The notes: a model not told the origin generated them from the letters alone. DNA of 55,098 nt from Deltaproteobacteria bacterium (GCA_026388415.1 JAPLJV010000029.1:1-55098), one strand, 5' to 3'. Numbered from the stretch's first letter, positions 1 to 55,098 are shown. A program made the numbers and translations.

Positions 1-1
1 A

Positions 2-1003
2 GCTTACAAGGCTCACCTGCACTCACGCTTGGCGAATCGAATTTGTCGGGTTTTAAAAGAAATCCCCGCGCAATCCCCGACCATCATCTTCGACAAGGCG
101 AAGAAAATTCGATTTCATGAGCTCTTTTCTGACAGACAGGCAATCAGCATCAACGTGGCCGCATCCAACGACGGGGGCAAGATTCCTAATCATTTGATTG
201 GCAGTAAACTGCGCGAGGCAATCAACGATAGTTTTCAACATCACCTGAAAATCACACCTAACCAAAGTTCCTGGGGCGCCGCCATCGGGATCACCGGCTA
301 CTTCCACAACAAACGCCTGCTGGTCAGTGTCGATACTACCTTTGAGAGCCTTCACAAGCGAGGATATCACGTTGATGGCCATCCGGCTCCTTTGAGTGAA
401 ACGCTCGCCGCCGCACTACTTGCGGTCTGCGAATACGACGGGACCACGAGTTTCCTGGATCCCATGTGTGGCAGTGGCACGATCGTGGTCGAAGCCGCCC
501 AGATTGCGACCAACCGGGCCTCTCTGATACACAGAAAGAAAGGCGGGTTTGGGTTTGAGTATCTGCATGATTTTGATGCAAGGCTTTGGCAGAACATTCG
601 GGACCAGGCGCGTGCGGCTGAGCGACCCGCGAAAGTACAAATATTTGCTTCTGACATCGAGCCTCAATTTGTGGAGATCGCTCAAAAAACCATCACGAAA
701 GCTCAGTTGGAAACCGCTGTTCAGCTTGAGACAAAAGACTTCTTCAGGACAGATAAACCGGCTGAGCGCGGGCTCCTGATTGCCAATATCCCTTATGGCC
801 TTAGAATGACGGGGCAAGACGTCAGCGCGGAATTTTTGCGATCCATCGGTGACCACCTCAAAAATCACTTTAAAGGGTGGCGCTGTGGGATTCTCGCTCC
901 CGCTTCATCGCCGCTAAAGGAAATCGGACTTAAGCCTAAAAAGCAGGCGCCGTTTACGAATGGCGCCTTCCCCGTCAAACTTGTCATCTTTGATATCTAT
1001 TGA
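2..1003 (+). CDS. THUMP-type class I SAM-dependent RNA methyltransferase (RlmL/YpsC-like), 5' end outside window
   Basis: The frame is open from base 2, so the gene starts before the window; a TTG at 29 is only an internal codon. The visible part is the end of a THUMP/ferredoxin-like region followed by a Rossmann methyltransferase domain. Seen: the SAM-binding motif LDPMCGSGT and, near the C terminus, ANIPYG at the place of the usual NPPYG catalytic motif (the first Pro is Ile here). Family knowledge: these enzymes make N2-methylguanosine in 23S rRNA or tRNA. The exact target nucleotide cannot be read from the sequence, and the replaced proline is worth noting although Asn, Pro, Tyr and Gly are kept. 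An N6-adenine DNA methylase annotation would be the older, less likely name. Confidence 0.82.
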   Translation, partial: AYKAHLHSRLANRICRVLKEIPAQSPTIIFDKAKKIRFHELFSDRQAISINVAASNDGGKIPNHLIGSKLREAINDSFQHHLKITPNQSSWGAAIGITGYFHNKRLLVSVDTTFESLHKRGYHVDGHPAPLSETLAAALLAVCEYDGTTSFLDPMCGSGTIVVEAAQIATNRASLIHRKKGGFGFEYLHDFDARLWQNIRDQARAAERPAKVQIFASDIEPQFVEIAQKTITKAQLETAVQLETKDFFRTDKPAERGLLIANIPYGLRMTGQDVSAEFLRSIGDHLKNHFKGWRCGILAPASSPLKEIGLKPKKQAPFTNGAFPVKLVIFDIY

Positions 1004-1143
1004 TCTTGATTGGCGCCCTGGGGACTTAAGGATCAGCCACTGAAGAGGTACAAGCAAAGTTCTGCTTGAAAGGCGCAGGGGCTATTGGCTCATCTTCAGG
1101 CATTAGAAAGCGATAAATAAATAATCTGACGAAAACTGAAATT

Positions 1144-1266
1144 ATGGAAAAGCTGCTGAAGCTATTGCAGTCGGACAGGGAAGTGAATTTCTTGCTGTCA
1201 CTGGAAGAGAAAGACCTGACGACGCTGCTGATAGCCATCAGAGAAAGAATCGAGCCGATAAAGTAG
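1144..1266 (+). CDS. possible small charged protein, 40 aa
   Basis: A short ORF starts with ATG at 1144 and ends with TAG. The product is Leu/Glu/Lys-rich and predicted helical (begins MEKLLKLLQSDREVNFLLSL). There is no convincing Shine-Dalgarno sequence and I know no family for it. It lies between two convergent genes, so it may be chance. Confidence 0.25.
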   Translation: MEKLLKLLQSDREVNFLLSLEEKDLTTLLIAIRERIEPIK

Positions 1267-1298
1267 GTGTCGGCGGCGAACTTGCTTCCACTTTCGGC

Positions 1299-1901
1299 TT
1301 ACAATCTTTTCATCTTGAAAATATCCGTGGTTCGGCAGTAAATGTCATTATCGCCCATTCTTGCGATTATCTTTGCCTTCAGAGGATCAATTTTTCCTTG
1401 GGTCAGGACATTATCCTTAACGTGCACCATAAGCACTTCGCCGAGAATGATCGTGCTCCTTGTAGGTTTGTGGCCAAGTTCCAAGATCTGTACTAACCTG
1501 CACTCCAAGCTGATTGGTGCTTCAGCTATACGAGGCGATTTAACCATCTCGCTTTTCAGGGCAGTAAGTCCTACTTCCTTAATTTCATCGATCCCGGGAG
1601 CATAAGCTGCCGCAGCCTGATTCATTGCCTCTGCCAGATTCTCATCAACCATATTAACTACAAAATCGCCTACCGCTTCTATATTTAGAATGGTATCCTT
1701 TTTCTTGTTTCCACGTCGGCCAGCTCCAAAGGCAACTATCGGCGGATTTAGCGTTAAATAGTTGAAGGCACTAAAGGGAGCAGCATTATATCGCCCTTCA
1801 GCATCAACTGTCGAAATGAATGCTATTGGTCTGGGGGCGACAATGCTAGAAAAAAAATTGTGCAGCTCTTTTCCATGAAGCGCCAAAGTTTCTATCTTCA
1901 T
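1299..1901 (-). CDS. flavin reductase-like / flavoredoxin family protein
   Basis: This 201-residue protein matches the FMN-binding split-barrel flavin reductase family (DIM6/NTAB type). Typical features are the N-terminal region SSIVAPRPIAFISTVDAEGR followed by NAAPFSAFN and the segment NPPIVAFG, which line the FMN site in relatives. In anaerobes such proteins pass electrons between reduced carriers and FMN, but the partner here is unknown. The ATG at 1901 is preferred because AGGGGG lies just upstream; a TTG five codons earlier would overlap that ribosome binding site. It stands alone on the minus strand, convergent with the methyltransferase gene. Confidence 0.82.
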   Translation of the reverse strand: MKIETLALHGKELHNFFSSIVAPRPIAFISTVDAEGRYNAAPFSAFNYLTLNPPIVAFGAGRRGNKKKDTILNIEAVGDFVVNMVDENLAEAMNQAAAAYAPGIDEIKEVGLTALKSEMVKSPRIAEAPISLECRLVQILELGHKPTRSTIILGEVLMVHVKDNVLTQGKIDPLKAKIIARMGDNDIYCRTTDIFKMKRL

Positions 1902-1932
1902 ATTTTCCCCCTGCAAAAAATACCATCATGAA

Positions 1933-1955
1933 ACGACCATTGTCTAAATGGTCGT
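1933..1955. repeat. perfect 9-bp inverted repeat upstream of the flavin reductase
   Basis: The arms acgaccatt and aatggtcgt are separated by 5 bases. The site lies about 30 bases upstream of the flavin reductase start, between it and the IHF/HU gene. It could be an operator or an mRNA hairpin; the sequence does not decide. Confidence 0.5.
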
Positions 1956-2097
1956 CACCGGCAAGATTCTATAGCGATACTTTTTCAAACAATCGGAAGG
2001 TCAGTCTTTGGTATAAAACATTCGTCAAATATGACACTAGAATTGTTGACATATCAGGGACTGATCTTCCGTTGATATATTCTGTCCTTTACGCCAG

Positions 2098-2376
2098 CTA
2101 TTTCCTATCAACCAAATCCTTCAGCTCTTTCCCCACCTTAAAGAACGGCAGCTTCTTTGGCCGCACCTTAACATCTTTCCCTGTCCTGGGATTCCTTCCT
2201 GTATATGCCTTGTATTCCCTCACCGTAAAGCTTCCAAAGCCTCTGACCTCAATACGACCTCCCTTTTTCAGAGTGTCGGCAAATCCGCTGAAGATCAGAT
2301 TAATTGTGTCTATTGCATTTTTATCGGTCAGTTGTTCTTTTGCGGCCAGAGCTGCGATAAGGTCTGATTTTGTCAT
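2098..2376 (-). CDS. IHF/HU family DNA-bending protein
   Basis: At 92 residues this has the normal length of an HU/IHF subunit. The N-terminal helices (TKSDLIAALAAKEQLT) precede the beta-arm with the family signature GRNPRTGKDVKVRPKKLPFF and the C-terminal helix GKELKDLV. The arm sequence resembles IHF-beta more than HU. It binds the DNA minor groove and bends DNA in nucleoid organisation, transcription and site-specific recombination. A GGGAG ribosome binding site and a promoter at 2422-2451 precede it. Whether it works as a homodimer or as half of IHF cannot be seen. Confidence 0.92.
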   Translation of the reverse strand: MTKSDLIAALAAKEQLTDKNAIDTINLIFSGFADTLKKGGRIEVRGFGSFTVREYKAYTGRNPRTGKDVKVRPKKLPFFKVGKELKDLVDRK

Positions 2377-2421
2377 TACGGTAGTCTCCCTGAAATATTT
2401 AATTATCTTGATTTATTGTGA

Positions 2422-2451
2422 ATGATATGACTATGTTGACCTATAAGTCAA
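2422..2451 (-). promoter_or_regulatory. sigma70-type promoter of the IHF/HU gene
   Basis: On the minus strand TTGACT is followed after 18 bases by TATCAT, about 45 bases upstream of the start codon. The -35 region is part of a small palindrome (TTGACttataGGTCAA) that could also be an operator. Confidence 0.5.
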
Positions 2452-2545
2452 TAGAAATTGAGCTTAAATGTTCCATACCGTGTAGCATAGATTATTCATG
2501 GGTATCCATAAAAGTTCTGTTTGTCAGGGGGGGAAAGGGGCAAGA

Positions 2546-2770
2546 ATGCGTTACAGATTGCTTGTGCTTCTTTTAGCCGTATGTTCCTGTCTTTTCAGCC
2601 CAGGATGCACATATCGAGCATGGTATGAAGGATTTCAGGAAAGACAGCGCATGGAATGTAACGAAAATCGTAGCCAGAGTGAAATTCAGAAATGCGTGGA
2701 TAGAGTGAATGGCACGACCTATGACGAATATGTGAAAAGCCGGGAGGCGGGTAAGAAACAGTCCCGGTGA
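2546..2770 (+). CDS. small lipoprotein of unknown function
   Basis: The 74-residue product begins with a basic N terminus and a hydrophobic stretch ending in a lipobox-like FSPGC, so it is probably exported and lipid-anchored at the Cys. The mature part (YRAWYEGFQERQRMECNEN...) is charged, contains two further Cys residues that could form a disulfide, and has no domain I can name. The ATG at 2546 is chosen because AAAGGGG lies just upstream and because it places the signal peptide at the N terminus; the frame is open further up to 2498. It is followed 31 bases later by the EthD-like gene, probably on the same transcript. Confidence 0.65.
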   Translation: MRYRLLVLLLAVCSCLFSPGCTYRAWYEGFQERQRMECNENRSQSEIQKCVDRVNGTTYDEYVKSREAGKKQSR

Positions 2771-2801
2771 CGTGAAAAACAATACCCGAAGGGAGATTGG
2801 C

Positions 2802-3119
2802 ATGTACAAAGTGAGCGTGATGTATCCGAACCAGAAAGATTGCCATTTCGATCTGGAATACTACCGCACGAAGCATATGGCTCTTGCGGAAAAGCATTTG
2901 AAGCCCTTCGGCCTCCTGCGGACAGAAGTTCTGCGGGGCATCTCAGGTGGTGGCGGTCAGCCAGCGCCGTACGTTTGCATCGGCAACCTCTATTTCGACT
3001 CGGCCGACGGCTATGAGAGAGGCGGCGCAGCCTCTGGGGGTGTTTTGCGCGCAGATATTCCCAATTTCACCGATGTGGCACCCATTCGCCAGATTAGTGA
3101 AATTCTAACCGTTGGTTGA
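2802..3119 (+). CDS. EthD domain (dimeric alpha/beta-barrel) protein
   Basis: This 105-residue protein has the EthD pattern: MYKVSVMYPN at the start, then a Y-Y-x-x-K-H-M helix (DLEYYRTKHMALAE). EthD proteins are small ferredoxin-like-fold dimers; some take part in ether or polyketide degradation, but most have no assigned reaction. The start at 2802 follows GAAGGGAG. The segment after residue 65 is rich in Gly and Ala (ERGGAASGG). It sits behind the small lipoprotein gene, and no catabolic partner gene is nearby. Confidence 0.7.
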   Translation: MYKVSVMYPNQKDCHFDLEYYRTKHMALAEKHLKPFGLLRTEVLRGISGGGGQPAPYVCIGNLYFDSADGYERGGAASGGVLRADIPNFTDVAPIRQISEILTVG

Positions 3120-3325
3120 CGACGGCAGCAGATAACCGCTCTTAATTCCTTCAAATACAAAGACGCGGGGCGGCTGATCGAGCCACGCCATTGAATGCCG
3201 TTTGCAAGGTTGATTGTAAAAACATGACAGCCCATTGTAAATTTTGAGATCATGGGATCGTCTTTTTCAGTGGTAGTGACCTTCACCGAATGAAAGGATC
3301 CCTGTGTGGGGAAGAAAGTGAATTT

Positions 3326-3883
3326 ATGGCTCGCTTGTGTGACAGAATAATCAACTTTATCTACCAAAAAGCAACCATGCGGGGAGAACATCACGGTCTC
3401 TTGACCGTTTTGGGAGGTCTCTTTTTTTCCGGTGCGATCCTTTTCATTATCTTTCTGGCATTGTTATCCGACAAACTGCTGGGCTTGCACGCATGGCCAT
3501 CCTCGCCGTCAAACCTAATTCTGTCCATTCCCTTGCTTGCGGCCGGAATCTGGCTTTGGCTATGGTCCGTGCTGATATTTATCAAATCGAAAGGCACGCC
3601 GGTGCCTCTCAGCCCGCCCCCGAAGCTTGTTGACACCGGACCTTATCGCCACTCGAGAAACCCCATGTTATCCGGTGTATTCCTTATGCTTTTCGGCGTC
3701 GGCTTTCTGTTTCAATTGCTCTCGTTGGTCATCATATACACGCCGCTGTTTATAGTGCTTATCTTTCTTGAATTCAAGATGATTGAAGAGCCGGAACTCG
3801 AAAAGCGGCTAGGCGCAGCCTATGTGGAATACAGGCAAAAGGTCCCCATGTTCTTCCCGTATCCAGGCCACGGCAAACATTGA
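3326..3883 (+). CDS. isoprenylcysteine carboxyl methyltransferase-like membrane protein
   Basis: The protein has about four to five membrane segments and the C-terminal signature of the ICMT/PEMT family: DTGPYRHSRNPM in the middle and a Glu-rich E-P-E-L-E-K-R-x-G-x-x-Y-x-x-Y-R-x-x-V-P end. Relatives methylate lipid or thiol substrates with SAM at the inner membrane, and bacterial versions are mostly uncharacterised. The Met at 3326 is the likely start because the 12 codons before it look non-coding, though the ribosome binding site is weak. A second member of the same fold follows in the same direction at 4044, suggesting a pair acting on related substrates. Confidence 0.75.
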   Translation: MARLCDRIINFIYQKATMRGEHHGLLTVLGGLFFSGAILFIIFLALLSDKLLGLHAWPSSPSNLILSIPLLAAGIWLWLWSVLIFIKSKGTPVPLSPPPKLVDTGPYRHSRNPMLSGVFLMLFGVGFLFQLLSLVIIYTPLFIVLIFLEFKMIEEPELEKRLGAAYVEYRQKVPMFFPYPGHGKH

Positions 3884-4043
3884 TGCTCTTGAAAGGACGC
3901 TAGCAAATACAAAGCGAGAGTTTGGGAGGTTGGCCTGGATCAATGATAACGGTTTGAAAGGAGGCGTGCGGTTCCCCGTTAATTTTGGCTTCAGATTGTG
4001 ATACGATAAAGGGAAATAAAAAAAGACCATAGAGAAGGGAAAA

Positions 4044-4811
4044 GTGTTAAAGGGTAGCTTATACATAAAGTATTTTATTTCATACTCGGCAATGATTCTT
4101 GCCGTCGTAATCGGTGGAGGATCACTTCTTCTTTTCGGAGTATTTCTCCTCATCGGACCCATTCCCGTCATTCGCTTTGACTTTTCGGAAAACCAGATTC
4201 TGCTTTGGAACGCATCCCTCTCTATCCTGTTCTTCATTCAGCACAGCGGAATGGTACGCACGTCGTTCCGGACTAGGCTCGTTCATATCATACCGCCCCA
4301 TTACCATCCGGCCATCTATTCCATTGCATCCGGCATTGCACTGTCAATCGCGGTTCTGCTTTGGCAACCGTCGCAAACGGTTATAATTCATACCGAAGGC
4401 CTCCTCCGCTTGGTAGCTCAGGCTATCTCGGTCCTTGCCATTATTGGCTTTTCATGGGGGGTGCAGGCGCTCGGAAGCTTTGACACATTCGGACTGGTCC
4501 CCATCAAGGTTCATCTGCGCAGCAAGCAACTCCGACCCCCAGTCTTTGCCCTTCGCGGTCCATATCTCTGGGTCCGCCATCCTCTCTACTTTTTCATGAT
4601 TGTCCTCATTTGGTCGGCCCCTGACGTAGGTTCGGACCGCTTGCTTTTCAACATCCTTTGGACTTTGTGGATCGTCGTCGGCTCATTCCTTGAGGAAAGA
4701 GACCTTATCGCCGAATTCGGGGAAAAGTATCACCAGTACCAAAAGACCGTCCCAATGCTTTTCCCGCGGCGGTTTCCTCTGCCCTGGGGAGGGGATAAAT
4801 GGCTGCCATAG
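4044..4811 (+). CDS. NnrU/MddA-like membrane methyltransferase
   Basis: The 255-residue protein has about six hydrophobic segments and the ICMT-like C-terminal motif: ALRGPYLWVRHPLYF, then EERDLIAEFGEKYHQYQKTVPML. The overall length and the N-terminal helices resemble the NnrU and methanethiol S-methyltransferase (MddA) groups. If MddA-like, it would make dimethyl sulfide from methanethiol and SAM; this is inference from architecture only. The start is a GTG at 4044 with GAAGGGA upstream. It follows a second ICMT-like gene by 160 bases. Confidence 0.68.
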   Translation: MLKGSLYIKYFISYSAMILAVVIGGGSLLLFGVFLLIGPIPVIRFDFSENQILLWNASLSILFFIQHSGMVRTSFRTRLVHIIPPHYHPAIYSIASGIALSIAVLLWQPSQTVIIHTEGLLRLVAQAISVLAIIGFSWGVQALGSFDTFGLVPIKVHLRSKQLRPPVFALRGPYLWVRHPLYFFMIVLIWSAPDVGSDRLLFNILWTLWIVVGSFLEERDLIAEFGEKYHQYQKTVPMLFPRRFPLPWGGDKWLP

Positions 4812-5189
4812 AATCATCTAAGTTTATCATCAATAATATTATACAAATACAAGTCGTTAGTTTCAACCATGATCTTCGTTTATTCAATACGGCTTAAAAC
4901 GCGCAGGTTCTGAAAATTTATTCCATTGCACAGGTGCAAAATTTAAGGCTTTTTAAATATGATTTAAGAAAATGTATGAAATGATAATAATAGCGTATAT
5001 TATCTACATGTTAGAAAGCGCATTGCATCTAATAGTAGTGTAGCCGGATTGGAATTGCGGTGAGGAATACCATTTATAAGCAGTTATTAGGAGGTTTCAC
5101 ATTTCCACGATAGAGAAGATACCGAAGGATAATCTTCGGGACGCTGAAGATGAAGGCCGGTGGGGGATTCCGTGAGAGGCAGCAGGCCT
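4812..5189. other. intergenic region without recognised gene
   Basis: The first 250 bases are A+T-rich with no long frame. Around 5090 a good ribosome-binding sequence (AGGAGG) precedes a 20-25-codon open stretch that lacks a standard start codon and ends at a TGA near 5174. It may be a remnant gene. Nothing else is supported. Confidence 0.4.
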
Positions 5190-5501
5190 TTAAGAGGATC
5201 GTGGGGCTTGCTGAAGTTTTTCGATTAGATCACGAATGGCTCGAGCGTCGTTTTTGAGATGCCCATGGCTCACAATGGGGTTGCTTCCTCCCACTGAATC
5301 AATCCGGATTTCGGACCATATCAAACCTGTTTGGATATTGACCGAAGCCACTTTGGAGATCGCAATGCTCTCTTCGTTGGAACCGAAGAGTCGTGGCTTA
5401 ATCCGTGAAACCCGGTTTTGATTTATTTCAATACGTACTGGGAAAAGCAGGTTGCCTGAACTCAACCGGCTGGCGGTGAATACATGGTTATCGTCAACCA
5501 T
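5190..5501 (-). CDS. small PH-like domain protein, unknown function
   Basis: The 103-residue product is predicted as mostly beta strands followed by one C-terminal helix (DARAIRDLIEKLQ), the layout of bacterial PH-like domains. Segments such as ISKVASVNIQTGLIWSEIRID fit the strand pattern of such folds, but this is a structural guess. The start at 5501 is set by a strong AAAGGAGG ribosome binding site; the 25 upstream in-frame codons are not needed. It is transcribed away from the hemerythrin gene. Confidence 0.55.
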   Translation of the reverse strand: MVDDNHVFTASRLSSGNLLFPVRIEINQNRVSRIKPRLFGSNEESIAISKVASVNIQTGLIWSEIRIDSVGGSNPIVSHGHLKNDARAIRDLIEKLQQAPRSS

Positions 5502-5817
5502 CGCTTCCTCCTTTGGTTCGATAATTAAATTGATAAGGCATCGTTTTTCACGGTGAGAGTATATGGGGAAGGACATCGTGTGTCAAGATGAGTTTGACCG
5601 CAAATCTGGGATGCGGTATCGGTGATCATCTTCCGGAATAAAAAGACGGATGGTAGGATCTTACCATCCATTTTCCATTTCCCCAAAAAGCGAACTGGGG
5701 GGCACGCTTCTTATCTGGCGATGTGTTACCGTTTGAAAGTAAATTACCTTGACAGGAACCATAAATATTTATAGCTTTTCAAGCGGGAAAAGATAATTTC
5801 CCCCGCAAGGATTTATT
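5502..5817. other. divergent intergenic region with hairpin and possible promoter
   Basis: This stretch separates the divergent PH-like and hemerythrin genes. At 5648-5669 there is a perfect 8-bp inverted repeat (ggatggta / taccatcc). TTGACA at 5749 could be the -35 box of the hemerythrin promoter, but the matching -10 (tagctt at 17 bases, or TATAGC at 15) is poor. An AAGGA ribosome binding site precedes the ATG at 5818. Confidence 0.4.
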
Positions 5818-6231
5818 ATGAGGAAGTTTAAGCATATCCACTGGGAGTCAAAGTTTTCAGTTCATGTTGACGAGATTGATGCGCAGCATCAGAAGCTGTA
5901 CGATATCACCAATCGGATGGTGGATATCTACAATAACAATCCTGAAGACTGTTTAAATATCATCCACGAACTCGTTGAATACGCCGTCATTCACTTTCGT
6001 ACCGAGGAGAGAATCCTGATCAAATGTGAATATTCTGCTTATGAAGAACAGTTTCGTGCCCATGAGAAATTTTATGATAAAGTGGATGTATTACTGCGGG
6101 ACTTTAAAAGACAAAAAAAAGGATTATCGCTGGATATTGTTACTTTCTTGATTGACTGGATATATACGCACACAACTTCTATGGATTTGAAAATAGGCGA
6201 ATATATCCTAACATGTGGATATCAGAAATAA
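5818..6231 (+). CDS. bacteriohemerythrin
   Basis: At 137 residues this is a single hemerythrin four-helix bundle. The di-iron ligands are visible in order: His in DEIDAQHQKLYD, His and Glu in VIHFRTEERIL, His in EEQFRAHEKFYD, and His plus Asp in the last helix (YTHTTSMDLKIGEYI). It binds O2 reversibly at a non-haem di-iron site. In anaerobes such proteins are thought to store, deliver or sense oxygen. There is no membrane segment or extra domain, so it is cytoplasmic. It is monocistronic, between a divergent gene and the initiator tRNA. Confidence 0.9.
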   Translation: MRKFKHIHWESKFSVHVDEIDAQHQKLYDITNRMVDIYNNNPEDCLNIIHELVEYAVIHFRTEERILIKCEYSAYEEQFRAHEKFYDKVDVLLRDFKRQKKGLSLDIVTFLIDWIYTHTTSMDLKIGEYILTCGYQK

Positions 6232-6572
6232 ATCAAGCGATCTCATTCCGCAAATTTATGACTCAGGTAATTCCTCAGAGGACAACGACACAGAAATTGC
6301 TTCCCGTTCAAAGATGAATCCCGAAATTCGCATGACAACCATTCTTCCTGACACTGAATAAATTCGCCATTCACAACATCTTGAACCTTGCAAATGTTTT
6401 CAAATCGAAGGGATGATATTTTTCCGGGTGGGGGTGGCACTGGGAAATTGTCTTTAGAAAATATTCAATAATTTTAAATATTGAAGGGATTTTTTGACGT
6501 GCCTTCCCCCCATTTTTCCCCCAATTTCTCACCCAGGGGTAGATATAGGATATAAATTCCGTAAATAATCAC
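6232..6572. other. intergenic region, nothing recognised
   Basis: The stretch between hemerythrin and the tRNA terminator contains runs of C and T (two CCCCC tracts near 6507-6522). A 65-codon minus-strand frame at 6243-6440 has no ribosome binding site and no recognisable family; I do not call it a gene. Confidence 0.4.
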
Positions 6573-6610
6573 AAAAAAAGGGTTAACCATTTCATTGGAT
6601 AACCCCTTGT
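6573..6610 (-). terminator. intrinsic terminator of the initiator tRNA
   Basis: Read on the minus strand, AAGGGGTTATCC pairs imperfectly with GGTTAACCC and is followed by a run of seven T. It starts about 10 bases past the tRNA 3' end. Confidence 0.75.
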
Positions 6611-6619
6611 TTTAATAAT

Positions 6620-6696
<77 letters not shown>

Positions 6697-6719
6697 TCAT
6701 CCTTTGTTTTCTGCGCTGA

Positions 6720-6748
6720 CCTATAGAGAGAAGACGCTCATTTGTCAA
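6720..6748 (-). promoter_or_regulatory. promoter of the initiator tRNA
   Basis: On the minus strand TTGACA and TATAGG are separated by exactly 17 bases. The -10 box ends 23 bases before the first tRNA base. It lies just downstream of the cyclase gene stop codon. Confidence 0.75.
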
Positions 6749-6771
6749 GGATTTATTTCAGGTATGGTCTG

Positions 6772-7767
6772 CTAAATTGCTTCCAGAACGCTGTAAACAT
6801 CAAGCCGGCGTTCAATTCCCTTTATGGGAGGCAGGGCAACTATCTCCGCTCGGACGCGCTGTTGAACAAGGCGATAAGTGTCTTCACAGATCAGGATTTG
6901 ATTCACTTTCGCCAGGCCCTCCAAACGGGAGGCCAGGTTTACGGGCGGACCAAAAACGGTATATTCCTTCTTTCTCGACGAGCCAAAGATCCCGGCCATC
7001 GCCACCCCCGTACTGATCCCGATACCGATTCCGATTTGGCGGCCCGACCCGCCCGCCTTCTCGTTCATAATTTCCATCGTTTCTCTCATTTGCAGGGCGC
7101 TCATAACGGCCCTGATCGCATCATCTTCATAGGCTACGGGGGCTCCAAAAACGCCCATGATGTTGTCGCCGATATGCTTGTCCAGCGTGCCGTTAAACTC
7201 GAAAATGATGTTGTCGAGGGGCGAGAAATAGCGATGGTTCAACATGTCGCCCAAGTCTTCAGGTTCCATTGTTTCCGCCATGGCAGAGAAGCCGCGGATA
7301 TCAGAAAAGATGACGCTCACCATTTGCCGGCGGGGCCGGATATTATTTCCTTCCCGCTGCAACTCCGTGATGATCTGATCGGAGACAAATTGCTTGAGGC
7401 GCTTCTTGAGATTATACTCCCGCACCTTGGCCTTTAATTCGCTATTTTCAAAGGGTTTCGTAAGAAACCCGTCAATCCCGGCATTGACCGCCTCAATCGC
7501 GCTTTCCATCGTCGCGTAGCCGGTCAACATGATCCGGGTAATTTCAGGGTTCAGATGGCCGATAGCCGTGAGTGTTTCCAGCCCATTCAAGCCGGGCATC
7601 TTATAATCAGAGATTACCGTTTCAATCGCCCGTCCATTGTTACCGACGATATTGATGGCCTGTTCGCCGTTTTCGGCCAGGAGGACATTGTACCCGTCTT
7701 TTTCCAAGACCTTGCGCAGAGATCGCCTTACGCCTTCTTCGTCGTCAACAACTATCAGGTCAATCAT
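6772..7767 (-). CDS. response regulator with C-terminal class III nucleotide cyclase domain
   Basis: Residues 1-120 form a receiver domain: acidic pair in VVDDEE, phospho-acceptor Asp in VISDYKMPG, conserved Thr in MLTGYAT and Lys in TKPF. A helical linker leads to a class III cyclase domain (about 150-331) with the metal Asp in FSDIRGFS, a second in HIGDNIMGVFG, the base-contact Lys in TLDKHIG, and the catalytic Asn/Arg in VNLASRLE. It would make cAMP or cGMP under control of phosphorylation. One oddity is that the base-specifying Asp of GDxVN is Pro here (FGPPVN). It overlaps the histidine kinase gene by 4 bases, so the kinase is its likely partner. Confidence 0.88.
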   Translation of the reverse strand: MIDLIVVDDEEGVRRSLRKVLEKDGYNVLLAENGEQAINIVGNNGRAIETVISDYKMPGLNGLETLTAIGHLNPEITRIMLTGYATMESAIEAVNAGIDGFLTKPFENSELKAKVREYNLKKRLKQFVSDQIITELQREGNNIRPRRQMVSVIFSDIRGFSAMAETMEPEDLGDMLNHRYFSPLDNIIFEFNGTLDKHIGDNIMGVFGAPVAYEDDAIRAVMSALQMRETMEIMNEKAGGSGRQIGIGIGISTGVAMAGIFGSSRKKEYTVFGPPVNLASRLEGLAKVNQILICEDTYRLVQQRVRAEIVALPPIKGIERRLDVYSVLEAI

Positions 7768-9971
7768 GCCTCTCTCCTGTGGCAGGGTAGTTCGATGATC
7801 ATTGCTGTTCCCCTGCCCTCTTCGCTCGTCACATCAATGCTGCCGCCATGCAGTTTAATAATCTCGTGGGAAATATAAAGGCCAAGTCCGGTGCCCTCGC
7901 CCACCCCTTTGGTCGTAAAAAAAGGTTTGAAAATATCCTTCTGCTGTGCCGTCGGGATGCCCTTGCCCGTATCCTGGCAGGTGATGACGACGCCATCCCT
8001 TTCCTGACAATAACTTGTCGTGAGGGTGATCCTGCCGTGGCCGTTCGGCAGGGACTGGATGGCATTTTTAATCACGTTGATAAACACCTGCCCGAGATTG
8101 GCAAAATTTCCTTCTATTACCGGCAGGTTTTCATCATAGTTTTTTTCGATCTCCACGCGGAGATATTTATACTGGCTGTATAGAATCCTCAAGGCGTCAT
8201 CTATCGCCAGATTTACCAGCACCGGTTCGACGTACACCTGCGTCTGGCGGGAAAGGTCAAGCAAACTCCGGACTATATCCCCCATGCGTTTCAGTTCTTT
8301 CAAGGAAAATTTAAGATCATCCACTACTTCAGCATCCGATAACTCCGCCTTCGAGATGGTTTCCAGGCTGCTCTGAATAAGGCTGGAGGCACTGGACAGA
8401 GGATTATTCAGTTCGTGAGCGGCGCCGGCTACCAATTGTCCGATAGCGGCCAGACTTTCCGACTGAACTAACTGTTTTTGCGTTCTTTCCTTTTCCTCCA
8501 GAGTTTTACGCAGCGACGCTGTTCTTTGCACCACCTTCCGCTCCAGATCAACATTCAATTGCTCGATCTCTTCATAAGCATGGGCATTTTCTATGGCCGT
8601 CACGCTTTGATTGGCAATGGTAGTCAAAAGTTCCATATCTTCATGAACAAAGAGTTCCCCTGATTTTTTTTCACCCAGCGCAATCATCCCGACCAACCGC
8701 CGGCCGGAAAGCATCGGGATGACCATGGTTGCCTGAAGAAGATTGAAGAATTGAAGGTGCTGCTCCCGGAGTTTATGATCCGGCGTCATCCGCTCCACGG
8801 CAATTTTGCTTAAGGGCGCGGCCGTTTCTTCAAGAAAGTTAACTAAGGGATGGTTGCGGTCGAAAGTAATCCCTCCCAGGACATCCTCCCCTGTTTCTTC
8901 TTCGCTGTAAGGAATAAAGCGCGCCGTGCCGCTATCATAAAGAAACAGAAAAATGCTGCTTGTCTGCAGGGTTGAGGAAATGGAATGCAGCAAAAGTTCC
9001 CTGATCTGGTATAATTTTAAAAGGGTGGCCATTTCACCGCTGATTTTTTTGAGCAATTGCTGGTAATCGTAGCGTCCCCGAAAAAACATATTGTCAATGA
9101 CCCGCCGCACCTGCTGTTTGATGGGATCAAAGAGGAGCACCATGAGCAAGGCCAGAAAAAAGGGAAGAAAAATGCTGTTTCCCCCGGCGAGCGGCAGGTA
9201 ACTGTTGATAACATAAATAATGGCAACGTAAAATAACGTCAGCAAGACCGTCAGAATAAAATAGATCGTACCACGACGGATCGCGGCGCCGATATCGAGG
9301 AGATCATACTTCAAGACGCCCAGAGCCAGAAAAATCCCCGGAATAAAACTGAAATTGCCGGCCGGATAAATAGCAAAACCCAGGACGGGTAGAATATTTA
9401 GAATAAGAAGCACAATACTGAGTCCAATGCCTCCCAGGATGTACTTAATCCTGTTTTTCAGCTCGTTATTCCGGGCCTTCCTGATGGCAAAAAATAAAGT
9501 AATAAAACAATAACCTACGGTAAGACCGGCAGCAACCGCAAAGGCGCGATAGATTGGCCCGGCCTGCGCAATGCTGCCAAAACTGTATGTATTTAAACCA
9601 CTGATAAACAGGGAGGAGGGGGTAAAAAAGAGGAAAACCAAACTGCAGAAATAGGCCAGATACTCCAGCCACTCTCGTCTTTTAATGCCGATAAAGGCAT
9701 GCACAAACTGGATAAAGACGGGCAGACTGAAGACGAAAAAAAAATAGGTGCCCCTGTCCACTTTAAGGGCCACGCTCTTGTCAACGATCAGGGAAACTAA
9801 AGCCACGTCGGCATTTATAAGGGCTCCAAAAAAACATAAGCCCGCAAACAAGGTGTTGGCGGGATTTTTTCTGCCCCGCATCAGCGAGATCAGCGACAGG
9901 AAAAAGAATACTAAGCAACCAAGTATGGGAGGAATCGCGTAAGCATACGAAGTGGACAGGTAATGCGGCAT
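7764..9971 (-). CDS. membrane sensor histidine kinase with GAF domain
   Basis: The 735-residue protein starts with roughly eight to nine membrane helices (residues 1-280), resembling the 7TM-type N-terminal region of histidine kinases. A GAF domain follows (about 310-460), then a coiled linker (EEIEQLNVDLERKVVQRT), the phospho-acceptor His in GAAHELNNPLSS, and an ATPase domain with N (FINVIKNAIQ), G1 (DTGKGIP), F (FKPFFTTK) and G2 (GTGLGLYIS) boxes. All catalytic motifs look intact. The ligand is unknown. It is co-transcribed with the receiver-cyclase gene, so the pathway probably links a membrane or GAF signal to cyclic nucleotide synthesis. Confidence 0.9.
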   Translation of the reverse strand: MPHYLSTSYAYAIPPILGCLVFFFLSLISLMRGRKNPANTLFAGLCFFGALINADVALVSLIVDKSVALKVDRGTYFFFVFSLPVFIQFVHAFIGIKRREWLEYLAYFCSLVFLFFTPSSLFISGLNTYSFGSIAQAGPIYRAFAVAAGLTVGYCFITLFFAIRKARNNELKNRIKYILGGIGLSIVLLILNILPVLGFAIYPAGNFSFIPGIFLALGVLKYDLLDIGAAIRRGTIYFILTVLLTLFYVAIIYVINSYLPLAGGNSIFLPFFLALLMVLLFDPIKQQVRRVIDNMFFRGRYDYQQLLKKISGEMATLLKLYQIRELLLHSISSTLQTSSIFLFLYDSGTARFIPYSEEETGEDVLGGITFDRNHPLVNFLEETAAPLSKIAVERMTPDHKLREQHLQFFNLLQATMVIPMLSGRRLVGMIALGEKKSGELFVHEDMELLTTIANQSVTAIENAHAYEEIEQLNVDLERKVVQRTASLRKTLEEKERTQKQLVQSESLAAIGQLVAGAAHELNNPLSSASSLIQSSLETISKAELSDAEVVDDLKFSLKELKRMGDIVRSLLDLSRQTQVYVEPVLVNLAIDDALRILYSQYKYLRVEIEKNYDENLPVIEGNFANLGQVFINVIKNAIQSLPNGHGRITLTTSYCQERDGVVITCQDTGKGIPTAQQKDIFKPFFTTKGVGEGTGLGLYISHEIIKLHGGSIDVTSEEGRGTAMIIELPCHRREA

Positions 9972-10000
9972 GTGCCCGACCCTTCTCCTTCTAACACGCT

Positions 10001-10067
10001 AACCCCGATAAACGGGGTAAGAAAGCTCACGAAATTATTTCCTGCCAAAAACGCAGAAAATAATTCC
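10001..10067 (-). terminator. two hairpins between arginine decarboxylase and histidine kinase genes
   Basis: On the minus strand a 15-bp stem with two mismatches (GGAATTATTTTCTGC pairing with GCAGGAAATAATTTC) is followed by a short CCCCG-tttat-CGGGG hairpin. They lie directly after the arginine decarboxylase stop and may end that transcript or process it. No clear T-run is present, so termination is not certain. The 13-mer CCCCGATAAACGG recurs near 34685-34697 on the other strand. Confidence 0.45.
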
Positions 10068-10073
10068 TAACTT

Positions 10074-10622
10074 TCAAAATACAAATACGGCCAAGGCAAT
10101 GACGGTCGTATATCCCTGATTCTTAACGATGCTGGACTGTGTTATATTGCGCGTGCTGACGATCTTGCCGCTTATTTTAAATATCTCCTTTTTTTCATCC
10201 CAACTCTCATCAATATTGAAATCAATACCTAGCGTGGAGGCCAGCATGGCCGCCGCCAGATCTTCCGCATAATCGCCTGCCTGTCTTTCCGTCTGACCGA
10301 AGGAATGGTGCTCGCTGATGTAACCGTAGGCATTCTTGTCGGTCGGAATGGCGCATCCCACCGAGGCGGCCAGCAGCCTGCGCGGCTCATTGCTGCAACA
10401 GCGGCTGAGCACGCAGTAGGTGATTGCGCCCGGCTGCAATGATTCCAGACCTCGCGCCTTGGATATCACCTTGCAGTGCGGCGGCTGGATGCTGGAAACC
10501 TGCACAAGGTTACACTTTTCAATGCCGGCGTCCCGCAGTGCCAGTTCAAAAGAATGGAGTTCCTCCTTGTGGGTGCCCACGCCTTTGGTAAAAAACATCA
10601 TTCTGGGAACAAATACGCTCAA
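10074..10622 (-). CDS. pdaD: pyruvoyl-dependent arginine decarboxylase
   Basis: The 182-residue proenzyme contains the self-cleavage site VSSI near residue 43, followed by PP(H)CK as in the PvlArgDC family. Cleavage between the two Ser residues creates the pyruvoyl cofactor on the new N terminus. The enzyme turns L-arginine into agmatine and CO2. The agmatinase gene directly upstream (15 bases away, same strand) makes putrescine from agmatine, so the two form a compact polyamine operon. The start is TTG at 10622, with GGGGG immediately upstream; the next Met would remove the first beta strand ([15 protein letters not shown]). Confidence 0.93.
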
Positions 10623-10636
10623 TTTCCCCCATCTCC

Positions 10637-11497
10637 TTATATGTTAACTGTATCCGGCGTCAAATAGCCCATCAGACGATAGACCAGCTTGGCCGCCAGA
10701 AAATCGGGGGCCACCAGGCCGGGCACAGGCGCCAATTCGACCACATCAAAACCCCTGATCCGGCGCCGCCGTGATAACTCCCTCAACAGGCTTATAACAT
10801 CCCTCCAGGCCAGCCCGTCCGGCTCCGGCGTTCCTGTAGACGGCATGATAGCCGGATCGAAAACATCCAGATCTATAGTTACATACACATCACCGGATAA
10901 ATATTCAAGAACCTTTTCCTGCCAGCTCTTATCAGCGCGAATAGCATCAACAGTCAAGGTCCGCACCGTGCCGGCAGCCATAAAAACGGCCTCTTCGACA
11001 CTCATACTCCTGATGCCAACCTGCACCAGCGGGCATATTTCGACAATCCGGCGGGCCACAGCAGCGTGACTGTAAGGACTGCCCTGATAGGAATCCCGGA
11101 GATCTGCATGGGCGTCTAATTGCAGGACCGATAGCGCCGGATATTTTTCCTGCATAGCCTGCACCGCACCAAGAGATATACTGTGCTCGCCTCCCAGCAT
11201 GACGGGAATTTTACCATGCACAAGGACGCGGGTTATCTGCTCGCGTACCGAGGCAACCATTTCCTCGGGACCACGGGCATCCGCCGCCAGGGGGACAAGG
11301 GTATGGATGCCGGCCAGATAGGTTTCTTGTCTCAACTCCTCATCATAGAGCTCCATATTCGCCGAGGCGTCCAGTATAGCGCCCGGACCACGTCGGGAAC
11401 CGGACTGATAGGTAGACGTCAGGTCATAAGGAACGGGGACGACCACGAATTTTGCGTCTGCCAGGGATGAATGGGAATCTATGCCGCCGTAATTCAT
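10637..11497 (-). CDS. speB: agmatinase (ureohydrolase family)
   Basis: At 286 residues it has the full ureohydrolase core. The binuclear Mn ligands are visible: His in GGEHSIS, the [10 protein letters not shown] motif, and Asp residues in [21 protein letters not shown]. It hydrolyses agmatine to putrescine and urea in the cytoplasm. The neighbouring pdaD supplies agmatine, which supports agmatinase over arginase or formimidoylglutamase. The metallophosphatase gene lies just upstream on the same strand. Confidence 0.92.
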
Positions 11498-11542
11498 ATT
11501 TATCTCACTAACATACTCACGTCTATCTGTCCAGTTCTACGC

Positions 11543-12349
11543 TCAAAAGCGCTTCTGCGGCAGCCGGAAAGTAGAGAGGGTAAAATTGCCGTCCTCATAG
11601 CAGAGATAAGAGTAGTGCCGCACCCAATCGCCCAGAAGTACCAGTGTCCTTGGGGCGCCGTTTACCGTAGATGTTTCCAATAGATGCCGATGGCTGTGTC
11701 CCAGGATGACGGCATCAAAACCTTCCCTGAATTTCCTTTTGGAAAATCTGCGCATTTTCTTCGCCAGGGCATGGGTAGTTTCTGCCGTCAACTCTTTACT
11801 CGCCCGGGAACTCACCTGGGCAATTCTCCAGAGTAATGCGATGGGCGTGGCCCGTTGCAGTTTGTATAAAAAACTGCTCCGGAGAAATTTTCTCAGCAGC
11901 AAATACCTCCGGTTGCGTTCGTCAACCGTGTCACCGTGAGAAATTAGAACACGACGACCTTCCAGATTGATAGTAGCCCAATCCGTTATCACCTCCACCC
12001 CCAACTGGCGCGCAAAATAATCGGCCAGAAAGAAATCATGATTTCCTTCGCACAGGTGGAGCCTGATGCCGCGCTCTTTCAGCTCCGCCAGCATTTCCAC
12101 GATGTCCCGGAATTCCGGGTAAATGAAGCCTCCGGCGGAAAACCAGAAATCAAAAAAGTCCCCCAGGATATAAAGGTCATCAACGTCGGCTATGTTTCCC
12201 TGCCGGCCTTTAATATCACCCTGTCCGAGACTTGCTTTACCGTTCCCGTTAGTCTTTCCACGCAGGGAGCCCAGAAATTTCACGAGGTTCTGGTAACCAT
12301 TCGTCTGTCGCGTGCGGAGATGGGCATCGGATATAAACAATATCTTCAT
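11543..12349 (-). CDS. UDP-2,3-diacylglucosamine diphosphatase-like metallophosphatase
   Basis: This 268-residue calcineurin-like phosphoesterase shows the ligand series D-x-H (ISDAHL), GDFFDFW, GNHDFF, SHGD and GHSHR. GDFFDFW and the length fit the LpxH group, which cleaves UDP-2,3-diacylglucosamine to lipid X at the inner membrane in lipid A synthesis. A low-complexity insertion rich in Gly, Lys and Asn sits at about residues 30-50 (KTNGNGKASLGQGDIKGRQG), where relatives are shorter. LpxH function is inference; a related phosphoesterase is possible. It is the next gene after the ABC permease on the same strand, with a gap of about 145 bases. Confidence 0.75.
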   Translation of the reverse strand: MKILFISDAHLRTRQTNGYQNLVKFLGSLRGKTNGNGKASLGQGDIKGRQGNIADVDDLYILGDFFDFWFSAGGFIYPEFRDIVEMLAELKERGIRLHLCEGNHDFFLADYFARQLGVEVITDWATINLEGRRVLISHGDTVDERNRRYLLLRKFLRSSFLYKLQRATPIALLWRIAQVSSRASKELTAETTHALAKKMRRFSKRKFREGFDAVILGHSHRHLLETSTVNGAPRTLVLLGDWVRHYSYLCYEDGNFTLSTFRLPQKRF

Positions 12350-12492
12350 GTTACAGGCAACCTGCTGAATTAGTAGATTTTTACCGAGATGCGTAAAACA
12401 TCATCCAAGGTCGGCATCACATAGCATAAAAAGGCCGGCATCAAAAGACAAAAATAAAGCGATTGACCAAATACATAGCAATAACAAGGGAA

Positions 12493-14190
12493 TCATCGCT
12501 TACTTAAGTTATTGATGCCCAAGCGCATGGGAACCATTACCGTAAGCAGGCAGAGCAATAAAACCAGCGCAAAGGAACCGATGAGCCACAGCCATTGCAT
12601 AAAACTCATGGCATGGCCCCGGACTCCGGCCATGAAGAAGGTATAGACGGGACCGGCCTCCAGGACAATGACAAGACCGATAAAACCGGCGCTGAAAAGC
12701 ATAAAAAGCAGCCCCCCGAAACTTGTTACGGCCTGAGCGGGGTTTTCCGACCTGAAATCAGGATACATAGCGCCCAATCCCACCCCCAGGGCGACAATCC
12801 CCGGCACCATAAGCATGATGGTCGCCGTGGAGAGCCACATCATGAATACCGTCACATGCAGCAGGATATTGGTGGCCACGATGAGAATCTCGGCCAGCAC
12901 CAGAAGAGGGACATAATATACAAAAAATTTTATCCAGAGGAAGGAGCGGATGGAAATCGGCGCGGCTCTCACAATCCAGAAGGATTCACCTTCAAGGCTT
13001 ACGGCCGGAAAAACAAACCGCGCCGCCACTGCCGTCAGGACAAAGGCCGCCAGGCCCATATTCAAAAAGGCAATAACGTTCTGCAGGTAAATGGTCTTGA
13101 GTGGAGATTTATCGAGAGGCAGGACGGAAAAATTGTACACATAGATCACAATCAGCGCCGCCAGCAGTAGAAGCTGCGGCCACTGGGTCTGATCCCGAAA
13201 AAAGGTCTTTATCTCCTTGATGATGAAGGCCCGGGGCGCTTGGGGCAGCATTTTGACGAGGGTGGACAAGACTCCCGCTTTACGTCCCGAATGGACTTTA
13301 ATGAGCTTCTCCGGGGCTGTCTGGGCCTTGGAAAAGCCGGTAAAGTAACATCTTTGGGCCGTCCAGTAGGCGATGAAAATCAAGGTTATGGCAAAACTCC
13401 ACGCCAGAGAAAGGTGAAAAATACCGGCCTTCATATTTCCCACCAGAGCGGCGTGCAGACCGTCGTAAACCCAGGTGGTGGGCAGAAATGGCGAGGCGGG
13501 CGTGGAAAGGGAGCGGAAATACAGCAAGACGGAGGCAAAGGCCTCCGGGTCCACAAACTGCTCGGGCCTCATCAAACGAAAGGCCACAATGAGAATCAGG
13601 AATAAAATCAAGCCGAGAAAAATCAAAAGTGATCTTATCCTGCCAGCCGGCAAAAGCAGTCCGGCAATCATAACGCACCAGGAACTCAGGGCGGAGGCAA
13701 TCAGGCAGAGTGGTAGCAGCGCCAAAATAACGGTGGCATAAAATGAAATACCCCCCTCATAAACGATTCCGTACGACAGGAACACCGGCAGACTGTAAAC
13801 GATGACCATCCAGGAACTGTCAATAGTGCTTTCCACAAAGCGGGCCAGAAATATCTTGGCCGACGGCAAAGGCAGGGAATGCACGAGGATCAGGTCGCGA
13901 CTTATGTATAATTTGGCCAAAGAGGTGATAATACCGCTGAAGATCAGGAGGGCAAAGAAGGTCATCAGGATCATGGCCAGGAGTTTATAGGCCAGAATAT
14001 CGCCGAACTCTTCCACGCCTTGAAAATATTTGAGGATACGGTAAAAAACGAGAAAGGCGCCGGCCCAGAAAGCCAGACCAATGGTACCCATCAGCAACCA
14101 TTGCGCATGGCGATTGCGGGATGATTTCCCGGACCGGCCTTTCTGGAAGGCCCAGTAACGTGGCTTGAGCAGGACGATCAATTCTCTCAT
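12493..14190 (-). CDS. ABC-2 type exporter membrane subunit (putative ABC exporter family)
   Basis: The 565-residue protein has about twelve or more hydrophobic segments split into two halves by a polar region around residues 285-330 (KAQTAPEKLIKVHSGRKAG). No nucleotide-binding motifs are present. It overlaps the ATPase gene by 4 bases, so it is the permease of that pair. A segment AVSLEGESFWIVRAAPIS is typical of this exporter family in my experience. The substrate is unknown. The transglutaminase-like gene upstream belongs to the same translationally coupled unit. Confidence 0.82.
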   Translation of the reverse strand: MRELIVLLKPRYWAFQKGRSGKSSRNRHAQWLLMGTIGLAFWAGAFLVFYRILKYFQGVEEFGDILAYKLLAMILMTFFALLIFSGIITSLAKLYISRDLILVHSLPLPSAKIFLARFVESTIDSSWMVIVYSLPVFLSYGIVYEGGISFYATVILALLPLCLIASALSSWCVMIAGLLLPAGRIRSLLIFLGLILFLILIVAFRLMRPEQFVDPEAFASVLLYFRSLSTPASPFLPTTWVYDGLHAALVGNMKAGIFHLSLAWSFAITLIFIAYWTAQRCYFTGFSKAQTAPEKLIKVHSGRKAGVLSTLVKMLPQAPRAFIIKEIKTFFRDQTQWPQLLLLAALIVIYVYNFSVLPLDKSPLKTIYLQNVIAFLNMGLAAFVLTAVAARFVFPAVSLEGESFWIVRAAPISIRSFLWIKFFVYYVPLLVLAEILIVATNILLHVTVFMMWLSTATIMLMVPGIVALGVGLGAMYPDFRSENPAQAVTSFGGLLFMLFSAGFIGLVIVLEAGPVYTFFMAGVRGHAMSFMQWLWLIGSFALVLLLCLLTVMVPMRLGINNLSKR

Positions 14191-14921
14191 GCCGGAATTT
14201 GTTCCTCCGTAAGCTTCAGAAAGACCGCCTCCAAATCCGCATCCTCAAAGCCGGCCGTCTTCTGGAGATCGTTTGTTGTTCCCATTGCAATTACAGCGCC
14301 GCGATTAATAATGCCGATGCGGTCGCAGATGTCTTCGGCAACCCCCAGACTGTGCGTGGACATGAAGATCGTTTTGCCTTCCCGGGCCTTGCTTAGCAGC
14401 AGGTCCTTCACCATTCTGATGCCCGTGGGGTCCAGGCCAACCATCGGCTCATCAACGATAATCACGCTGGGGTCATGCAGCAGGGCCGCGGCAATGATCA
14501 GGCGTTGCTTCATGCCGTGGGAATAGCTTTCTATCAGCCCATCCGCCCAGTCCCGCAGGGAAAACATCTGTAAAAGTTCCATCGCCTCGGCGCGGATTCT
14601 ATCGTCTTGCATACCGTACAGATCAGCAGAAAACCTCATGAACTCCCAACCCGTCAATTTTTCGTAGAGAAAGGGCCGGTCGGGGATAAAGCCGATCCTT
14701 ATCTTTGCTTTTTCCGGCTCCCTGGCCATATCAATCCCGTCAATCAGGACCGTTCCTGCCGTCGGCGCCAGAACCCCTCCCATGATGCGGATAGTCGTTG
14801 TTTTGCCGGCGCCGTTGGGACCGATAAAACCGAATATCTCCCCGGCAGCGACAGAGAGGTTGATGCCGTCCACGGCCCAGAAACGGCCATACTGCTTTTT
14901 GAGATTTGCCAATGTTATCAT
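14187..14921 (-). CDS. ABC transporter ATP-binding protein
   Basis: At 244 residues this is a standard ABC ATPase: Walker A GPNGAGKTTT near residue 35, Q-loop in FIPDRPFL, signature SYSHGMKQRL, Walker B VIIVDEPMVGLDP and an H-loop in MSTHSL. It powers the adjacent ABC-2 permease, with which it overlaps by ATGA. The signature reads SHGMK rather than SGGQ, a common variant in this exporter group. It also overlaps the transglutaminase-like gene by 4 bases. Confidence 0.93.
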   Translation of the reverse strand: MITLANLKKQYGRFWAVDGINLSVAAGEIFGFIGPNGAGKTTTIRIMGGVLAPTAGTVLIDGIDMAREPEKAKIRIGFIPDRPFLYEKLTGWEFMRFSADLYGMQDDRIRAEAMELLQMFSLRDWADGLIESYSHGMKQRLIIAAALLHDPSVIIVDEPMVGLDPTGIRMVKDLLLSKAREGKTIFMSTHSLGVAEDICDRIGIINRGAVIAMGTTNDLQKTAGFEDADLEAVFLKLTEEQIPA

Positions 14922-16447
14922 CTTGTTACTCCGCTATCGGCATTATTTTTCGAGGTGTGATAGGAAAGGTTCACAATTTTCAGATTCAACCGGCCGACCA
15001 GTCCCAGGAGGTCCATCTGTCGCTCGGCCGGGCCACGGACAAATCTGATGTGCGTAACATCGGCGGGCATCTGCCCGAATACGGCATCGGCTGTCACCCA
15101 GCCATCCCCCAGATACAAGGCGTTCCAGGCATGGTAGTAAAACCTCCCGCGCAGATAAACGAGTCCCGCCTCCACCTCGGCCGGAATGCCGGCGGCGCGC
15201 GCCAAAGCCGCCAGCAGCACGGCATGCTCGTTACAGTCGCCCACCAGATTCTTCAGGGTCGAAAGGGCATCCGGAACGGACAGTACGGGCCTTTTCTTGA
15301 CATTCCGGTACACCCAGTTCACCAGCTTTTTTGCCTTTTGAGCATCGCTGTCGTCGGCAGAAACAATTTCTTTTACCTTGGCTACTATCAAGGGGTGGTC
15401 GCTCTGAATTAGCGGGCTGGTCTGAAGCGACGCATGCAGCGCCGTCTGACCCGGCCTGATTGTTCCCTTGCCGCTGACGACAGGCAGTGATTCCCGGCGT
15501 ATTATCAGGATGTCTTTTTGCAGGGACTGCCGGTCGCCAGTAAGAAAAAAATCCCCTTCACCCAAATTACCCAGCCGCACCTGTAATTCCTGCACTGACG
15601 CGGGATCGGCAATTGATTTATTGGCCGGGATAGAGGCCAGCGCCGTTAAGTCGGCGCTTCCCGCGCGATCAATTCCCGCCAGGGCCTCCTGCCGGCTGGC
15701 CTTTTCCAGGGTAATGCCCAGGATGCCCTTTTCCCGGATAACGACGCCATCCTCATCCAACCAGGCAAATTGCCTGGCGCCCATGAAGTCAAGTTTGAAT
15801 TTCCGGGTCCGCTTTTTCTGGCCCTGATGCAGGATGGTCTCGTCAATATCAGCTCGCGTTACCACCACCGGCCGATTGCCCATCGTTACAGGGTCAAAGA
15901 CTTGAAAAACTCGCTTGGCGCCGGGTTTCAGATCAGTCATACGCGAAGTTTCATACAGACCAGCCGCCAGACGCAGCGGTTCCTGAAGAACGATTTGGAG
16001 TTTCTTTTCTTCCCCCGGTGCACCGGCCTGCAAGGTAAGAATATTGCCCTGGACAGAGCCCCGGGCGACAAAGCGAAACAGGCTGGAATCAAGACCAAAA
16101 TTGAAGGATGTCAAGTCCATGCGGTGATCGAGGTCTCCCCCGGTGTAGAAATGCAAGGCCTGCGCTACACCCATCGTATTGATGTGCAGCAGGACTTTCT
16201 CGCTCAAACGATAACCTGTCGCCGTAGGCTGAAGGTTGCGATGCGCATAGCCAATTTTCCTGCCGGCCTGGGAAATGATCAACCAGGTTTCCCGGGCAGG
16301 AAGGGCATTAACTTTCTTGACAACTTGGCTTTCCACGGCGGGAGTTCCATCAAAGAAACCAAGGCGAAAAGTTAGCAGCACGCAAAATAATAAAGCAATC
16401 GCTCCTCCGACAATCGGATACCCATTTTCTTTAAGGTTAATCTTCAT
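14918..16447 (-). CDS. membrane-anchored transglutaminase-like protein
   Basis: One hydrophobic segment near the N terminus (about residues 10-30) anchors a long extracytoplasmic region. The C-terminal third carries a transglutaminase-like core: Cys in LVGDCNEHAVLLAALARAAG, His in YYHAWNALY and Asp in WVTADAVFG. Such proteins often act as peptidases or cross-link modifiers. The first 300 residues are beta-rich and of no family I can name. The ATG at 16447 is taken because the upstream in-frame start is TTG and splits the hydrophobic segment. Coupling to the ABC exporter genes suggests a joint envelope function. Confidence 0.8.
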   Translation of the reverse strand: MKINLKENGYPIVGGAIALLFCVLLTFRLGFFDGTPAVESQVVKKVNALPARETWLIISQAGRKIGYAHRNLQPTATGYRLSEKVLLHINTMGVAQALHFYTGGDLDHRMDLTSFNFGLDSSLFRFVARGSVQGNILTLQAGAPGEEKKLQIVLQEPLRLAAGLYETSRMTDLKPGAKRVFQVFDPVTMGNRPVVVTRADIDETILHQGQKKRTRKFKLDFMGARQFAWLDEDGVVIREKGILGITLEKASRQEALAGIDRAGSADLTALASIPANKSIADPASVQELQVRLGNLGEGDFFLTGDRQSLQKDILIIRRESLPVVSGKGTIRPGQTALHASLQTSPLIQSDHPLIVAKVKEIVSADDSDAQKAKKLVNWVYRNVKKRPVLSVPDALSTLKNLVGDCNEHAVLLAALARAAGIPAEVEAGLVYLRGRFYYHAWNALYLGDGWVTADAVFGQMPADVTHIRFVRGPAERQMDLLGLVGRLNLKIVNLSYHTSKNNADSGVTR

Positions 16448-16527
16448 CTTCGTCTTTATTATGCCCAAGAATAGCAACAGAATCTCACACGAGACGGGAA
16501 GCTTATTTTCGACTTTTTACAAAGCCA

Positions 16528-19164
16528 TCAAATAATTTCTCTGACCCTGGCTACGGCCTGGGCCAGATTTCCCGGATTGGGTCCGCCCGCTTGTGCTAGG
16601 TCGGAACGTCCGCCGCCGCTGCCACCTACCAGCGGGGCCAGTTCCTTGATGATTTTTCCGGCCTGGTAACGCCCCGTCAAATCGCTCGTGACCAAGCACA
16701 GCAGCATGGCCTTGCCGTTGCTTTGGCTGCCCAAAAGGATGATGCCCGAACCAAGCTGATCACGCAGCTTGTCGCCCAAATCGCGCAGCGCCTTGGGATC
16801 AGGCGCTTCTACCACGGCCGCCAGCACACGGACACCGTTGATATCCATTGCCTGGTCGAGCAGGTCGGTCGAGTCCTGGGCGGCCATTTTCCCCTTGAGC
16901 GCGGCTATCTCCTTCTCCAGATCACGTTGGCGCTGGAGCGTTTTTTCAAGCCGGTCGGCTACCTCAAAGGCGCCGGACTTCAACAGATTGGCGGCACTCT
17001 TTAATTCGTCCGTCAGCTTGCCGACGTACTCGATGGCCGCCCGGCCCGTCACCGCTTCAATGCGCCGCACGCCAGCGGCAATGGAGGATTCGTGAGTAAT
17101 TTTGATGAACCCGATATCGCCTGTCCGGGAGGCATGGGTGCCGCCGCAGAGTTCCTTGCTGATCTCGCCCATGGCAACCACCCGGACCACGTCGCCGTAT
17201 TTTTCGTCGAACACGGCCGTCGCCCCCGTCTGGACAGCCTCCGCAATCGGCAGGACGCATGTGCTGACCGGGAAGTTCCCCCGGATAAAATCGTTGGCCA
17301 GTGTTTCGATGCGCCTTAAGTCTGCTTCCTCGATGCGCGAAAAATGGGTAAAGTCGAAGCGTAGCCGTTCGGCATTGACGAGCGATCCTGATTGCTTGAC
17401 ATGATCGCCCAGGACGGTCTTGATGGCGGCCTGGAGGATGTGGGTAGCAGAGTGATTGGCCTCGATGGCCCGCCTGTTTTCCACATCCACCTTGAGCAGC
17501 GCTCCATTGCCTACCTGCACGGTTCCTGATTGCACGGTGCCGATATGGGTTATAACGTCCTCCAGGGGGCGCTTCGTGTCGCTGACGGCAAAGATAAAAG
17601 CGCCGCCATCTCCTGCGATGACACCCCGATCCCCCACCTGTCCGCCCTTTTCTCCGTAAAAAGGCGTCTCGCCGGTAATGATCTCGCCTGCTTCTCCGGC
17701 ATTCAACGCCTGTACTGGCTGACCTTTCTTCAGGATGGCCAGCACCCGCGCTGAGGCCTCCGTGACCCCTTCATATCCCACAAAGGCGGCGCCGATCCCC
17801 TGTCCCGAGAGTAGCTGATAATTTTCCGCCACCGTCTCTTCGCCGCTGCCTTTCCAGGATTCCCTGGCCCTGACGCGCTGAGCCTCCATCGCCAGTTCGA
17901 AGCCCTCCATATCAATGGCAAAGCCATCCTTCCGGACGATGTCGGCAGTCAGATCCGTGGGGAATCCGTGGGTGTCGTAGAGCTTAAAGACGATCTCGCC
18001 CGGGATGATGTTTTTTCCCGCGCGGCGCAGGATATCAACTTCCTCGGCGAGAATTTTCAAGCCGCTGTCCAAGGTTTCAATGAACCTCTGTTCCTCGTTC
18101 AGCACTACTTTTCTGATGTAAGCTTCCTTGTCGGCCAAGTCGGGATAGGCGACCTTCATCACTGCGATAACCGCCTGACACACCTCATTCAAAAACGGTT
18201 TATTGAGCCCCAGAATCTTTCCGTGCCGCGCCGCCCGCCGCAAAATCCGTCTCAGGACGTATCCCCGGCCCTCGTTGCTGGGCAGGATGCCGTCGCCGAT
18301 GAGAAAGGTGACGGCCCGGACGTGGTCGGCAATAACGCGCATGGAGATGTCCGCTTCCTCGTCCTGCTTATACGAACGGCCGCTGAGGCGACTGATGAAA
18401 CCGATGATATCCTGGAAGACGTCGGAGTCGTAATTGCTTTTCCGGTCCTGCACGACGGCAGCCAGTCGTTCGAGCCCCATCCCGGTGTCAATATTCGGTT
18501 TCGGAAGCGGTATCAGTTGTCCCGCACTGTCCCGGTTAAATTGCATGAACACAATATTCCAGATTTCGAGGTAACGGTCGCAATCGCATTCGATGTTGCA
18601 GCTATCCAGTCCGCAGCCTGTTCCTTTCCCCTGGTCGTAAATGATTTCGGAGCAGGGGCCGCAGGGACCCGTGTCGCCCATCATCCAGAAATTGCTGGCC
18701 TCTCCCATCCGCACGATGCGCTCCACCGGCAGACCGATTTTATCATGCCAGATTTGAAATGCTTCCTCATCGTCCCGGTAAATCGTAATCCATAATCTTT
18801 CCTTATCCAGACCGATCACTTCCGTCAGGTATTCCCAAGCCCAGGCAATGGCCTCATCCTTGAAGTAATCGCCGAAAGAGAAGTTGCCTAACATCTCGAA
18901 AAAGGTGTGATGCCGCGCCGTTACGCCCACATTTTCCAGGTCGTTGTGCTTGCCGCCGGCCCGGACGCACTTTTGCGACGTGACCGCCCGCCGGTAACCG
19001 CGGTCTTCCAGGCCCAGAAAAGAGTTTTTGAACTGCACCATGCCGGCATTCGTGAAAAGGAGCGAGGGATCATCCTTCGGAATCAGCGCTGAACTGCTGA
19101 CCCGCGTGTGGCCCTTGCCTTCAAAATATCTTAAGAAACTCTCCCTGATTTCACTCCCCGTCAT
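16528..19164 (-). CDS. alaS: alanyl-tRNA synthetase
   Basis: The 878-residue length is normal. The class II catalytic domain comes first (GKHNDLENVG, HHTFFEMLGNFSFGDYF), then the editing domain with zinc ligands in NHSATH and CGGTHASRTGDIG, and a C-Ala domain ending with the glycine motif GGSGGGRSDLAQAGG. It charges tRNA-Ala and clears mischarged Ser and Gly. It overlaps recX by 14 bases, continuing the recA-recX-alaS order seen in several bacterial groups. Confidence 0.97.
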   Translation of the reverse strand: MTGSEIRESFLRYFEGKGHTRVSSSALIPKDDPSLLFTNAGMVQFKNSFLGLEDRGYRRAVTSQKCVRAGGKHNDLENVGVTARHHTFFEMLGNFSFGDYFKDEAIAWAWEYLTEVIGLDKERLWITIYRDDEEAFQIWHDKIGLPVERIVRMGEASNFWMMGDTGPCGPCSEIIYDQGKGTGCGLDSCNIECDCDRYLEIWNIVFMQFNRDSAGQLIPLPKPNIDTGMGLERLAAVVQDRKSNYDSDVFQDIIGFISRLSGRSYKQDEEADISMRVIADHVRAVTFLIGDGILPSNEGRGYVLRRILRRAARHGKILGLNKPFLNEVCQAVIAVMKVAYPDLADKEAYIRKVVLNEEQRFIETLDSGLKILAEEVDILRRAGKNIIPGEIVFKLYDTHGFPTDLTADIVRKDGFAIDMEGFELAMEAQRVRARESWKGSGEETVAENYQLLSGQGIGAAFVGYEGVTEASARVLAILKKGQPVQALNAGEAGEIITGETPFYGEKGGQVGDRGVIAGDGGAFIFAVSDTKRPLEDVITHIGTVQSGTVQVGNGALLKVDVENRRAIEANHSATHILQAAIKTVLGDHVKQSGSLVNAERLRFDFTHFSRIEEADLRRIETLANDFIRGNFPVSTCVLPIAEAVQTGATAVFDEKYGDVVRVVAMGEISKELCGGTHASRTGDIGFIKITHESSIAAGVRRIEAVTGRAAIEYVGKLTDELKSAANLLKSGAFEVADRLEKTLQRQRDLEKEIAALKGKMAAQDSTDLLDQAMDINGVRVLAAVVEAPDPKALRDLGDKLRDQLGSGIILLGSQSNGKAMLLCLVTSDLTGRYQAGKIIKELAPLVGGSGGGRSDLAQAGGPNPGNLAQAVARVREII

Positions 19165-19642
19165 CTACCGTCTCCTCCCCGCTTATGGCCAGCACCTCAA
19201 AAATCAAGCCTGGCGGGAAACCTTTACCCATCAGGCTCTGTAATAGTCTTTTCTTTTCCAGGTTGTTTTCAGGAACGTATGTACGCCCCTTGCCTTTCTT
19301 CCCGAGCAGTTGCATGACTGCTGCTCGCTCTGTCAATTCTTCCCGTGCCAGGGCAAGGGCAGACTCGATGAGTTCCCGGGAAATACCCTTGGTCTTCAAA
19401 CTGATCGTTATCCGCCGGTCCCCCCAGAGCCTGCTGACGGCAAGTGATCTGGCCAACTGCCCGGCAATGACTGCGTCGTTTAAATAACCCAGCTCCTGGA
19501 ACCGGTGCGTGACGGCCTCCACCACGGACCCGTCGTACCCCTTCCGCCGGAGCTTCAACCGGAACTCCTTTTCGCTCAGCGGCCGGGCCGCCAGGATGCG
19601 ATAGGCATAGCGCGTGGCTTTCTCCGTGGTAAGCTCGTCCAT
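19151..19642 (-). CDS. recX: regulatory protein RecX
   Basis: This 163-residue protein shows the three-helix RecX repeats: YRILAARPLSEKEFRLKLRRKG, then FQELGYLNDAVIAGQLARS and LKTKGISRELIESAL. RecX binds RecA filaments and limits strand exchange. It lies right after recA (about 50 bases) and overlaps alaS, so expression is coupled. The ATG at 19642 is used; a TTG one codon earlier is in frame. Confidence 0.9.
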   Translation of the reverse strand: MDELTTEKATRYAYRILAARPLSEKEFRLKLRRKGYDGSVVEAVTHRFQELGYLNDAVIAGQLARSLAVSRLWGDRRITISLKTKGISRELIESALALAREELTERAAVMQLLGKKGKGRTYVPENNLEKKRLLQSLMGKGFPPGLIFEVLAISGEETVDDGE

Positions 19643-19693
19643 CAATTTATATCCCCGATAGAAGCACTCGGGGATGACGACAATTCGCTAAAG

Positions 19694-20713
19694 TCATCCG
19701 GGTTGCTCTGCCTGTTTGGGTTTCAAGGACAATTTTTCCCGCACCGCTTCCTCGATACCCTTCAGAATATCCTTGTTTTCCTTGAGGGCGATCTTGGCAT
19801 TATCCCTGCCCTGCCCAAGTCTTTCGCCTTTATAGGAATACCAGGAGCCGCTTTTTTCCACGATGCCGTTATCGGCGGCGAGATCGAGGAGGTCGCCTTC
19901 TTTTGAGATGCCCTCGCCGAAGATGATATCAAACTCCGTTTCCCGGAAGGGCGGCGCGACCTTGTTCTTGACCACCTTGACGCGGGTGCGGAAACCGATC
20001 ACGTCCTGTCCCTGTTTAAGGGCGCTCACTTTTCTGATATCGAGGCGCATGGTGGAATAGAATTTCAAGGCATTGCCGCCGGTAGTCGTCTCCGGGTTCC
20101 CGAACATCACCCCGATTTTCATGCGCAACTGATTGATAAAGATCACCGTAGTCTTCGATTTGCTGATGCTGCCCGTCAGCTTGCGCAGCGCCTGGGACAT
20201 GAGGCGGGCCTGCAGGCCCATCTGGGCATCGCCCATATCGCCTTCCAGTTCGGCTTTCGGCACCAGAGCGGCCACGGAATCCACCACGAGCACATCGAGC
20301 GCTCCGCTCCGGACCAGTGTCTCGGTAATTTCCAGGGCCTGCTCCCCCGTGTCGGGCTGCGAGATGAGCAGATCGTCGGTGCTGACGCCGATCTTGCGCG
20401 CATAAGTGACGTCGAGGGCGTGTTCCGCATCAATGTAAGCCGCCAGACCGTTCATTTTCTGCGCCTCCGCCACGATGTGCAAGGCGAGGGTGGTCTTGCC
20501 GCCCGACTCGGGACCGTAGATCTCGATAATCCGCCCCCGCGGCACGCCGCCCGTACCCAGGGCAATATCCAGGCTGAGGGCGCCCGTCGGTATGACCGGG
20601 ATATCGGAAATCTGTTCGCCCCCGCCCAGCCGCATGATCGCCCCCTTGCCGAACTGCCGCTCGATCTGGGTAATGGCCAATTCTATCGACTTTTCTCTAT
20701 CATCTATTGCCAT
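19694..20713 (-). CDS. recA: recombinase RecA
   Basis: All RecA hallmarks are present: Walker [10 protein letters not shown], the catalytic Glu region YIDAEHALD, Walker [15 protein letters not shown], loop L1 ([16 protein letters not shown]) and loop L2 ([16 protein letters not shown]). At 339 residues it has normal length with a short acidic-poor tail. It forms filaments on single-stranded DNA for strand exchange and LexA cleavage. No LexA box is evident in the 27 bases upstream, so expression probably comes from the pgpA-cinA-thpR transcript. A GGGAGG ribosome binding site precedes the ATG. Confidence 0.98.
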
Positions 20714-20740
20714 GCCTTACCTCCCTGAAACCGTTAATTG

Positions 20741-21340
20741 TTACATGTTAAGATTTAAGCTCTCACCAAAAGGGAACCTTGCCAGTTCAGTATAAACAGC
20801 CCCCTGCGGTGTCAAATCACTTTGGAAAAGTACCAGGCCGTCGGCGCGGAAGCTTCCGGCCGACCAATCGCCTGCCAGCGCCATGAACTTGACCGGGTCT
20901 CCGTCCAGGCGGGATGATTTAATCCTGCCGATGGTCAAATGGGGCCGGAATGGCCTGTCTTCCTTGGCAAAACCGCAATTCGCCCACCCCTGCTCCAGGT
21001 TCTTATGGAAGGTTACCAACGGTGCCGTCTCGCCTGAAAGGCCGATCCATAAAACCCGAGGGCGTTGCAGCGAAGGGAAAACGCCCAACTTTTTAACGGC
21101 CAACTGCAAGGGGGCCAGAACTGCGCTGTGTTGCTCGGCCACCCGGGAAAGGGCGATAATATCATCTCCCGAAACATTGCCGAAGAATTTCAAGGTCAAG
21201 TGGATGCTTTCCGGCTTTAACCAGCGGATATCAAAGGGACAGGAGCGCTTCAACTTGTTTTGGATATCAGCTATTGTCTGCCGGATTTCCGCCGGAAGTT
21301 CTATGGCCAGAAAGGTCCTTAGGGCTTTGTCATTGCTCAT
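20741..21340 (-). CDS. thpR: RNA 2',3'-cyclic phosphodiesterase
   Basis: The 199-residue protein has the two HxTx motifs of the 2H phosphoesterase family, in ESIHLTLKFFG and RPHLTIGRI. The fold splits into two symmetrical halves as expected for LigT/ThpR. These enzymes open 2',3'-cyclic phosphates on RNA to 2'-phosphates. Its 5' end overlaps cinA by 11 bases and recA follows, an arrangement common in deltaproteobacteria and Clostridia. Confidence 0.9.
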   Translation of the reverse strand: MSNDKALRTFLAIELPAEIRQTIADIQNKLKRSCPFDIRWLKPESIHLTLKFFGNVSGDDIIALSRVAEQHSAVLAPLQLAVKKLGVFPSLQRPRVLWIGLSGETAPLVTFHKNLEQGWANCGFAKEDRPFRPHLTIGRIKSSRLDGDPVKFMALAGDWSAGSFRADGLVLFQSDLTPQGAVYTELARFPFGESLNLNM

Positions 21341-22586
21341 GATCCAATCCGTCTGTCAAATAATTTTTTAGCATCATAAGCGCCCACTGGGAAGAAATGA
21401 CCTTGTTGCGCCGCCTGTCCCAGCGGAAAGAAAAGTTACGGCAAACAGTCTTTTTTGCATCGGCCAACGCGATGAAAACCGTGCCGACGGGTTTGGCTTC
21501 CGTGCCGCCGTCCGGCCCGGCGATACCCGTGATGGCTATTCCCAGATCGGTGCGCGCCATTTTTCGGACCCCTTCCGCCATCAGCACCGCCGTCTCTTCG
21601 CTTACGGCGCCGTGCTGCTCGATAACCTCCGGCGGCACCAGGAGCAGCTCTTCTTTGGAGGCATTGCTGTAAGTGACGAGGCCCCGTTCAAAGAACGCCG
21701 AACTCCCCGGCACATTGGTCAGCCGGTCGGCCAGCAAGCCCCCGGTACAGGATTCTGCCAGAGCCAAGGTCAATCTCTGCCGACCGAGCAAGGCCGCCAC
21801 CACCCCTTCCAGAGTCTCCTGATCATAGGCAAAAATGCGGTCGGAAAATCGCTGGACCACCTCGGCCTCGGCCAGTGAGATGGCTTCCGCAGCCTTGATC
21901 CGGTCCTGATGCCGTGCCGTAAGCACCACCTCAAGTTGTGGAAATCTTGGATAAAATCCCACCGTGACGCCCATTTCCGCGAAGGGCACATGTGAGAGCT
22001 CCTCATCCACGGCTGATTCCGACATACCTGATAGCTTGATGATCCGTGTCACCACCTGGACATCATCGGCAGCTTTGCGCCGGAAATGCGGGATGACGCC
22101 ATCCAGCAGCATCTTTTCCGCCTCCGAGGGAACGCCCGGCATGACGGCGATGATCTTGCCGTTTTCTTCCAGCGCAAATCCCCAGGCCGTTCCCACCCGG
22201 TTTTCAATTGTTGCCGCGCCTTCCGGAAAAAGGGCCTGCTTCGCGTTATTCTCCGTCCACTTCAGGCCGCGGCCGGTCATGCGGGCCTTGACATGCTGCA
22301 AGACCGCCTCATCCATGATCAGTTGCCGCCCGAAGGCCCGGGCAATGGCGGCCGTGGTAATATCATCGGCGGTCGGTCCGAGGCCGCCCGTCACGATCAG
22401 GCCGTCGGCCGGACCCAGCAGATAATCAATACCGCTCTTGATGGCATCGTCGTCGTCGCCAACCGACAGCATCGCCGTGATCTGCCAACCCAGCCGGTAA
22501 AGGTGACGGGCAATGAAGTTCGTATTCGTATCCTGGGTCTTGCCACTGGTCAGTTCGTTGCCTATGGTCAGTATGCCGATTCTCAT
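21330..22586 (-). CDS. cinA: CinA family protein (nicotinamide-nucleotide amidase)
   Basis: The N-terminal half is a molybdopterin-binding-like domain (IGNELTSGKTQDTNT, VTGGLGPTADDITTAA). The C-terminal half, from about residue 255, is the NMN amidase domain with ALAESCTGGLLADRLTNVPGSS and TGIAGPDGG. The 418-residue length is normal for the two-domain form. It recycles NMN to NaMN and ammonia, and it is often linked with recA. Its stop overlaps thpR. Confidence 0.94.
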   Translation of the reverse strand: MRIGILTIGNELTSGKTQDTNTNFIARHLYRLGWQITAMLSVGDDDDAIKSGIDYLLGPADGLIVTGGLGPTADDITTAAIARAFGRQLIMDEAVLQHVKARMTGRGLKWTENNAKQALFPEGAATIENRVGTAWGFALEENGKIIAVMPGVPSEAEKMLLDGVIPHFRRKAADDVQVVTRIIKLSGMSESAVDEELSHVPFAEMGVTVGFYPRFPQLEVVLTARHQDRIKAAEAISLAEAEVVQRFSDRIFAYDQETLEGVVAALLGRQRLTLALAESCTGGLLADRLTNVPGSSAFFERGLVTYSNASKEELLLVPPEVIEQHGAVSEETAVLMAEGVRKMARTDLGIAITGIAGPDGGTEAKPVGTVFIALADAKKTVCRNFSFRWDRRRNKVISSQWALMMLKNYLTDGLDHEQ

Positions 22587-22595
22587 TCATCACCT

Positions 22596-23054
22596 TTATA
22601 TTACAGAAAATTTTGTCAATACTTGGAGCATTAAATTACTATAGATGCCGGCCATGACATCATCCCCCACCACGCCGTACCCGCCGGGCAGTTTATCCTC
22701 CAGGAGACGCACGGGAAAGGGCTTCAATATATCGAAAAATCGGAATAAAATAAAACCAATAATAACGGCGGGGATTGTGGCCGGCACATAAAGCATGGTC
22801 CACAGCAAGCCCGCCACTTCATCAATCACGATGCACGGGGCGTCCTTCTGACCGAAGATAAATTCCGCCTCCCCGGCCACATAAACAGCGACTGCCGTGA
22901 AAACCAGCAGGAAAACAGGGTATGCCGGCCCAGGAAGGAAAGCCAGCAGAAAATACAGCAGGATGCCCGCCATGGTCCCCGCTGTTCCAGGCGCCACAGG
23001 CGCGTAACCGCTTCCACAGCCGGTAGCCAGTAACTTGATGAATTTCTTTTTCAG
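22596..23054 (-). CDS. pgpA: phosphatidylglycerophosphatase A, non-standard start codon
   Basis: The frame reads KKKFIKLLATGCGSGYAPVA then PGTAGTMAG, the typical PgpA start, and continues with the motifs CIVIDEVAGL and RFFDILKPFPVR. It removes phosphate from phosphatidylglycerol phosphate at the inner membrane. From the in-frame TGA to the conserved N terminus there is no ATG, GTG or TTG. An AGGGGG ribosome binding site lies 4 bases before ATT (23057) and 7 bases before CTG (23054), so one of these is probably used; I chose CTG. The GTG at 22997 would cut off the conserved first helix. It leads the cinA-thpR-recA-recX-alaS cluster. Confidence 0.85.
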   Translation of the reverse strand: MKKKFIKLLATGCGSGYAPVAPGTAGTMAGILLYFLLAFLPGPAYPVFLLVFTAVAVYVAGEAEFIFGQKDAPCIVIDEVAGLLWTMLYVPATIPAVIIGFILFRFFDILKPFPVRLLEDKLPGGYGVVGDDVMAGIYSNLMLQVLTKFSVI

Positions 23055-23100
23055 AATGTTTCCCCCTGGATAAATTAATAGAAATCATCCATCTATATAT

Positions 23101-23160
23101 AAAAATAGCGGGGCAGCCACCAATTGCCATGCAGCTCATCCATTATTAGTGGCTGTCCCT
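23101..23160 (-). terminator. terminator after the ADP-ribosylglycohydrolase gene
   Basis: On the minus strand GGGACAGCCACTAAT pairs with ATTGGTGGCTGCCCC (two mismatches) and is followed by GCTATTTTT. It starts 13 bases past the stop and separates that gene from pgpA. Confidence 0.7.
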
Positions 23161-23172
23161 GATTAGCCAGAT

Positions 23173-23958
23173 TCACCGGTATCTTCTTCCTTCACAGTAT
23201 TTCTCCATAAACTCCGTCGTAATTCTACCCAATTGTTCATCGAGAATGCCATACACCTTGCTCACAATTGGCGCCGGGACGTCACCATAAAATGCCTGGG
23301 CGATGCCGCCCGTAATGCACGCCAGGGTATCGGTATCTCCGCCCAGCGACACTGCCGTTCGGATGGCATCCTCAAAATCGGTTGAATCAATAACTGCGCG
23401 GATTGCCTGGGGAACTGTCCCCTGCGACGATACATCAAACGTATAAATCGGGCGGATATCATCCACGTGCCTGCTCAAGTCATATTGAAATCTTGTTTCG
23501 ATAAACTCCCTGATCTCAATTTTGGACTTTCCCGTCCGGGCGAGAAATATCGCTGCCGCAGTTGCCTGTCCTCCCTTGATTCCTTCCGGATGACTGTGAG
23601 TGATTGCGGTGAACTCTGCCGCCCTCTGCAAGACGGTATCGAGATCGTTGTAAGCATATCCGGCAGGACTGATGCGCATGGCCGCACCATTCCCCCAACT
23701 GTTATATGGCCCTGCCTCTTCGCTCTGCGCCCATCTGCGGAAACTGCCCCCATATCCGCCATTAGGATACAAATAGTAGAATTTCTTCAGATTATCAACA
23801 TAGCTGGCCCCCGTCAGAATCGAGTCTGCCAAGGCGATGGTCAGAATAGAATCGTCCGTGAAATGGCAACGGGGCGAGAACAAGTCAAACTGCTTGGTCT
23901 TGATATTATCCCATTCATAGACTGAACCGATGATATCGCCGGCTATCGCGCCAATCAT
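23173..23958 (-). CDS. ADP-ribosylglycohydrolase family protein
   Basis: The 261-residue protein matches the DraG/ARH fold. The metal-binding motifs are FTDDSILT near the N terminus, HSHPEG in the middle and GGDTDTLACITGGIA near the end. Family members remove ADP-ribose from proteins, nucleic acids or small molecules; the substrate cannot be named here. No dinitrogenase-reductase ADP-ribosyltransferase is nearby. It is the first core gene outside the cassette array and may mark its insertion point. Confidence 0.9.
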   Translation of the reverse strand: MIGAIAGDIIGSVYEWDNIKTKQFDLFSPRCHFTDDSILTIALADSILTGASYVDNLKKFYYLYPNGGYGGSFRRWAQSEEAGPYNSWGNGAAMRISPAGYAYNDLDTVLQRAAEFTAITHSHPEGIKGGQATAAAIFLARTGKSKIEIREFIETRFQYDLSRHVDDIRPIYTFDVSSQGTVPQAIRAVIDSTDFEDAIRTAVSLGGDTDTLACITGGIAQAFYGDVPAPIVSKVYGILDEQLGRITTEFMEKYCEGRRYR

Positions 23959-24086
23959 GTCATATTCCTTTCGGGGAAGCGTCCCATTCCTGAGACGGTT
24001 TTCATATGCCCCCTCCTCCTTGCACCGATTGAATCACCCATAATTCAGATTCCCCATTGGGCAACAATCGGGGACGGGTTCACATT

Positions 24087-24362
24087 TTACTTTTCTTCAT
24101 CATTTGTGGTGATTAGCGCTGCTGCCGACCAATCCCTTGTTTTTTCAAGAAAGATATCTGCCATTCCCGCAGTGTAGGGTACGGGATCAATCACAGCACC
24201 TATCGAGCTATCTTCAAGAAGAGGCTGGAGATCTTCGGGATCATCAGGGATAATATTGTCAGAGACTATTCTGTATATGTTTTCATAATACATCGCCATC
24301 GCCTTTAGCCAGGTACTATCGTTGAAAGCGATATACGGATAATACAATGCATTATTCAACAT
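24087..24362 (-). pseudogene. truncated last cassette gene (N terminus of a DUF6236-like protein)
   Basis: The 91-residue product begins LYYPYIAFNDSTWLKAMAMYYENIYRIV, which resembles the N terminus of large proteins I associate with DUF6236 (several hundred residues). The ORF ends early and no matching attC follows, although its cassette starts properly at the GTTGGATCC core at 24382-24390. A GAGAGGGC ribosome binding site precedes the ATG. I therefore read it as a cassette that lost its 3' end where the array meets chromosomal DNA. The family assignment is from memory of the motif. Confidence 0.5.
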
Positions 24363-24383
24363 CTTGCCCTCTCATCTCTATGG

Positions 24384-24440
24384 ATCCAACGACAAAATCA
24401 GCGGTGAGCGTAGCGCGTCCGCTGGATTGTAATGTTGGCC
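24384..24440 (-). other. attC site 1 (behind the restriction-modification cassette)
   Basis: Minus-strand ends are GGCCAAC (R'') and GTTGGAT (R', a perfect GTTRRRY). The arms CCAACattacaatCCAGCGG and CCGCTGattttgtcGTTGG pair across a short loop with an extra base, as in integron attC sites. R'' overlaps the methyltransferase stop codon by one base. Confidence 0.85.
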
Positions 24441-25348
24441 TATGTCAGTTTCTTCTTTGTGGGTTTGACTTCATACAGCGATTGATCTTCCCTAACCACA
24501 CAAGCCTGTTCAGCAGTGACCTTTTCGAAGAGGAGCTTGGCGTTTGAAAAAAAATCAGATGTTTCTGCTTTCAGATATCTCGCCGCCATCCTACAATATT
24601 GTGGATCAATTTCAACACCGATACTGTTGCGGTCTGTTCTCAGGGCCGCAACCATCGTCGTCCCTGAACCAGAGAATGGATCAAGCACTGTGTCTCCAGT
24701 GAAGGAAAACATCCGTACCAAGCGTGTAGCCAGCTCTAAAGGAAACGGTGCAGGATGTTGCTTGGTCGAAGCTCCGGTCATATTCCAGATTTGCTGAAAC
24801 CAGCGGCCAAACTCCTCTTTGCTTATTTTGCTTGCTCCACGCTGTGACTCCGTCGGTTTTCGATATCCACCAGGCTTCCTCTGCATGAGGATAAATTCCA
24901 TATCATTCTTGATAATTGCATTCGGTTCGTAGGGTTTACCAAGGAACTTGGAGCCGTTTAAAACTTCGTAAGAAGCATTGGCAATCTTGTGCCACACAAT
25001 AGGATTGAGATTATCAAAACCAATACGCCGGCAAATAACGCAGATGTCGGCATGAAGCGGAAAGACGAGGTGCCGCCCGAAATTACGACGAGCCACACAG
25101 ACATCTCCGACAACACAAACCAAACGACCACCCGGAACGAGTACACGGAATATGTGACGCCAAACTTTTTCCAACTCTGTGAGGAATGCTTCGTAGTCTT
25201 GAACATGGCCGAGTTGATCAGGGTTCTCATTATAACGCTTGAGGTTCCAATAAGGGGGAGATGTGACAACGAGATGCACCGATTCATCTTCCAAGAAAGA
25301 TAAGTCCCTTGCATCACCGTTAATCAGTCTGTGGAATGTGGGCTGCAT
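24440..25348 (-). CDS. DNA methyltransferase, beta class, of the XhoI/PaeR7I-like restriction system
   Basis: The catalytic motif TSPPYW (residues 29-34) precedes the SAM motif DPFSGSGTT (223-231), the beta order of amino-methyltransferases. TSPPYW is frequent in N4-cytosine enzymes, but N6-adenine is not excluded. The start at 25348 leaves 4 bases after the endonuclease stop; an ATG at 25372 would overlap that gene. The stop codon TAG falls in the attC R'' box. It should protect host DNA from the adjacent endonuclease. As far as I recall, the methylase of PaeR7I itself is a larger gamma-type N6-adenine enzyme, so the pairing is unusual. Confidence 0.88.
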   Translation of the reverse strand: MQPTFHRLINGDARDLSFLEDESVHLVVTSPPYWNLKRYNENPDQLGHVQDYEAFLTELEKVWRHIFRVLVPGGRLVCVVGDVCVARRNFGRHLVFPLHADICVICRRIGFDNLNPIVWHKIANASYEVLNGSKFLGKPYEPNAIIKNDMEFILMQRKPGGYRKPTESQRGASKISKEEFGRWFQQIWNMTGASTKQHPAPFPLELATRLVRMFSFTGDTVLDPFSGSGTTMVAALRTDRNSIGVEIDPQYCRMAARYLKAETSDFFSNAKLLFEKVTAEQACVVREDQSLYEVKPTKKKLT

Positions 25349-25352
25349 GAGT

Positions 25353-26090
25353 TCACAGGAAAGTCGCCACATGGGCAACAAGAATTCTTGCAAAACGGTC
25401 GACAGACAAGTCATCCGCAGGCGTCTTAAATATACCATTGAGACCGTCTTGAATGGATGAAGAAATGAAAGCAGAGGAAGTGTAGTGACGTTCTAAAACA
25501 AGTTTTCTACAAAAAAACTCGTACCTTCGCATGTACGATGCACCAATGAACTCAGGAAATACCTTGAAGTGCGGCTCTTTGACACTGACAGGACGGTTGG
25601 ATGCCTCACAATCTTCAAGCATAAAAAAATAGCCGAGAAACGGATGTGGACTATCAAGAAATGCTCTCTCGCGGAAAGCCGTCCAAAGGTCAAGGGCACT
25701 ACCCATTGCTTCTTCCGTTCTGTTGTTGAAGTTGTTGCCAAAAGACGGCCCCACTTGGGATTTAGCTTCAATGGCGGCAATCAATGTTTGATCGCGGATG
25801 ACTAACAGGTCCCATTCTTTGGTTGGGCGGAAAAAGCCGGGCAGCTCAACAGTCTTCTTCTGAAATACATAGCGGAGGGGGATTCCGGCTTGTGTGATGA
25901 GTTCGGTGAATAAGTCAATAAAGCCATCCATCTGAGCACCACCGGTGACGGCACTACGGAGACCCTGATCGGCCTTTCCGCCCGTCTCCTGTTTTTGCCT
26001 TTGGGTCGCCCTTGTCTTCCAGTAGTGGGCTACCGCTTTTGCGGTTCGATTGTCTATTTGGGTCATACTTATGTGAGAATTCATTATCAT
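25353..26090 (-). CDS. type II restriction endonuclease, XhoI/PaeR7I family
   Basis: The sequence carries the blocks I associate with PaeR7I/XhoI: SAVTGGAQMDGFIDL, ELPGFFRPTKEWDLLVI, then EAKSQVGPSFGNNFNNRTEE and EPHFKVFPEF. The PD-(D/E)XK centre is D94 ... E108-A-K110. Family members cut CTCGAG; this target is inference. At least six CTCGAG sites occur in the window (for example 3652, 5240, 31693), so host sites must be methylated if the enzyme is active. The start is uncertain: ATGs at codons 1, 3 and 9 are in frame and none has a clear ribosome binding site. It shares one cassette with the methyltransferase. Confidence 0.85.
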   Translation of the reverse strand: MIMNSHISMTQIDNRTAKAVAHYWKTRATQRQKQETGGKADQGLRSAVTGGAQMDGFIDLFTELITQAGIPLRYVFQKKTVELPGFFRPTKEWDLLVIRDQTLIAAIEAKSQVGPSFGNNFNNRTEEAMGSALDLWTAFRERAFLDSPHPFLGYFFMLEDCEASNRPVSVKEPHFKVFPEFIGASYMRRYEFFCRKLVLERHYTSSAFISSSIQDGLNGIFKTPADDLSVDRFARILVAHVATFL

Positions 26091-26134
26091 TAATGTTTAT
26101 CAAGTTTCACAATGATATACCAGCTTATTATTTA

Positions 26135-26198
26135 GGCTAACGCAATGCATCAGCGGCGCGGGCAACAGCCTGCGTCCGCCTGGATGCGCTGGTTATAT
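26135..26198 (-). other. attC site 2 (behind the two-helix membrane protein cassette)
   Basis: The minus-strand ends are ATATAAC and GTTAGCC. The inner arms CCAGCGCATCCAGGCGG and CCGCTGATGCATTGCG pair imperfectly. R'' extended (GAATATAAC) is the exact complement of GTTATATTC at the 5' end of the same cassette (26585-26593). Confidence 0.88.
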
Positions 26199-26570
26199 TC
26201 ATGGATCTGTTTTCTCAATATAATCTTCCCCAACCCCGACGGCATCAAACAGGCTTTGAATCGTGTACGAGGCGTCATGTTCATACCTGTTTACAGCGTC
26301 TAGAAGGGTACGCCATGCCATTTTGTAAGCCTTGGCTCTACGAGAAGGCATTAGGAAAGTTAATAGTGCTATACATAAGGCTGACAGCCATGCCAGACTA
26401 TCGATAGCGTATGGGACTGTTTGTAATATCTTGGGATTCGATGCGACAGAAATCGCAGACATTGTTCCGCCTACACCGAGCAAGTAATGAACAACCCACC
26501 ATTTGTGAAAATATCCATACCAAGCCTTAACCAGCTTTGACACTTCTTCTGGAACTTCTCGCTTATCCAT
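26199..26570 (-). CDS. cassette-borne membrane protein of unknown function
   Basis: The 123-residue protein has two predicted membrane helices (about 28-46 and 53-74) between a charged N terminus (EVPEEVSKLVKAWYG) and a cytoplasmic C-terminal part (MAWRTLLDAVNRYEHDAS...). The layout resembles SLATT-type two-helix proteins, which are suspected pore-forming effectors, but the match is only in architecture. It fills one complete cassette, with its stop adjoining attC site 2. No partner gene shares the cassette. Confidence 0.6.
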   Translation of the reverse strand: MDKREVPEEVSKLVKAWYGYFHKWWVVHYLLGVGGTMSAISVASNPKILQTVPYAIDSLAWLSALCIALLTFLMPSRRAKAYKMAWRTLLDAVNRYEHDASYTIQSLFDAVGVGEDYIEKTDP

Positions 26571-26586
26571 GTTTTCCTCTTTTTGA

Positions 26587-26657
26587 ATATAACGGGGCGC
26601 TCACCGGCTGGCGGAAGCGAAGCTGAAGCCAGTCCGCTGTGCAGCGCTATGTTGGGT
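26587..26657 (-). other. attC site 3 (behind the HEPN-like cassette)
   Basis: The minus-strand R'' is ACCCAAC (perfect RYYYAAC) and R' is GTTATAT. The arms ATAGCGCtgcacagCGGACTGGC and GCCAGCCGgtgagCGCCCC pair with mismatches. R'' extended (GCACCCAAC) exactly complements GTTGGGTGC at the 5' end of its own cassette (27386-27394). Confidence 0.9.
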
Positions 26658-26679
26658 GCCTCTTCTCAGTGCCAGCGAG

Positions 26680-27348
26680 TCACGCCGGGCACCTCCCTAT
26701 AAAGTCTCTGACGCCCATATGCATTAGATTTACCTGCTCCTTGGTGCAGCTCGCGTATTGGCCATGCGCAGCTTTATTCCTCAAATCGAGCCATGCGGTA
26801 ACATTCTTCTGGTCGAGCTTGCCATACACGCCAGCCGCGCACAGGTCACTATTCATTTGTTCTGCCTTCTTGGGCCTTTCGACAGCGCCAGAACGAATAG
26901 TTGCGTCAATACCGCTCTTAGTGCAAAGATTCCTTAAGTGAGACTCAAGGGCGCTACCAGCGACTACTGCTGACGGGTCTTTGTAGCCCTCATCAAGAAG
27001 GTGGTCAGCCATTTCGATGAAGTCGTCAAATATCTCGCCATGAATCAGCTCGCTGACGTTCTGCAGATAACCTGAAGCGATGCTAACGCGGAGGGATTCC
27101 ACTACACCAAGGAGACGTTCGAGTGCATACTCTTCGGCATAGGATCCCGAAAGAATTTGTTCTGCTATTCTGGCATGAGTTGAGTCTATAGGATCAATCC
27201 GAGAGATAACGGCTTGGCACATTGCCATAAGTTGCTGCATGCGGCGCGGAGACAGGCTCGGTTCCATTTCGTTAAATCCAAGTTCCTCTGCGGCTTTGAG
27301 CACAGCGTCAATTTGCCCCAACAGACTCTTAGTGTAGGACGGGTTCAT
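26680..27348 (-). CDS. HEPN-like protein with RX4H motif in a gene cassette
   Basis: The 222-residue helical protein ends with a segment of HEPN character: ADHLLDEGYKDPSAVVAGSA and ESHLRNLC, then a helix carrying R190-N-K-A-A-H195 (LRNKAAHGQY), the RX4-6H motif that forms the RNase site in many HEPN toxins and antiviral effectors. The N-terminal 100 residues are helical and unassigned. It may be an RNA-cleaving defence effector or a toxin, but catalysis is not shown, and some HEPN proteins only bind. No antitoxin gene is in the cassette. Confidence 0.62.
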   Translation of the reverse strand: MNPSYTKSLLGQIDAVLKAAEELGFNEMEPSLSPRRMQQLMAMCQAVISRIDPIDSTHARIAEQILSGSYAEEYALERLLGVVESLRVSIASGYLQNVSELIHGEIFDDFIEMADHLLDEGYKDPSAVVAGSALESHLRNLCTKSGIDATIRSGAVERPKKAEQMNSDLCAAGVYGKLDQKNVTAWLDLRNKAAHGQYASCTKEQVNLMHMGVRDFIGRCPA

Positions 27349-27387
27349 TCCACCTCCATTAGCACACCTGATTGGCTGTTTCTATGC

Positions 27388-27452
27388 ACCCAACGAAAAG
27401 CTAAGCCGGAGCAGCTCCGCGGGCTGCGATCGGCTTGAGCAGCTTGTTGTGC
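27388..27452 (-). other. attC site 4 (behind the PGN_0703-like nuclease cassette)
   Basis: The minus-strand ends are GCACAAC and GTTGGGT. The arms AAGCTGCTCAAGCCG and CGGCTTAGCTTTTCG pair around GATCGCAGCCCGCGGAG. The inner GCCGATCGC is shared with two other attC sites here, which points to a common attC family. Confidence 0.9.
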
Positions 27453-27459
27453 GATTCTT

Positions 27460-28368
27460 TCACCAGTACCTTGCTTTCAAATATGCCAGCCATGATTTCG
27501 TATCTGGGATGTTGCGGGCATCCTTCAGCATTTCGCATGGGTCGCATGAAATGTACTTCGCCGGCGTCTTCAGTATTTTCTGCCATGCGTCGTGAATGTT
27601 CCGACCGCTGAGACCTGGTGTTGTGATGGTCTCTTTGAGGTCCTTATTTTGTTTGGGTATGATATGAACATTCACACACCGACTACAGTCCAGTTCTCTG
27701 TGCTTCTCAAATTGCCAGGCAAGAAGGGTCTGCCTCATCATCTGGTAAAAGGGCTCAAAGTAGAGTGATCGAGGGTCCAAGTTAGGAACAAATGGTCCCT
27801 CCGTGCTTGTAATCAGTGGATCGTAGACACCAGCTCGCCGGAGAATGTAAAGGTCTTCTATTGCATAATACTCAGTGTATTTCCATTCCAACAGAAAGAG
27901 CACTCGTTTCTTGTCAGCGGTTGATCCAAGCATAACCGCATCAACAGATGTACAGTTGGCGCCTCTGGTGAATGCTCTTTCCTTTAGGTATTGACGCGTT
28001 CCGATATACTCAAACTCAACATATCCGGTATCGACAGGCATCGCTTCTTGAATTGTTGGGTCAATCGCTTTTAGTACTGTCGTTGCGATGTCTTTTCTTT
28101 GTCGCAGGAAATACAAATGGTTGAGACATGCGACTTGAGAGGAAAGCAGGTGACCAGTGGGATCAGAGCCTGTTCCCTTCCACCAGGGGATACGGTTGGT
28201 TGAAAAGTAATGCTTCGCGTCATCCCTTATACCAGCCCAGAGATTCAGCGATGGGTCCTTGAGCACAAAATCGCGTTGTTTGCCGAAGAATAAACCAGTT
28301 CCGGGATCTTTGAACAAGGTATCTCTGATCTCAACCGCGCGTTGTCGCTGTTCCTCTCTATAGTTCAT
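27460..28368 (-). CDS. PGN_0703-like putative restriction endonuclease (PD-(D/E)XK type)
   Basis: The 302-residue protein has LLSSQVACLNHLYFL followed by VEFEYIG and then SVDAVMLG....LFLLEWKYTEYY. D143, E161 and K163 form a PD-(D/E)XK-like centre. The SQ-A-C-N block and the EWKYTE block are what I associate with the PGN_0703 family of putative restriction endonucleases. No methyltransferase accompanies it, so it may act as a stand-alone nuclease on modified or foreign DNA, or lack its partner. It is a single-gene cassette: TTGTGC at its 5' end matches GCACAAC at its 3' end. Confidence 0.68.
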   Translation of the reverse strand: MNYREEQRQRAVEIRDTLFKDPGTGLFFGKQRDFVLKDPSLNLWAGIRDDAKHYFSTNRIPWWKGTGSDPTGHLLSSQVACLNHLYFLRQRKDIATTVLKAIDPTIQEAMPVDTGYVEFEYIGTRQYLKERAFTRGANCTSVDAVMLGSTADKKRVLFLLEWKYTEYYAIEDLYILRRAGVYDPLITSTEGPFVPNLDPRSLYFEPFYQMMRQTLLAWQFEKHRELDCSRCVNVHIIPKQNKDLKETITTPGLSGRNIHDAWQKILKTPAKYISCDPCEMLKDARNIPDTKSWLAYLKARYW

Positions 28369-28393
28369 GTCTATTCACCTTTCCGATCTTCAT

Positions 28394-28456
28394 GCACAAC
28401 GTGCTGCTCAGGGGTGCGCGGCTTTTGGCGCGTCCCTTGCGGCGGCGAGGTTAGGT
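28394..28456 (-). other. attC site 5 (behind the HNH cassette)
   Basis: The minus-strand R'' is ACCTAAC (perfect RYYYAAC) and R' is GTTGTGC. The TAA stop of the HNH gene lies inside R''. The inner pairing is weaker than in the other sites. Confidence 0.78.
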
Positions 28457-29113
28457 GGTGCCCCGCAGCCACCGGATAAACTCTGGCACCATCCGGTAGA
28501 TTGGTGCGTTCCCGACTGTAATATCAATAAGTAGACCCATCTCATCAAGCCAGTCTATTTTTAGTTGAAGGTTTTCATGCTCCTTCTCGACGTAGAAAAA
28601 CCGTGGCTTCTCGGAGTTGAAGATCACGCTTCTACTTGGTTGGATAACCAATTCGCGAATAAGCTCCGAACCGTCCCCACGAACATCTTCTCGCATCTCA
28701 GCGATGAGTTCTGGCATGAGTCGCTCTGCCTCAAGAAACACTCCCTCGGACTCAGTGTATGGCGAGCGTCTCTTTTCAAGAGCTCGCTCTGCTGCCTTTT
28801 CAGCGTCTTGCTTCCACTCAATTAACTTACCCTGCGTGTACTTGGAAAGATCGCTGTCGATTAGCTTCGCGCACGATTGGCAAAGCCAAATACCATTCGA
28901 CGCGGATTGCCGCTCTGTGCTTGTGAGCATATCGTCGAATCGTGGACCACCAGGAGAAGCCGCAGTGATGTGAGCAGCTACACCAATGTTGACGCTCCCA
29001 GAAGGCTCGCTCTTCGGCCCGCTTGTCGGTTGCCGACAACCGGGATTTGAGCAAAGAAAACCAACTCGCTTCGCCAACTCTTCCTTGATTGTTGTCGGAA
29101 ATTCGTCCCTCAT
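28451..29113 (-). CDS. HNH-type nuclease domain protein with unknown C-terminal domain
   Basis: The 220-residue protein starts with an HNH/treble-clef domain: C21-x4-C26 (CSNPGC), AAH48IT, N73GIWLC78QSC81. The last His of the common CxxCH form is Ala82, a variant I have seen in relatives. Residues 105-220 form a separate domain (VIFNSEKPRFFYVEKEHENL...) that I do not recognise and that may sense or bind the target. The start at 29113 follows CCGGAG; the GTG 11 codons upstream lies at the cassette edge. HNH modules of this type often accompany defence effectors. Confidence 0.68.
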   Translation of the reverse strand: MRDEFPTTIKEELAKRVGFLCSNPGCRQPTSGPKSEPSGSVNIGVAAHITAASPGGPRFDDMLTSTERQSASNGIWLCQSCAKLIDSDLSKYTQGKLIEWKQDAEKAAERALEKRRSPYTESEGVFLEAERLMPELIAEMREDVRGDGSELIRELVIQPSRSVIFNSEKPRFFYVEKEHENLQLKIDWLDEMGLLIDITVGNAPIYRMVPEFIRWLRGTT

Positions 29114-29151
29114 ATTGTTCTCCGGTAATTTAGCGTTGCTTTCCACCTAAA

Positions 29152-29270
29152 GAGCCTGTAGGAAAAGTCTGATTTGACTATTTTGTGAAAAATCCCGCTT
29201 AATAAAATCAGATACTTATAAGCCGGGGAAATGCCCAAATAACAAGTTTTACCCCTTTTCCTACAGGCTC
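29152..29270. mobile_element. 119-bp MITE-like element inserted at an attC core
   Basis: Perfect 16-bp terminal inverted repeats (gagcctgtaggaaaag / cttttcctacaggctc) enclose a non-coding A+T-rich core. On the minus strand it interrupts G-TT / TT-AGGTGG, so removing it restores GTTAGGT, the core expected for the HNH cassette (its R'' is ACCTAAC). It is too short for a transposase and must have been moved by one elsewhere. Confidence 0.75.
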
Positions 29271-29331
29271 AACGGAAACATCAGCCGGAGCTGGGCAGCG
29301 CCCAGCGATCGGCTGCATGTGCTTGTTATTT
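29271..29331 (-). other. attC site 6 (behind the 136-aa cassette gene)
   Basis: The minus-strand R'' is AAATAAC. The arms AACAAGCACATGCAGCCG and CGGCTGATGTTTCCGTT pair well around GATCGCTGGGCGCTGCCCAG. The core after GTT is split by the MITE-like element. Confidence 0.85.
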
Positions 29332-29341
29332 AGTAGTATTT

Positions 29342-29752
29342 TCACTCATAGTACACTACCCTAAAACTTGGAGTTTCTGAGTCTATGTCGCAGTCTGTCG
29401 GGAATTTTAGAAACACGTTTAAGTCTGGTTCTATAGCGTTCTCGTCTCTGAATGCAACGCTTGCAAGCAAATCTTTCATAGGCTGTTGCTTGCCTGTGCC
29501 CGCTTCCCAAACACCTTCCTGCCAATCGTGTAAGAAGTGTCGCACTTTCTTGGACGGATCGTCCAGGAAAGTGATGGATATAGTCCCTTCAGAATGATCT
29601 GAGGCCCGTGCGATAATTGCATAGGATACACGTACCCCTTCCGCAATGGGCCATCTGTGATTCACGTGTACACACGCGGGAAAGATTTTGAAATAGAGCT
29701 TCCATTGTGGAAAGCGCGGTAATTGGCGAATATCATCGGTCGATATTTTCAT
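29342..29752 (-). CDS. cassette-encoded protein of unknown function
   Basis: The 136-residue protein has no signal peptide or membrane segment. Predicted strands (RVSYAIIARASDHSEGTISI) alternate with polar loops, and it contains a Trp/His-rich segment (RHFLHDWQEGVWEAG). I know no family. A strong AAAAGGAGG ribosome binding site precedes the ATG, which supports real expression. Its cassette starts at GTTATC (29776-29781 on the minus strand) and ends in attC site 6. Confidence 0.6.
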   Translation of the reverse strand: MKISTDDIRQLPRFPQWKLYFKIFPACVHVNHRWPIAEGVRVSYAIIARASDHSEGTISITFLDDPSKKVRHFLHDWQEGVWEAGTGKQQPMKDLLASVAFRDENAIEPDLNVFLKFPTDCDIDSETPSFRVVYYE

Positions 29753-29782
29753 TCTGCCTCCTTTTATCCGTTGAAGATAACG

Positions 29783-29829
29783 GCGGAGCTAAGCTGCGGG
29801 AACTGGAAGTTCCCGCAGCTTAGCTCCGC
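29783..29829. repeat. 47-bp near-perfect palindrome inside the cassette array
   Basis: Arms of 22 bases (gcggagctaagctgcgggaact and its complement) enclose a 3-base centre with no mismatch. It lies between attC site 8 and the GTTATC core of the 136-aa cassette. It resembles neither the attC arms nor the MITE ends and encodes nothing. Confidence 0.85.
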
Positions 29830-29890
29830 ATAACCGGCTGGCAATGGAGCGCAGCGGAATTGCCAGTCCGAGTTGATGCGGTTGTTATGC
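29828..29890 (-). other. attC site 8, orphan (no gene left in its cassette)
   Basis: The minus-strand ends are GGCATAAC and GTTATGC. The inner arms ACTGGCAAT and ATTGCCAG pair perfectly around CCGCTGCGCTCC. No ORF lies upstream of it; a MITE-like repeat and a half attC come directly before. Confidence 0.85.
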
Positions 29891-29902
29891 CTTCAGAATT
29901 CG

Positions 29903-29965
29903 GGGGACACCTCACTTAATTCAGAGTCTTTGATCTCATTCACAATAATTAAGTATGGTGTCCCC
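29903..29965. mobile_element. 63-bp inverted-repeat element (MITE/REP-like)
   Basis: The ends ggggacacctcacttaatt and aattaagtatggtgtcccc are complementary in 17 of 19 positions, with a 25-base loop. It separates the first half of the synthetase cassette's attC from attC site 8. No coding capacity is present. Confidence 0.7.
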
Positions 29966-29969
29966 TATT

Positions 29970-30012
29970 TCCATCCGGAGCGTAGCGATCGGCTGTATTG
30001 CTTTTGTTAGCC
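29970..30012 (-). other. left half of attC site 7 (behind the RelA/SpoT-like cassette)
   Basis: On the minus strand GGCTAAC is followed by AAAAGCAATACAGCCGATCG and a short loop, but the complementary half and the GTT core are missing where the 63-bp element begins. GGCTAAC includes the gene's TAA stop and complements GTTAGCC at the 5' end of the same cassette (31154-31160). Confidence 0.75.
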
Positions 30013-31122
30013 ATTTATTGAATCACCCAAGTCATCTTTCATGAACTCGATCAAATCACGGGCAATTTCTTCTCTACCTTCGTCATCAAAATCTTCATCA
30101 TTGCCGATCTTGAACTTCTCCAAGTAGCTGACAATCTTCGCCATGCTCTGAGAGGCTCCAGCCAGAAGATGGCAAAGATAGAAGAAGGATATCCCTTCAG
30201 AAATAGTACCCCTTTCAATTGCTGGTTTCTCATCTGGCGCCCAATGCTCGCTAAGACGAATAATTTTATGCTGATGCTGCGCGAGGAGTGATTTGAGGTC
30301 TTCAATTGTCTGGAGTCCGAAATAATGTAATTTTTCGACGTTCCCTGCAATCGAATCTTCGTTAAGCTGTACCGAGTGACCAAGATTCGCCGCTATTGCC
30401 GAGTCCAAGCTACGAACTAGAGAATCCGCTCTAGCAAAATCAATGAGGGATATTCGATCAAGGGATACATCTTTGGGCTGTTGGACTATTTTGACGGAAA
30501 CTTCACGACTATATGCGTCGAGGTCACTGCGTATCTTAACGAACTCGTCATCGGCGAGTTCCAGAAGCCCTGCTAACCTCGCGAACTGTCGTCTTGCTGT
30601 CCGCGGAACTTCTCCTGAGGTCTTGTACCCCAAATCGTGTTCGATCTCTGCCCAAGCGTGTTGAAGAATAGACCTTATCTGGATTTCGGCCTTCAATCCA
30701 GTAAAAACGGTGTACTCAGAAAATGCGCATCGTGCTGCTGACAATGATATAACATAGTGTAGTGATAGATAACCAAAGCGGTCCGGGTCCAATATCGCGC
30801 GTTTATCGATAGAATTTTTGGGGTCAAGGTCAAACTCGTCTTTGATCATTCTGGCAATTTCATCAACTTGGTCGGAGAAATAGGCGATAACTCTTATACC
30901 GGCAATGTCGGTCACATCGCCGATGGTGCTATATGAAGCGCCCTTTTTCGCTACCTTTTTGATACAGCTTTCTCTCGTCTTCATCCTTGCCGTTATTGAA
31001 TGAACCGAAATGGCCCTACTTTTTAGTAACTGTTCGAGCAACACATGGACGCGCTCGCAGAAGTCACTATAAAGCGTATGCTGGGCGTCATATTGTTTCA
31101 TAATTGAAAGTTCGTGCGCCAT
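30007..31122 (-). CDS. RelA/SpoT-domain nucleotide pyrophosphokinase with C-terminal extension
   Basis: The 371-residue protein has a synthetase domain at about 40-200: ARMKTR (45-50), DIAGIRV (72-78), FGYLSLHY (116-123) and EIQIRSILQHAWAEIEHDLGYK (146-167; Gln, Glu and His of the active site present). There is no hydrolase, TGS or ACT domain. Residues 200-371 are helical and unassigned. It could be a small alarmone synthetase making (p)ppGpp or a toxic relative (toxSAS/CapRel group), with the tail as control domain. The start at 31122 follows GGAGGAG; the upstream TTG overlaps it. It fills one cassette. Confidence 0.82.
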   Translation of the reverse strand: MAHELSIMKQYDAQHTLYSDFCERVHVLLEQLLKSRAISVHSITARMKTRESCIKKVAKKGASYSTIGDVTDIAGIRVIAYFSDQVDEIARMIKDEFDLDPKNSIDKRAILDPDRFGYLSLHYVISLSAARCAFSEYTVFTGLKAEIQIRSILQHAWAEIEHDLGYKTSGEVPRTARRQFARLAGLLELADDEFVKIRSDLDAYSREVSVKIVQQPKDVSLDRISLIDFARADSLVRSLDSAIAANLGHSVQLNEDSIAGNVEKLHYFGLQTIEDLKSLLAQHQHKIIRLSEHWAPDEKPAIERGTISEGISFFYLCHLLAGASQSMAKIVSYLEKFKIGNDEDFDDEGREEIARDLIEFMKDDLGDSING

Positions 31123-31153
31123 TAACTCCTCCAAAAAGATGTAATGTTGCTTA

Positions 31154-31160
31154 GGCTAAC
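31154..31160 (-). other. first integron core site of the array (GTTAGCC)
   Basis: On the minus strand GTTAGCCTAA marks the 5' edge of the synthetase cassette and is shared with attC site 2. The sequence before it could be the rest of an attC or a decayed attI; no integrase gene is found between here and the ferritin gene. Confidence 0.65.
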
Positions 31161-31169
31161 AATAAGTAT

Positions 31170-31381
31170 CCTCCGGCAGAGCCGGAGGTATTACGATTGC
31201 TGGCCCCTCAAAGGGGCCTGACCGCAATCGTTTAAAAGCCAGGCACCCGTATTTCGGATAGTTGATATATTCTGAAAGGTATTCTTCATGACGATGGCAC
31301 TCTATCTGAACGGTCGAAGTAAGTTTAAAAACATATTCCCGGAACTGTCAAACTCCGGGAGTCCCCCGGCAGAGCCGGGGG
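31170..31381. repeat. three G+C-rich palindromes between array and ferritin gene
   Basis: CCTCCGGCAGAGCCGGAGG (31170-31188) and CCCCCGGCAGAGCCGGGGG (31363-31381) share the core CCGGCAGAGCCGG. Between them, 31194-31230 forms a nested hairpin (cgattgc/gcaatcg around ggcccc/ggggcc). The one at 31363 lies just past the ferritin stop and may serve as its terminator. The pair looks like a REP-type repeat family. Confidence 0.65.
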
Positions 31382-31398
31382 TTTACCGATTTTAATAA

Positions 31399-31947
31399 TT
31401 AAATACCAGCGCCTTTCATTGCCGCCTCTACACCTTTGCTGAATTCCGTGGGAACGGTTGTTATTCTGGCCGCGAGGTCCTTGTCCAGAAGCATGAGGCC
31501 CTGGGCATCGGCGCCGATAAGCTTTAATTGGGCGAGAATTTCCTGATCATTGCTTTCTTCTTCCACCTGTTCGGTGACGTACCATTGCAGGAAAATCTGC
31601 GTGGCATGGTCCTTCTCGGCTATCGCCTGATCCATCCAGTCATTGATGGATTTGGTGATGTACTGCTCATGCTCCAGGGTTTTCTGGAACATCTCGAGGG
31701 GCGATGCAAAGGTTGCCGGGGGCTGGGATATCGTCTTTAAAGCTACGCTGCCGCCGCGGTGATTAATGAATTCGTAGAACCGCATGGCATGCAGCATCTC
31801 TTCATGATACTGAACCATAAACCAGTTGGCGAAGCCCTTGAGGCCCTCATGGGTGGCGTATGCCGACATGGACATGTAAAGATAGGCCGAGTACATTTCA
31901 CGATTTATTTGCTCATTCAAACTGTCTTCCATGGTCTTGCTTAGCAT
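31399..31947 (-). CDS. ferritin (non-haem)
   Basis: The 182-residue protein is a ferritin-like four-helix bundle: the ferroxidase ligands lie in NEQINREMYSAYLYMSM, in QYHEEMLHAMRFYEF and in VTEQVEEESNDQ. It stores iron as ferric mineral and limits Fenton chemistry. The ATG at 31947 is set by GGAAAGGA upstream; 16 earlier in-frame codons (Pro/Gly-rich) are not conserved. Rubrerythrin is encoded directly upstream, so the two form an oxidative-stress unit. Confidence 0.92.
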   Translation of the reverse strand: MLSKTMEDSLNEQINREMYSAYLYMSMSAYATHEGLKGFANWFMVQYHEEMLHAMRFYEFINHRGGSVALKTISQPPATFASPLEMFQKTLEHEQYITKSINDWMDQAIAEKDHATQIFLQWYVTEQVEEESNDQEILAQLKLIGADAQGLMLLDKDLAARITTVPTEFSKGVEAAMKGAGI

Positions 31948-32016
31948 TGTCTTTTTCCTTTCCGGCATCGCGGGAGGCGGCCCTGACAGAGGCATCCTCC
32001 CGGAAATCAGCCACGA

Positions 32017-32589
32017 TTAATAGTTTTCCGCCAGCTCTTCAAAATGTGCCTGGGGGTGTTTGCAGGCCGGACATTGCTCCGGTGCAGCTTTCCCTTCCAC
32101 AACATAACCGCAATTGCGGCAGTGCCACTTTACGGACGCATCTTTTTTGAAGACTTTGCCACCCTGCACATTCTTCAGAAGCGCCGCATACCGGGCCTCA
32201 TGATATTTTTCCACCTTCGCCACCTGCGTAAAAGTGTTATACGCCTGGGTAAAACCTTCCTCCTTGGCTATCTTTGCAAAACCCTTGTAAAGTGTTGACC
32301 ATTCAAACTTTTCCCCGTCGGCGGCCGCCCGCAAATTGGCCGCCGTGTTCCCGATAACACCGGCCGGATAGGAAGCAAGAATTTCTACTTCTCCGCCTTC
32401 CAGCAAACTAAAGAAAAGCTTCGCGTGTTCTTTCTCATTGTCGGCTGTTTCCTGAAAGACAGCGGCAATCTGCTCATAACCCTCTTTCCTGGCTGCGCCG
32501 GCAGCATAGGTGTAACGATTTCTGGCCTGTGATTCACCGGCAAAAGCGGCCAAAAGATTTTTCTCCGTCTTGCTTCCCTTGAATTTCAT
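32017..32589 (-). CDS. rbr: rubrerythrin
   Basis: At 190 residues it combines a ferritin-like di-iron domain (FAGESQARNRYTYAA, ETADNEKEHAKLFF, KVEKYHEARY) with a C-terminal rubredoxin-type domain (WHCRNCGYV ... EQCPACKHP). It reduces hydrogen peroxide with electrons from rubredoxin in anaerobes. A strong promoter lies at 32724-32752 and a GAAAGGAG ribosome binding site before the ATG. The ferritin gene follows on the same strand. Confidence 0.96.
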   Translation of the reverse strand: MKFKGSKTEKNLLAAFAGESQARNRYTYAAGAARKEGYEQIAAVFQETADNEKEHAKLFFSLLEGGEVEILASYPAGVIGNTAANLRAAADGEKFEWSTLYKGFAKIAKEEGFTQAYNTFTQVAKVEKYHEARYAALLKNVQGGKVFKKDASVKWHCRNCGYVVEGKAAPEQCPACKHPQAHFEELAENY

Positions 32590-32723
32590 TTTTTCTCTCC
32601 TTTCGTTGTCTGGGGGTAAATCTCATTTTTGGTCGTTCATCTGGCTCCCTCTAATTTGATAAATGGCGCCGGTTGGAAAGCGATATGGGTGGTATCTGCT
32701 AAGAGACTCATTAACTTTGTTGG

Positions 32724-32752
32724 AGATTACCGGATACCCGTTGAGATGTCAA
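32724..32752 (-). promoter_or_regulatory. promoter of the rubrerythrin-ferritin unit
   Basis: On the minus strand TTGACA and TAATCT are separated by 17 bases. The -10 box lies about 135 bases before the rubrerythrin start, leaving a long leader that could carry control elements. Confidence 0.7.
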
Positions 32753-32776
32753 ATTGAATATCGGGGCCAGCAGAGC

Positions 32777-34600
32777 TTATGCGTACTTTCCTTCCCGGTA
32801 GGTGGCCATGCGGACATTGGCGTCCAGATCCTTCTTGCGCAGGCGGAGGCTGCCCGGGGTTACCTCGACGAGTTCGTCCTCGGCGATGAATTCTATGTAC
32901 TGGTCCAGGGACAGGACCCGGTGTGGACGGAGAATCACCGTGGCATCGGAGGTGGAAGCCCGCATATTAGTTAGTTTTTTCTCCTTGACGATATTGACGT
33001 TCAGATCAGTGGAGCGGTTACGTTCTCCGACGACCATGCCGCCGTAAACTTCCGTTCCGGGCGCCACCATGAGCTCCCCGCGGTCCGCCATCGCATGGCT
33101 GGCATAGGCGGTAACCTTGCCGTTCCGATCCGCCACCAAGGCGCCTGTGACCCGCTGCGGAATCGGGCCGAACCATGGCTCGTAGCCCTCGAACAGTGTA
33201 TTCATCACCCCGGCGCCTTTCGTGTCCGTCAGGAAGTGGCTCCGAAAGCCGATGAGGCCGCGCGCCGGGATGATAAAGTCCATATTGATCCGGCCGCTTC
33301 CCTTGTTGATCAGGTTAGCCATCCGCCCTTTGCGCACGGCGAGTTTTTCTGTGAGAATCCCCACGTACGCCTCCGGTATATCCAGAAAGAGACGTTCCAC
33401 CGGCTCCATGACCTTGTCGCCCTCTTCCTTCGTGATCACCCGGGGCCGGGAGACCAGGAATTCATAGCCCTCCCGGCGCATCGTTTCGATAAGGATCGCC
33501 ATCTGCAGCTCCCCGCGTCCGCAGACCTCAAAGGCATCGGCCCGGTCGGTCGGTTTCACCCGGAGGGCCACGTTCCGCAGGATTTCCCGCTCCAGCCGTT
33601 CCCGAATATGGCGGGAGGTGAGGTACTTGCCTTCCCGGCCGGCAAAGGGGCCGTTGTTGACGTAGAAGATCATCGAGACCGTCGGTTCGTCAACCTTGAT
33701 CCGCGGCAGGGGCTGGGGATCAAGAAGGTCGGAGATCGTATCACCAATGTTCAGGTTGCTCAGCCCGGCAAAGGCGACGATATCTCCCGCCTCGACCTTC
33801 TCCACAGCAACCTTCTTGAGCCCTACAAAGGTGTAGAGGGCCGAAAACCTCACCCCCGTTGTGACGGTCTTTTCGCCGCAGAGGCTGTAAGATTTGTTCA
33901 TTTCCAGGATGCCGTTCATCAGGCGGCCGATGGCGATCTGACCCACATAGGAATCGTAATCGAGGTTCGTGACGAGAAACTGCGGCAGGGCGTCGTCGGC
34001 GCCTTCCGCGCCAGGAATCTCCGTAAGAATGGTGTCGAAGAGCGGCCGCAGATCAGTGGAATCATCGCCCTGCGTCCGGTGGGCCACACCCAGCTTGGCA
34101 TTCGTGTAGAGGATGGGGAATTCGATCTGCTGCTCAGTGGCGTCGAGATCAATGAAGAGATCGTAAACCTCGTTGATCACCTCCTCGATCCGGGCATCGC
34201 CGCGGTCAATCTTGTTAATGACGAGGATGACGGGCATCTTCCTGGCCAGAGCCTTTTTGAGGACGAAACGCGTCTGCGGCAGGGGGCCTTCGCTGGCATC
34301 AACGAGCAGGATCGCTCCGTCCACCATATTCAGGCTGCGTTCCACTTCCCCGCCAAAATCGGCGTGGCCCGGCGTGTCTACGATATTGATTTTAATATCT
34401 CCGTAGCGGATGGCCGTATTCTTGGCCATGATCGTAATGCCGCGCTCTTTTTCCAGATCCATCGAATCCATGACGCGGTCCTCTATCACCTGATGGTCGT
34501 TGAAGGTACCGGTCTGTCTAAGCATGCCGTCCACGAGCGTTGTCTTGCCGTGGTCAACGTGTGAAATAATGGCGATATTCCTGATCTTTTCCTTACGCAT
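32777..34600 (-). CDS. typA: ribosome-associated translational GTPase BipA/TypA
   Basis: The 607-residue protein starts with an EF-type GTPase domain ([33 protein letters not shown]), then EF-Tu domain II-like and EF-G-like domains, and the BipA-specific C-terminal part ([14 protein letters not shown]..., [22 protein letters not shown]). BipA binds the 70S ribosome and supports growth under stress and 50S assembly. It lies alone on the minus strand with a G+C-rich hairpin at 34634-34672 in its leader. Confidence 0.97.
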
Positions 34601-35284
34601 GTGCTTTCTGCCTGCCTTTCAAATAAAATCCCCTCCCCCCTATAGTTAGTAAAGGGCGGAGGGGGGATCGTCATTACCAGTTCCGTTTATCGGGGTGAGG
34701 TTGAATATTATGACCATCTGAGTCGTTTGTCCTTATCACAAATATCAGTCGCGGTCAACCAACGTTTACGACCGATTTCTTATCCGGATTTTCCCGGCTC
34801 CTTCGTGTCCGTCAATAATCTCTCTATTTTTTGGATGTTACTGAGTTTTACTGAACCAGGACAACCCCGGTAATGCGGACAAATTCAGATTTTTTGCAGG
34901 AAGTTGTCCTTGCCCCCGATCCTCCCCCAAGAATGCCACCTTCTCCCTCAAAACGTCAACCTTGAAGAAAATGCTTGCTTCAATCGGAAATAGTGGATAT
35001 TGCTTTCTCCATGCTCATTATGATACCGCGGCAGGCAGTGTGAGGTGCCGGGGCCATCGGATATATGGACGAAATATTTGATTGTTTCATGATGGGTGGC
35101 ATGTGATAAAATCACATATAAAATTATTGTCGGGCGGCCATTCAAAAAAAGCAGGTGAATTCCTATTAACACCCATGTTCGGTGCAGGCACAACGAAACA
35201 TGAAAATCCCCCCTTAACCCCCCTTTGATAAAGGGGGGGATGGGGGGATTTTCATATAAAAAATCACAGAAAAGGAGGTGGCGT
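34601..35284. other. intergenic region between typA and mscL
   Basis: It contains a G/C-tract hairpin (ccctccccccta...ggcggagggggga, 34634-34672) next to typA, about 500 bases without a recognisable gene, and the palindromic repeat at 35200-35255. A 182-codon minus-strand frame crossing it is created by the repeat and is not coding. Confidence 0.5.
35200..35255. repeat. palindromic repeat with C/G tracts upstream of mscL
   Basis: ATGAAAATCCCCCC pairs with GGGGGGATTTTCAT and encloses a second CCCCCCttt/aaaGGGGGG pair. A related sequence with the same GATTTTCATAT end lies near 53215. Such elements are scattered repeats in many environmental genomes. Confidence 0.75.
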
Positions 35285-35722
35285 ATGATTAAGGAATTTA
35301 AAGAGTTTGTCATGAAGGGAAATGTGCTTGACATGGCAGTGGGCATCATCATTGGTGCAGCCTTTGGTAAGGTGGTCACATCGTTTGTTAGTGATGTACT
35401 TATGCCCCCCATTGGCCTCCTGCTCGGTAAGGTAGATTTTAGCAATCTTTTCATCAACATGTCTGGTAAAACGTTCGAGTCACTGGCAGAAGCCAAAAAG
35501 GCAGGTGCGGCAACCTTGAACTACGGTCTTTTTCTTAACACGACGATTGATTTCCTGATAGTTGGCTTTGCCGTGTTTCTCATGGTCAAGCAGGTAAACC
35601 GCCTGCAGCGTCAGCCGCCGCCTCCTGCCCCCAACACACGCGAGTGTCCCTTCTGCTTGACCACTATCGCTCTCAAGGCCACCCGCTGCCCACACTGCAC
35701 GTCAGAACTTCTTCCCCGGTAA
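35285..35722 (+). CDS. mscL: large-conductance mechanosensitive channel MscL with zinc-ribbon tail
   Basis: The first 110 residues are MscL: the N-terminal amphipathic helix [22 protein letters not shown]1 with [12 protein letters not shown] and TM2 ([13 protein letters not shown]). The C terminus differs from E. coli MscL: a Pro-rich stretch (RQPPPPAP) leads to a CPFC...CPHC zinc-ribbon. The channel opens under membrane tension to release solutes. The tail could bind metal or a partner in the cytoplasm. The ATG at 35285 follows AAAGGAGGTG. Confidence 0.93.
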
Positions 35723-35809
35723 GTCTGCCTGCGGTGGAATGAGTGCGGTGCCTTAACGTTCGCCTCGGTGATTTTCTGATTCTTTGCCAATCGGCGAGAC
35801 GATCAGGCA

Positions 35810-37078
35810 TCAGATGGTTGCTTCCGACTTGAATTTTGCGATTTGCTCGGCTGAATACCCCAGAATATCTCGATAGATGACTTCATTGGCCGACCCGTGG
35901 GGAAGACCGGGGAAGCGTATTTTTCCGGGACGGCCCAGCATGCGGAAGGTGACATCGGGCATTTTGAGCATGATACCGGTGGCGGGATCTTCCATCTCAA
36001 TGATGGTCTTTCTTTCCCGGTAATGCTCGTCTTTGGCAATGTCTTCCATATTCGGAATCGGGCCGGCCGTAATGCCCTCGCGACGGCAGATTGTCAGAGC
36101 TTCTTCATTGGTCATGGTCAGATACCACTGCTGGATAATGGTATTGAGTTGGAGGCGATTTTCAGGTTTGATCCGGTCCACATTCGTCTTGAAACGCGGG
36201 TCGCTGATCAGCTCCGCCCGCCCCATCGCCTTGGCCAGCGTTTCCCAGGGTTTTTGGGCGGAACAGGACATGGCAATCCATTTGCCTTCTTTGGTCTGGT
36301 AATTGTTTCTCGGCGCAGCGGCCCTCAGCTCATTGCCGATCGGCCCGGGAATCGCACCGGTCAGGGTATAACTCAGGAACTCGGGGCCCAGGTAGCCGAA
36401 CAGGGATTCATACAGGGACACATCAATGACCTGCCCACCCCGCTCGCCTCTTTTGGCCGCGATAAGCGCCAGCGAAACGGCAAATGCCAGGTGGACGCCC
36501 GTCGTAAAGTCCGCCAGCGCCATCGGAGGGCTGGTGGGACTGCCGCCCGGGTAGCCGTTCAGATACGAAAATCCGCTGAAGGCCTCGGCCAGCGTGCCGA
36601 AACCGGGCTGGGTGGCATGCGGTCCCGTCATGCCGTAACCGGAAACCTTGCCAATAACGAGGCCGGGGTTTTCCTGCAGGAGCATTTCATGGCCGAGGCC
36701 CAGCCGATCCATGACCCCCACGCGCATGTTCTCGATGAGGACATCGGATTTGCGAACCAGCTCCCGGAACAGCTTTTTCCCGTCGGCACTTTTCAGGTTG
36801 ATGGTTACGGGGAACTTATTGCGGCCGATAACCGAATAGTACGGCTCGATCCCGCTTGCTTCAATAAAGCCCCAAGTACGCAAGGCATCCGGGTCGTCGG
36901 GGTTCTCAATCTTGATGACCTCAGCACCCGCATCACCCAGGAGCGCCGCCGTATAGGGCGCAGCGATTACCGTCGAAAAATCGAGAACCCTTTTCCCTTC
37001 CAGCGGCAACCCTTCATACTGGCAAGGTTTTCTCTGCCCCTCGATAAATTTGATCAGTTCATCTTTTGATCTGACCAC
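35810..37078 (-). CDS. CaiB/BaiF family CoA-transferase
   Basis: The 422-residue protein is a class III CoA-transferase: VLDFSTVIAAPYTAALLGDAGAEVIKIE at the start, the catalytic Asp in ALADFTTG and the R-G-x-G-Q-V-I-D-V-S-L-Y-E block. These enzymes move CoA between carboxylic acids through an aspartyl-CoA thioester. It starts with GTG at 37078 (AAAGGAAA upstream). The TRAP transporter genes stand upstream on the same strand, so it probably activates the imported carboxylate. The substrate is unknown. Confidence 0.92.
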   Translation of the reverse strand: MVRSKDELIKFIEGQRKPCQYEGLPLEGKRVLDFSTVIAAPYTAALLGDAGAEVIKIENPDDPDALRTWGFIEASGIEPYYSVIGRNKFPVTINLKSADGKKLFRELVRKSDVLIENMRVGVMDRLGLGHEMLLQENPGLVIGKVSGYGMTGPHATQPGFGTLAEAFSGFSYLNGYPGGSPTSPPMALADFTTGVHLAFAVSLALIAAKRGERGGQVIDVSLYESLFGYLGPEFLSYTLTGAIPGPIGNELRAAAPRNNYQTKEGKWIAMSCSAQKPWETLAKAMGRAELISDPRFKTNVDRIKPENRLQLNTIIQQWYLTMTNEEALTICRREGITAGPIPNMEDIAKDEHYRERKTIIEMEDPATGIMLKMPDVTFRMLGRPGKIRFPGLPHGSANEVIYRDILGYSAEQIAKFKSEATI

Positions 37079-37101
37079 GGTATTTTCCTTTGCTTTGGGC
37101 T

Positions 37102-37311
37102 CTAACCGGCCTTGGGGGCCTTCTTGACCTTGAAGTCTTTTGTCAAGATCTGCCCTTCCGAGAAGAGAAACACAACACCGATCAGACAGACAATGCTGCC
37201 GGCAAACGCACAGATAATCTGGACGAATGTCGGTGGCTCAAAAATACTGATCAGGCATAACGCCGCAACTGCAACAACTATGGTAACCAGCCCACCCAGT
37301 TTTTCCAACAT
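37102..37311 (-). CDS. small two-helix membrane protein
   Basis: The 69-residue product has two hydrophobic helices (about 7-27 and 32-53) and a Lys-rich C terminus (KDFKVKKAPKAG). The ATG at 37311 has GAGGGG upstream; the longer in-frame extension is not needed. It lies between the TRAP genes and the CoA-transferase and may be an accessory subunit. No family recognised. Confidence 0.6.
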   Translation of the reverse strand: MLEKLGGLVTIVVAVAALCLISIFEPPTFVQIICAFAGSIVCLIGVVFLFSEGQILTKDFKVKKAPKAG

Positions 37312-37345
37312 AGTTAACCCCTCATTACGACTAACTTTAAGTTGA

Positions 37346-37516
37346 CTAATTGTTGTCCGGTACTTGCCCGGAGCGCACAATGACGTAGAGCATGAGACAG
37401 CCCACGGCAACCACGAGACCAAAAATAATAATTACATGAACGGGCAGCACGGTTACCAACGCCCACAGAATGAAATTACCGGCAACAGCGCCGACCACCG
37501 TCAAAAAATGTCGCAT
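37346..37516 (-). CDS. small two-helix membrane protein
   Basis: This 56-residue product (MRHFLTVVGAVAGNFILWAL...) has two membrane helices and a short polar tail. GGAGG lies 7 bases before the ATG at 37516. It precedes the other small membrane protein by about 35 bases; the two look like a pair within the TRAP-CoA-transferase operon. Confidence 0.58.
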   Translation of the reverse strand: MRHFLTVVGAVAGNFILWALVTVLPVHVIIIFGLVVAVGCLMLYVIVRSGQVPDNN

Positions 37517-37613
37517 CTTTTTTCCTCCAGACACAGGCTACAATCGCAGGGGCGACGCATACGTCGCCCTTACATTCACCTCACTACGAAATCCCGACAT
37601 GAAGCCGGCATCA

Positions 37614-39611
37614 TCATTTGTACACCAGAGACGGCACCCACAGACCGATCTGCGGGAAAAGGTAGAGCAATAATATGGCTAAACACTGGATTACCATGAA
37701 CGGCAGCATCCCGATGAAGATCTGGTTCAGCGTCACGTGCGGCGGCGCCACTCCCTTCAGGTAAAATGCAGCCATTGCCACCGGCGGCGAGAGGAAGGCC
37801 GTCTGGAGGTTCAGGGCCACAAGCAAACCGAAAAAAAGCGGATCAATGTTGAAGTGCGCCAAAAGCGGGATGAAGATCGGCATGAAGATGACGATGATCT
37901 CGGTCCACTCCAGCGGCCATCCCAGGAGAAAGATGATCACCTGCGCCAGCAGCATGAACTGGGTCGGCGTCATTTCCATGGATTTCACCCAGTTGTTGAT
38001 GATCTCCTGCCCGCCTAAGAGCGCGAAGGCCGCCGCGAAGATGCTCGAACCGATGAAGAGCCAGCAGACCATGGCCGAGGTCTTCGCGGTGAGGTAAACC
38101 GACTCCTTAACGACGGTGAAATTGAGCTGCTTGTAGGCCGCCGCCAGAACGAAACCGCCGAAGGATCCCATCGCCGCCGCTTCGGTCGGGGTGGCGAGCC
38201 CCACGACGATCGTTCCGAGGACCCCGAGAATGATCAGGGCCAGCGGGAAGAACGATCCGAGAAGCATCTTGAAGATCTCGAGCCGGGCAAAGGTGAAGAT
38301 CACATAGAAGATCACCGTCCCGGCCCCGATAATGCCGAAAGTAATCCAGAACACCAATGGCGGGGGATTGCGAGGCGGGGCAACCTGTACCGCCGGCTGC
38401 GCCGCCGGTGCCGCAGGTTTTACCTCAACAGCTGGTTTCGGAGTCTCCGCCGGGACAACAGCCTGTACTGCCTGGTTGGACTCTACCGGTGGTTCCTGCA
38501 GTCCGCCCTCCGTTGGGGGTTCTTGCAGGCCGCCTTCGGCCGGAGGTTCCTGTAGGCTACTGGCTTGCGGCTGCTGGAGGTTGCCCGTATCGGCAGACTG
38601 TTCCATAGCTGATAGCGTCTCCCCTCCCATCTCCTGGAGACCTGCTGTATCAACCAGCGAAGGAGCCGTCGTCCAAAGGTAGACTACCAGAATGATCAAC
38701 ACTGCGGCGAGCGCCGGAAGGATCGCGATAATCATATGATTAATAAGCGTCTTCATCGGAACGTCGGCGTTGCGCTTCCCCTTGATTGCACTGATAAGCC
38801 CCACCAGAACGTTGTTGCTCTTCGTCGTGCAGATCACCTCTGCGAACTTGGGCAGGAACACGCACGCGTCCTCCTCGGAGAGAGGCGGGGCGATGCTTGG
38901 TTTGAGCTTGGCGGAGATAATGATGTAGCCGAGATAGAGACCCGTCAGCATGAAGCCGGGCAAAAACGCCCCGGCGTAAAGCTGGACGACCGATACACCT
39001 GCAGTCGCGCCGTAGAGGATCAAAAGAACCGACGGTGGGATCAGGATGCCGAGGGTTCCGCCGGCTGTTACGACGCCGGCCGAGAGACGCACGCTGTATC
39101 CGGCCTTGAGCATGGCCGGAAAGGCGAGGAGGCCCATCAGCGTCACGCAGGCCCCGATGATTCCCGTGGCGGTGGCGAAGATCGCGCAGGTGATGACCGT
39201 CGCTACGGCGAGCGATCCCGGTATCCGGGAGGTAGCCAGGTGAAGGCTCTTGAAGAGCCGGCCGATCAGGTTGGCCCGTTCGACGAGGTACCCCATGAAG
39301 ACGAACAACGGAATAGAGATAAGAACGTCGTTGTTCATGACGGCGTAGGCCCGCTGCGCCACCAGATCGTACGTGTGTCCCATTGCTGTGCTCGGATTTT
39401 CGCTGTAATAGGCGAAAAAAGCAAACATTGATCCCATTCCCATGAGGGTGAAGGCGGTGGGAAAGCCGAGCATGATGGCAATTACGATCATCGCCAGCAT
39501 CAGGAGGCCGAGGTGGCCGTTGGTCCACTGGGCGAACGGCGGCATGAACCAGAGCACCCCGACCAGCACCAGGGCCATGATAGCTATTCCAAACCAAGCT
39601 TCCTTTTTCAT
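37614..39611 (-). CDS. TRAP transporter large permease (DctM type) with long internal linker
   Basis: The protein has the DctM layout of about 12 or more membrane segments, but at 665 residues it is about 200 longer than usual. A hydrophilic, Pro-rich linker at about 317-418 splits it and carries three copies of LQEPPxEGG/S (353-376) followed by an Ala/Pro/Val-rich run. Conserved DctM parts flank it (PLFVFMGYLVERAN, PPSVLLILYG; GLATPTEAAAMG, PPVAMAAFYLKGV). It imports a carboxylate with Na+ together with DctQ and DctP. The ATG at 39611 overlaps the dctQ stop; 42 upstream in-frame codons are shadows. Confidence 0.88.
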   Translation of the reverse strand: MKKEAWFGIAIMALVLVGVLWFMPPFAQWTNGHLGLLMLAMIVIAIMLGFPTAFTLMGMGSMFAFFAYYSENPSTAMGHTYDLVAQRAYAVMNNDVLISIPLFVFMGYLVERANLIGRLFKSLHLATSRIPGSLAVATVITCAIFATATGIIGACVTLMGLLAFPAMLKAGYSVRLSAGVVTAGGTLGILIPPSVLLILYGATAGVSVVQLYAGAFLPGFMLTGLYLGYIIISAKLKPSIAPPLSEEDACVFLPKFAEVICTTKSNNVLVGLISAIKGKRNADVPMKTLINHMIIAILPALAAVLIILVVYLWTTAPSLVDTAGLQEMGGETLSAMEQSADTGNLQQPQASSLQEPPAEGGLQEPPTEGGLQEPPVESNQAVQAVVPAETPKPAVEVKPAAPAAQPAVQVAPPRNPPPLVFWITFGIIGAGTVIFYVIFTFARLEIFKMLLGSFFPLALIILGVLGTIVVGLATPTEAAAMGSFGGFVLAAAYKQLNFTVVKESVYLTAKTSAMVCWLFIGSSIFAAAFALLGGQEIINNWVKSMEMTPTQFMLLAQVIIFLLGWPLEWTEIIVIFMPIFIPLLAHFNIDPLFFGLLVALNLQTAFLSPPVAMAAFYLKGVAPPHVTLNQIFIGMLPFMVIQCLAILLLYLFPQIGLWVPSLVYK

Positions 39612-40234
39612 TTGCCGCCCCCTTTCTCGTGCGTCACGTACGCATCGAGCTTCGCGATATCCTCGTCGGTGACATGCACCGTTGCCTTCAGTTTCTCCAC
39701 GTCCACCTCCTCCACGTCGTGGATGCGCGAGGGCCACTGGCCGGCCTTAAGGCACAAGACACAGCGGACCATCTCGACGATCCCCTGCACGAGGATAAAT
39801 GCCCCGGCAACGGGGATGATCGTCTTGAAGTGGTAGAGCGGGGGACCGTCGGCGGTGATGCCCGAATGCTCGAAGATCGCCCAGGACTCGCCGGCATAGG
39901 TGTAGCCGGCCCAGCAGAGCGCCGTTATCCCCGGCAGGAAGAAGAGGATGTAGAGCGTCAGGTCGAGGGCGGCCTGCACACGCGGTGGGAAGAAACCGTA
40001 GAGGACGTCGCCGCGGACCATGCCGTTTTTCGAGAGGGTGTAGGCGCCCGCCATCATGAACAGGGTCCCGTACATCTGGAGCATCATATCGAAGGCCCAG
40101 GCATGGGGGGCGTCCATAGCGTAGCGGACGAACACCTCGTAGGTGATCAGAAAGGTGAGCGATACGATCAGCCAGGAGAACGTCTGGCCCGCAAACGTGC
40201 TGATTTTGTCAATGGTGATCAGTATTTTCTGCAT
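39608..40234 (-). CDS. TRAP transporter small permease (DctQ type)
   Basis: The 208-residue protein has four membrane helices with the DctQ features FLITYEVFVRY and GMVRGDVLYG. It ends in a charged cytoplasmic tail (VEEVDVEKLKATVHVTDEDIAKLD) longer than usual. It joins DctM in the membrane and overlaps its gene by 4 bases. Confidence 0.88.
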   Translation of the reverse strand: MQKILITIDKISTFAGQTFSWLIVSLTFLITYEVFVRYAMDAPHAWAFDMMLQMYGTLFMMAGAYTLSKNGMVRGDVLYGFFPPRVQAALDLTLYILFFLPGITALCWAGYTYAGESWAIFEHSGITADGPPLYHFKTIIPVAGAFILVQGIVEMVRCVLCLKAGQWPSRIHDVEEVDVEKLKATVHVTDEDIAKLDAYVTHEKGGGK

Positions 40235-40314
40235 AGTGAATCCTGTCCTGAAAAAGGGCCATCCGGGCGCTGTCTGCGCCGGGATGGCCGGTCACTGATG
40301 TCGTAAACCCGTTA

Positions 40315-41502
40315 CTATTTCTTCGGTTCTGCCTTTGCGGGTGCGGCCTTTGCGGGAGCGGCTTTCTTGCCGAAGTAATGGTTATAGGCCATGCGCCGGT
40401 TGACGTTGTAATCCATATCCCAAGCTACTGTGCGCTTCGCGAACGCAAACTGCGATGCGAGGATCTCCTTGAACATGGGGTTATCAACCGACTTCTTCGC
40501 CGTGACCTTATCGTAGGCGATGAGCTGCGCTTGCAGGATAGCGTCGGGGGTCTTGTAGAACTTGACCTTGTCCTGGGTCTGCATACCGATGTAATCCTTC
40601 GAGTAGCGGTCTATGGACTTCCATCTCATGTCGGCCGAGGACGCCTCGACGGCGCCCTCGATGAGCGCCCTCATCTTGGCCGGCAGCCCATCGAACTTGG
40701 TCTTGTTGAACAGAATCTCGAAATCCTCCGCGTTCTGGTGGTAGCTCTGGAGCATGCAGACCTTGGAGACGTCGGGAAAGCCGAGCAGGCGGTCGGAGGA
40801 GGCATTGTTGAACTCCGCCCCTTCCAGCAGGCCGCGGTCCATCGCCGGCACGATCTCGCCGCCGGGCAGCGCGTTCACCGATGCACCCATGCCGTTGAAC
40901 ACGTCAACGGAAAGCCCTACGGTGCGGTACTTCATGCCCTTCAGGTCCTCAACCTTGGTGATGGGTTTCTTGAACCATCCGAGCGGCTGCGTAAACATCG
41001 GCCCGTAGGGAAACGATACCACGTTCGCGCCGATGGACGCGTAGAGCTTCGCCAGCAGTTCCTTGCCGCCACCGTACTTGTGCCAGGCCAGCAGCATGTC
41101 GGCGTCCATGCCGAAGCCGGGACCCGAGCCCCACAAGGCCAGTGCATTCTGTTTGCCGTAATGGTAAACCATCACGCCGTGGCCGCCATCTAACGTCCCC
41201 TTGGACACGGCATCGAGTAGGCCGAAGGCCGGCACCACGGAGCCTGCGGGCAGCACCTCGATCTTGAGATCACCACCCGTCATGTCGTTGACCTTCTTGG
41301 CGAAGTCCAGAGCGTACTCGTGAAAGATGTCCTTGGTTGGCCAGGTACTCTGCCAGCGCATCGTAATCGGCCCCTCCGCTTTGAGAATCGCCGGGAAACC
41401 CAGCGTTGCGGCCCCGGCCGTTGCCACGGCGGCCCCGGTCAGGAATTTGCGGCGTGATACGCCTGTCTTCTTGGTGTCCGTGCTCGTTTCTTTCGTTGTC
41501 AT
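40315..41502 (-). CDS. TRAP transporter periplasmic solute-binding protein (DctP/TakP type), Tat-exported
   Basis: The N terminus holds a twin-arginine signal (SRRKFLTGAAVATAGAATLG) ending near AILKAEG. The mature part matches the DctP family: MRWQSTWP, the Arg of the substrate site in GMKYRTVGLSVDVFNGMG, and GAEFNNASSDRLLG. The pattern is closest to the TakP group that binds 2-oxo or branched carboxylates; the ligand cannot be specified. The last 17 residues are an Ala/Pro/Lys repeat (KKAAPAKAAPAKAEPKK). A GGGAGGG ribosome binding site precedes the ATG. Confidence 0.9.
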   Translation of the reverse strand: MTTKETSTDTKKTGVSRRKFLTGAAVATAGAATLGFPAILKAEGPITMRWQSTWPTKDIFHEYALDFAKKVNDMTGGDLKIEVLPAGSVVPAFGLLDAVSKGTLDGGHGVMVYHYGKQNALALWGSGPGFGMDADMLLAWHKYGGGKELLAKLYASIGANVVSFPYGPMFTQPLGWFKKPITKVEDLKGMKYRTVGLSVDVFNGMGASVNALPGGEIVPAMDRGLLEGAEFNNASSDRLLGFPDVSKVCMLQSYHQNAEDFEILFNKTKFDGLPAKMRALIEGAVEASSADMRWKSIDRYSKDYIGMQTQDKVKFYKTPDAILQAQLIAYDKVTAKKSVDNPMFKEILASQFAFAKRTVAWDMDYNVNRRMAYNHYFGKKAAPAKAAPAKAEPKK

Positions 41503-41733
41503 AATTGCCCTCCCATGTGTGATTGAAAAAAATGACTGTCCGAATCCAATAAACCTTAACCGTTAATGCCAACATCAAATAATAATAAATTTGCTGTCCT
41601 GTGAATCTTAAACGCCCCCCATAAAAATGTTCCTGAGACTACCAGCCATGAAATAACTTTGTCAAGGAATATTTCCGCAATAAAATACCGGTAATTATTG
41701 CAAAAGTATTGGATATGATGTAATGGACACGCC

Positions 41734-43059
41734 ATGGACAAATCACAGCCTGTCTTAAGCCTGATGGAAGCCTTGGGGGGGATCAAGAGCCGGCAATTTA
41801 CTTCCGAGGAGTACACCCAGTCGCTCCTGCACCGGATCGCCCTGCTGGATGGAAAAATCCAGGCCTGGACCTGGCTTAAGCCGGAGGAGGCGCTCCAGGC
41901 CGCCCGCCGTTCCGACAGTTATCTGCACGCCGGTGGCGCACCCGGCTCCCTCCAGGGCCTGCCCATAGGCGTAAAAGACATCTTCGCCACCGCCGGCGTG
42001 CCTACGGAAATGGGTTCTCCCGCCTTTGCGGGCCACGTTCCCAAAGGATCGGCCAGAGTGATTGAAAGGCTTGAGACACAGGGAGCCTTCGTTATGGGCA
42101 AGACCGTAACCACCGAATGCGCCTTCTTTTTCCCAGGAAAAACCCGTAATCCCTGGAATCCACTGCACACGCCGGGCGGGTCATCGAGCGGCTCCGCCGC
42201 CGCCGTCGCGGCTGGTTTTGTCCCGGCCGCCCTGGGTACGCAAACCAACGGTTCCGTCATCCGGCCCGCCGCCTTTTGCGGGGTTGTCGGCTTTAAACCG
42301 ACCCAGGGCGCCATTCCCATCGAGGGCGCCCTGACCTTCAGCCACACCCTGGATCAGGCAGGCATCTTCACCCGTCAGGTGGAGGATGCTGCCTGGCTGT
42401 CGGCCTCCCTGGCCGGTGAAAGCGCGGGATTATTGCCGGCAATTTGCGCCCGCTCCACGCCTCCCCGCCTGGCGGCAGTGAAAACCCCGGTATGGGAACA
42501 GGCAGAGGATTATGCCCGGCAGCATTTCATGGATAATATCGCTACATTAAGAAAGGGCGGCGCCCAGGTGGACGAAGTGGAATTACCCGAGATATTCAGC
42601 CTCGCCCAACAGACGATCAGAACCATCATGGCGGCCGAGGCGGCCTTTAACCTGGGAGAACTGCAGCTCAAGCAGGCACCTCTTCTCAGCCCAGTCTTGA
42701 CGGATTTTCTTGCCGAAGGAAGGAACGTAGGGGCGGCGGTCTATTTGCAGGCCCTGAAGATACGCCAAAACCTGCAAAACGAACTGGAGCGCTTCCTGGC
42801 CAAATACGATGCCGCTATCACGCCGGCCGCCACTGGCGAGGCGCCGGCAACGCTCGAACAGACGGGCAATCCCGCATTCTGCTCCATCTGGAGCCTCTGC
42901 GGCGTCCCGGCCATTACCATCCCGGCAGGTTTTGGTCCGCGTGGATTGCCCCTGGGATTGCAGATCGTGGGCCCGCAGGGGAAGGATGACCAGGTCTTGT
43001 CTGCGGCCCATTGGTGTGAAGGGTTGCTTTCCTTTCCTTCCTGGGAGGAAAAACAATGA
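41734..43059 (+). CDS. amidase signature family hydrolase
   Basis: The 441-residue protein has the Ser-cisSer-Lys triad of amidase signature enzymes: Lys in PIGVKDIF, cis-Ser in GGSSSGSAAAVAAG and the nucleophile Ser in TQTNGSVIRPAAFCG. It hydrolyses an amide, possibly of an imported compound. The usual GTDTGGSIR is GTQTNGSVIR here. It is divergent from the TRAP genes and overlaps the next gene by 4 bases. The ribosome binding site is weak. Confidence 0.9.
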   Translation: MDKSQPVLSLMEALGGIKSRQFTSEEYTQSLLHRIALLDGKIQAWTWLKPEEALQAARRSDSYLHAGGAPGSLQGLPIGVKDIFATAGVPTEMGSPAFAGHVPKGSARVIERLETQGAFVMGKTVTTECAFFFPGKTRNPWNPLHTPGGSSSGSAAAVAAGFVPAALGTQTNGSVIRPAAFCGVVGFKPTQGAIPIEGALTFSHTLDQAGIFTRQVEDAAWLSASLAGESAGLLPAICARSTPPRLAAVKTPVWEQAEDYARQHFMDNIATLRKGGAQVDEVELPEIFSLAQQTIRTIMAAEAAFNLGELQLKQAPLLSPVLTDFLAEGRNVGAAVYLQALKIRQNLQNELERFLAKYDAAITPAATGEAPATLEQTGNPAFCSIWSLCGVPAITIPAGFGPRGLPLGLQIVGPQGKDDQVLSAAHWCEGLLSFPSWEEKQ

Positions 43060-43352
43060 AACCGGAGGAATTTGCTGAGGCAATTATAAAATCACGCGAA
43101 CTGGTGGAGTCGGGCAAGTACACCGCCTGCCCTTGTGTGCAGACACGATGCGAGTGGCATGGCAAATGTTTTGAGTGCGTGATGATCCACCGGACAAAGA
43201 AGCATCATTTGCCGGAGTGCCTCCATCCTCTTTTTAAGGAGAAGATCAGGGGACTTGCCAAGATGGTTGAAGCGGGGATTACGGGAGAAGGTCCGACAGA
43301 TGCTCACTGGGACTATCTGCACCGGATCGCACCACCCAAAAAGAAAGCTTGA
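43056..43352 (+). CDS. small cysteine/histidine-rich protein
   Basis: The 98-residue protein has a dense metal-binding pattern: C-P-C-x5-C-x4-HGK-C-x2-C, then HR and HHLPEC. It probably holds Zn or Fe, but I know no family. Its ATG overlaps the amidase stop (ATGA) and GGAGG lies within the amidase 3' end, so translation is coupled. It may be an accessory or regulator of the amidase or of the following transporter. Confidence 0.7.
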   Translation: MKPEEFAEAIIKSRELVESGKYTACPCVQTRCEWHGKCFECVMIHRTKKHHLPECLHPLFKEKIRGLAKMVEAGITGEGPTDAHWDYLHRIAPPKKKA

Positions 43353-43386
43353 CGGCCAGTCAGATTGAAGAAGAAACGGAGGATAT

Positions 43387-44604
43387 ATGAAAAAGTTGCA
43401 TTATGCGTGGGTTATTGCCTTTACCGGGACACTTGTGACAATCCTCGCCCATGGCTTCGGGAGGATGTCATACTCTGTAATATTGCCATCTATGAAGGAT
43501 GGTCTGGCGCTGAGTTATACACAGTTAGGCTCGATTGCCACGGGTAACTTCATAGGGTATCTCTGCCTCGCCATCATCGGAGGTTTTCTTGCCGCCCGTT
43601 TCGGGGTAAGGAGAGTTGTCTTCATATCTCTTTTGGTCATAGGTGTAAGCCTTTTTCTGACCGGGTTTGCCGATTCTTTCCTTTACGCATTTTTTATGAG
43701 ACTCATCACCGGAACAGGAAATGGGGGGAGTTATGTTCCCATTATGGCGCTCCCTGCCGCCTGGTTTGTTATGGAAAAAAGAGGCCTAGCAACCGGCATA
43801 GTATCCGGCGGCATTGGAGCCGGACTCTTTTTTTCCGGGATCGTTCTCCCGCCTGTCATAGCGGCCTTCGGGCAGGAAGGATGGAGATATGCGTGGTTTT
43901 TGCTGGGAATTACCGTATTTATTCTTGCCTTCGTCTGTTATGCGTTTTTAAGAAATAACCCGGCAGAAAAAGGCCTGTCTATTTACGGCGGAGAAGAGGC
44001 GCAGAAAGGCGGACCAAAGGTTACCCTGTTTTCGGCATTCAAAGATGTAGTTGTAGAACCGGAGATATGGAAGCTGGGGTGTGTTTATTTCATGTACGGG
44101 TTTTCCTATGTCATTTACCTCACATTTTTTGTCGCCTACCTGACGAAAGAAATGGGCGTAGCTCCTGTTGCCGCGGGCAGGATATTTGCCGTACTCGGCG
44201 TCTTGAGTATTTTCTGCGGTGTCATTTATGGCTGGATATCAGATGTCATCGGGAGGAGATACGGTTCCATGGTCGCCTATCTCACCCTCATGCTCGCTTA
44301 CCTCATCTTGGCCTTCTGGAAGGACTATACGGGTTTTTATGTGTCTGCCGTAATATTCGGTATCGCTGCTTTCTCAATACCCACAATTATGGCCGCGGCC
44401 TCCGGCGATGCGGTAGGCGGCAGACTGGCGCCGGCCGGCCTCGGCTTTATCACCCTCTTTTTTGGGATAGGCCAGGCGTTAGGGCCGGCAATAGGCGGAT
44501 ATATGAAGGATGCAACGGGTACTTTCACCAATGCCTTTATCCTTTCTGCAATAGTCTCCCTTGCAGGCGCACTGGGCTCTCTGATTCTGAAGAAAAAGAC
44601 ATAG
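43387..44604 (+). CDS. major facilitator superfamily transporter
   Basis: The 405-residue protein has 12 hydrophobic segments, the loop 2-3 signature region (GGFLAARFGVRRVV) and its repeat in loop 8-9 (GWISDVIGRRYG). The pattern resembles monocarboxylate/oxalate-formate type carriers. The substrate is unknown; the amidase next to it suggests a carboxamide or carboxylate. A CGGAGG ribosome binding site precedes the ATG. Confidence 0.85.
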   Translation: MKKLHYAWVIAFTGTLVTILAHGFGRMSYSVILPSMKDGLALSYTQLGSIATGNFIGYLCLAIIGGFLAARFGVRRVVFISLLVIGVSLFLTGFADSFLYAFFMRLITGTGNGGSYVPIMALPAAWFVMEKRGLATGIVSGGIGAGLFFSGIVLPPVIAAFGQEGWRYAWFLLGITVFILAFVCYAFLRNNPAEKGLSIYGGEEAQKGGPKVTLFSAFKDVVVEPEIWKLGCVYFMYGFSYVIYLTFFVAYLTKEMGVAPVAAGRIFAVLGVLSIFCGVIYGWISDVIGRRYGSMVAYLTLMLAYLILAFWKDYTGFYVSAVIFGIAAFSIPTIMAAASGDAVGGRLAPAGLGFITLFFGIGQALGPAIGGYMKDATGTFTNAFILSAIVSLAGALGSLILKKKT

Positions 44605-44627
44605 ACTTTCTCAACAATAAAGGTCAA

Positions 44628-44656
44628 TTGACAGGTACCGTATAATACCTTATCCT
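44628..44656 (+). promoter_or_regulatory. promoter of the AOR cluster
   Basis: TTGACA is followed after 17 bases by TATCCT, 38 bases before the GTG start. A small palindrome (GGTA...TACC) fills the spacer. Confidence 0.6.
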
Positions 44657-44693
44657 GACCCCGTAAAAAATAACTGACAAAGGAACCTGGCAC

Positions 44694-46874
44694 GTGAAAT
44701 ACACAAAATCAACGCTTGTACATGGATATAACAACAGGATACTTACGATAGACTTGGGAACGGAAACCTTGCTTACTCCCGGGCTTGATCCCCGGACCAG
44801 AGATTATTTTATCGGCGGCCGGGGCCTTGGTTTATACCTCCTGCATGAGAGAATTAATTTAACAACATCTCCCCATGATCCGGAAAATCCGTTGATACTA
44901 TCGCCTGGCCCCCTGGGCGGAATTCCGCAATTTCCCGGGACCAGCAAATGCATGGCTATTTCCCTGTCGCCGCTTACAGGTATTCCGGGAGTTTCAAATT
45001 TCGGAGGACATTTTGGCGCGTACCTGAAGTACGCCGGTTTTGATGCCCTGGTATTAACCGGAAAATCCAGAAATGATGTTATGATCGTTATTGACGCTAT
45101 GCGGGGCGATATCTCCATCATGGCCGCGCCCACCATAGATTTTGTCTTCGACCTGGAAAAAGAAATCGCCGACACGTTTAGCCACCAGGGATACGACCGG
45201 AAGAACATCGTTTTCCTGACGACGGGCATCGGCGCAACCAAGACAACTTATGGCTGTATCAACAGCCATTATTATGATCCCACCAAATCCATGGACGAAA
45301 TCAGAGGATTCTACCGGGTAAAACAGGCAGGCAGGACTGGTCTCGGCACCGTCATGATTGATAAGAAAGTCAAGGCCGTCGTCATCATTGCCGAATTTCC
45401 CAAAGGTGAAAACCCTTATGGGGCGGCTGATTGGGACAAGGTGAAAAAATCGGGTCTGAGGCTCAGTAAGGTCGTCAGGGAAGAAGACCCGAAATCATTG
45501 CAAATGTCCAGCAAAGGGAGCGCCGGACTGATAGATTTCATGAACAGGGAAGAATACCAGTCTCTGCCGGTAAATAACTACCAGTTGGGATCTGATTCGC
45601 GAGCCGAAAAAATCAGCGGCAAATATTACGCGGAATCTCTCTTCGATCACCGGGGCATGGACGGTTGTTTCCCGGGGTGCAATCTGAGATGCACCAAAGG
45701 GGGGTGCGTGACCTTGACAACGGGCAGAGACAAAGACCGCCGGGTCTGGGTGGATGGCCCCGAATATGAAACGGCCGCCGGTTTCGGTTCCAATCTGGGG
45801 ATGTGGAATCCCAATTTCATTATGGAAGCCAACTGGCATTGCGATAACTACGGGATAGATACCATTACGACCGCGGTTATTATCGCCTTCTTGATGGAGT
45901 GCTGCCAGAGAGGCTATCTGACCAAAGCGGATACTGATGGATTGGAACTTGAATGGGGCAACGAACAGGCGGTATTGACCCTCATTCATCGGATTGCGCT
46001 TTCGGAAACAGAATTAGCCAAAGAAGCCGGCAGGGGAATGTTGCCTCTGCTGGACTGGATTTCAGCCAAATATAAAGGCAGAACTGGCGTATCTCCCCGG
46101 GAAGAGCTTGAGAAGTTTGCCATGCAGACCAAGGGTCTCCCGTTCTCCCTTTACCGGACTCACCGATCATTATCCATGCAGGGTTCCTATGCCGCCGCCA
46201 GCGATATCGGCGCCCACCATTCCGCCGCCTGGTTGATCAAAATAGATCTCATCGGTGGATTCCCCACCTTGCGGGACAAGGCCAGGGCATTGATCTCCTA
46301 TCCGCGAGTCCGGCTCGGCAATGATAATCTGGGGCTGTGCAAACTTCCCTGGGTGGATGTGTTCAATCCCGATTCGGGGAAGATGAAGAATACGGATATT
46401 TATATTAATCCAGCCTCTCAGGAAATTTACGCTGATTTCTACAACGGCATGCTGGGCACAAATATGACTTGGCAAGACATTTTCGCGCAGACAGATCATG
46501 ACATAAATTTACAACGGGTTATGAATGCCATGACCTACGGAACAGACACGGGAAAATACGACTGGATCCCGGATCGGGCGATCGGGCCAATTGACGATGA
46601 TCTGTATGATATTGAAAAAGCTTATCATGACGAGGAGATCGGCAAAATTCTCGGGAAGTCCATAGCCGAAGTGCAGGGCATGGAGACAGGGGCAAAACGA
46701 GCAATCCTGATGAATCATCGTAAAGAGCAATTGACTGAATTGATCCGGATTTATTACGATGAAAGAGGCTGGAGCAGTTCCGGATTACCGACAATTGCTA
46801 CCCTGAAACGCATCGGCCTGTGGGAATTCCTCACCGAGGAAACAAGAAACAGAATTTCTGAAATATCCGGTTGA
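44694..46874 (+). CDS. aldehyde:ferredoxin oxidoreductase family tungsten enzyme
   Basis: The 726-residue protein has the AOR fold: N-terminal domain with LTIDLGTETL and FIGGRGLGLYLL, then VDGPEYETAAGFGSN (355-368) and DNYGIDTI for pterin/metal binding. The iron-sulfur Cys are C325, C329, C333 and probably C549 (NDNLGLC); the first spacing is x3 rather than the usual x2, and C338 follows. AOR enzymes interconvert aldehydes or acids with ferredoxin electrons at a tungsto-bispterin site. The length exceeds classic AOR (about 600), so a subfamily with a different substrate is likely. It starts with GTG at 44694 (AAAGGAACC). Confidence 0.9.
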   Translation: MKYTKSTLVHGYNNRILTIDLGTETLLTPGLDPRTRDYFIGGRGLGLYLLHERINLTTSPHDPENPLILSPGPLGGIPQFPGTSKCMAISLSPLTGIPGVSNFGGHFGAYLKYAGFDALVLTGKSRNDVMIVIDAMRGDISIMAAPTIDFVFDLEKEIADTFSHQGYDRKNIVFLTTGIGATKTTYGCINSHYYDPTKSMDEIRGFYRVKQAGRTGLGTVMIDKKVKAVVIIAEFPKGENPYGAADWDKVKKSGLRLSKVVREEDPKSLQMSSKGSAGLIDFMNREEYQSLPVNNYQLGSDSRAEKISGKYYAESLFDHRGMDGCFPGCNLRCTKGGCVTLTTGRDKDRRVWVDGPEYETAAGFGSNLGMWNPNFIMEANWHCDNYGIDTITTAVIIAFLMECCQRGYLTKADTDGLELEWGNEQAVLTLIHRIALSETELAKEAGRGMLPLLDWISAKYKGRTGVSPREELEKFAMQTKGLPFSLYRTHRSLSMQGSYAAASDIGAHHSAAWLIKIDLIGGFPTLRDKARALISYPRVRLGNDNLGLCKLPWVDVFNPDSGKMKNTDIYINPASQEIYADFYNGMLGTNMTWQDIFAQTDHDINLQRVMNAMTYGTDTGKYDWIPDRAIGPIDDDLYDIEKAYHDEEIGKILGKSIAEVQGMETGAKRAILMNHRKEQLTELIRIYYDERGWSSSGLPTIATLKRIGLWEFLTEETRNRISEISG

Positions 46875-46898
46875 TATTCTACCTCGATCTTCAGCATT

Positions 46899-46927
46899 GT
46901 TACGTATAGTACCTACCTATACGTAAC
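46899..46927. repeat. perfect 11-bp hairpin between the AOR and DUF362 genes
   Basis: GTTACGTATAG and CTATACGTAAC enclose 7 bases. A T6 run begins 9 bases later, so it may work as a weak terminator that lowers expression of the downstream genes, or as an operator. Confidence 0.6.
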
Positions 46928-46958
46928 CGCGGATGTTTTTTAATAAGGAGACAGACAT

Positions 46959-48713
46959 ATGTCAAAGATAGCGCTCAGGAAGAGCCGGCTGTCGTCCGCC
47001 TTGTGGAGCATATTTCGCGATTATTACGTAAACATACCCGGTGTTGATCCGTCTTATACGCATGCCCGATGGCAGCAATGGAAAGAAAGCGCGGGCGTCA
47101 TCACGTATCTCGCCGGAAGCAACGGCAAGGTTGTGGGATGGATCGTTTATAACCCGGCTACGAGCACCGTCGAGGAGATCCTCGTAAACGGCGAGGAGCA
47201 ACAGGCGAAAATCCTTTTCCGGATGATTGACGAGCTCATCGCCGTGCAAAACCTTGTGTCCGCCGAGGTACTGGCGTCAGACCAGCAGAGATACCGGTGG
47301 TTGGTGGAATACGGCTTTCGTCCTACCCGATCCTTTACCGCGAACGACGCTTCTTTCCTCAAAATGGATCTGAGTACGGCGGTGCTTTTTAAAAGGCTTA
47401 AAGGACGGAAACCGGCAAAGGACTGCCGGAAAAAGGAAAAGGTAGCTATTGAGAAAGTCCCTGCATCCCAGACCTATGCAGAGATCAAAGAAAGCATTGA
47501 AAATCTCGTCAACAAACTGGGCGGCGTGCGCAAGTTTGTTAAAGCGGGCCAGACGGTCGTGATCAAACCGAATCTGGTGGCCGACCACGGGATGGTGAAT
47601 GGTGTGTACCGAGGGGGTGTGGTCACTGATATACGGATCGTGCGAGCTCTCGTTGAGCTCCTGCTGCCTATCGCCGGGAAAGTCATCATCGCGGAAGGCT
47701 CCTCAATCAACCGTAGCGCAACTATGAAGATGTTTCTCCTGTACGGTTATGACAAGCTGATTGATCTCGATCCCCACAAGGTGAGCCTCGTTGACTTGAA
47801 CGCGGACGCACTGATCGAAAAGACGGTGCCGGGCGCGAAACGGATGACGTCGAGAAAGGTTCCGGTCACCCTCAACAGGGCCGATGTGATCATCAACGTG
47901 CCAGTCATGAAAAACCATTTTGCGGCCATCACCTCGCTCGCGATTAAGAGTCTCCAGGGAGCGATGCCGCCTCTTGAGAAATATATGAGTCATTTCTTTG
48001 GGCTCTGGCAGAACCTGGTCAACATTCACCTTCTCGTCAAACCAAAGCTGCACATTATTGATGGCCTCGTCGGGCAGGAAGATTTCGGCCCGGTCTCAGG
48101 CACACCAAAGCCAATGAACCTGTTGATCGGAGGGGTGAACCCGGTAGCGGTGGATGCGGTGACCATGAGGATCATGGGGCTCGATCCGCTAACGTCGCCT
48201 CCCGTGCGGCTGGCCTATATGCAGGGCCTGGGACCGATTGACCCGGAGAAAATAAACATCATTGGGCCAGCGATCGCGGCAGTGGCGAGCCCGTTCAAGC
48301 AGCCGGAAATCAATTTGACGAGCGGCAGGGACATTACCATTCACGCTGAAAATGCCTGTCCCGGCTGCGCGGGATACCTCCACTTCGCCGTGGCTAAACT
48401 GCGACGGCCTGATCCGAAAGACCCATCGAGGCTTCTCATAGACCGGCCCTTTGATCGCAAGGTGCATATCTTTCTCGGTCCCACCATTGACCGCGACATC
48501 AATCCGGGCGAAACGAACATCTTCCTGGGTATCTGTCAGCAACACCATGCGGAAACGGGCGCCCATCTGCCGGGCTGTCCTCCTCATGCAGGGGTGCTGC
48601 TCAAGGGCATGTACCAATTATTTCCTGATGTCGAACGGCCCAAATACGCAGACGAGGCCGAGGAGATAAAGCTGGAAAGAATGCTCAAGGAAACCCAGGC
48701 TTCTCTTCATTGA
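46959..48713 (+). CDS. DUF362 protein with N-terminal acetyltransferase-like domain
   Basis: The first 140 residues look like a GNAT-type domain (GVITYLAGSNGKVVGWIVYNPATSTVEEI... VEYGFRPTR). From about 160 to 470 a DUF362 domain follows (VVIKPNLVADHG, ADVIINVPVMKNH, NPVAVDAVTMRIMGLDP). The C-terminal part has Cys/His clusters (ENACPGCAGY; LGICQQHHAETGAHLPGCPPHAG) instead of the usual ferredoxin domain. DUF362 proteins often belong to redox or corrinoid systems, but no reaction is known to me. An AAGGAGA site precedes the ATG. It lies between AOR and the radical-SAM-like gene. Confidence 0.82.
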   Translation: MSKIALRKSRLSSALWSIFRDYYVNIPGVDPSYTHARWQQWKESAGVITYLAGSNGKVVGWIVYNPATSTVEEILVNGEEQQAKILFRMIDELIAVQNLVSAEVLASDQQRYRWLVEYGFRPTRSFTANDASFLKMDLSTAVLFKRLKGRKPAKDCRKKEKVAIEKVPASQTYAEIKESIENLVNKLGGVRKFVKAGQTVVIKPNLVADHGMVNGVYRGGVVTDIRIVRALVELLLPIAGKVIIAEGSSINRSATMKMFLLYGYDKLIDLDPHKVSLVDLNADALIEKTVPGAKRMTSRKVPVTLNRADVIINVPVMKNHFAAITSLAIKSLQGAMPPLEKYMSHFFGLWQNLVNIHLLVKPKLHIIDGLVGQEDFGPVSGTPKPMNLLIGGVNPVAVDAVTMRIMGLDPLTSPPVRLAYMQGLGPIDPEKINIIGPAIAAVASPFKQPEINLTSGRDITIHAENACPGCAGYLHFAVAKLRRPDPKDPSRLLIDRPFDRKVHIFLGPTIDRDINPGETNIFLGICQQHHAETGAHLPGCPPHAGVLLKGMYQLFPDVERPKYADEAEEIKLERMLKETQASLH

Positions 48714-48839
48714 GGGATCCTCTAAACTGCTATCAGCGCCAGCTCTCGCCGGTGCAAAACGTTGCCCTTACATAAAATAAAGTATTCCAATGCGTTATCA
48801 ATTATATTGTTTTCATATAAACTATGATACGAGTGAGCC

Positions 48840-50276
48840 ATGTACGAGGGGGGCGTTGCCAACGGACAGACAGTTTTTCATCACATAAATTATGATTCAT
48901 ACGGTAAAAAAACCATGATTCTGATTACCCACCATACCGGCGAGGCCCATGGCATCCTGGGCGTTCAGGCGGCAGGCACGCATCTGACGACGAATTTGCA
49001 TATACCTTCGCTGGTGGTCGGCATTGAAAGACAGTTTTCCCAGGAACTGCTGTTAAGATTTCTTGACGATTATTATGCAGGCCAGGAAAAAATTATCGGA
49101 TTCTCCCACCTATGCGGCCGTAAAGACCTCATGGAATTAATCGGCGCTGTCCATGAAAGGGGGTTTTTCACGATCCTCGGCGGCCCGCAGGCTGAAAAAG
49201 ATTATTACGGAGAGGGCGATTCAGAGCGCTACCCAATGCGATTCAAGGGTTTGCACAAAGCAATAGACCTGGCAATTCAGGGGCCTGTTGACCGCCTGAA
49301 GCGGGAGCAGCTATCTTCAAAAGCAGGTTGCCTCAATTTCCCCTGGGGCAAAGATATCGTTCTCAATGTTGACTGGACAAACATTTATACCTTTGCGGAT
49401 ACACTGAAAAGGCTGGCAATAAGAACGGCGCAGGTACTGAATTCCATCGGTTGTCCCTATGCCAACAAGAAAAACACGGTCAGATTACCCCTGCCCGACA
49501 CTATCAAAGGGAAATCATTAGATATTGACGTTGAATCATACGGCTGTATCTTTTGTGATGTCTCAAGAGATAAAGGCTTTCACGGACATATAGACAAAAG
49601 CGTAGTACTCTCGCAAATCAGGGCCTTACCGGAAGAAAACGAAAGAAAGATTCCCTTTGAGCTGATAGACGAGTATCCGATCAGCTCTTTGCAATGGATC
49701 ATTGACGACGCTGCCCAGGCAGGCATCAAGTTATCCCGGATTGATCTGGTATGCCGGATTGATGATATAAATACTCATCCTGAACTTCTCGAGGCGGTTT
49801 TGAAAGCTGCCCAAGAAAAGCAGATAGCGATCAAGTTCGCATCAATCGGGTTTGAATCTTTCAGCGACAGGATTCTCCGGCTTCTCAATAAGGGGATAAC
49901 GGTCAATGATATTGTGCGGTGCGTGGGGATCCTGCGGCAATTTAAAGAGAGATTCGGCCACACTATCCTGTACAGAAGTGATGAAGGCGCAAATCACGGG
50001 TTTATCCATCCGACCCCCTGGGACGACAGCGAAACAATATCTGAAAACAACAGGAACATAGCCATCCATCGCTTTTTTGATGATATATTGCCACCGCACA
50101 GCGTTCCGTTGATAATCCACCATGCTTCTTATCTCGGGGATTGGATAAGACAGGTTGAATCCGAGCTGCAGGTGGGATTTAAAAGAGAGGGCACATGGAT
50201 CGAGTGGTGGAGCCCGCCGGAAAATAATCAAACAATCTATTTGCCGGAACATACCGGGAGCACCAGGGAGTTGTAG
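48840..50276 (+). CDS. B12-binding/radical-SAM-like protein with incomplete Cys motif
   Basis: Residues 25-130 look like a cobalamin-binding Rossmann region (MILITHHTGEAHGILGVQAA ... ILGGPQA, but no DxHxxG). The middle resembles radical-SAM proteins (ESYGCIFCDVSRDKG, IDLVCRIDDINTHPELLEAV, KFASIGFESFSDRILRLLNKG). The cluster motif is CxxC only (C236, C239); the first Cys of CxxxCxxC is Glu232. It may be an inactive or differently liganded relative. It follows the DUF362 gene by about 125 bases. The start is not certain: the ATG at 48915 has no ribosome binding site either. Confidence 0.72.
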   Translation: MYEGGVANGQTVFHHINYDSYGKKTMILITHHTGEAHGILGVQAAGTHLTTNLHIPSLVVGIERQFSQELLLRFLDDYYAGQEKIIGFSHLCGRKDLMELIGAVHERGFFTILGGPQAEKDYYGEGDSERYPMRFKGLHKAIDLAIQGPVDRLKREQLSSKAGCLNFPWGKDIVLNVDWTNIYTFADTLKRLAIRTAQVLNSIGCPYANKKNTVRLPLPDTIKGKSLDIDVESYGCIFCDVSRDKGFHGHIDKSVVLSQIRALPEENERKIPFELIDEYPISSLQWIIDDAAQAGIKLSRIDLVCRIDDINTHPELLEAVLKAAQEKQIAIKFASIGFESFSDRILRLLNKGITVNDIVRCVGILRQFKERFGHTILYRSDEGANHGFIHPTPWDDSETISENNRNIAIHRFFDDILPPHSVPLIIHHASYLGDWIRQVESELQVGFKREGTWIEWWSPPENNQTIYLPEHTGSTREL

Positions 50277-50356
50277 TGAGTAGGGTGTCAAGAAAAATAA
50301 TGAACTCAAGCCGCCCCTGATCAAATATCTCCCAAGGTATGATAAAAAAGCGTTTT

Positions 50357-50390
50357 ACAAAGAAAGGGGCACGAAGTTGCCTCCGTGCCC
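50357..50390 (-). terminator. terminator of the Ala/Lys-rich protein gene
   Basis: On the minus strand GGGCACG and CGTGCCC form a 7-bp stem with a 10-base loop, followed by CTTTCTTTG. It lies 31 bases past the stop codon. Confidence 0.7.
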
Positions 50391-50420
50391 TTCCAATGTA
50401 AGAGATGTACGAGGTTGCAG

Positions 50421-50774
50421 TTATTTAGCTGCTGGCGCTGCTGGCGCTGGTGCTGCCGGTGCTGCCTTCTTGTCTGCCGCTGCCTTCTTGTCGGCTGCCT
50501 TCTTTTCGGCTTTTGCCTTCTTTTCGGCTTTTGCCTTCTTGTCGGCTGCCTTCTTTTCTGCCGCTGCCTTCTTGTCTGCTGCCTTCTTTTCGGCCGTTGC
50601 TTTCACATCCGCCGCCTTCTCTGCTGCCGGAGCCTTCTCTACTGCCGCTGCCGGAGCCTTCTCCGCTGCCGCTGCCGGAGCCTTCTTTTCTGCCTTGGGA
50701 GCCGTATCCGCTGCAAAAGCCACTGTCGAGAACATGAAAACCAAAGCCACTGCCAATACCATAAAACGTTTCAT
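50421..50774 (-). CDS. exported Ala/Lys-rich repeat protein
   Basis: The 117-residue protein has a clear signal peptide (MKRFMVLAVALVFMFSTVAFA, probably cut after AFA). The mature part is almost only Ala, Lys, Glu, Asp and Pro: first APAAAxEK repeats, then AEKKAADKKA repeats, ending in an Ala/Pro run. It should be a long, strongly basic helix or disordered chain in the periplasm. It resembles histone-H1-like or TolA-like spacer sequences only in composition. A GAAGGAGG ribosome binding site and a terminator support it as a real, separate gene. Confidence 0.85.
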   Translation of the reverse strand: MKRFMVLAVALVFMFSTVAFAADTAPKAEKKAPAAAAEKAPAAAVEKAPAAEKAADVKATAEKKAADKKAAAEKKAADKKAKAEKKAKAEKKAADKKAAADKKAAPAAPAPAAPAAK

Positions 50775-50971
50775 ATCGTACTACCTCCTTCAGAATTTTG
50801 TTATTCTTCATACAGCAAGCTGCATACCAAAGCACAAATATCCCCGAAATAACCGCGTGTGATTTATAAAACGTTGATAGTAAAGGACTTTTTATTAAAC
50901 AATTATTCCCCGGGGGGCCTTAAAATGGAGAATTACTCCCCAGGCATTGGGGAATTATGTATCAAAGGCCG

Positions 50972-51916
50972 CTATGTTGGGAACATCTTCCGGTCAACAA
51001 TCACAGGCAGCGCGTGGGGCAGGATATCAATGACTACCGGCAACCAGCCCGGCTGCTCGCCATCCGCATCAATACGAATATCCTGCGTTGAGGTGGCTTC
51101 AATGTGCCTGGCGGTCAATGTTATTACCTTTCTTATCTCCTTGATACGACCATTGTAAAATTTGGCAATATTAAGGAGCATTTCCGGCAGTGACAAATCG
51201 CCGATTACCGTCACGTGCAGGAGACCATCGTCAGCCAGCGCCTCGGGAGCCACGCACATGCCGCCGCCATGGTAGCGTCCATTAGCCACGACAATGTTCC
51301 GGACGACGAATTCCTCCGCCTGACCATCACAGTGCAGGCAAATGCGCCTCGCACCGTGACGCAGGAGGCAGACCAAAGTTGAACGCAGAAAAGACAGGAA
51401 GGCGCCACCGGCTTTGCTGTGGGAGTTGACATGGAAGGCTACCTCGCCGCCGGTCCCAAAACTGACGACATTATGAAAGTAATGGACTTCAGGAGCGCCT
51501 TCGTGATTGGAAAATTGAACCCGCCCCAGATCGAGGGAGCGCGTGTATCCCTCTTGTATAATCTGCAGCGCCCTGCGGGGAGAGGGTGATTTGAGGATTA
51601 TCCTCGCAAAATCACATCCCGTGCCGAAGGGCACAACTCCGAGGCGGGCTTCACGGCAGACCGTAGGGGGTATCTCCATAAAACCATTAATGATCTCATT
51701 TAACGTACCGTCCCCGCCCACGCCGATAATCAAACCGGCGCCGGCGGCTAAATGCTCGCGGGTAAGCAGGGTGGCGTCGCCTGCCCGTTCGGTGAAGCAG
51801 GCCGTAAATGAGCCTAACTGTTCTTCCACCAGCCTGCTCATGGCACGCCATTTCGCCGCCGCCGCACCGTTGCCGGCCCGGGGATTGACAATAAAGACTG
51901 TTTTTTGACTCGGCAA
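50972..51916 (-). CDS. diacylglycerol kinase-like lipid kinase (YegS/BmrU family)
   Basis: The 314-residue protein has the catalytic domain NPRAGNGAAAAKW, the nucleotide loop GVGGDGTLNEIING and PFGTGCDFARIIL (usually GTGNDFAR). The C-terminal beta domain follows (VANGRYHGGGMCVAPEALADDG). It phosphorylates diacylglycerol or a related lipid at the membrane. It starts with TTG at 51916, with GAGAGG 8 bases upstream. It follows the DUF2600 gene by 22 bases, so both probably act on lipids. Confidence 0.88.
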   Translation of the reverse strand: MPSQKTVFIVNPRAGNGAAAAKWRAMSRLVEEQLGSFTACFTERAGDATLLTREHLAAGAGLIIGVGGDGTLNEIINGFMEIPPTVCREARLGVVPFGTGCDFARIILKSPSPRRALQIIQEGYTRSLDLGRVQFSNHEGAPEVHYFHNVVSFGTGGEVAFHVNSHSKAGGAFLSFLRSTLVCLLRHGARRICLHCDGQAEEFVVRNIVVANGRYHGGGMCVAPEALADDGLLHVTVIGDLSLPEMLLNIAKFYNGRIKEIRKVITLTARHIEATSTQDIRIDADGEQPGWLPVVIDILPHALPVIVDRKMFPT

Positions 51917-51938
51917 AATCTGTGCCTCTCAACACTAT

Positions 51939-53027
51939 TTAAGCAGTCCGGCGGGCCGATTGCGGATCACTGGCCGCCATCCGCCGGTACAACCAGCAGA
52001 TAAGATAGAAAAACACGCCCACGCTGCCTCCCAGAAAAACCAGAGTTCTGGCGGCCATTCTGACTTCCTTCTGCCGGTAAACTTTTTTATCGGCGCAATA
52101 GATCCCCAGCATTCCCTGGTTGATGAGACAATGGAAGCGGGCGTAGGGCAAGGCGGCGATGCTCAAGTTGGCCTGCTGATAGAAATGGGACAGGCGGGTC
52201 ACCATTTCCCGATAATCCCGATAATAGGAGCAAAAATTCAGGTCGCCGCCGAGGCGGTCTTCATCCTGGTCTATAAAGTAATCCAAAAGGATGTGCAACC
52301 CCTGCACCCAGGGGAAGCAGGCATCTCTAATATTGCGCACCAGCAAGGCGGTACAATCCTCATGACAGGCATGGGCCACGAGACAGAATATTCCGACGGT
52401 GGAACCGGAACAGGCGGCAAATTCATACCAGGCCATGGGCGGCAAAGCCTGCTTTTGTTCGTCAAACCAGGCCTGCATCAGGGGCACGCGCTCCTCACGG
52501 CGGACATGCTTGTACACCTGTAAAGCGCAGTAGTAGTCTGCCAGTTCGTGGAGATGAGGAGCGATCAGTTTATAGCCCGGCAAAGCGGCCAGCACTTCCT
52601 GACAGGTCAGGACGAGGGCAGCCAGATATCCGCCATCATCCTGTTCAGCCCGACAGCGATAATAATCGTCCAATCTTGCTCCCGGCGTCAGGGCGTGCTT
52701 CATGGAGGTATGCAAAATGCGGAAGTCATTGGGGTCCAGAGAGGTGCTGCGATCGCACAGGTTATCCAGATAATCGCTGATGGTTTGATAGGCGACGATA
52801 AACCGGATGGCCTCCCGATAGCGATCACCGGCCAGGAGACCGTAAATGCTGCCGCCCTCGCAGTGAAAGGTCTTGCCGGCGATGCTGGCCAGGGCCTGTT
52901 TTTGCAGCTCCGGATCGGGAATAATCCGGGCCTGATCAATCCAGTGCTGCAAATGCTCATGCACCTGGGGACGCACCTGCAAAAATATCTTCGGCGTCAT
53001 GGTAAAGATGTTGGTCGGAGGCGGCAC
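51939..53027 (-). CDS. DUF2600 family protein (YtpB / tetraprenyl-beta-curcumene synthase-like)
   Basis: The 362-residue protein matches the YtpB family: IPDPELQKQALASIAGKTFHCEGGSIY, then TISDYLDNLCDRS and DYFIDQDEDRLGGDLNFCSYY. The Asp/Glu-rich blocks replace the DDxxD motif of classic class I terpene synthases. The Bacillus enzyme cyclises tetraprenyl diphosphate; the substrate here is unknown. A C-terminal membrane helix (LVFLGGSVGVFFYLICWLY) is added. The GTG at 53027 with AAAGGAGAA upstream fits better than the ATG at 53000, because relatives keep the preceding Pro-rich residues. Confidence 0.85.
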   Translation of the reverse strand: MPPPTNIFTMTPKIFLQVRPQVHEHLQHWIDQARIIPDPELQKQALASIAGKTFHCEGGSIYGLLAGDRYREAIRFIVAYQTISDYLDNLCDRSTSLDPNDFRILHTSMKHALTPGARLDDYYRCRAEQDDGGYLAALVLTCQEVLAALPGYKLIAPHLHELADYYCALQVYKHVRREERVPLMQAWFDEQKQALPPMAWYEFAACSGSTVGIFCLVAHACHEDCTALLVRNIRDACFPWVQGLHILLDYFIDQDEDRLGGDLNFCSYYRDYREMVTRLSHFYQQANLSIAALPYARFHCLINQGMLGIYCADKKVYRQKEVRMAARTLVFLGGSVGVFFYLICWLYRRMAASDPQSARRTA

Positions 53028-53102
53028 CCTGATTCTCCTTTGCCCGGGGAAAAATCGCGTTTTTTCATTATCATAAGCCGTCGTATTGCACAACCTTTAA
53101 GT

Positions 53103-53215
53103 CCCCTCACCCCCTGGCGGGGGAGGGTTAGGGGGGGGGGGAGGTTACCATGAAGTCAGCATGTTGCAATTTCACCCACCCCCTACCCCCCTCCCGTCAA
53201 GGGAGGGTGATTTTC
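53103..53215. repeat. C/G-tract palindromic repeats between two divergent genes
   Basis: At 53103-53128 the hairpin CCCTCACCCCC-tgg-cGGGGGAGGG is followed by a run of twelve G; at 53190-53209 CCCTCCC...GGGAGGG is followed by TGATTTTCATAT. The latter end is shared with the repeat at 35200-35255. These are dispersed repeats rather than gene parts. Confidence 0.65.
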
Positions 53216-53274
53216 ATATTAACTGCTTGCCCGCGGCTGCCCGTTGTGATAGGCCCCCACAGGGGTCTGATGAT

Positions 53275-54636
53275 ATGAACAGCAATAACAAGGATGATGG
53301 CCACAGAATAATCGTTGTCGGAGCGGGGGCCGGCGGCATGATGGCCGCCGGCCGGGCGGCCGAGCTGGGGGGCGCCGTGCTGCTTCTCGAGAAGACGGAT
53401 CAACCCGGCAAGAAGCTGCTCATCAGTGGCAAATCCCGCTGCAATCTCACCAACGCCAAAGAACTGGAACCATTTCTCGCCATGTATGGGGCGAACGGCC
53501 CCTTCCTGCGCCAGGTCTTTCATCGCTATTTTCGTGAAGAATTGCTTGCTTTTCTGCGGCAATACGGCGTGGAAACCAAGGTCGAACGGGGCGGAAGGAT
53601 TTTCCCGGTATCCGATGATGCCCGGGATGTGGTGACGGCGCTGACGCGCTGCCTCTCCACCCGCGGCGTAAAAATCAGCCACCATACCCGGGTCAAAGGC
53701 CTCATCAGCGATGGTGGCCGGGTGACCGGCGTACAGACAGAGCAAGAAATTATTCCCGCGGCGGCGGTCATCCTGGCCACCGGCGGGGCGACCTACCCGC
53801 GAACCGGTTCCAGCGGCGATGGCTTTCAACTGGCAGCGGCCCTGGGACATCAGATAACCAGGCTGCGTCCGGCATTGGTGCCCCTGATCGTGGACAACCA
53901 GGGGCTGGCCAAATCCATGCAGGGGGTAAGTCTCCGGAATGTCCGCCTGACAGCCTTCCAGTGCCCGGCGGCAGAAATTGACGCGGCCCTTACACCTGAC
54001 GAAGACAGCGGACGCGGTATAGCCAGAAAGCCCCCGGCGCCGGTCATCGAAAGCCGCCTGGGAGAGATGATGTTGACCCATTTCGGCCTGGGAGGCCCCA
54101 TTACCCTTCTCATGAGTCTGTCCATCGTGGCTGCCCTGGAACGCGGCCCCGTCAGTGTGGCCATTGATCTCAAACCCGCCCTGAATCGCGAGCAACTGCG
54201 TTTGAGATTACAGCGGGATTTCGACCAGTTCAGCAAACGCGGCTACCGCCGCCTCCTCGCCGGCCTGCTGCCCGCCAAAATGGTTGACCCCTTTGTGGCC
54301 CTGACCGGGATTGCTCCCGACAAGCCGGCCCACCAGATAACGGCGGCGGAACGGGAAGGGCTCCTGAATCACCTGAAGGCCCTCCGCTTCAATATCCTCC
54401 GTCCGCTGCCCATGGCGGCTGCCATTGTCACAGCGGGCGGCGTATCACTCAATGAAGTTGATCCCCGCACGATGGCCTCACGATTGCTTTCCGGGCTCTA
54501 TTTCTGCGGCGAGGTGCTAAATATAGATGCCGACACGGGCGGTTACAATCTGCAAGCGGCCTTCTCCACCGGCCATGTAGCCGGCGAACAGGCTGTCGCC
54601 TTCGTAAAAGAACGGATGGAAACTCAATTGCGTTGA
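53275..54636 (+). CDS. BaiN/HI0933 family FAD-dependent oxidoreductase
   Basis: The 453-residue flavoprotein starts with the dinucleotide fold IIVVGAGAGGMMAAGRAAELG, followed by GKKLLISGKSRCNLTNA, GGATYPRTGSSGDGF and the C-terminal FAD-binding GLYFCGEVLNIDADTGGYNLQAA. The family includes BaiN, linked to bile-acid dehydroxylation, but most members have no known substrate. The ATG at 53275 (AGGGG upstream) removes 38 codons derived from the repeat region. It is divergent from the DUF2600 gene. Confidence 0.92.
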   Translation: MNSNNKDDGHRIIVVGAGAGGMMAAGRAAELGGAVLLLEKTDQPGKKLLISGKSRCNLTNAKELEPFLAMYGANGPFLRQVFHRYFREELLAFLRQYGVETKVERGGRIFPVSDDARDVVTALTRCLSTRGVKISHHTRVKGLISDGGRVTGVQTEQEIIPAAAVILATGGATYPRTGSSGDGFQLAAALGHQITRLRPALVPLIVDNQGLAKSMQGVSLRNVRLTAFQCPAAEIDAALTPDEDSGRGIARKPPAPVIESRLGEMMLTHFGLGGPITLLMSLSIVAALERGPVSVAIDLKPALNREQLRLRLQRDFDQFSKRGYRRLLAGLLPAKMVDPFVALTGIAPDKPAHQITAAEREGLLNHLKALRFNILRPLPMAAAIVTAGGVSLNEVDPRTMASRLLSGLYFCGEVLNIDADTGGYNLQAAFSTGHVAGEQAVAFVKERMETQLR

Positions 54637-54683
54637 CATCCCCTGTTCTGCTGATTATACTAAAAATAAAGAGGAGGAACAAA

Positions 54684-55098
54684 ATGAGACGAACGAAATG
54701 GCTGTGCTTGATAGTGATTTTTTTGTTGGTTGCGGTTGCGGCCTGTACCAAATACGAAAGACAAGTGGTTCCTTTCCAACTTCCGGCCGCCTATCCGAAT
54801 GCCACGGAAGCCGCTGAGGCCACCATCGCCGCCAAGGCCTACGACGGCAAAGATGAGGCTGGTAATGCTTTCGGCTTTGACATCCGCGGCGCCGGCATCC
54901 TGCCCGTCCAGGTCATATTTGACAACAAGGGCGCTCATTCTCTGGAAATTGTCCCGGCCAAACCTTCCTGGTGGATGAGGCCAATAACCTCTGGCCTATT
55001 CTCGATGCGAGCCTTGCCTACGACCGGATAAACAAAAAGACGGAGCTGGGCAACGTCGTGCCGGAGGGCGCCAAATCCGGTATGCTGGCTGGCGCCGC
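54684..55098 (+). pseudogene. lipoprotein gene with frameshift, 3' end outside window
   Basis: The start (AGGAGG before ATG 54684) leads into a lipoprotein signal (LLVAVAACT, lipid-modified Cys). The frame then runs through KAYDGKDEAGNAFGFDIRGA and ILPVQVIFDNKGAHSLEIVPA. At about 54955-54966 the coding signal jumps to another frame, which reads FLVDEANNLWPILDASLAYD and continues in good coding sequence to the window end. One missing base would explain it. This is either a recent mutation or an assembly error. The function is unknown. Confidence 0.7.

Follow-up and report, generated by a model that had tools for sequence, protein, structure and literature searches.

Radical-SAM-like and GNAT-DUF362 protein families as probable partners of tungsten enzymes in anaerobic aromatic degradation

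Two conserved protein families, one radical-SAM-like and the other a fusion of a GNAT-like part with a DUF362 domain, are probably partners of the tungsten enzymes of anaerobic aromatic degradation, a reading that draws on gene neighborhoods and co-occurrence and to which we give a probability of roughly 0.6. Both are encoded, together with a tungsten-type oxidoreductase (AORw), in a 55,098-nucleotide stretch from a Deltaproteobacteria bacterium, hereafter the window. The original prediction had suggested that the three genes might be one redox module, perhaps serving to activate or reduce an unusual carboxylic acid. We find that the exact module of these three genes is not supported. What stands is that both accessory families associate with tungsten AOR-family enzymes and with aromatic-acid catabolism, through BamB and another AOR (AORc5, about 26% identical to AORw) and not through AORw itself. 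The assembly of tungsten enzymes of aromatic-ring reduction is poorly known, and two conserved families that track such enzymes provide concrete genes for deletion and assay. No radical-SAM or DUF362 partner of these enzymes is named in the open-licence papers and family libraries that we searched, and the open-licence papers found for radical SAM with benzoyl-CoA or DUF362 with GNAT describe neither family.

As predicted, three large open reading frames occupy the plus strand at 44694-50276. The features of the locus are as follows.

44628..44656, plus strand: promoter-like site TTGACA-N17-TATCCT from a consensus scan, weak, 37 bp 5' of the AOR start
44694..46874, plus strand: AORw gene, 726 aa, GTG start, AFOR_N and AFOR_C domains
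45666..45692, plus strand: codons of CFPGCNLRC (AORw residues 325-333), the altered cluster motif, with C325, C329 and C333 invariant in the family alignment
46959..48713, plus strand: GNAT-DUF362 fusion gene, 584 aa, Pfam DUF362
48840..50276, plus strand: radical-SAM-like gene, full ORF, 478 aa
48915..50276, plus strand: radical-SAM-like gene from M26, 453 aa, following homolog starts
49452..49556, plus strand: codons of the split cluster motif of the radical-SAM protein (C180, 30 residues, C211-I-F-C214), from the homolog alignment

The third gene more likely starts at M26 (48915), because its homologs begin at the equivalent methionine. The AORw and fusion genes are separated by 84 bp. A single promoter had been proposed for the trio; a promoter-like site does precede the AORw gene, but it is weak and such sites are frequent across the region (17 found versus 8.7 expected from shuffles). 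Further 5' on the same strand are genes for an amidase, a small Cys-rich protein and an MFS transporter. None of the three proteins of the trio matches an NCBIfam model at its cut-off.

The radical-SAM-like protein had been described as retaining only a CxxC. This is wrong: in all 24 homologs spanning the motif, a third invariant Cys (QVL..[IV]GC) lies 29-31 residues upstream of an invariant GCxFCD. The canonical CX3CX2C motif is absent from the family, which carries Cx29-31Cx2C in its place, with Cx30Cx2C (C180, C211 and C214) in the window protein. In their surroundings (GCPY and GCxFC) the two halves resemble a standard radical-SAM motif into which a long segment has been inserted; the three Cys would together hold one [4Fe-4S] site for SAM cleavage, a long loop separating the first Cys from the second. 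If it binds a SAM cluster, this split motif would widen the known range of radical-SAM motifs; it also explains the degenerate look of such proteins in motif searches. Pfam Radical_SAM (PF04055) matches 21/23 homologs (best 7.6e-10), and the window protein reaches 27.9 bits against a cut-off of 29.5 (E 3.4e-6), with no Pfam or NCBIfam model at cut-off. Among NCBIfam models, the closest belong to cobalamin-type radical-SAM enzymes, and all score far under cut-off. The N-terminal part may be Rossmann/B12-like and may resemble cobalamin-binding domains. Searched against the PDB, the alignment profile gave nothing significant, with a weak match to 4q37 (E 0.26) as the one further sign of a B12-binding domain beyond these sub-cut-off models, and AlphaFold modeling with three sequences gave an unusable result (pLDDT 42).

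We scored co-occurrence in 395 genomes of one phylum, calling gene presence by fixed thresholds in incomplete genomes (for AORc5, at least 70% identity). The resulting p values ignore kinship and are inflated because the genomes are related by descent; those with the radical-SAM gene fall in eight families. The gene is present in 23/395 genomes, of which 21 also have BamB (6.1 expected, p 2.6e-11). An AORc5 ortholog is found in 22 of 24 radical-SAM genomes, a set that takes in a genome of the same family as the window genome (G395), versus 8 of 136 sampled genomes lacking the radical-SAM gene (Fisher p 2.4e-18, inflated by shared descent). Among the latter, AORc5 occurs in 7 of the 56 that carry BamB or the fusion, nearly all of them BamB-positive, and in 1 of the 80 negative for both BamB and the radical-SAM gene.

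The radical-SAM gene lies near AORc5 in 11 genomes, and in 7 of these the order is radical-SAM gene, zinc ribbon, AORc5, mostly followed by a four-cluster ferredoxin subunit, with which AORc5 is usually encoded. Zinc-ribbon, LutB/CCG-type and ThiS-like LAGG proteins are also frequent neighbors of AORc5. Where AORc5 is unlinked to the radical-SAM gene, the ferredoxin subunit is again usual and IclR, LutB, CCG, zinc-ribbon and ThiS-like LAGG genes are often present; in two genomes AORc5 and its small subunit directly precede bamBC. Benzoyl-CoA-pathway genes of the Oah (TIGR03200) and/or Had (TIGR03201) type share the stretch in 4 of the 11 linked genomes, in one of which (G374) a contig break divides the radical-SAM gene between both sides. 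Genes for PaaK-type CoA ligases adjoin the radical-SAM gene in three genomes; in a further three they adjoin AORc5. Congruence of the two protein trees was tested and is unsupported between families: the protein distances correlate with r 0.56 overall and r 0.05 between families.

What the radical-SAM protein does can be read in two ways. In the first, which we hold tentatively, it is a helper or maturation protein that would modify either the tungsten enzyme or the enzyme's pterin cofactor. Its gene occurs together with one and the same tungsten enzyme also where the two are not linked, and ThiS/ThiF-like genes, which have been assigned to pterin cofactor processing (PMC13328260, PMC6365974), lie nearby. 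Counting against maturation, eight of the sampled genomes have AORc5 but no radical-SAM gene, and in one of these (G293) all that is left of it is a remnant beside an intact AORc5; the gene is therefore not essential for AORc5. The protein could instead be a catabolic or biosynthetic enzyme of the AORc5 pathway, with a small aromatic or CoA-linked metabolite as its substrate, a reading that we rate only slightly lower. Its gene does occur among oah/had/dch, acyl-CoA dehydrogenase and PaaK-type ligase genes, and cobalamin-type radical-SAM enzymes, the closest in NCBIfam, act on small molecules and lipids but also on proteins. Yet it lies away from AORc5 in eleven genomes, and in one family (f31) it is followed by genes for a radical-SAM (SPL-like) protein, an isomerase-like protein and an aminotransferase.

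The second accessory protein, predicted to be a DUF362 fusion with Cys/His clusters, holds up in its DUF362 part and its Cys motifs. DUF362 (PF04015) is detected in 15/15 fusion sequences (1.5e-36 for the window protein), and four Cys are invariant across the 15 in the C-terminal motifs C467xxC470, C526 and C540PPH. At the GNAT-like N-terminus, Pfam GNAT matches 3 of the 15 (best 1.2e-5), and the window protein reaches no better than E 0.075. Searched against the PDB, the fusion profile gave weak matches only, to GNAT structures (0.081, 0.15) and to the complex I PSST-subunit (about 0.2-0.9), and a single-sequence AlphaFold model was unusable (pLDDT 38). Full-length fusions, 57-68% identical to the window protein, occur in 14/395 genomes, including the window's own.

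BamB is encoded in 12 of these 14 genomes (p 4e-6, genome kinship being ignored), and in five genomes the fusion lies beside genes of class II benzoyl-CoA reductase (bam). Three genomes of one family share the order GNAT-DUF362, IclR regulator, bamB, bamC, and in two of them the cluster continues through bamD to bamG; the BamB beside the fusion in these same-family genomes scores 776 bits to PDB 4z3w. In another genome (G380) the fusion directly adjoins electron-transfer genes of the bam type. One contig of a further genome (G097) carries, in order, IclR-bamBCDE, bamFGH, GNAT-DUF362, the radical-SAM gene and ThiF/MoaD-like genes. Most genomes with BamB have neither accessory gene. The fusion protein, with its four invariant Cys, may support benzoyl-CoA reductase in a manner comparable to that proposed for the radical-SAM protein and AORc5.

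AORw matches Pfam AFOR_N (1.2e-44) and AFOR_C (5.8e-79) far above cut-offs. The altered Cys spacing noted in the original prediction is confirmed: the cluster motif reads DG-C-FPG-C-NLR-C (Cx3Cx3C), and the other AOR and BamB sequences compared read Cx2Cx3C. Cx3Cx3C is kept in 20/20 family members, from close (~70% identity) to distant (35-40%), and judging by this alignment is a subfamily trait. A distal fourth Cys (GLCKLPW) is conserved in all 20 as well, so the putative [4Fe-4S] set consists of three clustered Cys and one distal, all four invariant. Sequencing error was rejected as the source of the odd Cys spacings in AORw and in the radical-SAM protein, because all relatives have them. 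AORw also retains the GPEYET segment, with a catalytic-type Glu, and the GAHH and GLC motifs. Searched against the PDB, the family profile gave nine matches, the best being 9g7j (1.9e-81) and 1aor (5.9e-77). Identity with BamB was rejected: BamB is the weakest of the nine (157.6 bits), and over its GPEYET region AORw aligns with aldehyde-type enzymes. By sequence, AORw is a class I-type, stand-alone single-subunit tungsten oxidoreductase and probably an aldehyde enzyme, which may oxidize an aldehyde, or reduce the corresponding acid, with ferredoxin.

In the sample AORw shows no association with its two neighbors in the window. The proposed search for co-occurrence of the three families found the trio in the window only, and none with AORw elsewhere in the 395-genome phylum sample. 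Close AORw orthologs (67-72% identity) occur in 11 other genomes, all lacking the radical-SAM gene and a full-length fusion. Across the 395 genomes AORw shares 4 with the radical-SAM gene (2.7 expected) and 3 with the fusion (1.7 expected), neither being significant, and a neighborhood comparison found no conserved neighbors of AORw orthologs. With its orthologs lacking the other two genes, no association and unconserved neighbors, the exact trio is thus peculiar to the window in this sample. The radical-SAM gene and the fusion, by contrast, do have recurrent partners. A contig scan with the single sequence as query returned two loci only.

These results bear on two further explanations. The three genes may be neighbors with no shared function in the window genome, the stand-alone AOR having come to lie next to two independently acquired genes. 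The isolation of AORw favors this, as do the 201-bp gap, with an AT-rich stretch, between the fusion gene and M26 and the arrangement in the same-family genome G395, where the radical-SAM gene is elsewhere (L055) and the fusion is absent. However, all three genes share one orientation, and the fusion adjoins the radical-SAM gene in the window and again in G097, the two occurring together in 7 genomes versus 0.8 expected. We judge the explanation rather unlikely. The reading first proposed, in which the trio is one new pathway that activates or reduces some unusual carboxylic acid, has in its favor the co-directional order, the one AOR-type enzyme and the link of two genes to aromatic-acid catabolism, but is improbable given that neither the sampled phylum nor the AORw orthologs repeat the combination.

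In the preferred reading, the two accessory families are partners of tungsten enzymes encoded elsewhere. The window would bring together a stand-alone AORw and two genes accessory to the anaerobic catabolism of aromatic acids: the radical-SAM gene, with AORc5 as its partner, and the fusion, with benzoyl-CoA reductase. Both partners are on other contigs of the same genome, AORc5 on contig C17 and two bam clusters on contig C58. In another genome (G224) a GNAT-DUF362 gene, AORc5 and the radical-SAM gene fall within 20 kb of one contig. The full account, in which a B12-like radical-SAM protein modifies the tungsten enzyme or its pterin, the fusion serves benzoyl-CoA reductase and AORw oxidizes aldehydes, is put forward as a tentative one. 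Its most specific form, in which the radical-SAM protein is a dedicated modifier of an AOR-family enzyme or its pterin acting through the split-motif cluster with its loop of ~30 residues, and GNAT-DUF362 is the counterpart for class II benzoyl-CoA reductase, is speculative and rather unlikely.

Like the cobalamin-binding class B radical-SAM enzymes (TIGR04014, BchE, HpnJ, ArsL), the window family combines an N-terminal GGPQA motif with a radical-SAM core; unlike them, it scores far under the curated cut-offs and has Cx29-31Cx2C instead of CX3CX2C. A smaller enlargement of the motif is known from QueE (CX14CX2C; PMC4389238). The loop of the window family is about twice as long and no family relation to QueE is seen, but in both the loop would fall between the first and second Cys.

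The tungsten oxidoreductases have been sorted into 92 clades in which cofactor and cluster ligands are highly conserved (PMC13328260). AORw resembles class I enzymes such as PfAOR in being a single large subunit with AFOR domains, and AORc5 resembles class II enzymes in its four-cluster ferredoxin subunit and, in many cases, in an accompanying ThiS-like gene (WorX) (PMC13328260). In contrast to both classes, the AORw cluster motif holds one extra residue in all 20 members. The large subunit, four-cluster subunit and MoaD-like genes of the Aromatoleum aromaticum AOR (aorABCDE; PMC6365974) are likewise found around AORc5. However, no gene for an FAD subunit was recognized next to AORc5, where several genomes have LutB and CCG-type proteins instead, and the radical-SAM gene is additional. 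Compared with class II benzoyl-CoA reductase, the window has no bam gene, and AORw keeps an aldehyde-type Glu region at the position where BamB is described with a tungsten-ligating Cys (PMC12096430). The link to this system, known from Geobacter metallireducens (PDB 4z3w), runs instead through the fusion genes found beside its operon and through the two clusters in the window genome.

Upstream of AORw, the tungsten-type aldehyde oxidoreductase of the window, and downstream of the radical-SAM gene, the flanking features are, respectively, the first two and the last two of the following:

35813-41502, minus strand: family III CoA-transferase, together with the DctP and DctM genes of a TRAP-type transporter
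43056-43349, plus strand: Cys-rich protein of 98 aa with weak likeness to DUF6485
50421-50774, minus strand: low-complexity Ala/Lys repeat protein whose start resembles a signal peptide
50972-53093, minus strand: DUF2600 protein (E 6e-143) and adjoining YegS-type lipid kinase

The transporter and CoA-transferase genes are divergent from the amidase-MFS-AOR genes, and the gene for the Cys-rich protein overlaps the end of the amidase gene.

At the loci of AORc5, a different tungsten enzyme of the AOR family and the probable partner of the radical-SAM gene, a conserved small zinc-ribbon-like protein with the motif STAESLR.TR.YG..RC.NP.C.GR is encoded immediately upstream of AORc5, as in these examples:

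L044:10634-10897: zinc-ribbon-like protein gene
L040:11035-11331: zinc-ribbon-like protein gene

Genome G293 carries an intact AORc5 together with a radical-SAM remnant consisting of N- and C-terminal pieces only (G293:C58:7420-8005; loci L157, L159 and L161).

Contig 58 of the window's genome holds two class II benzoyl-CoA reductase (bam) clusters arranged back to back (L142, L143), whose two paralogues of the tungsten subunit BamB share ~63% identity.
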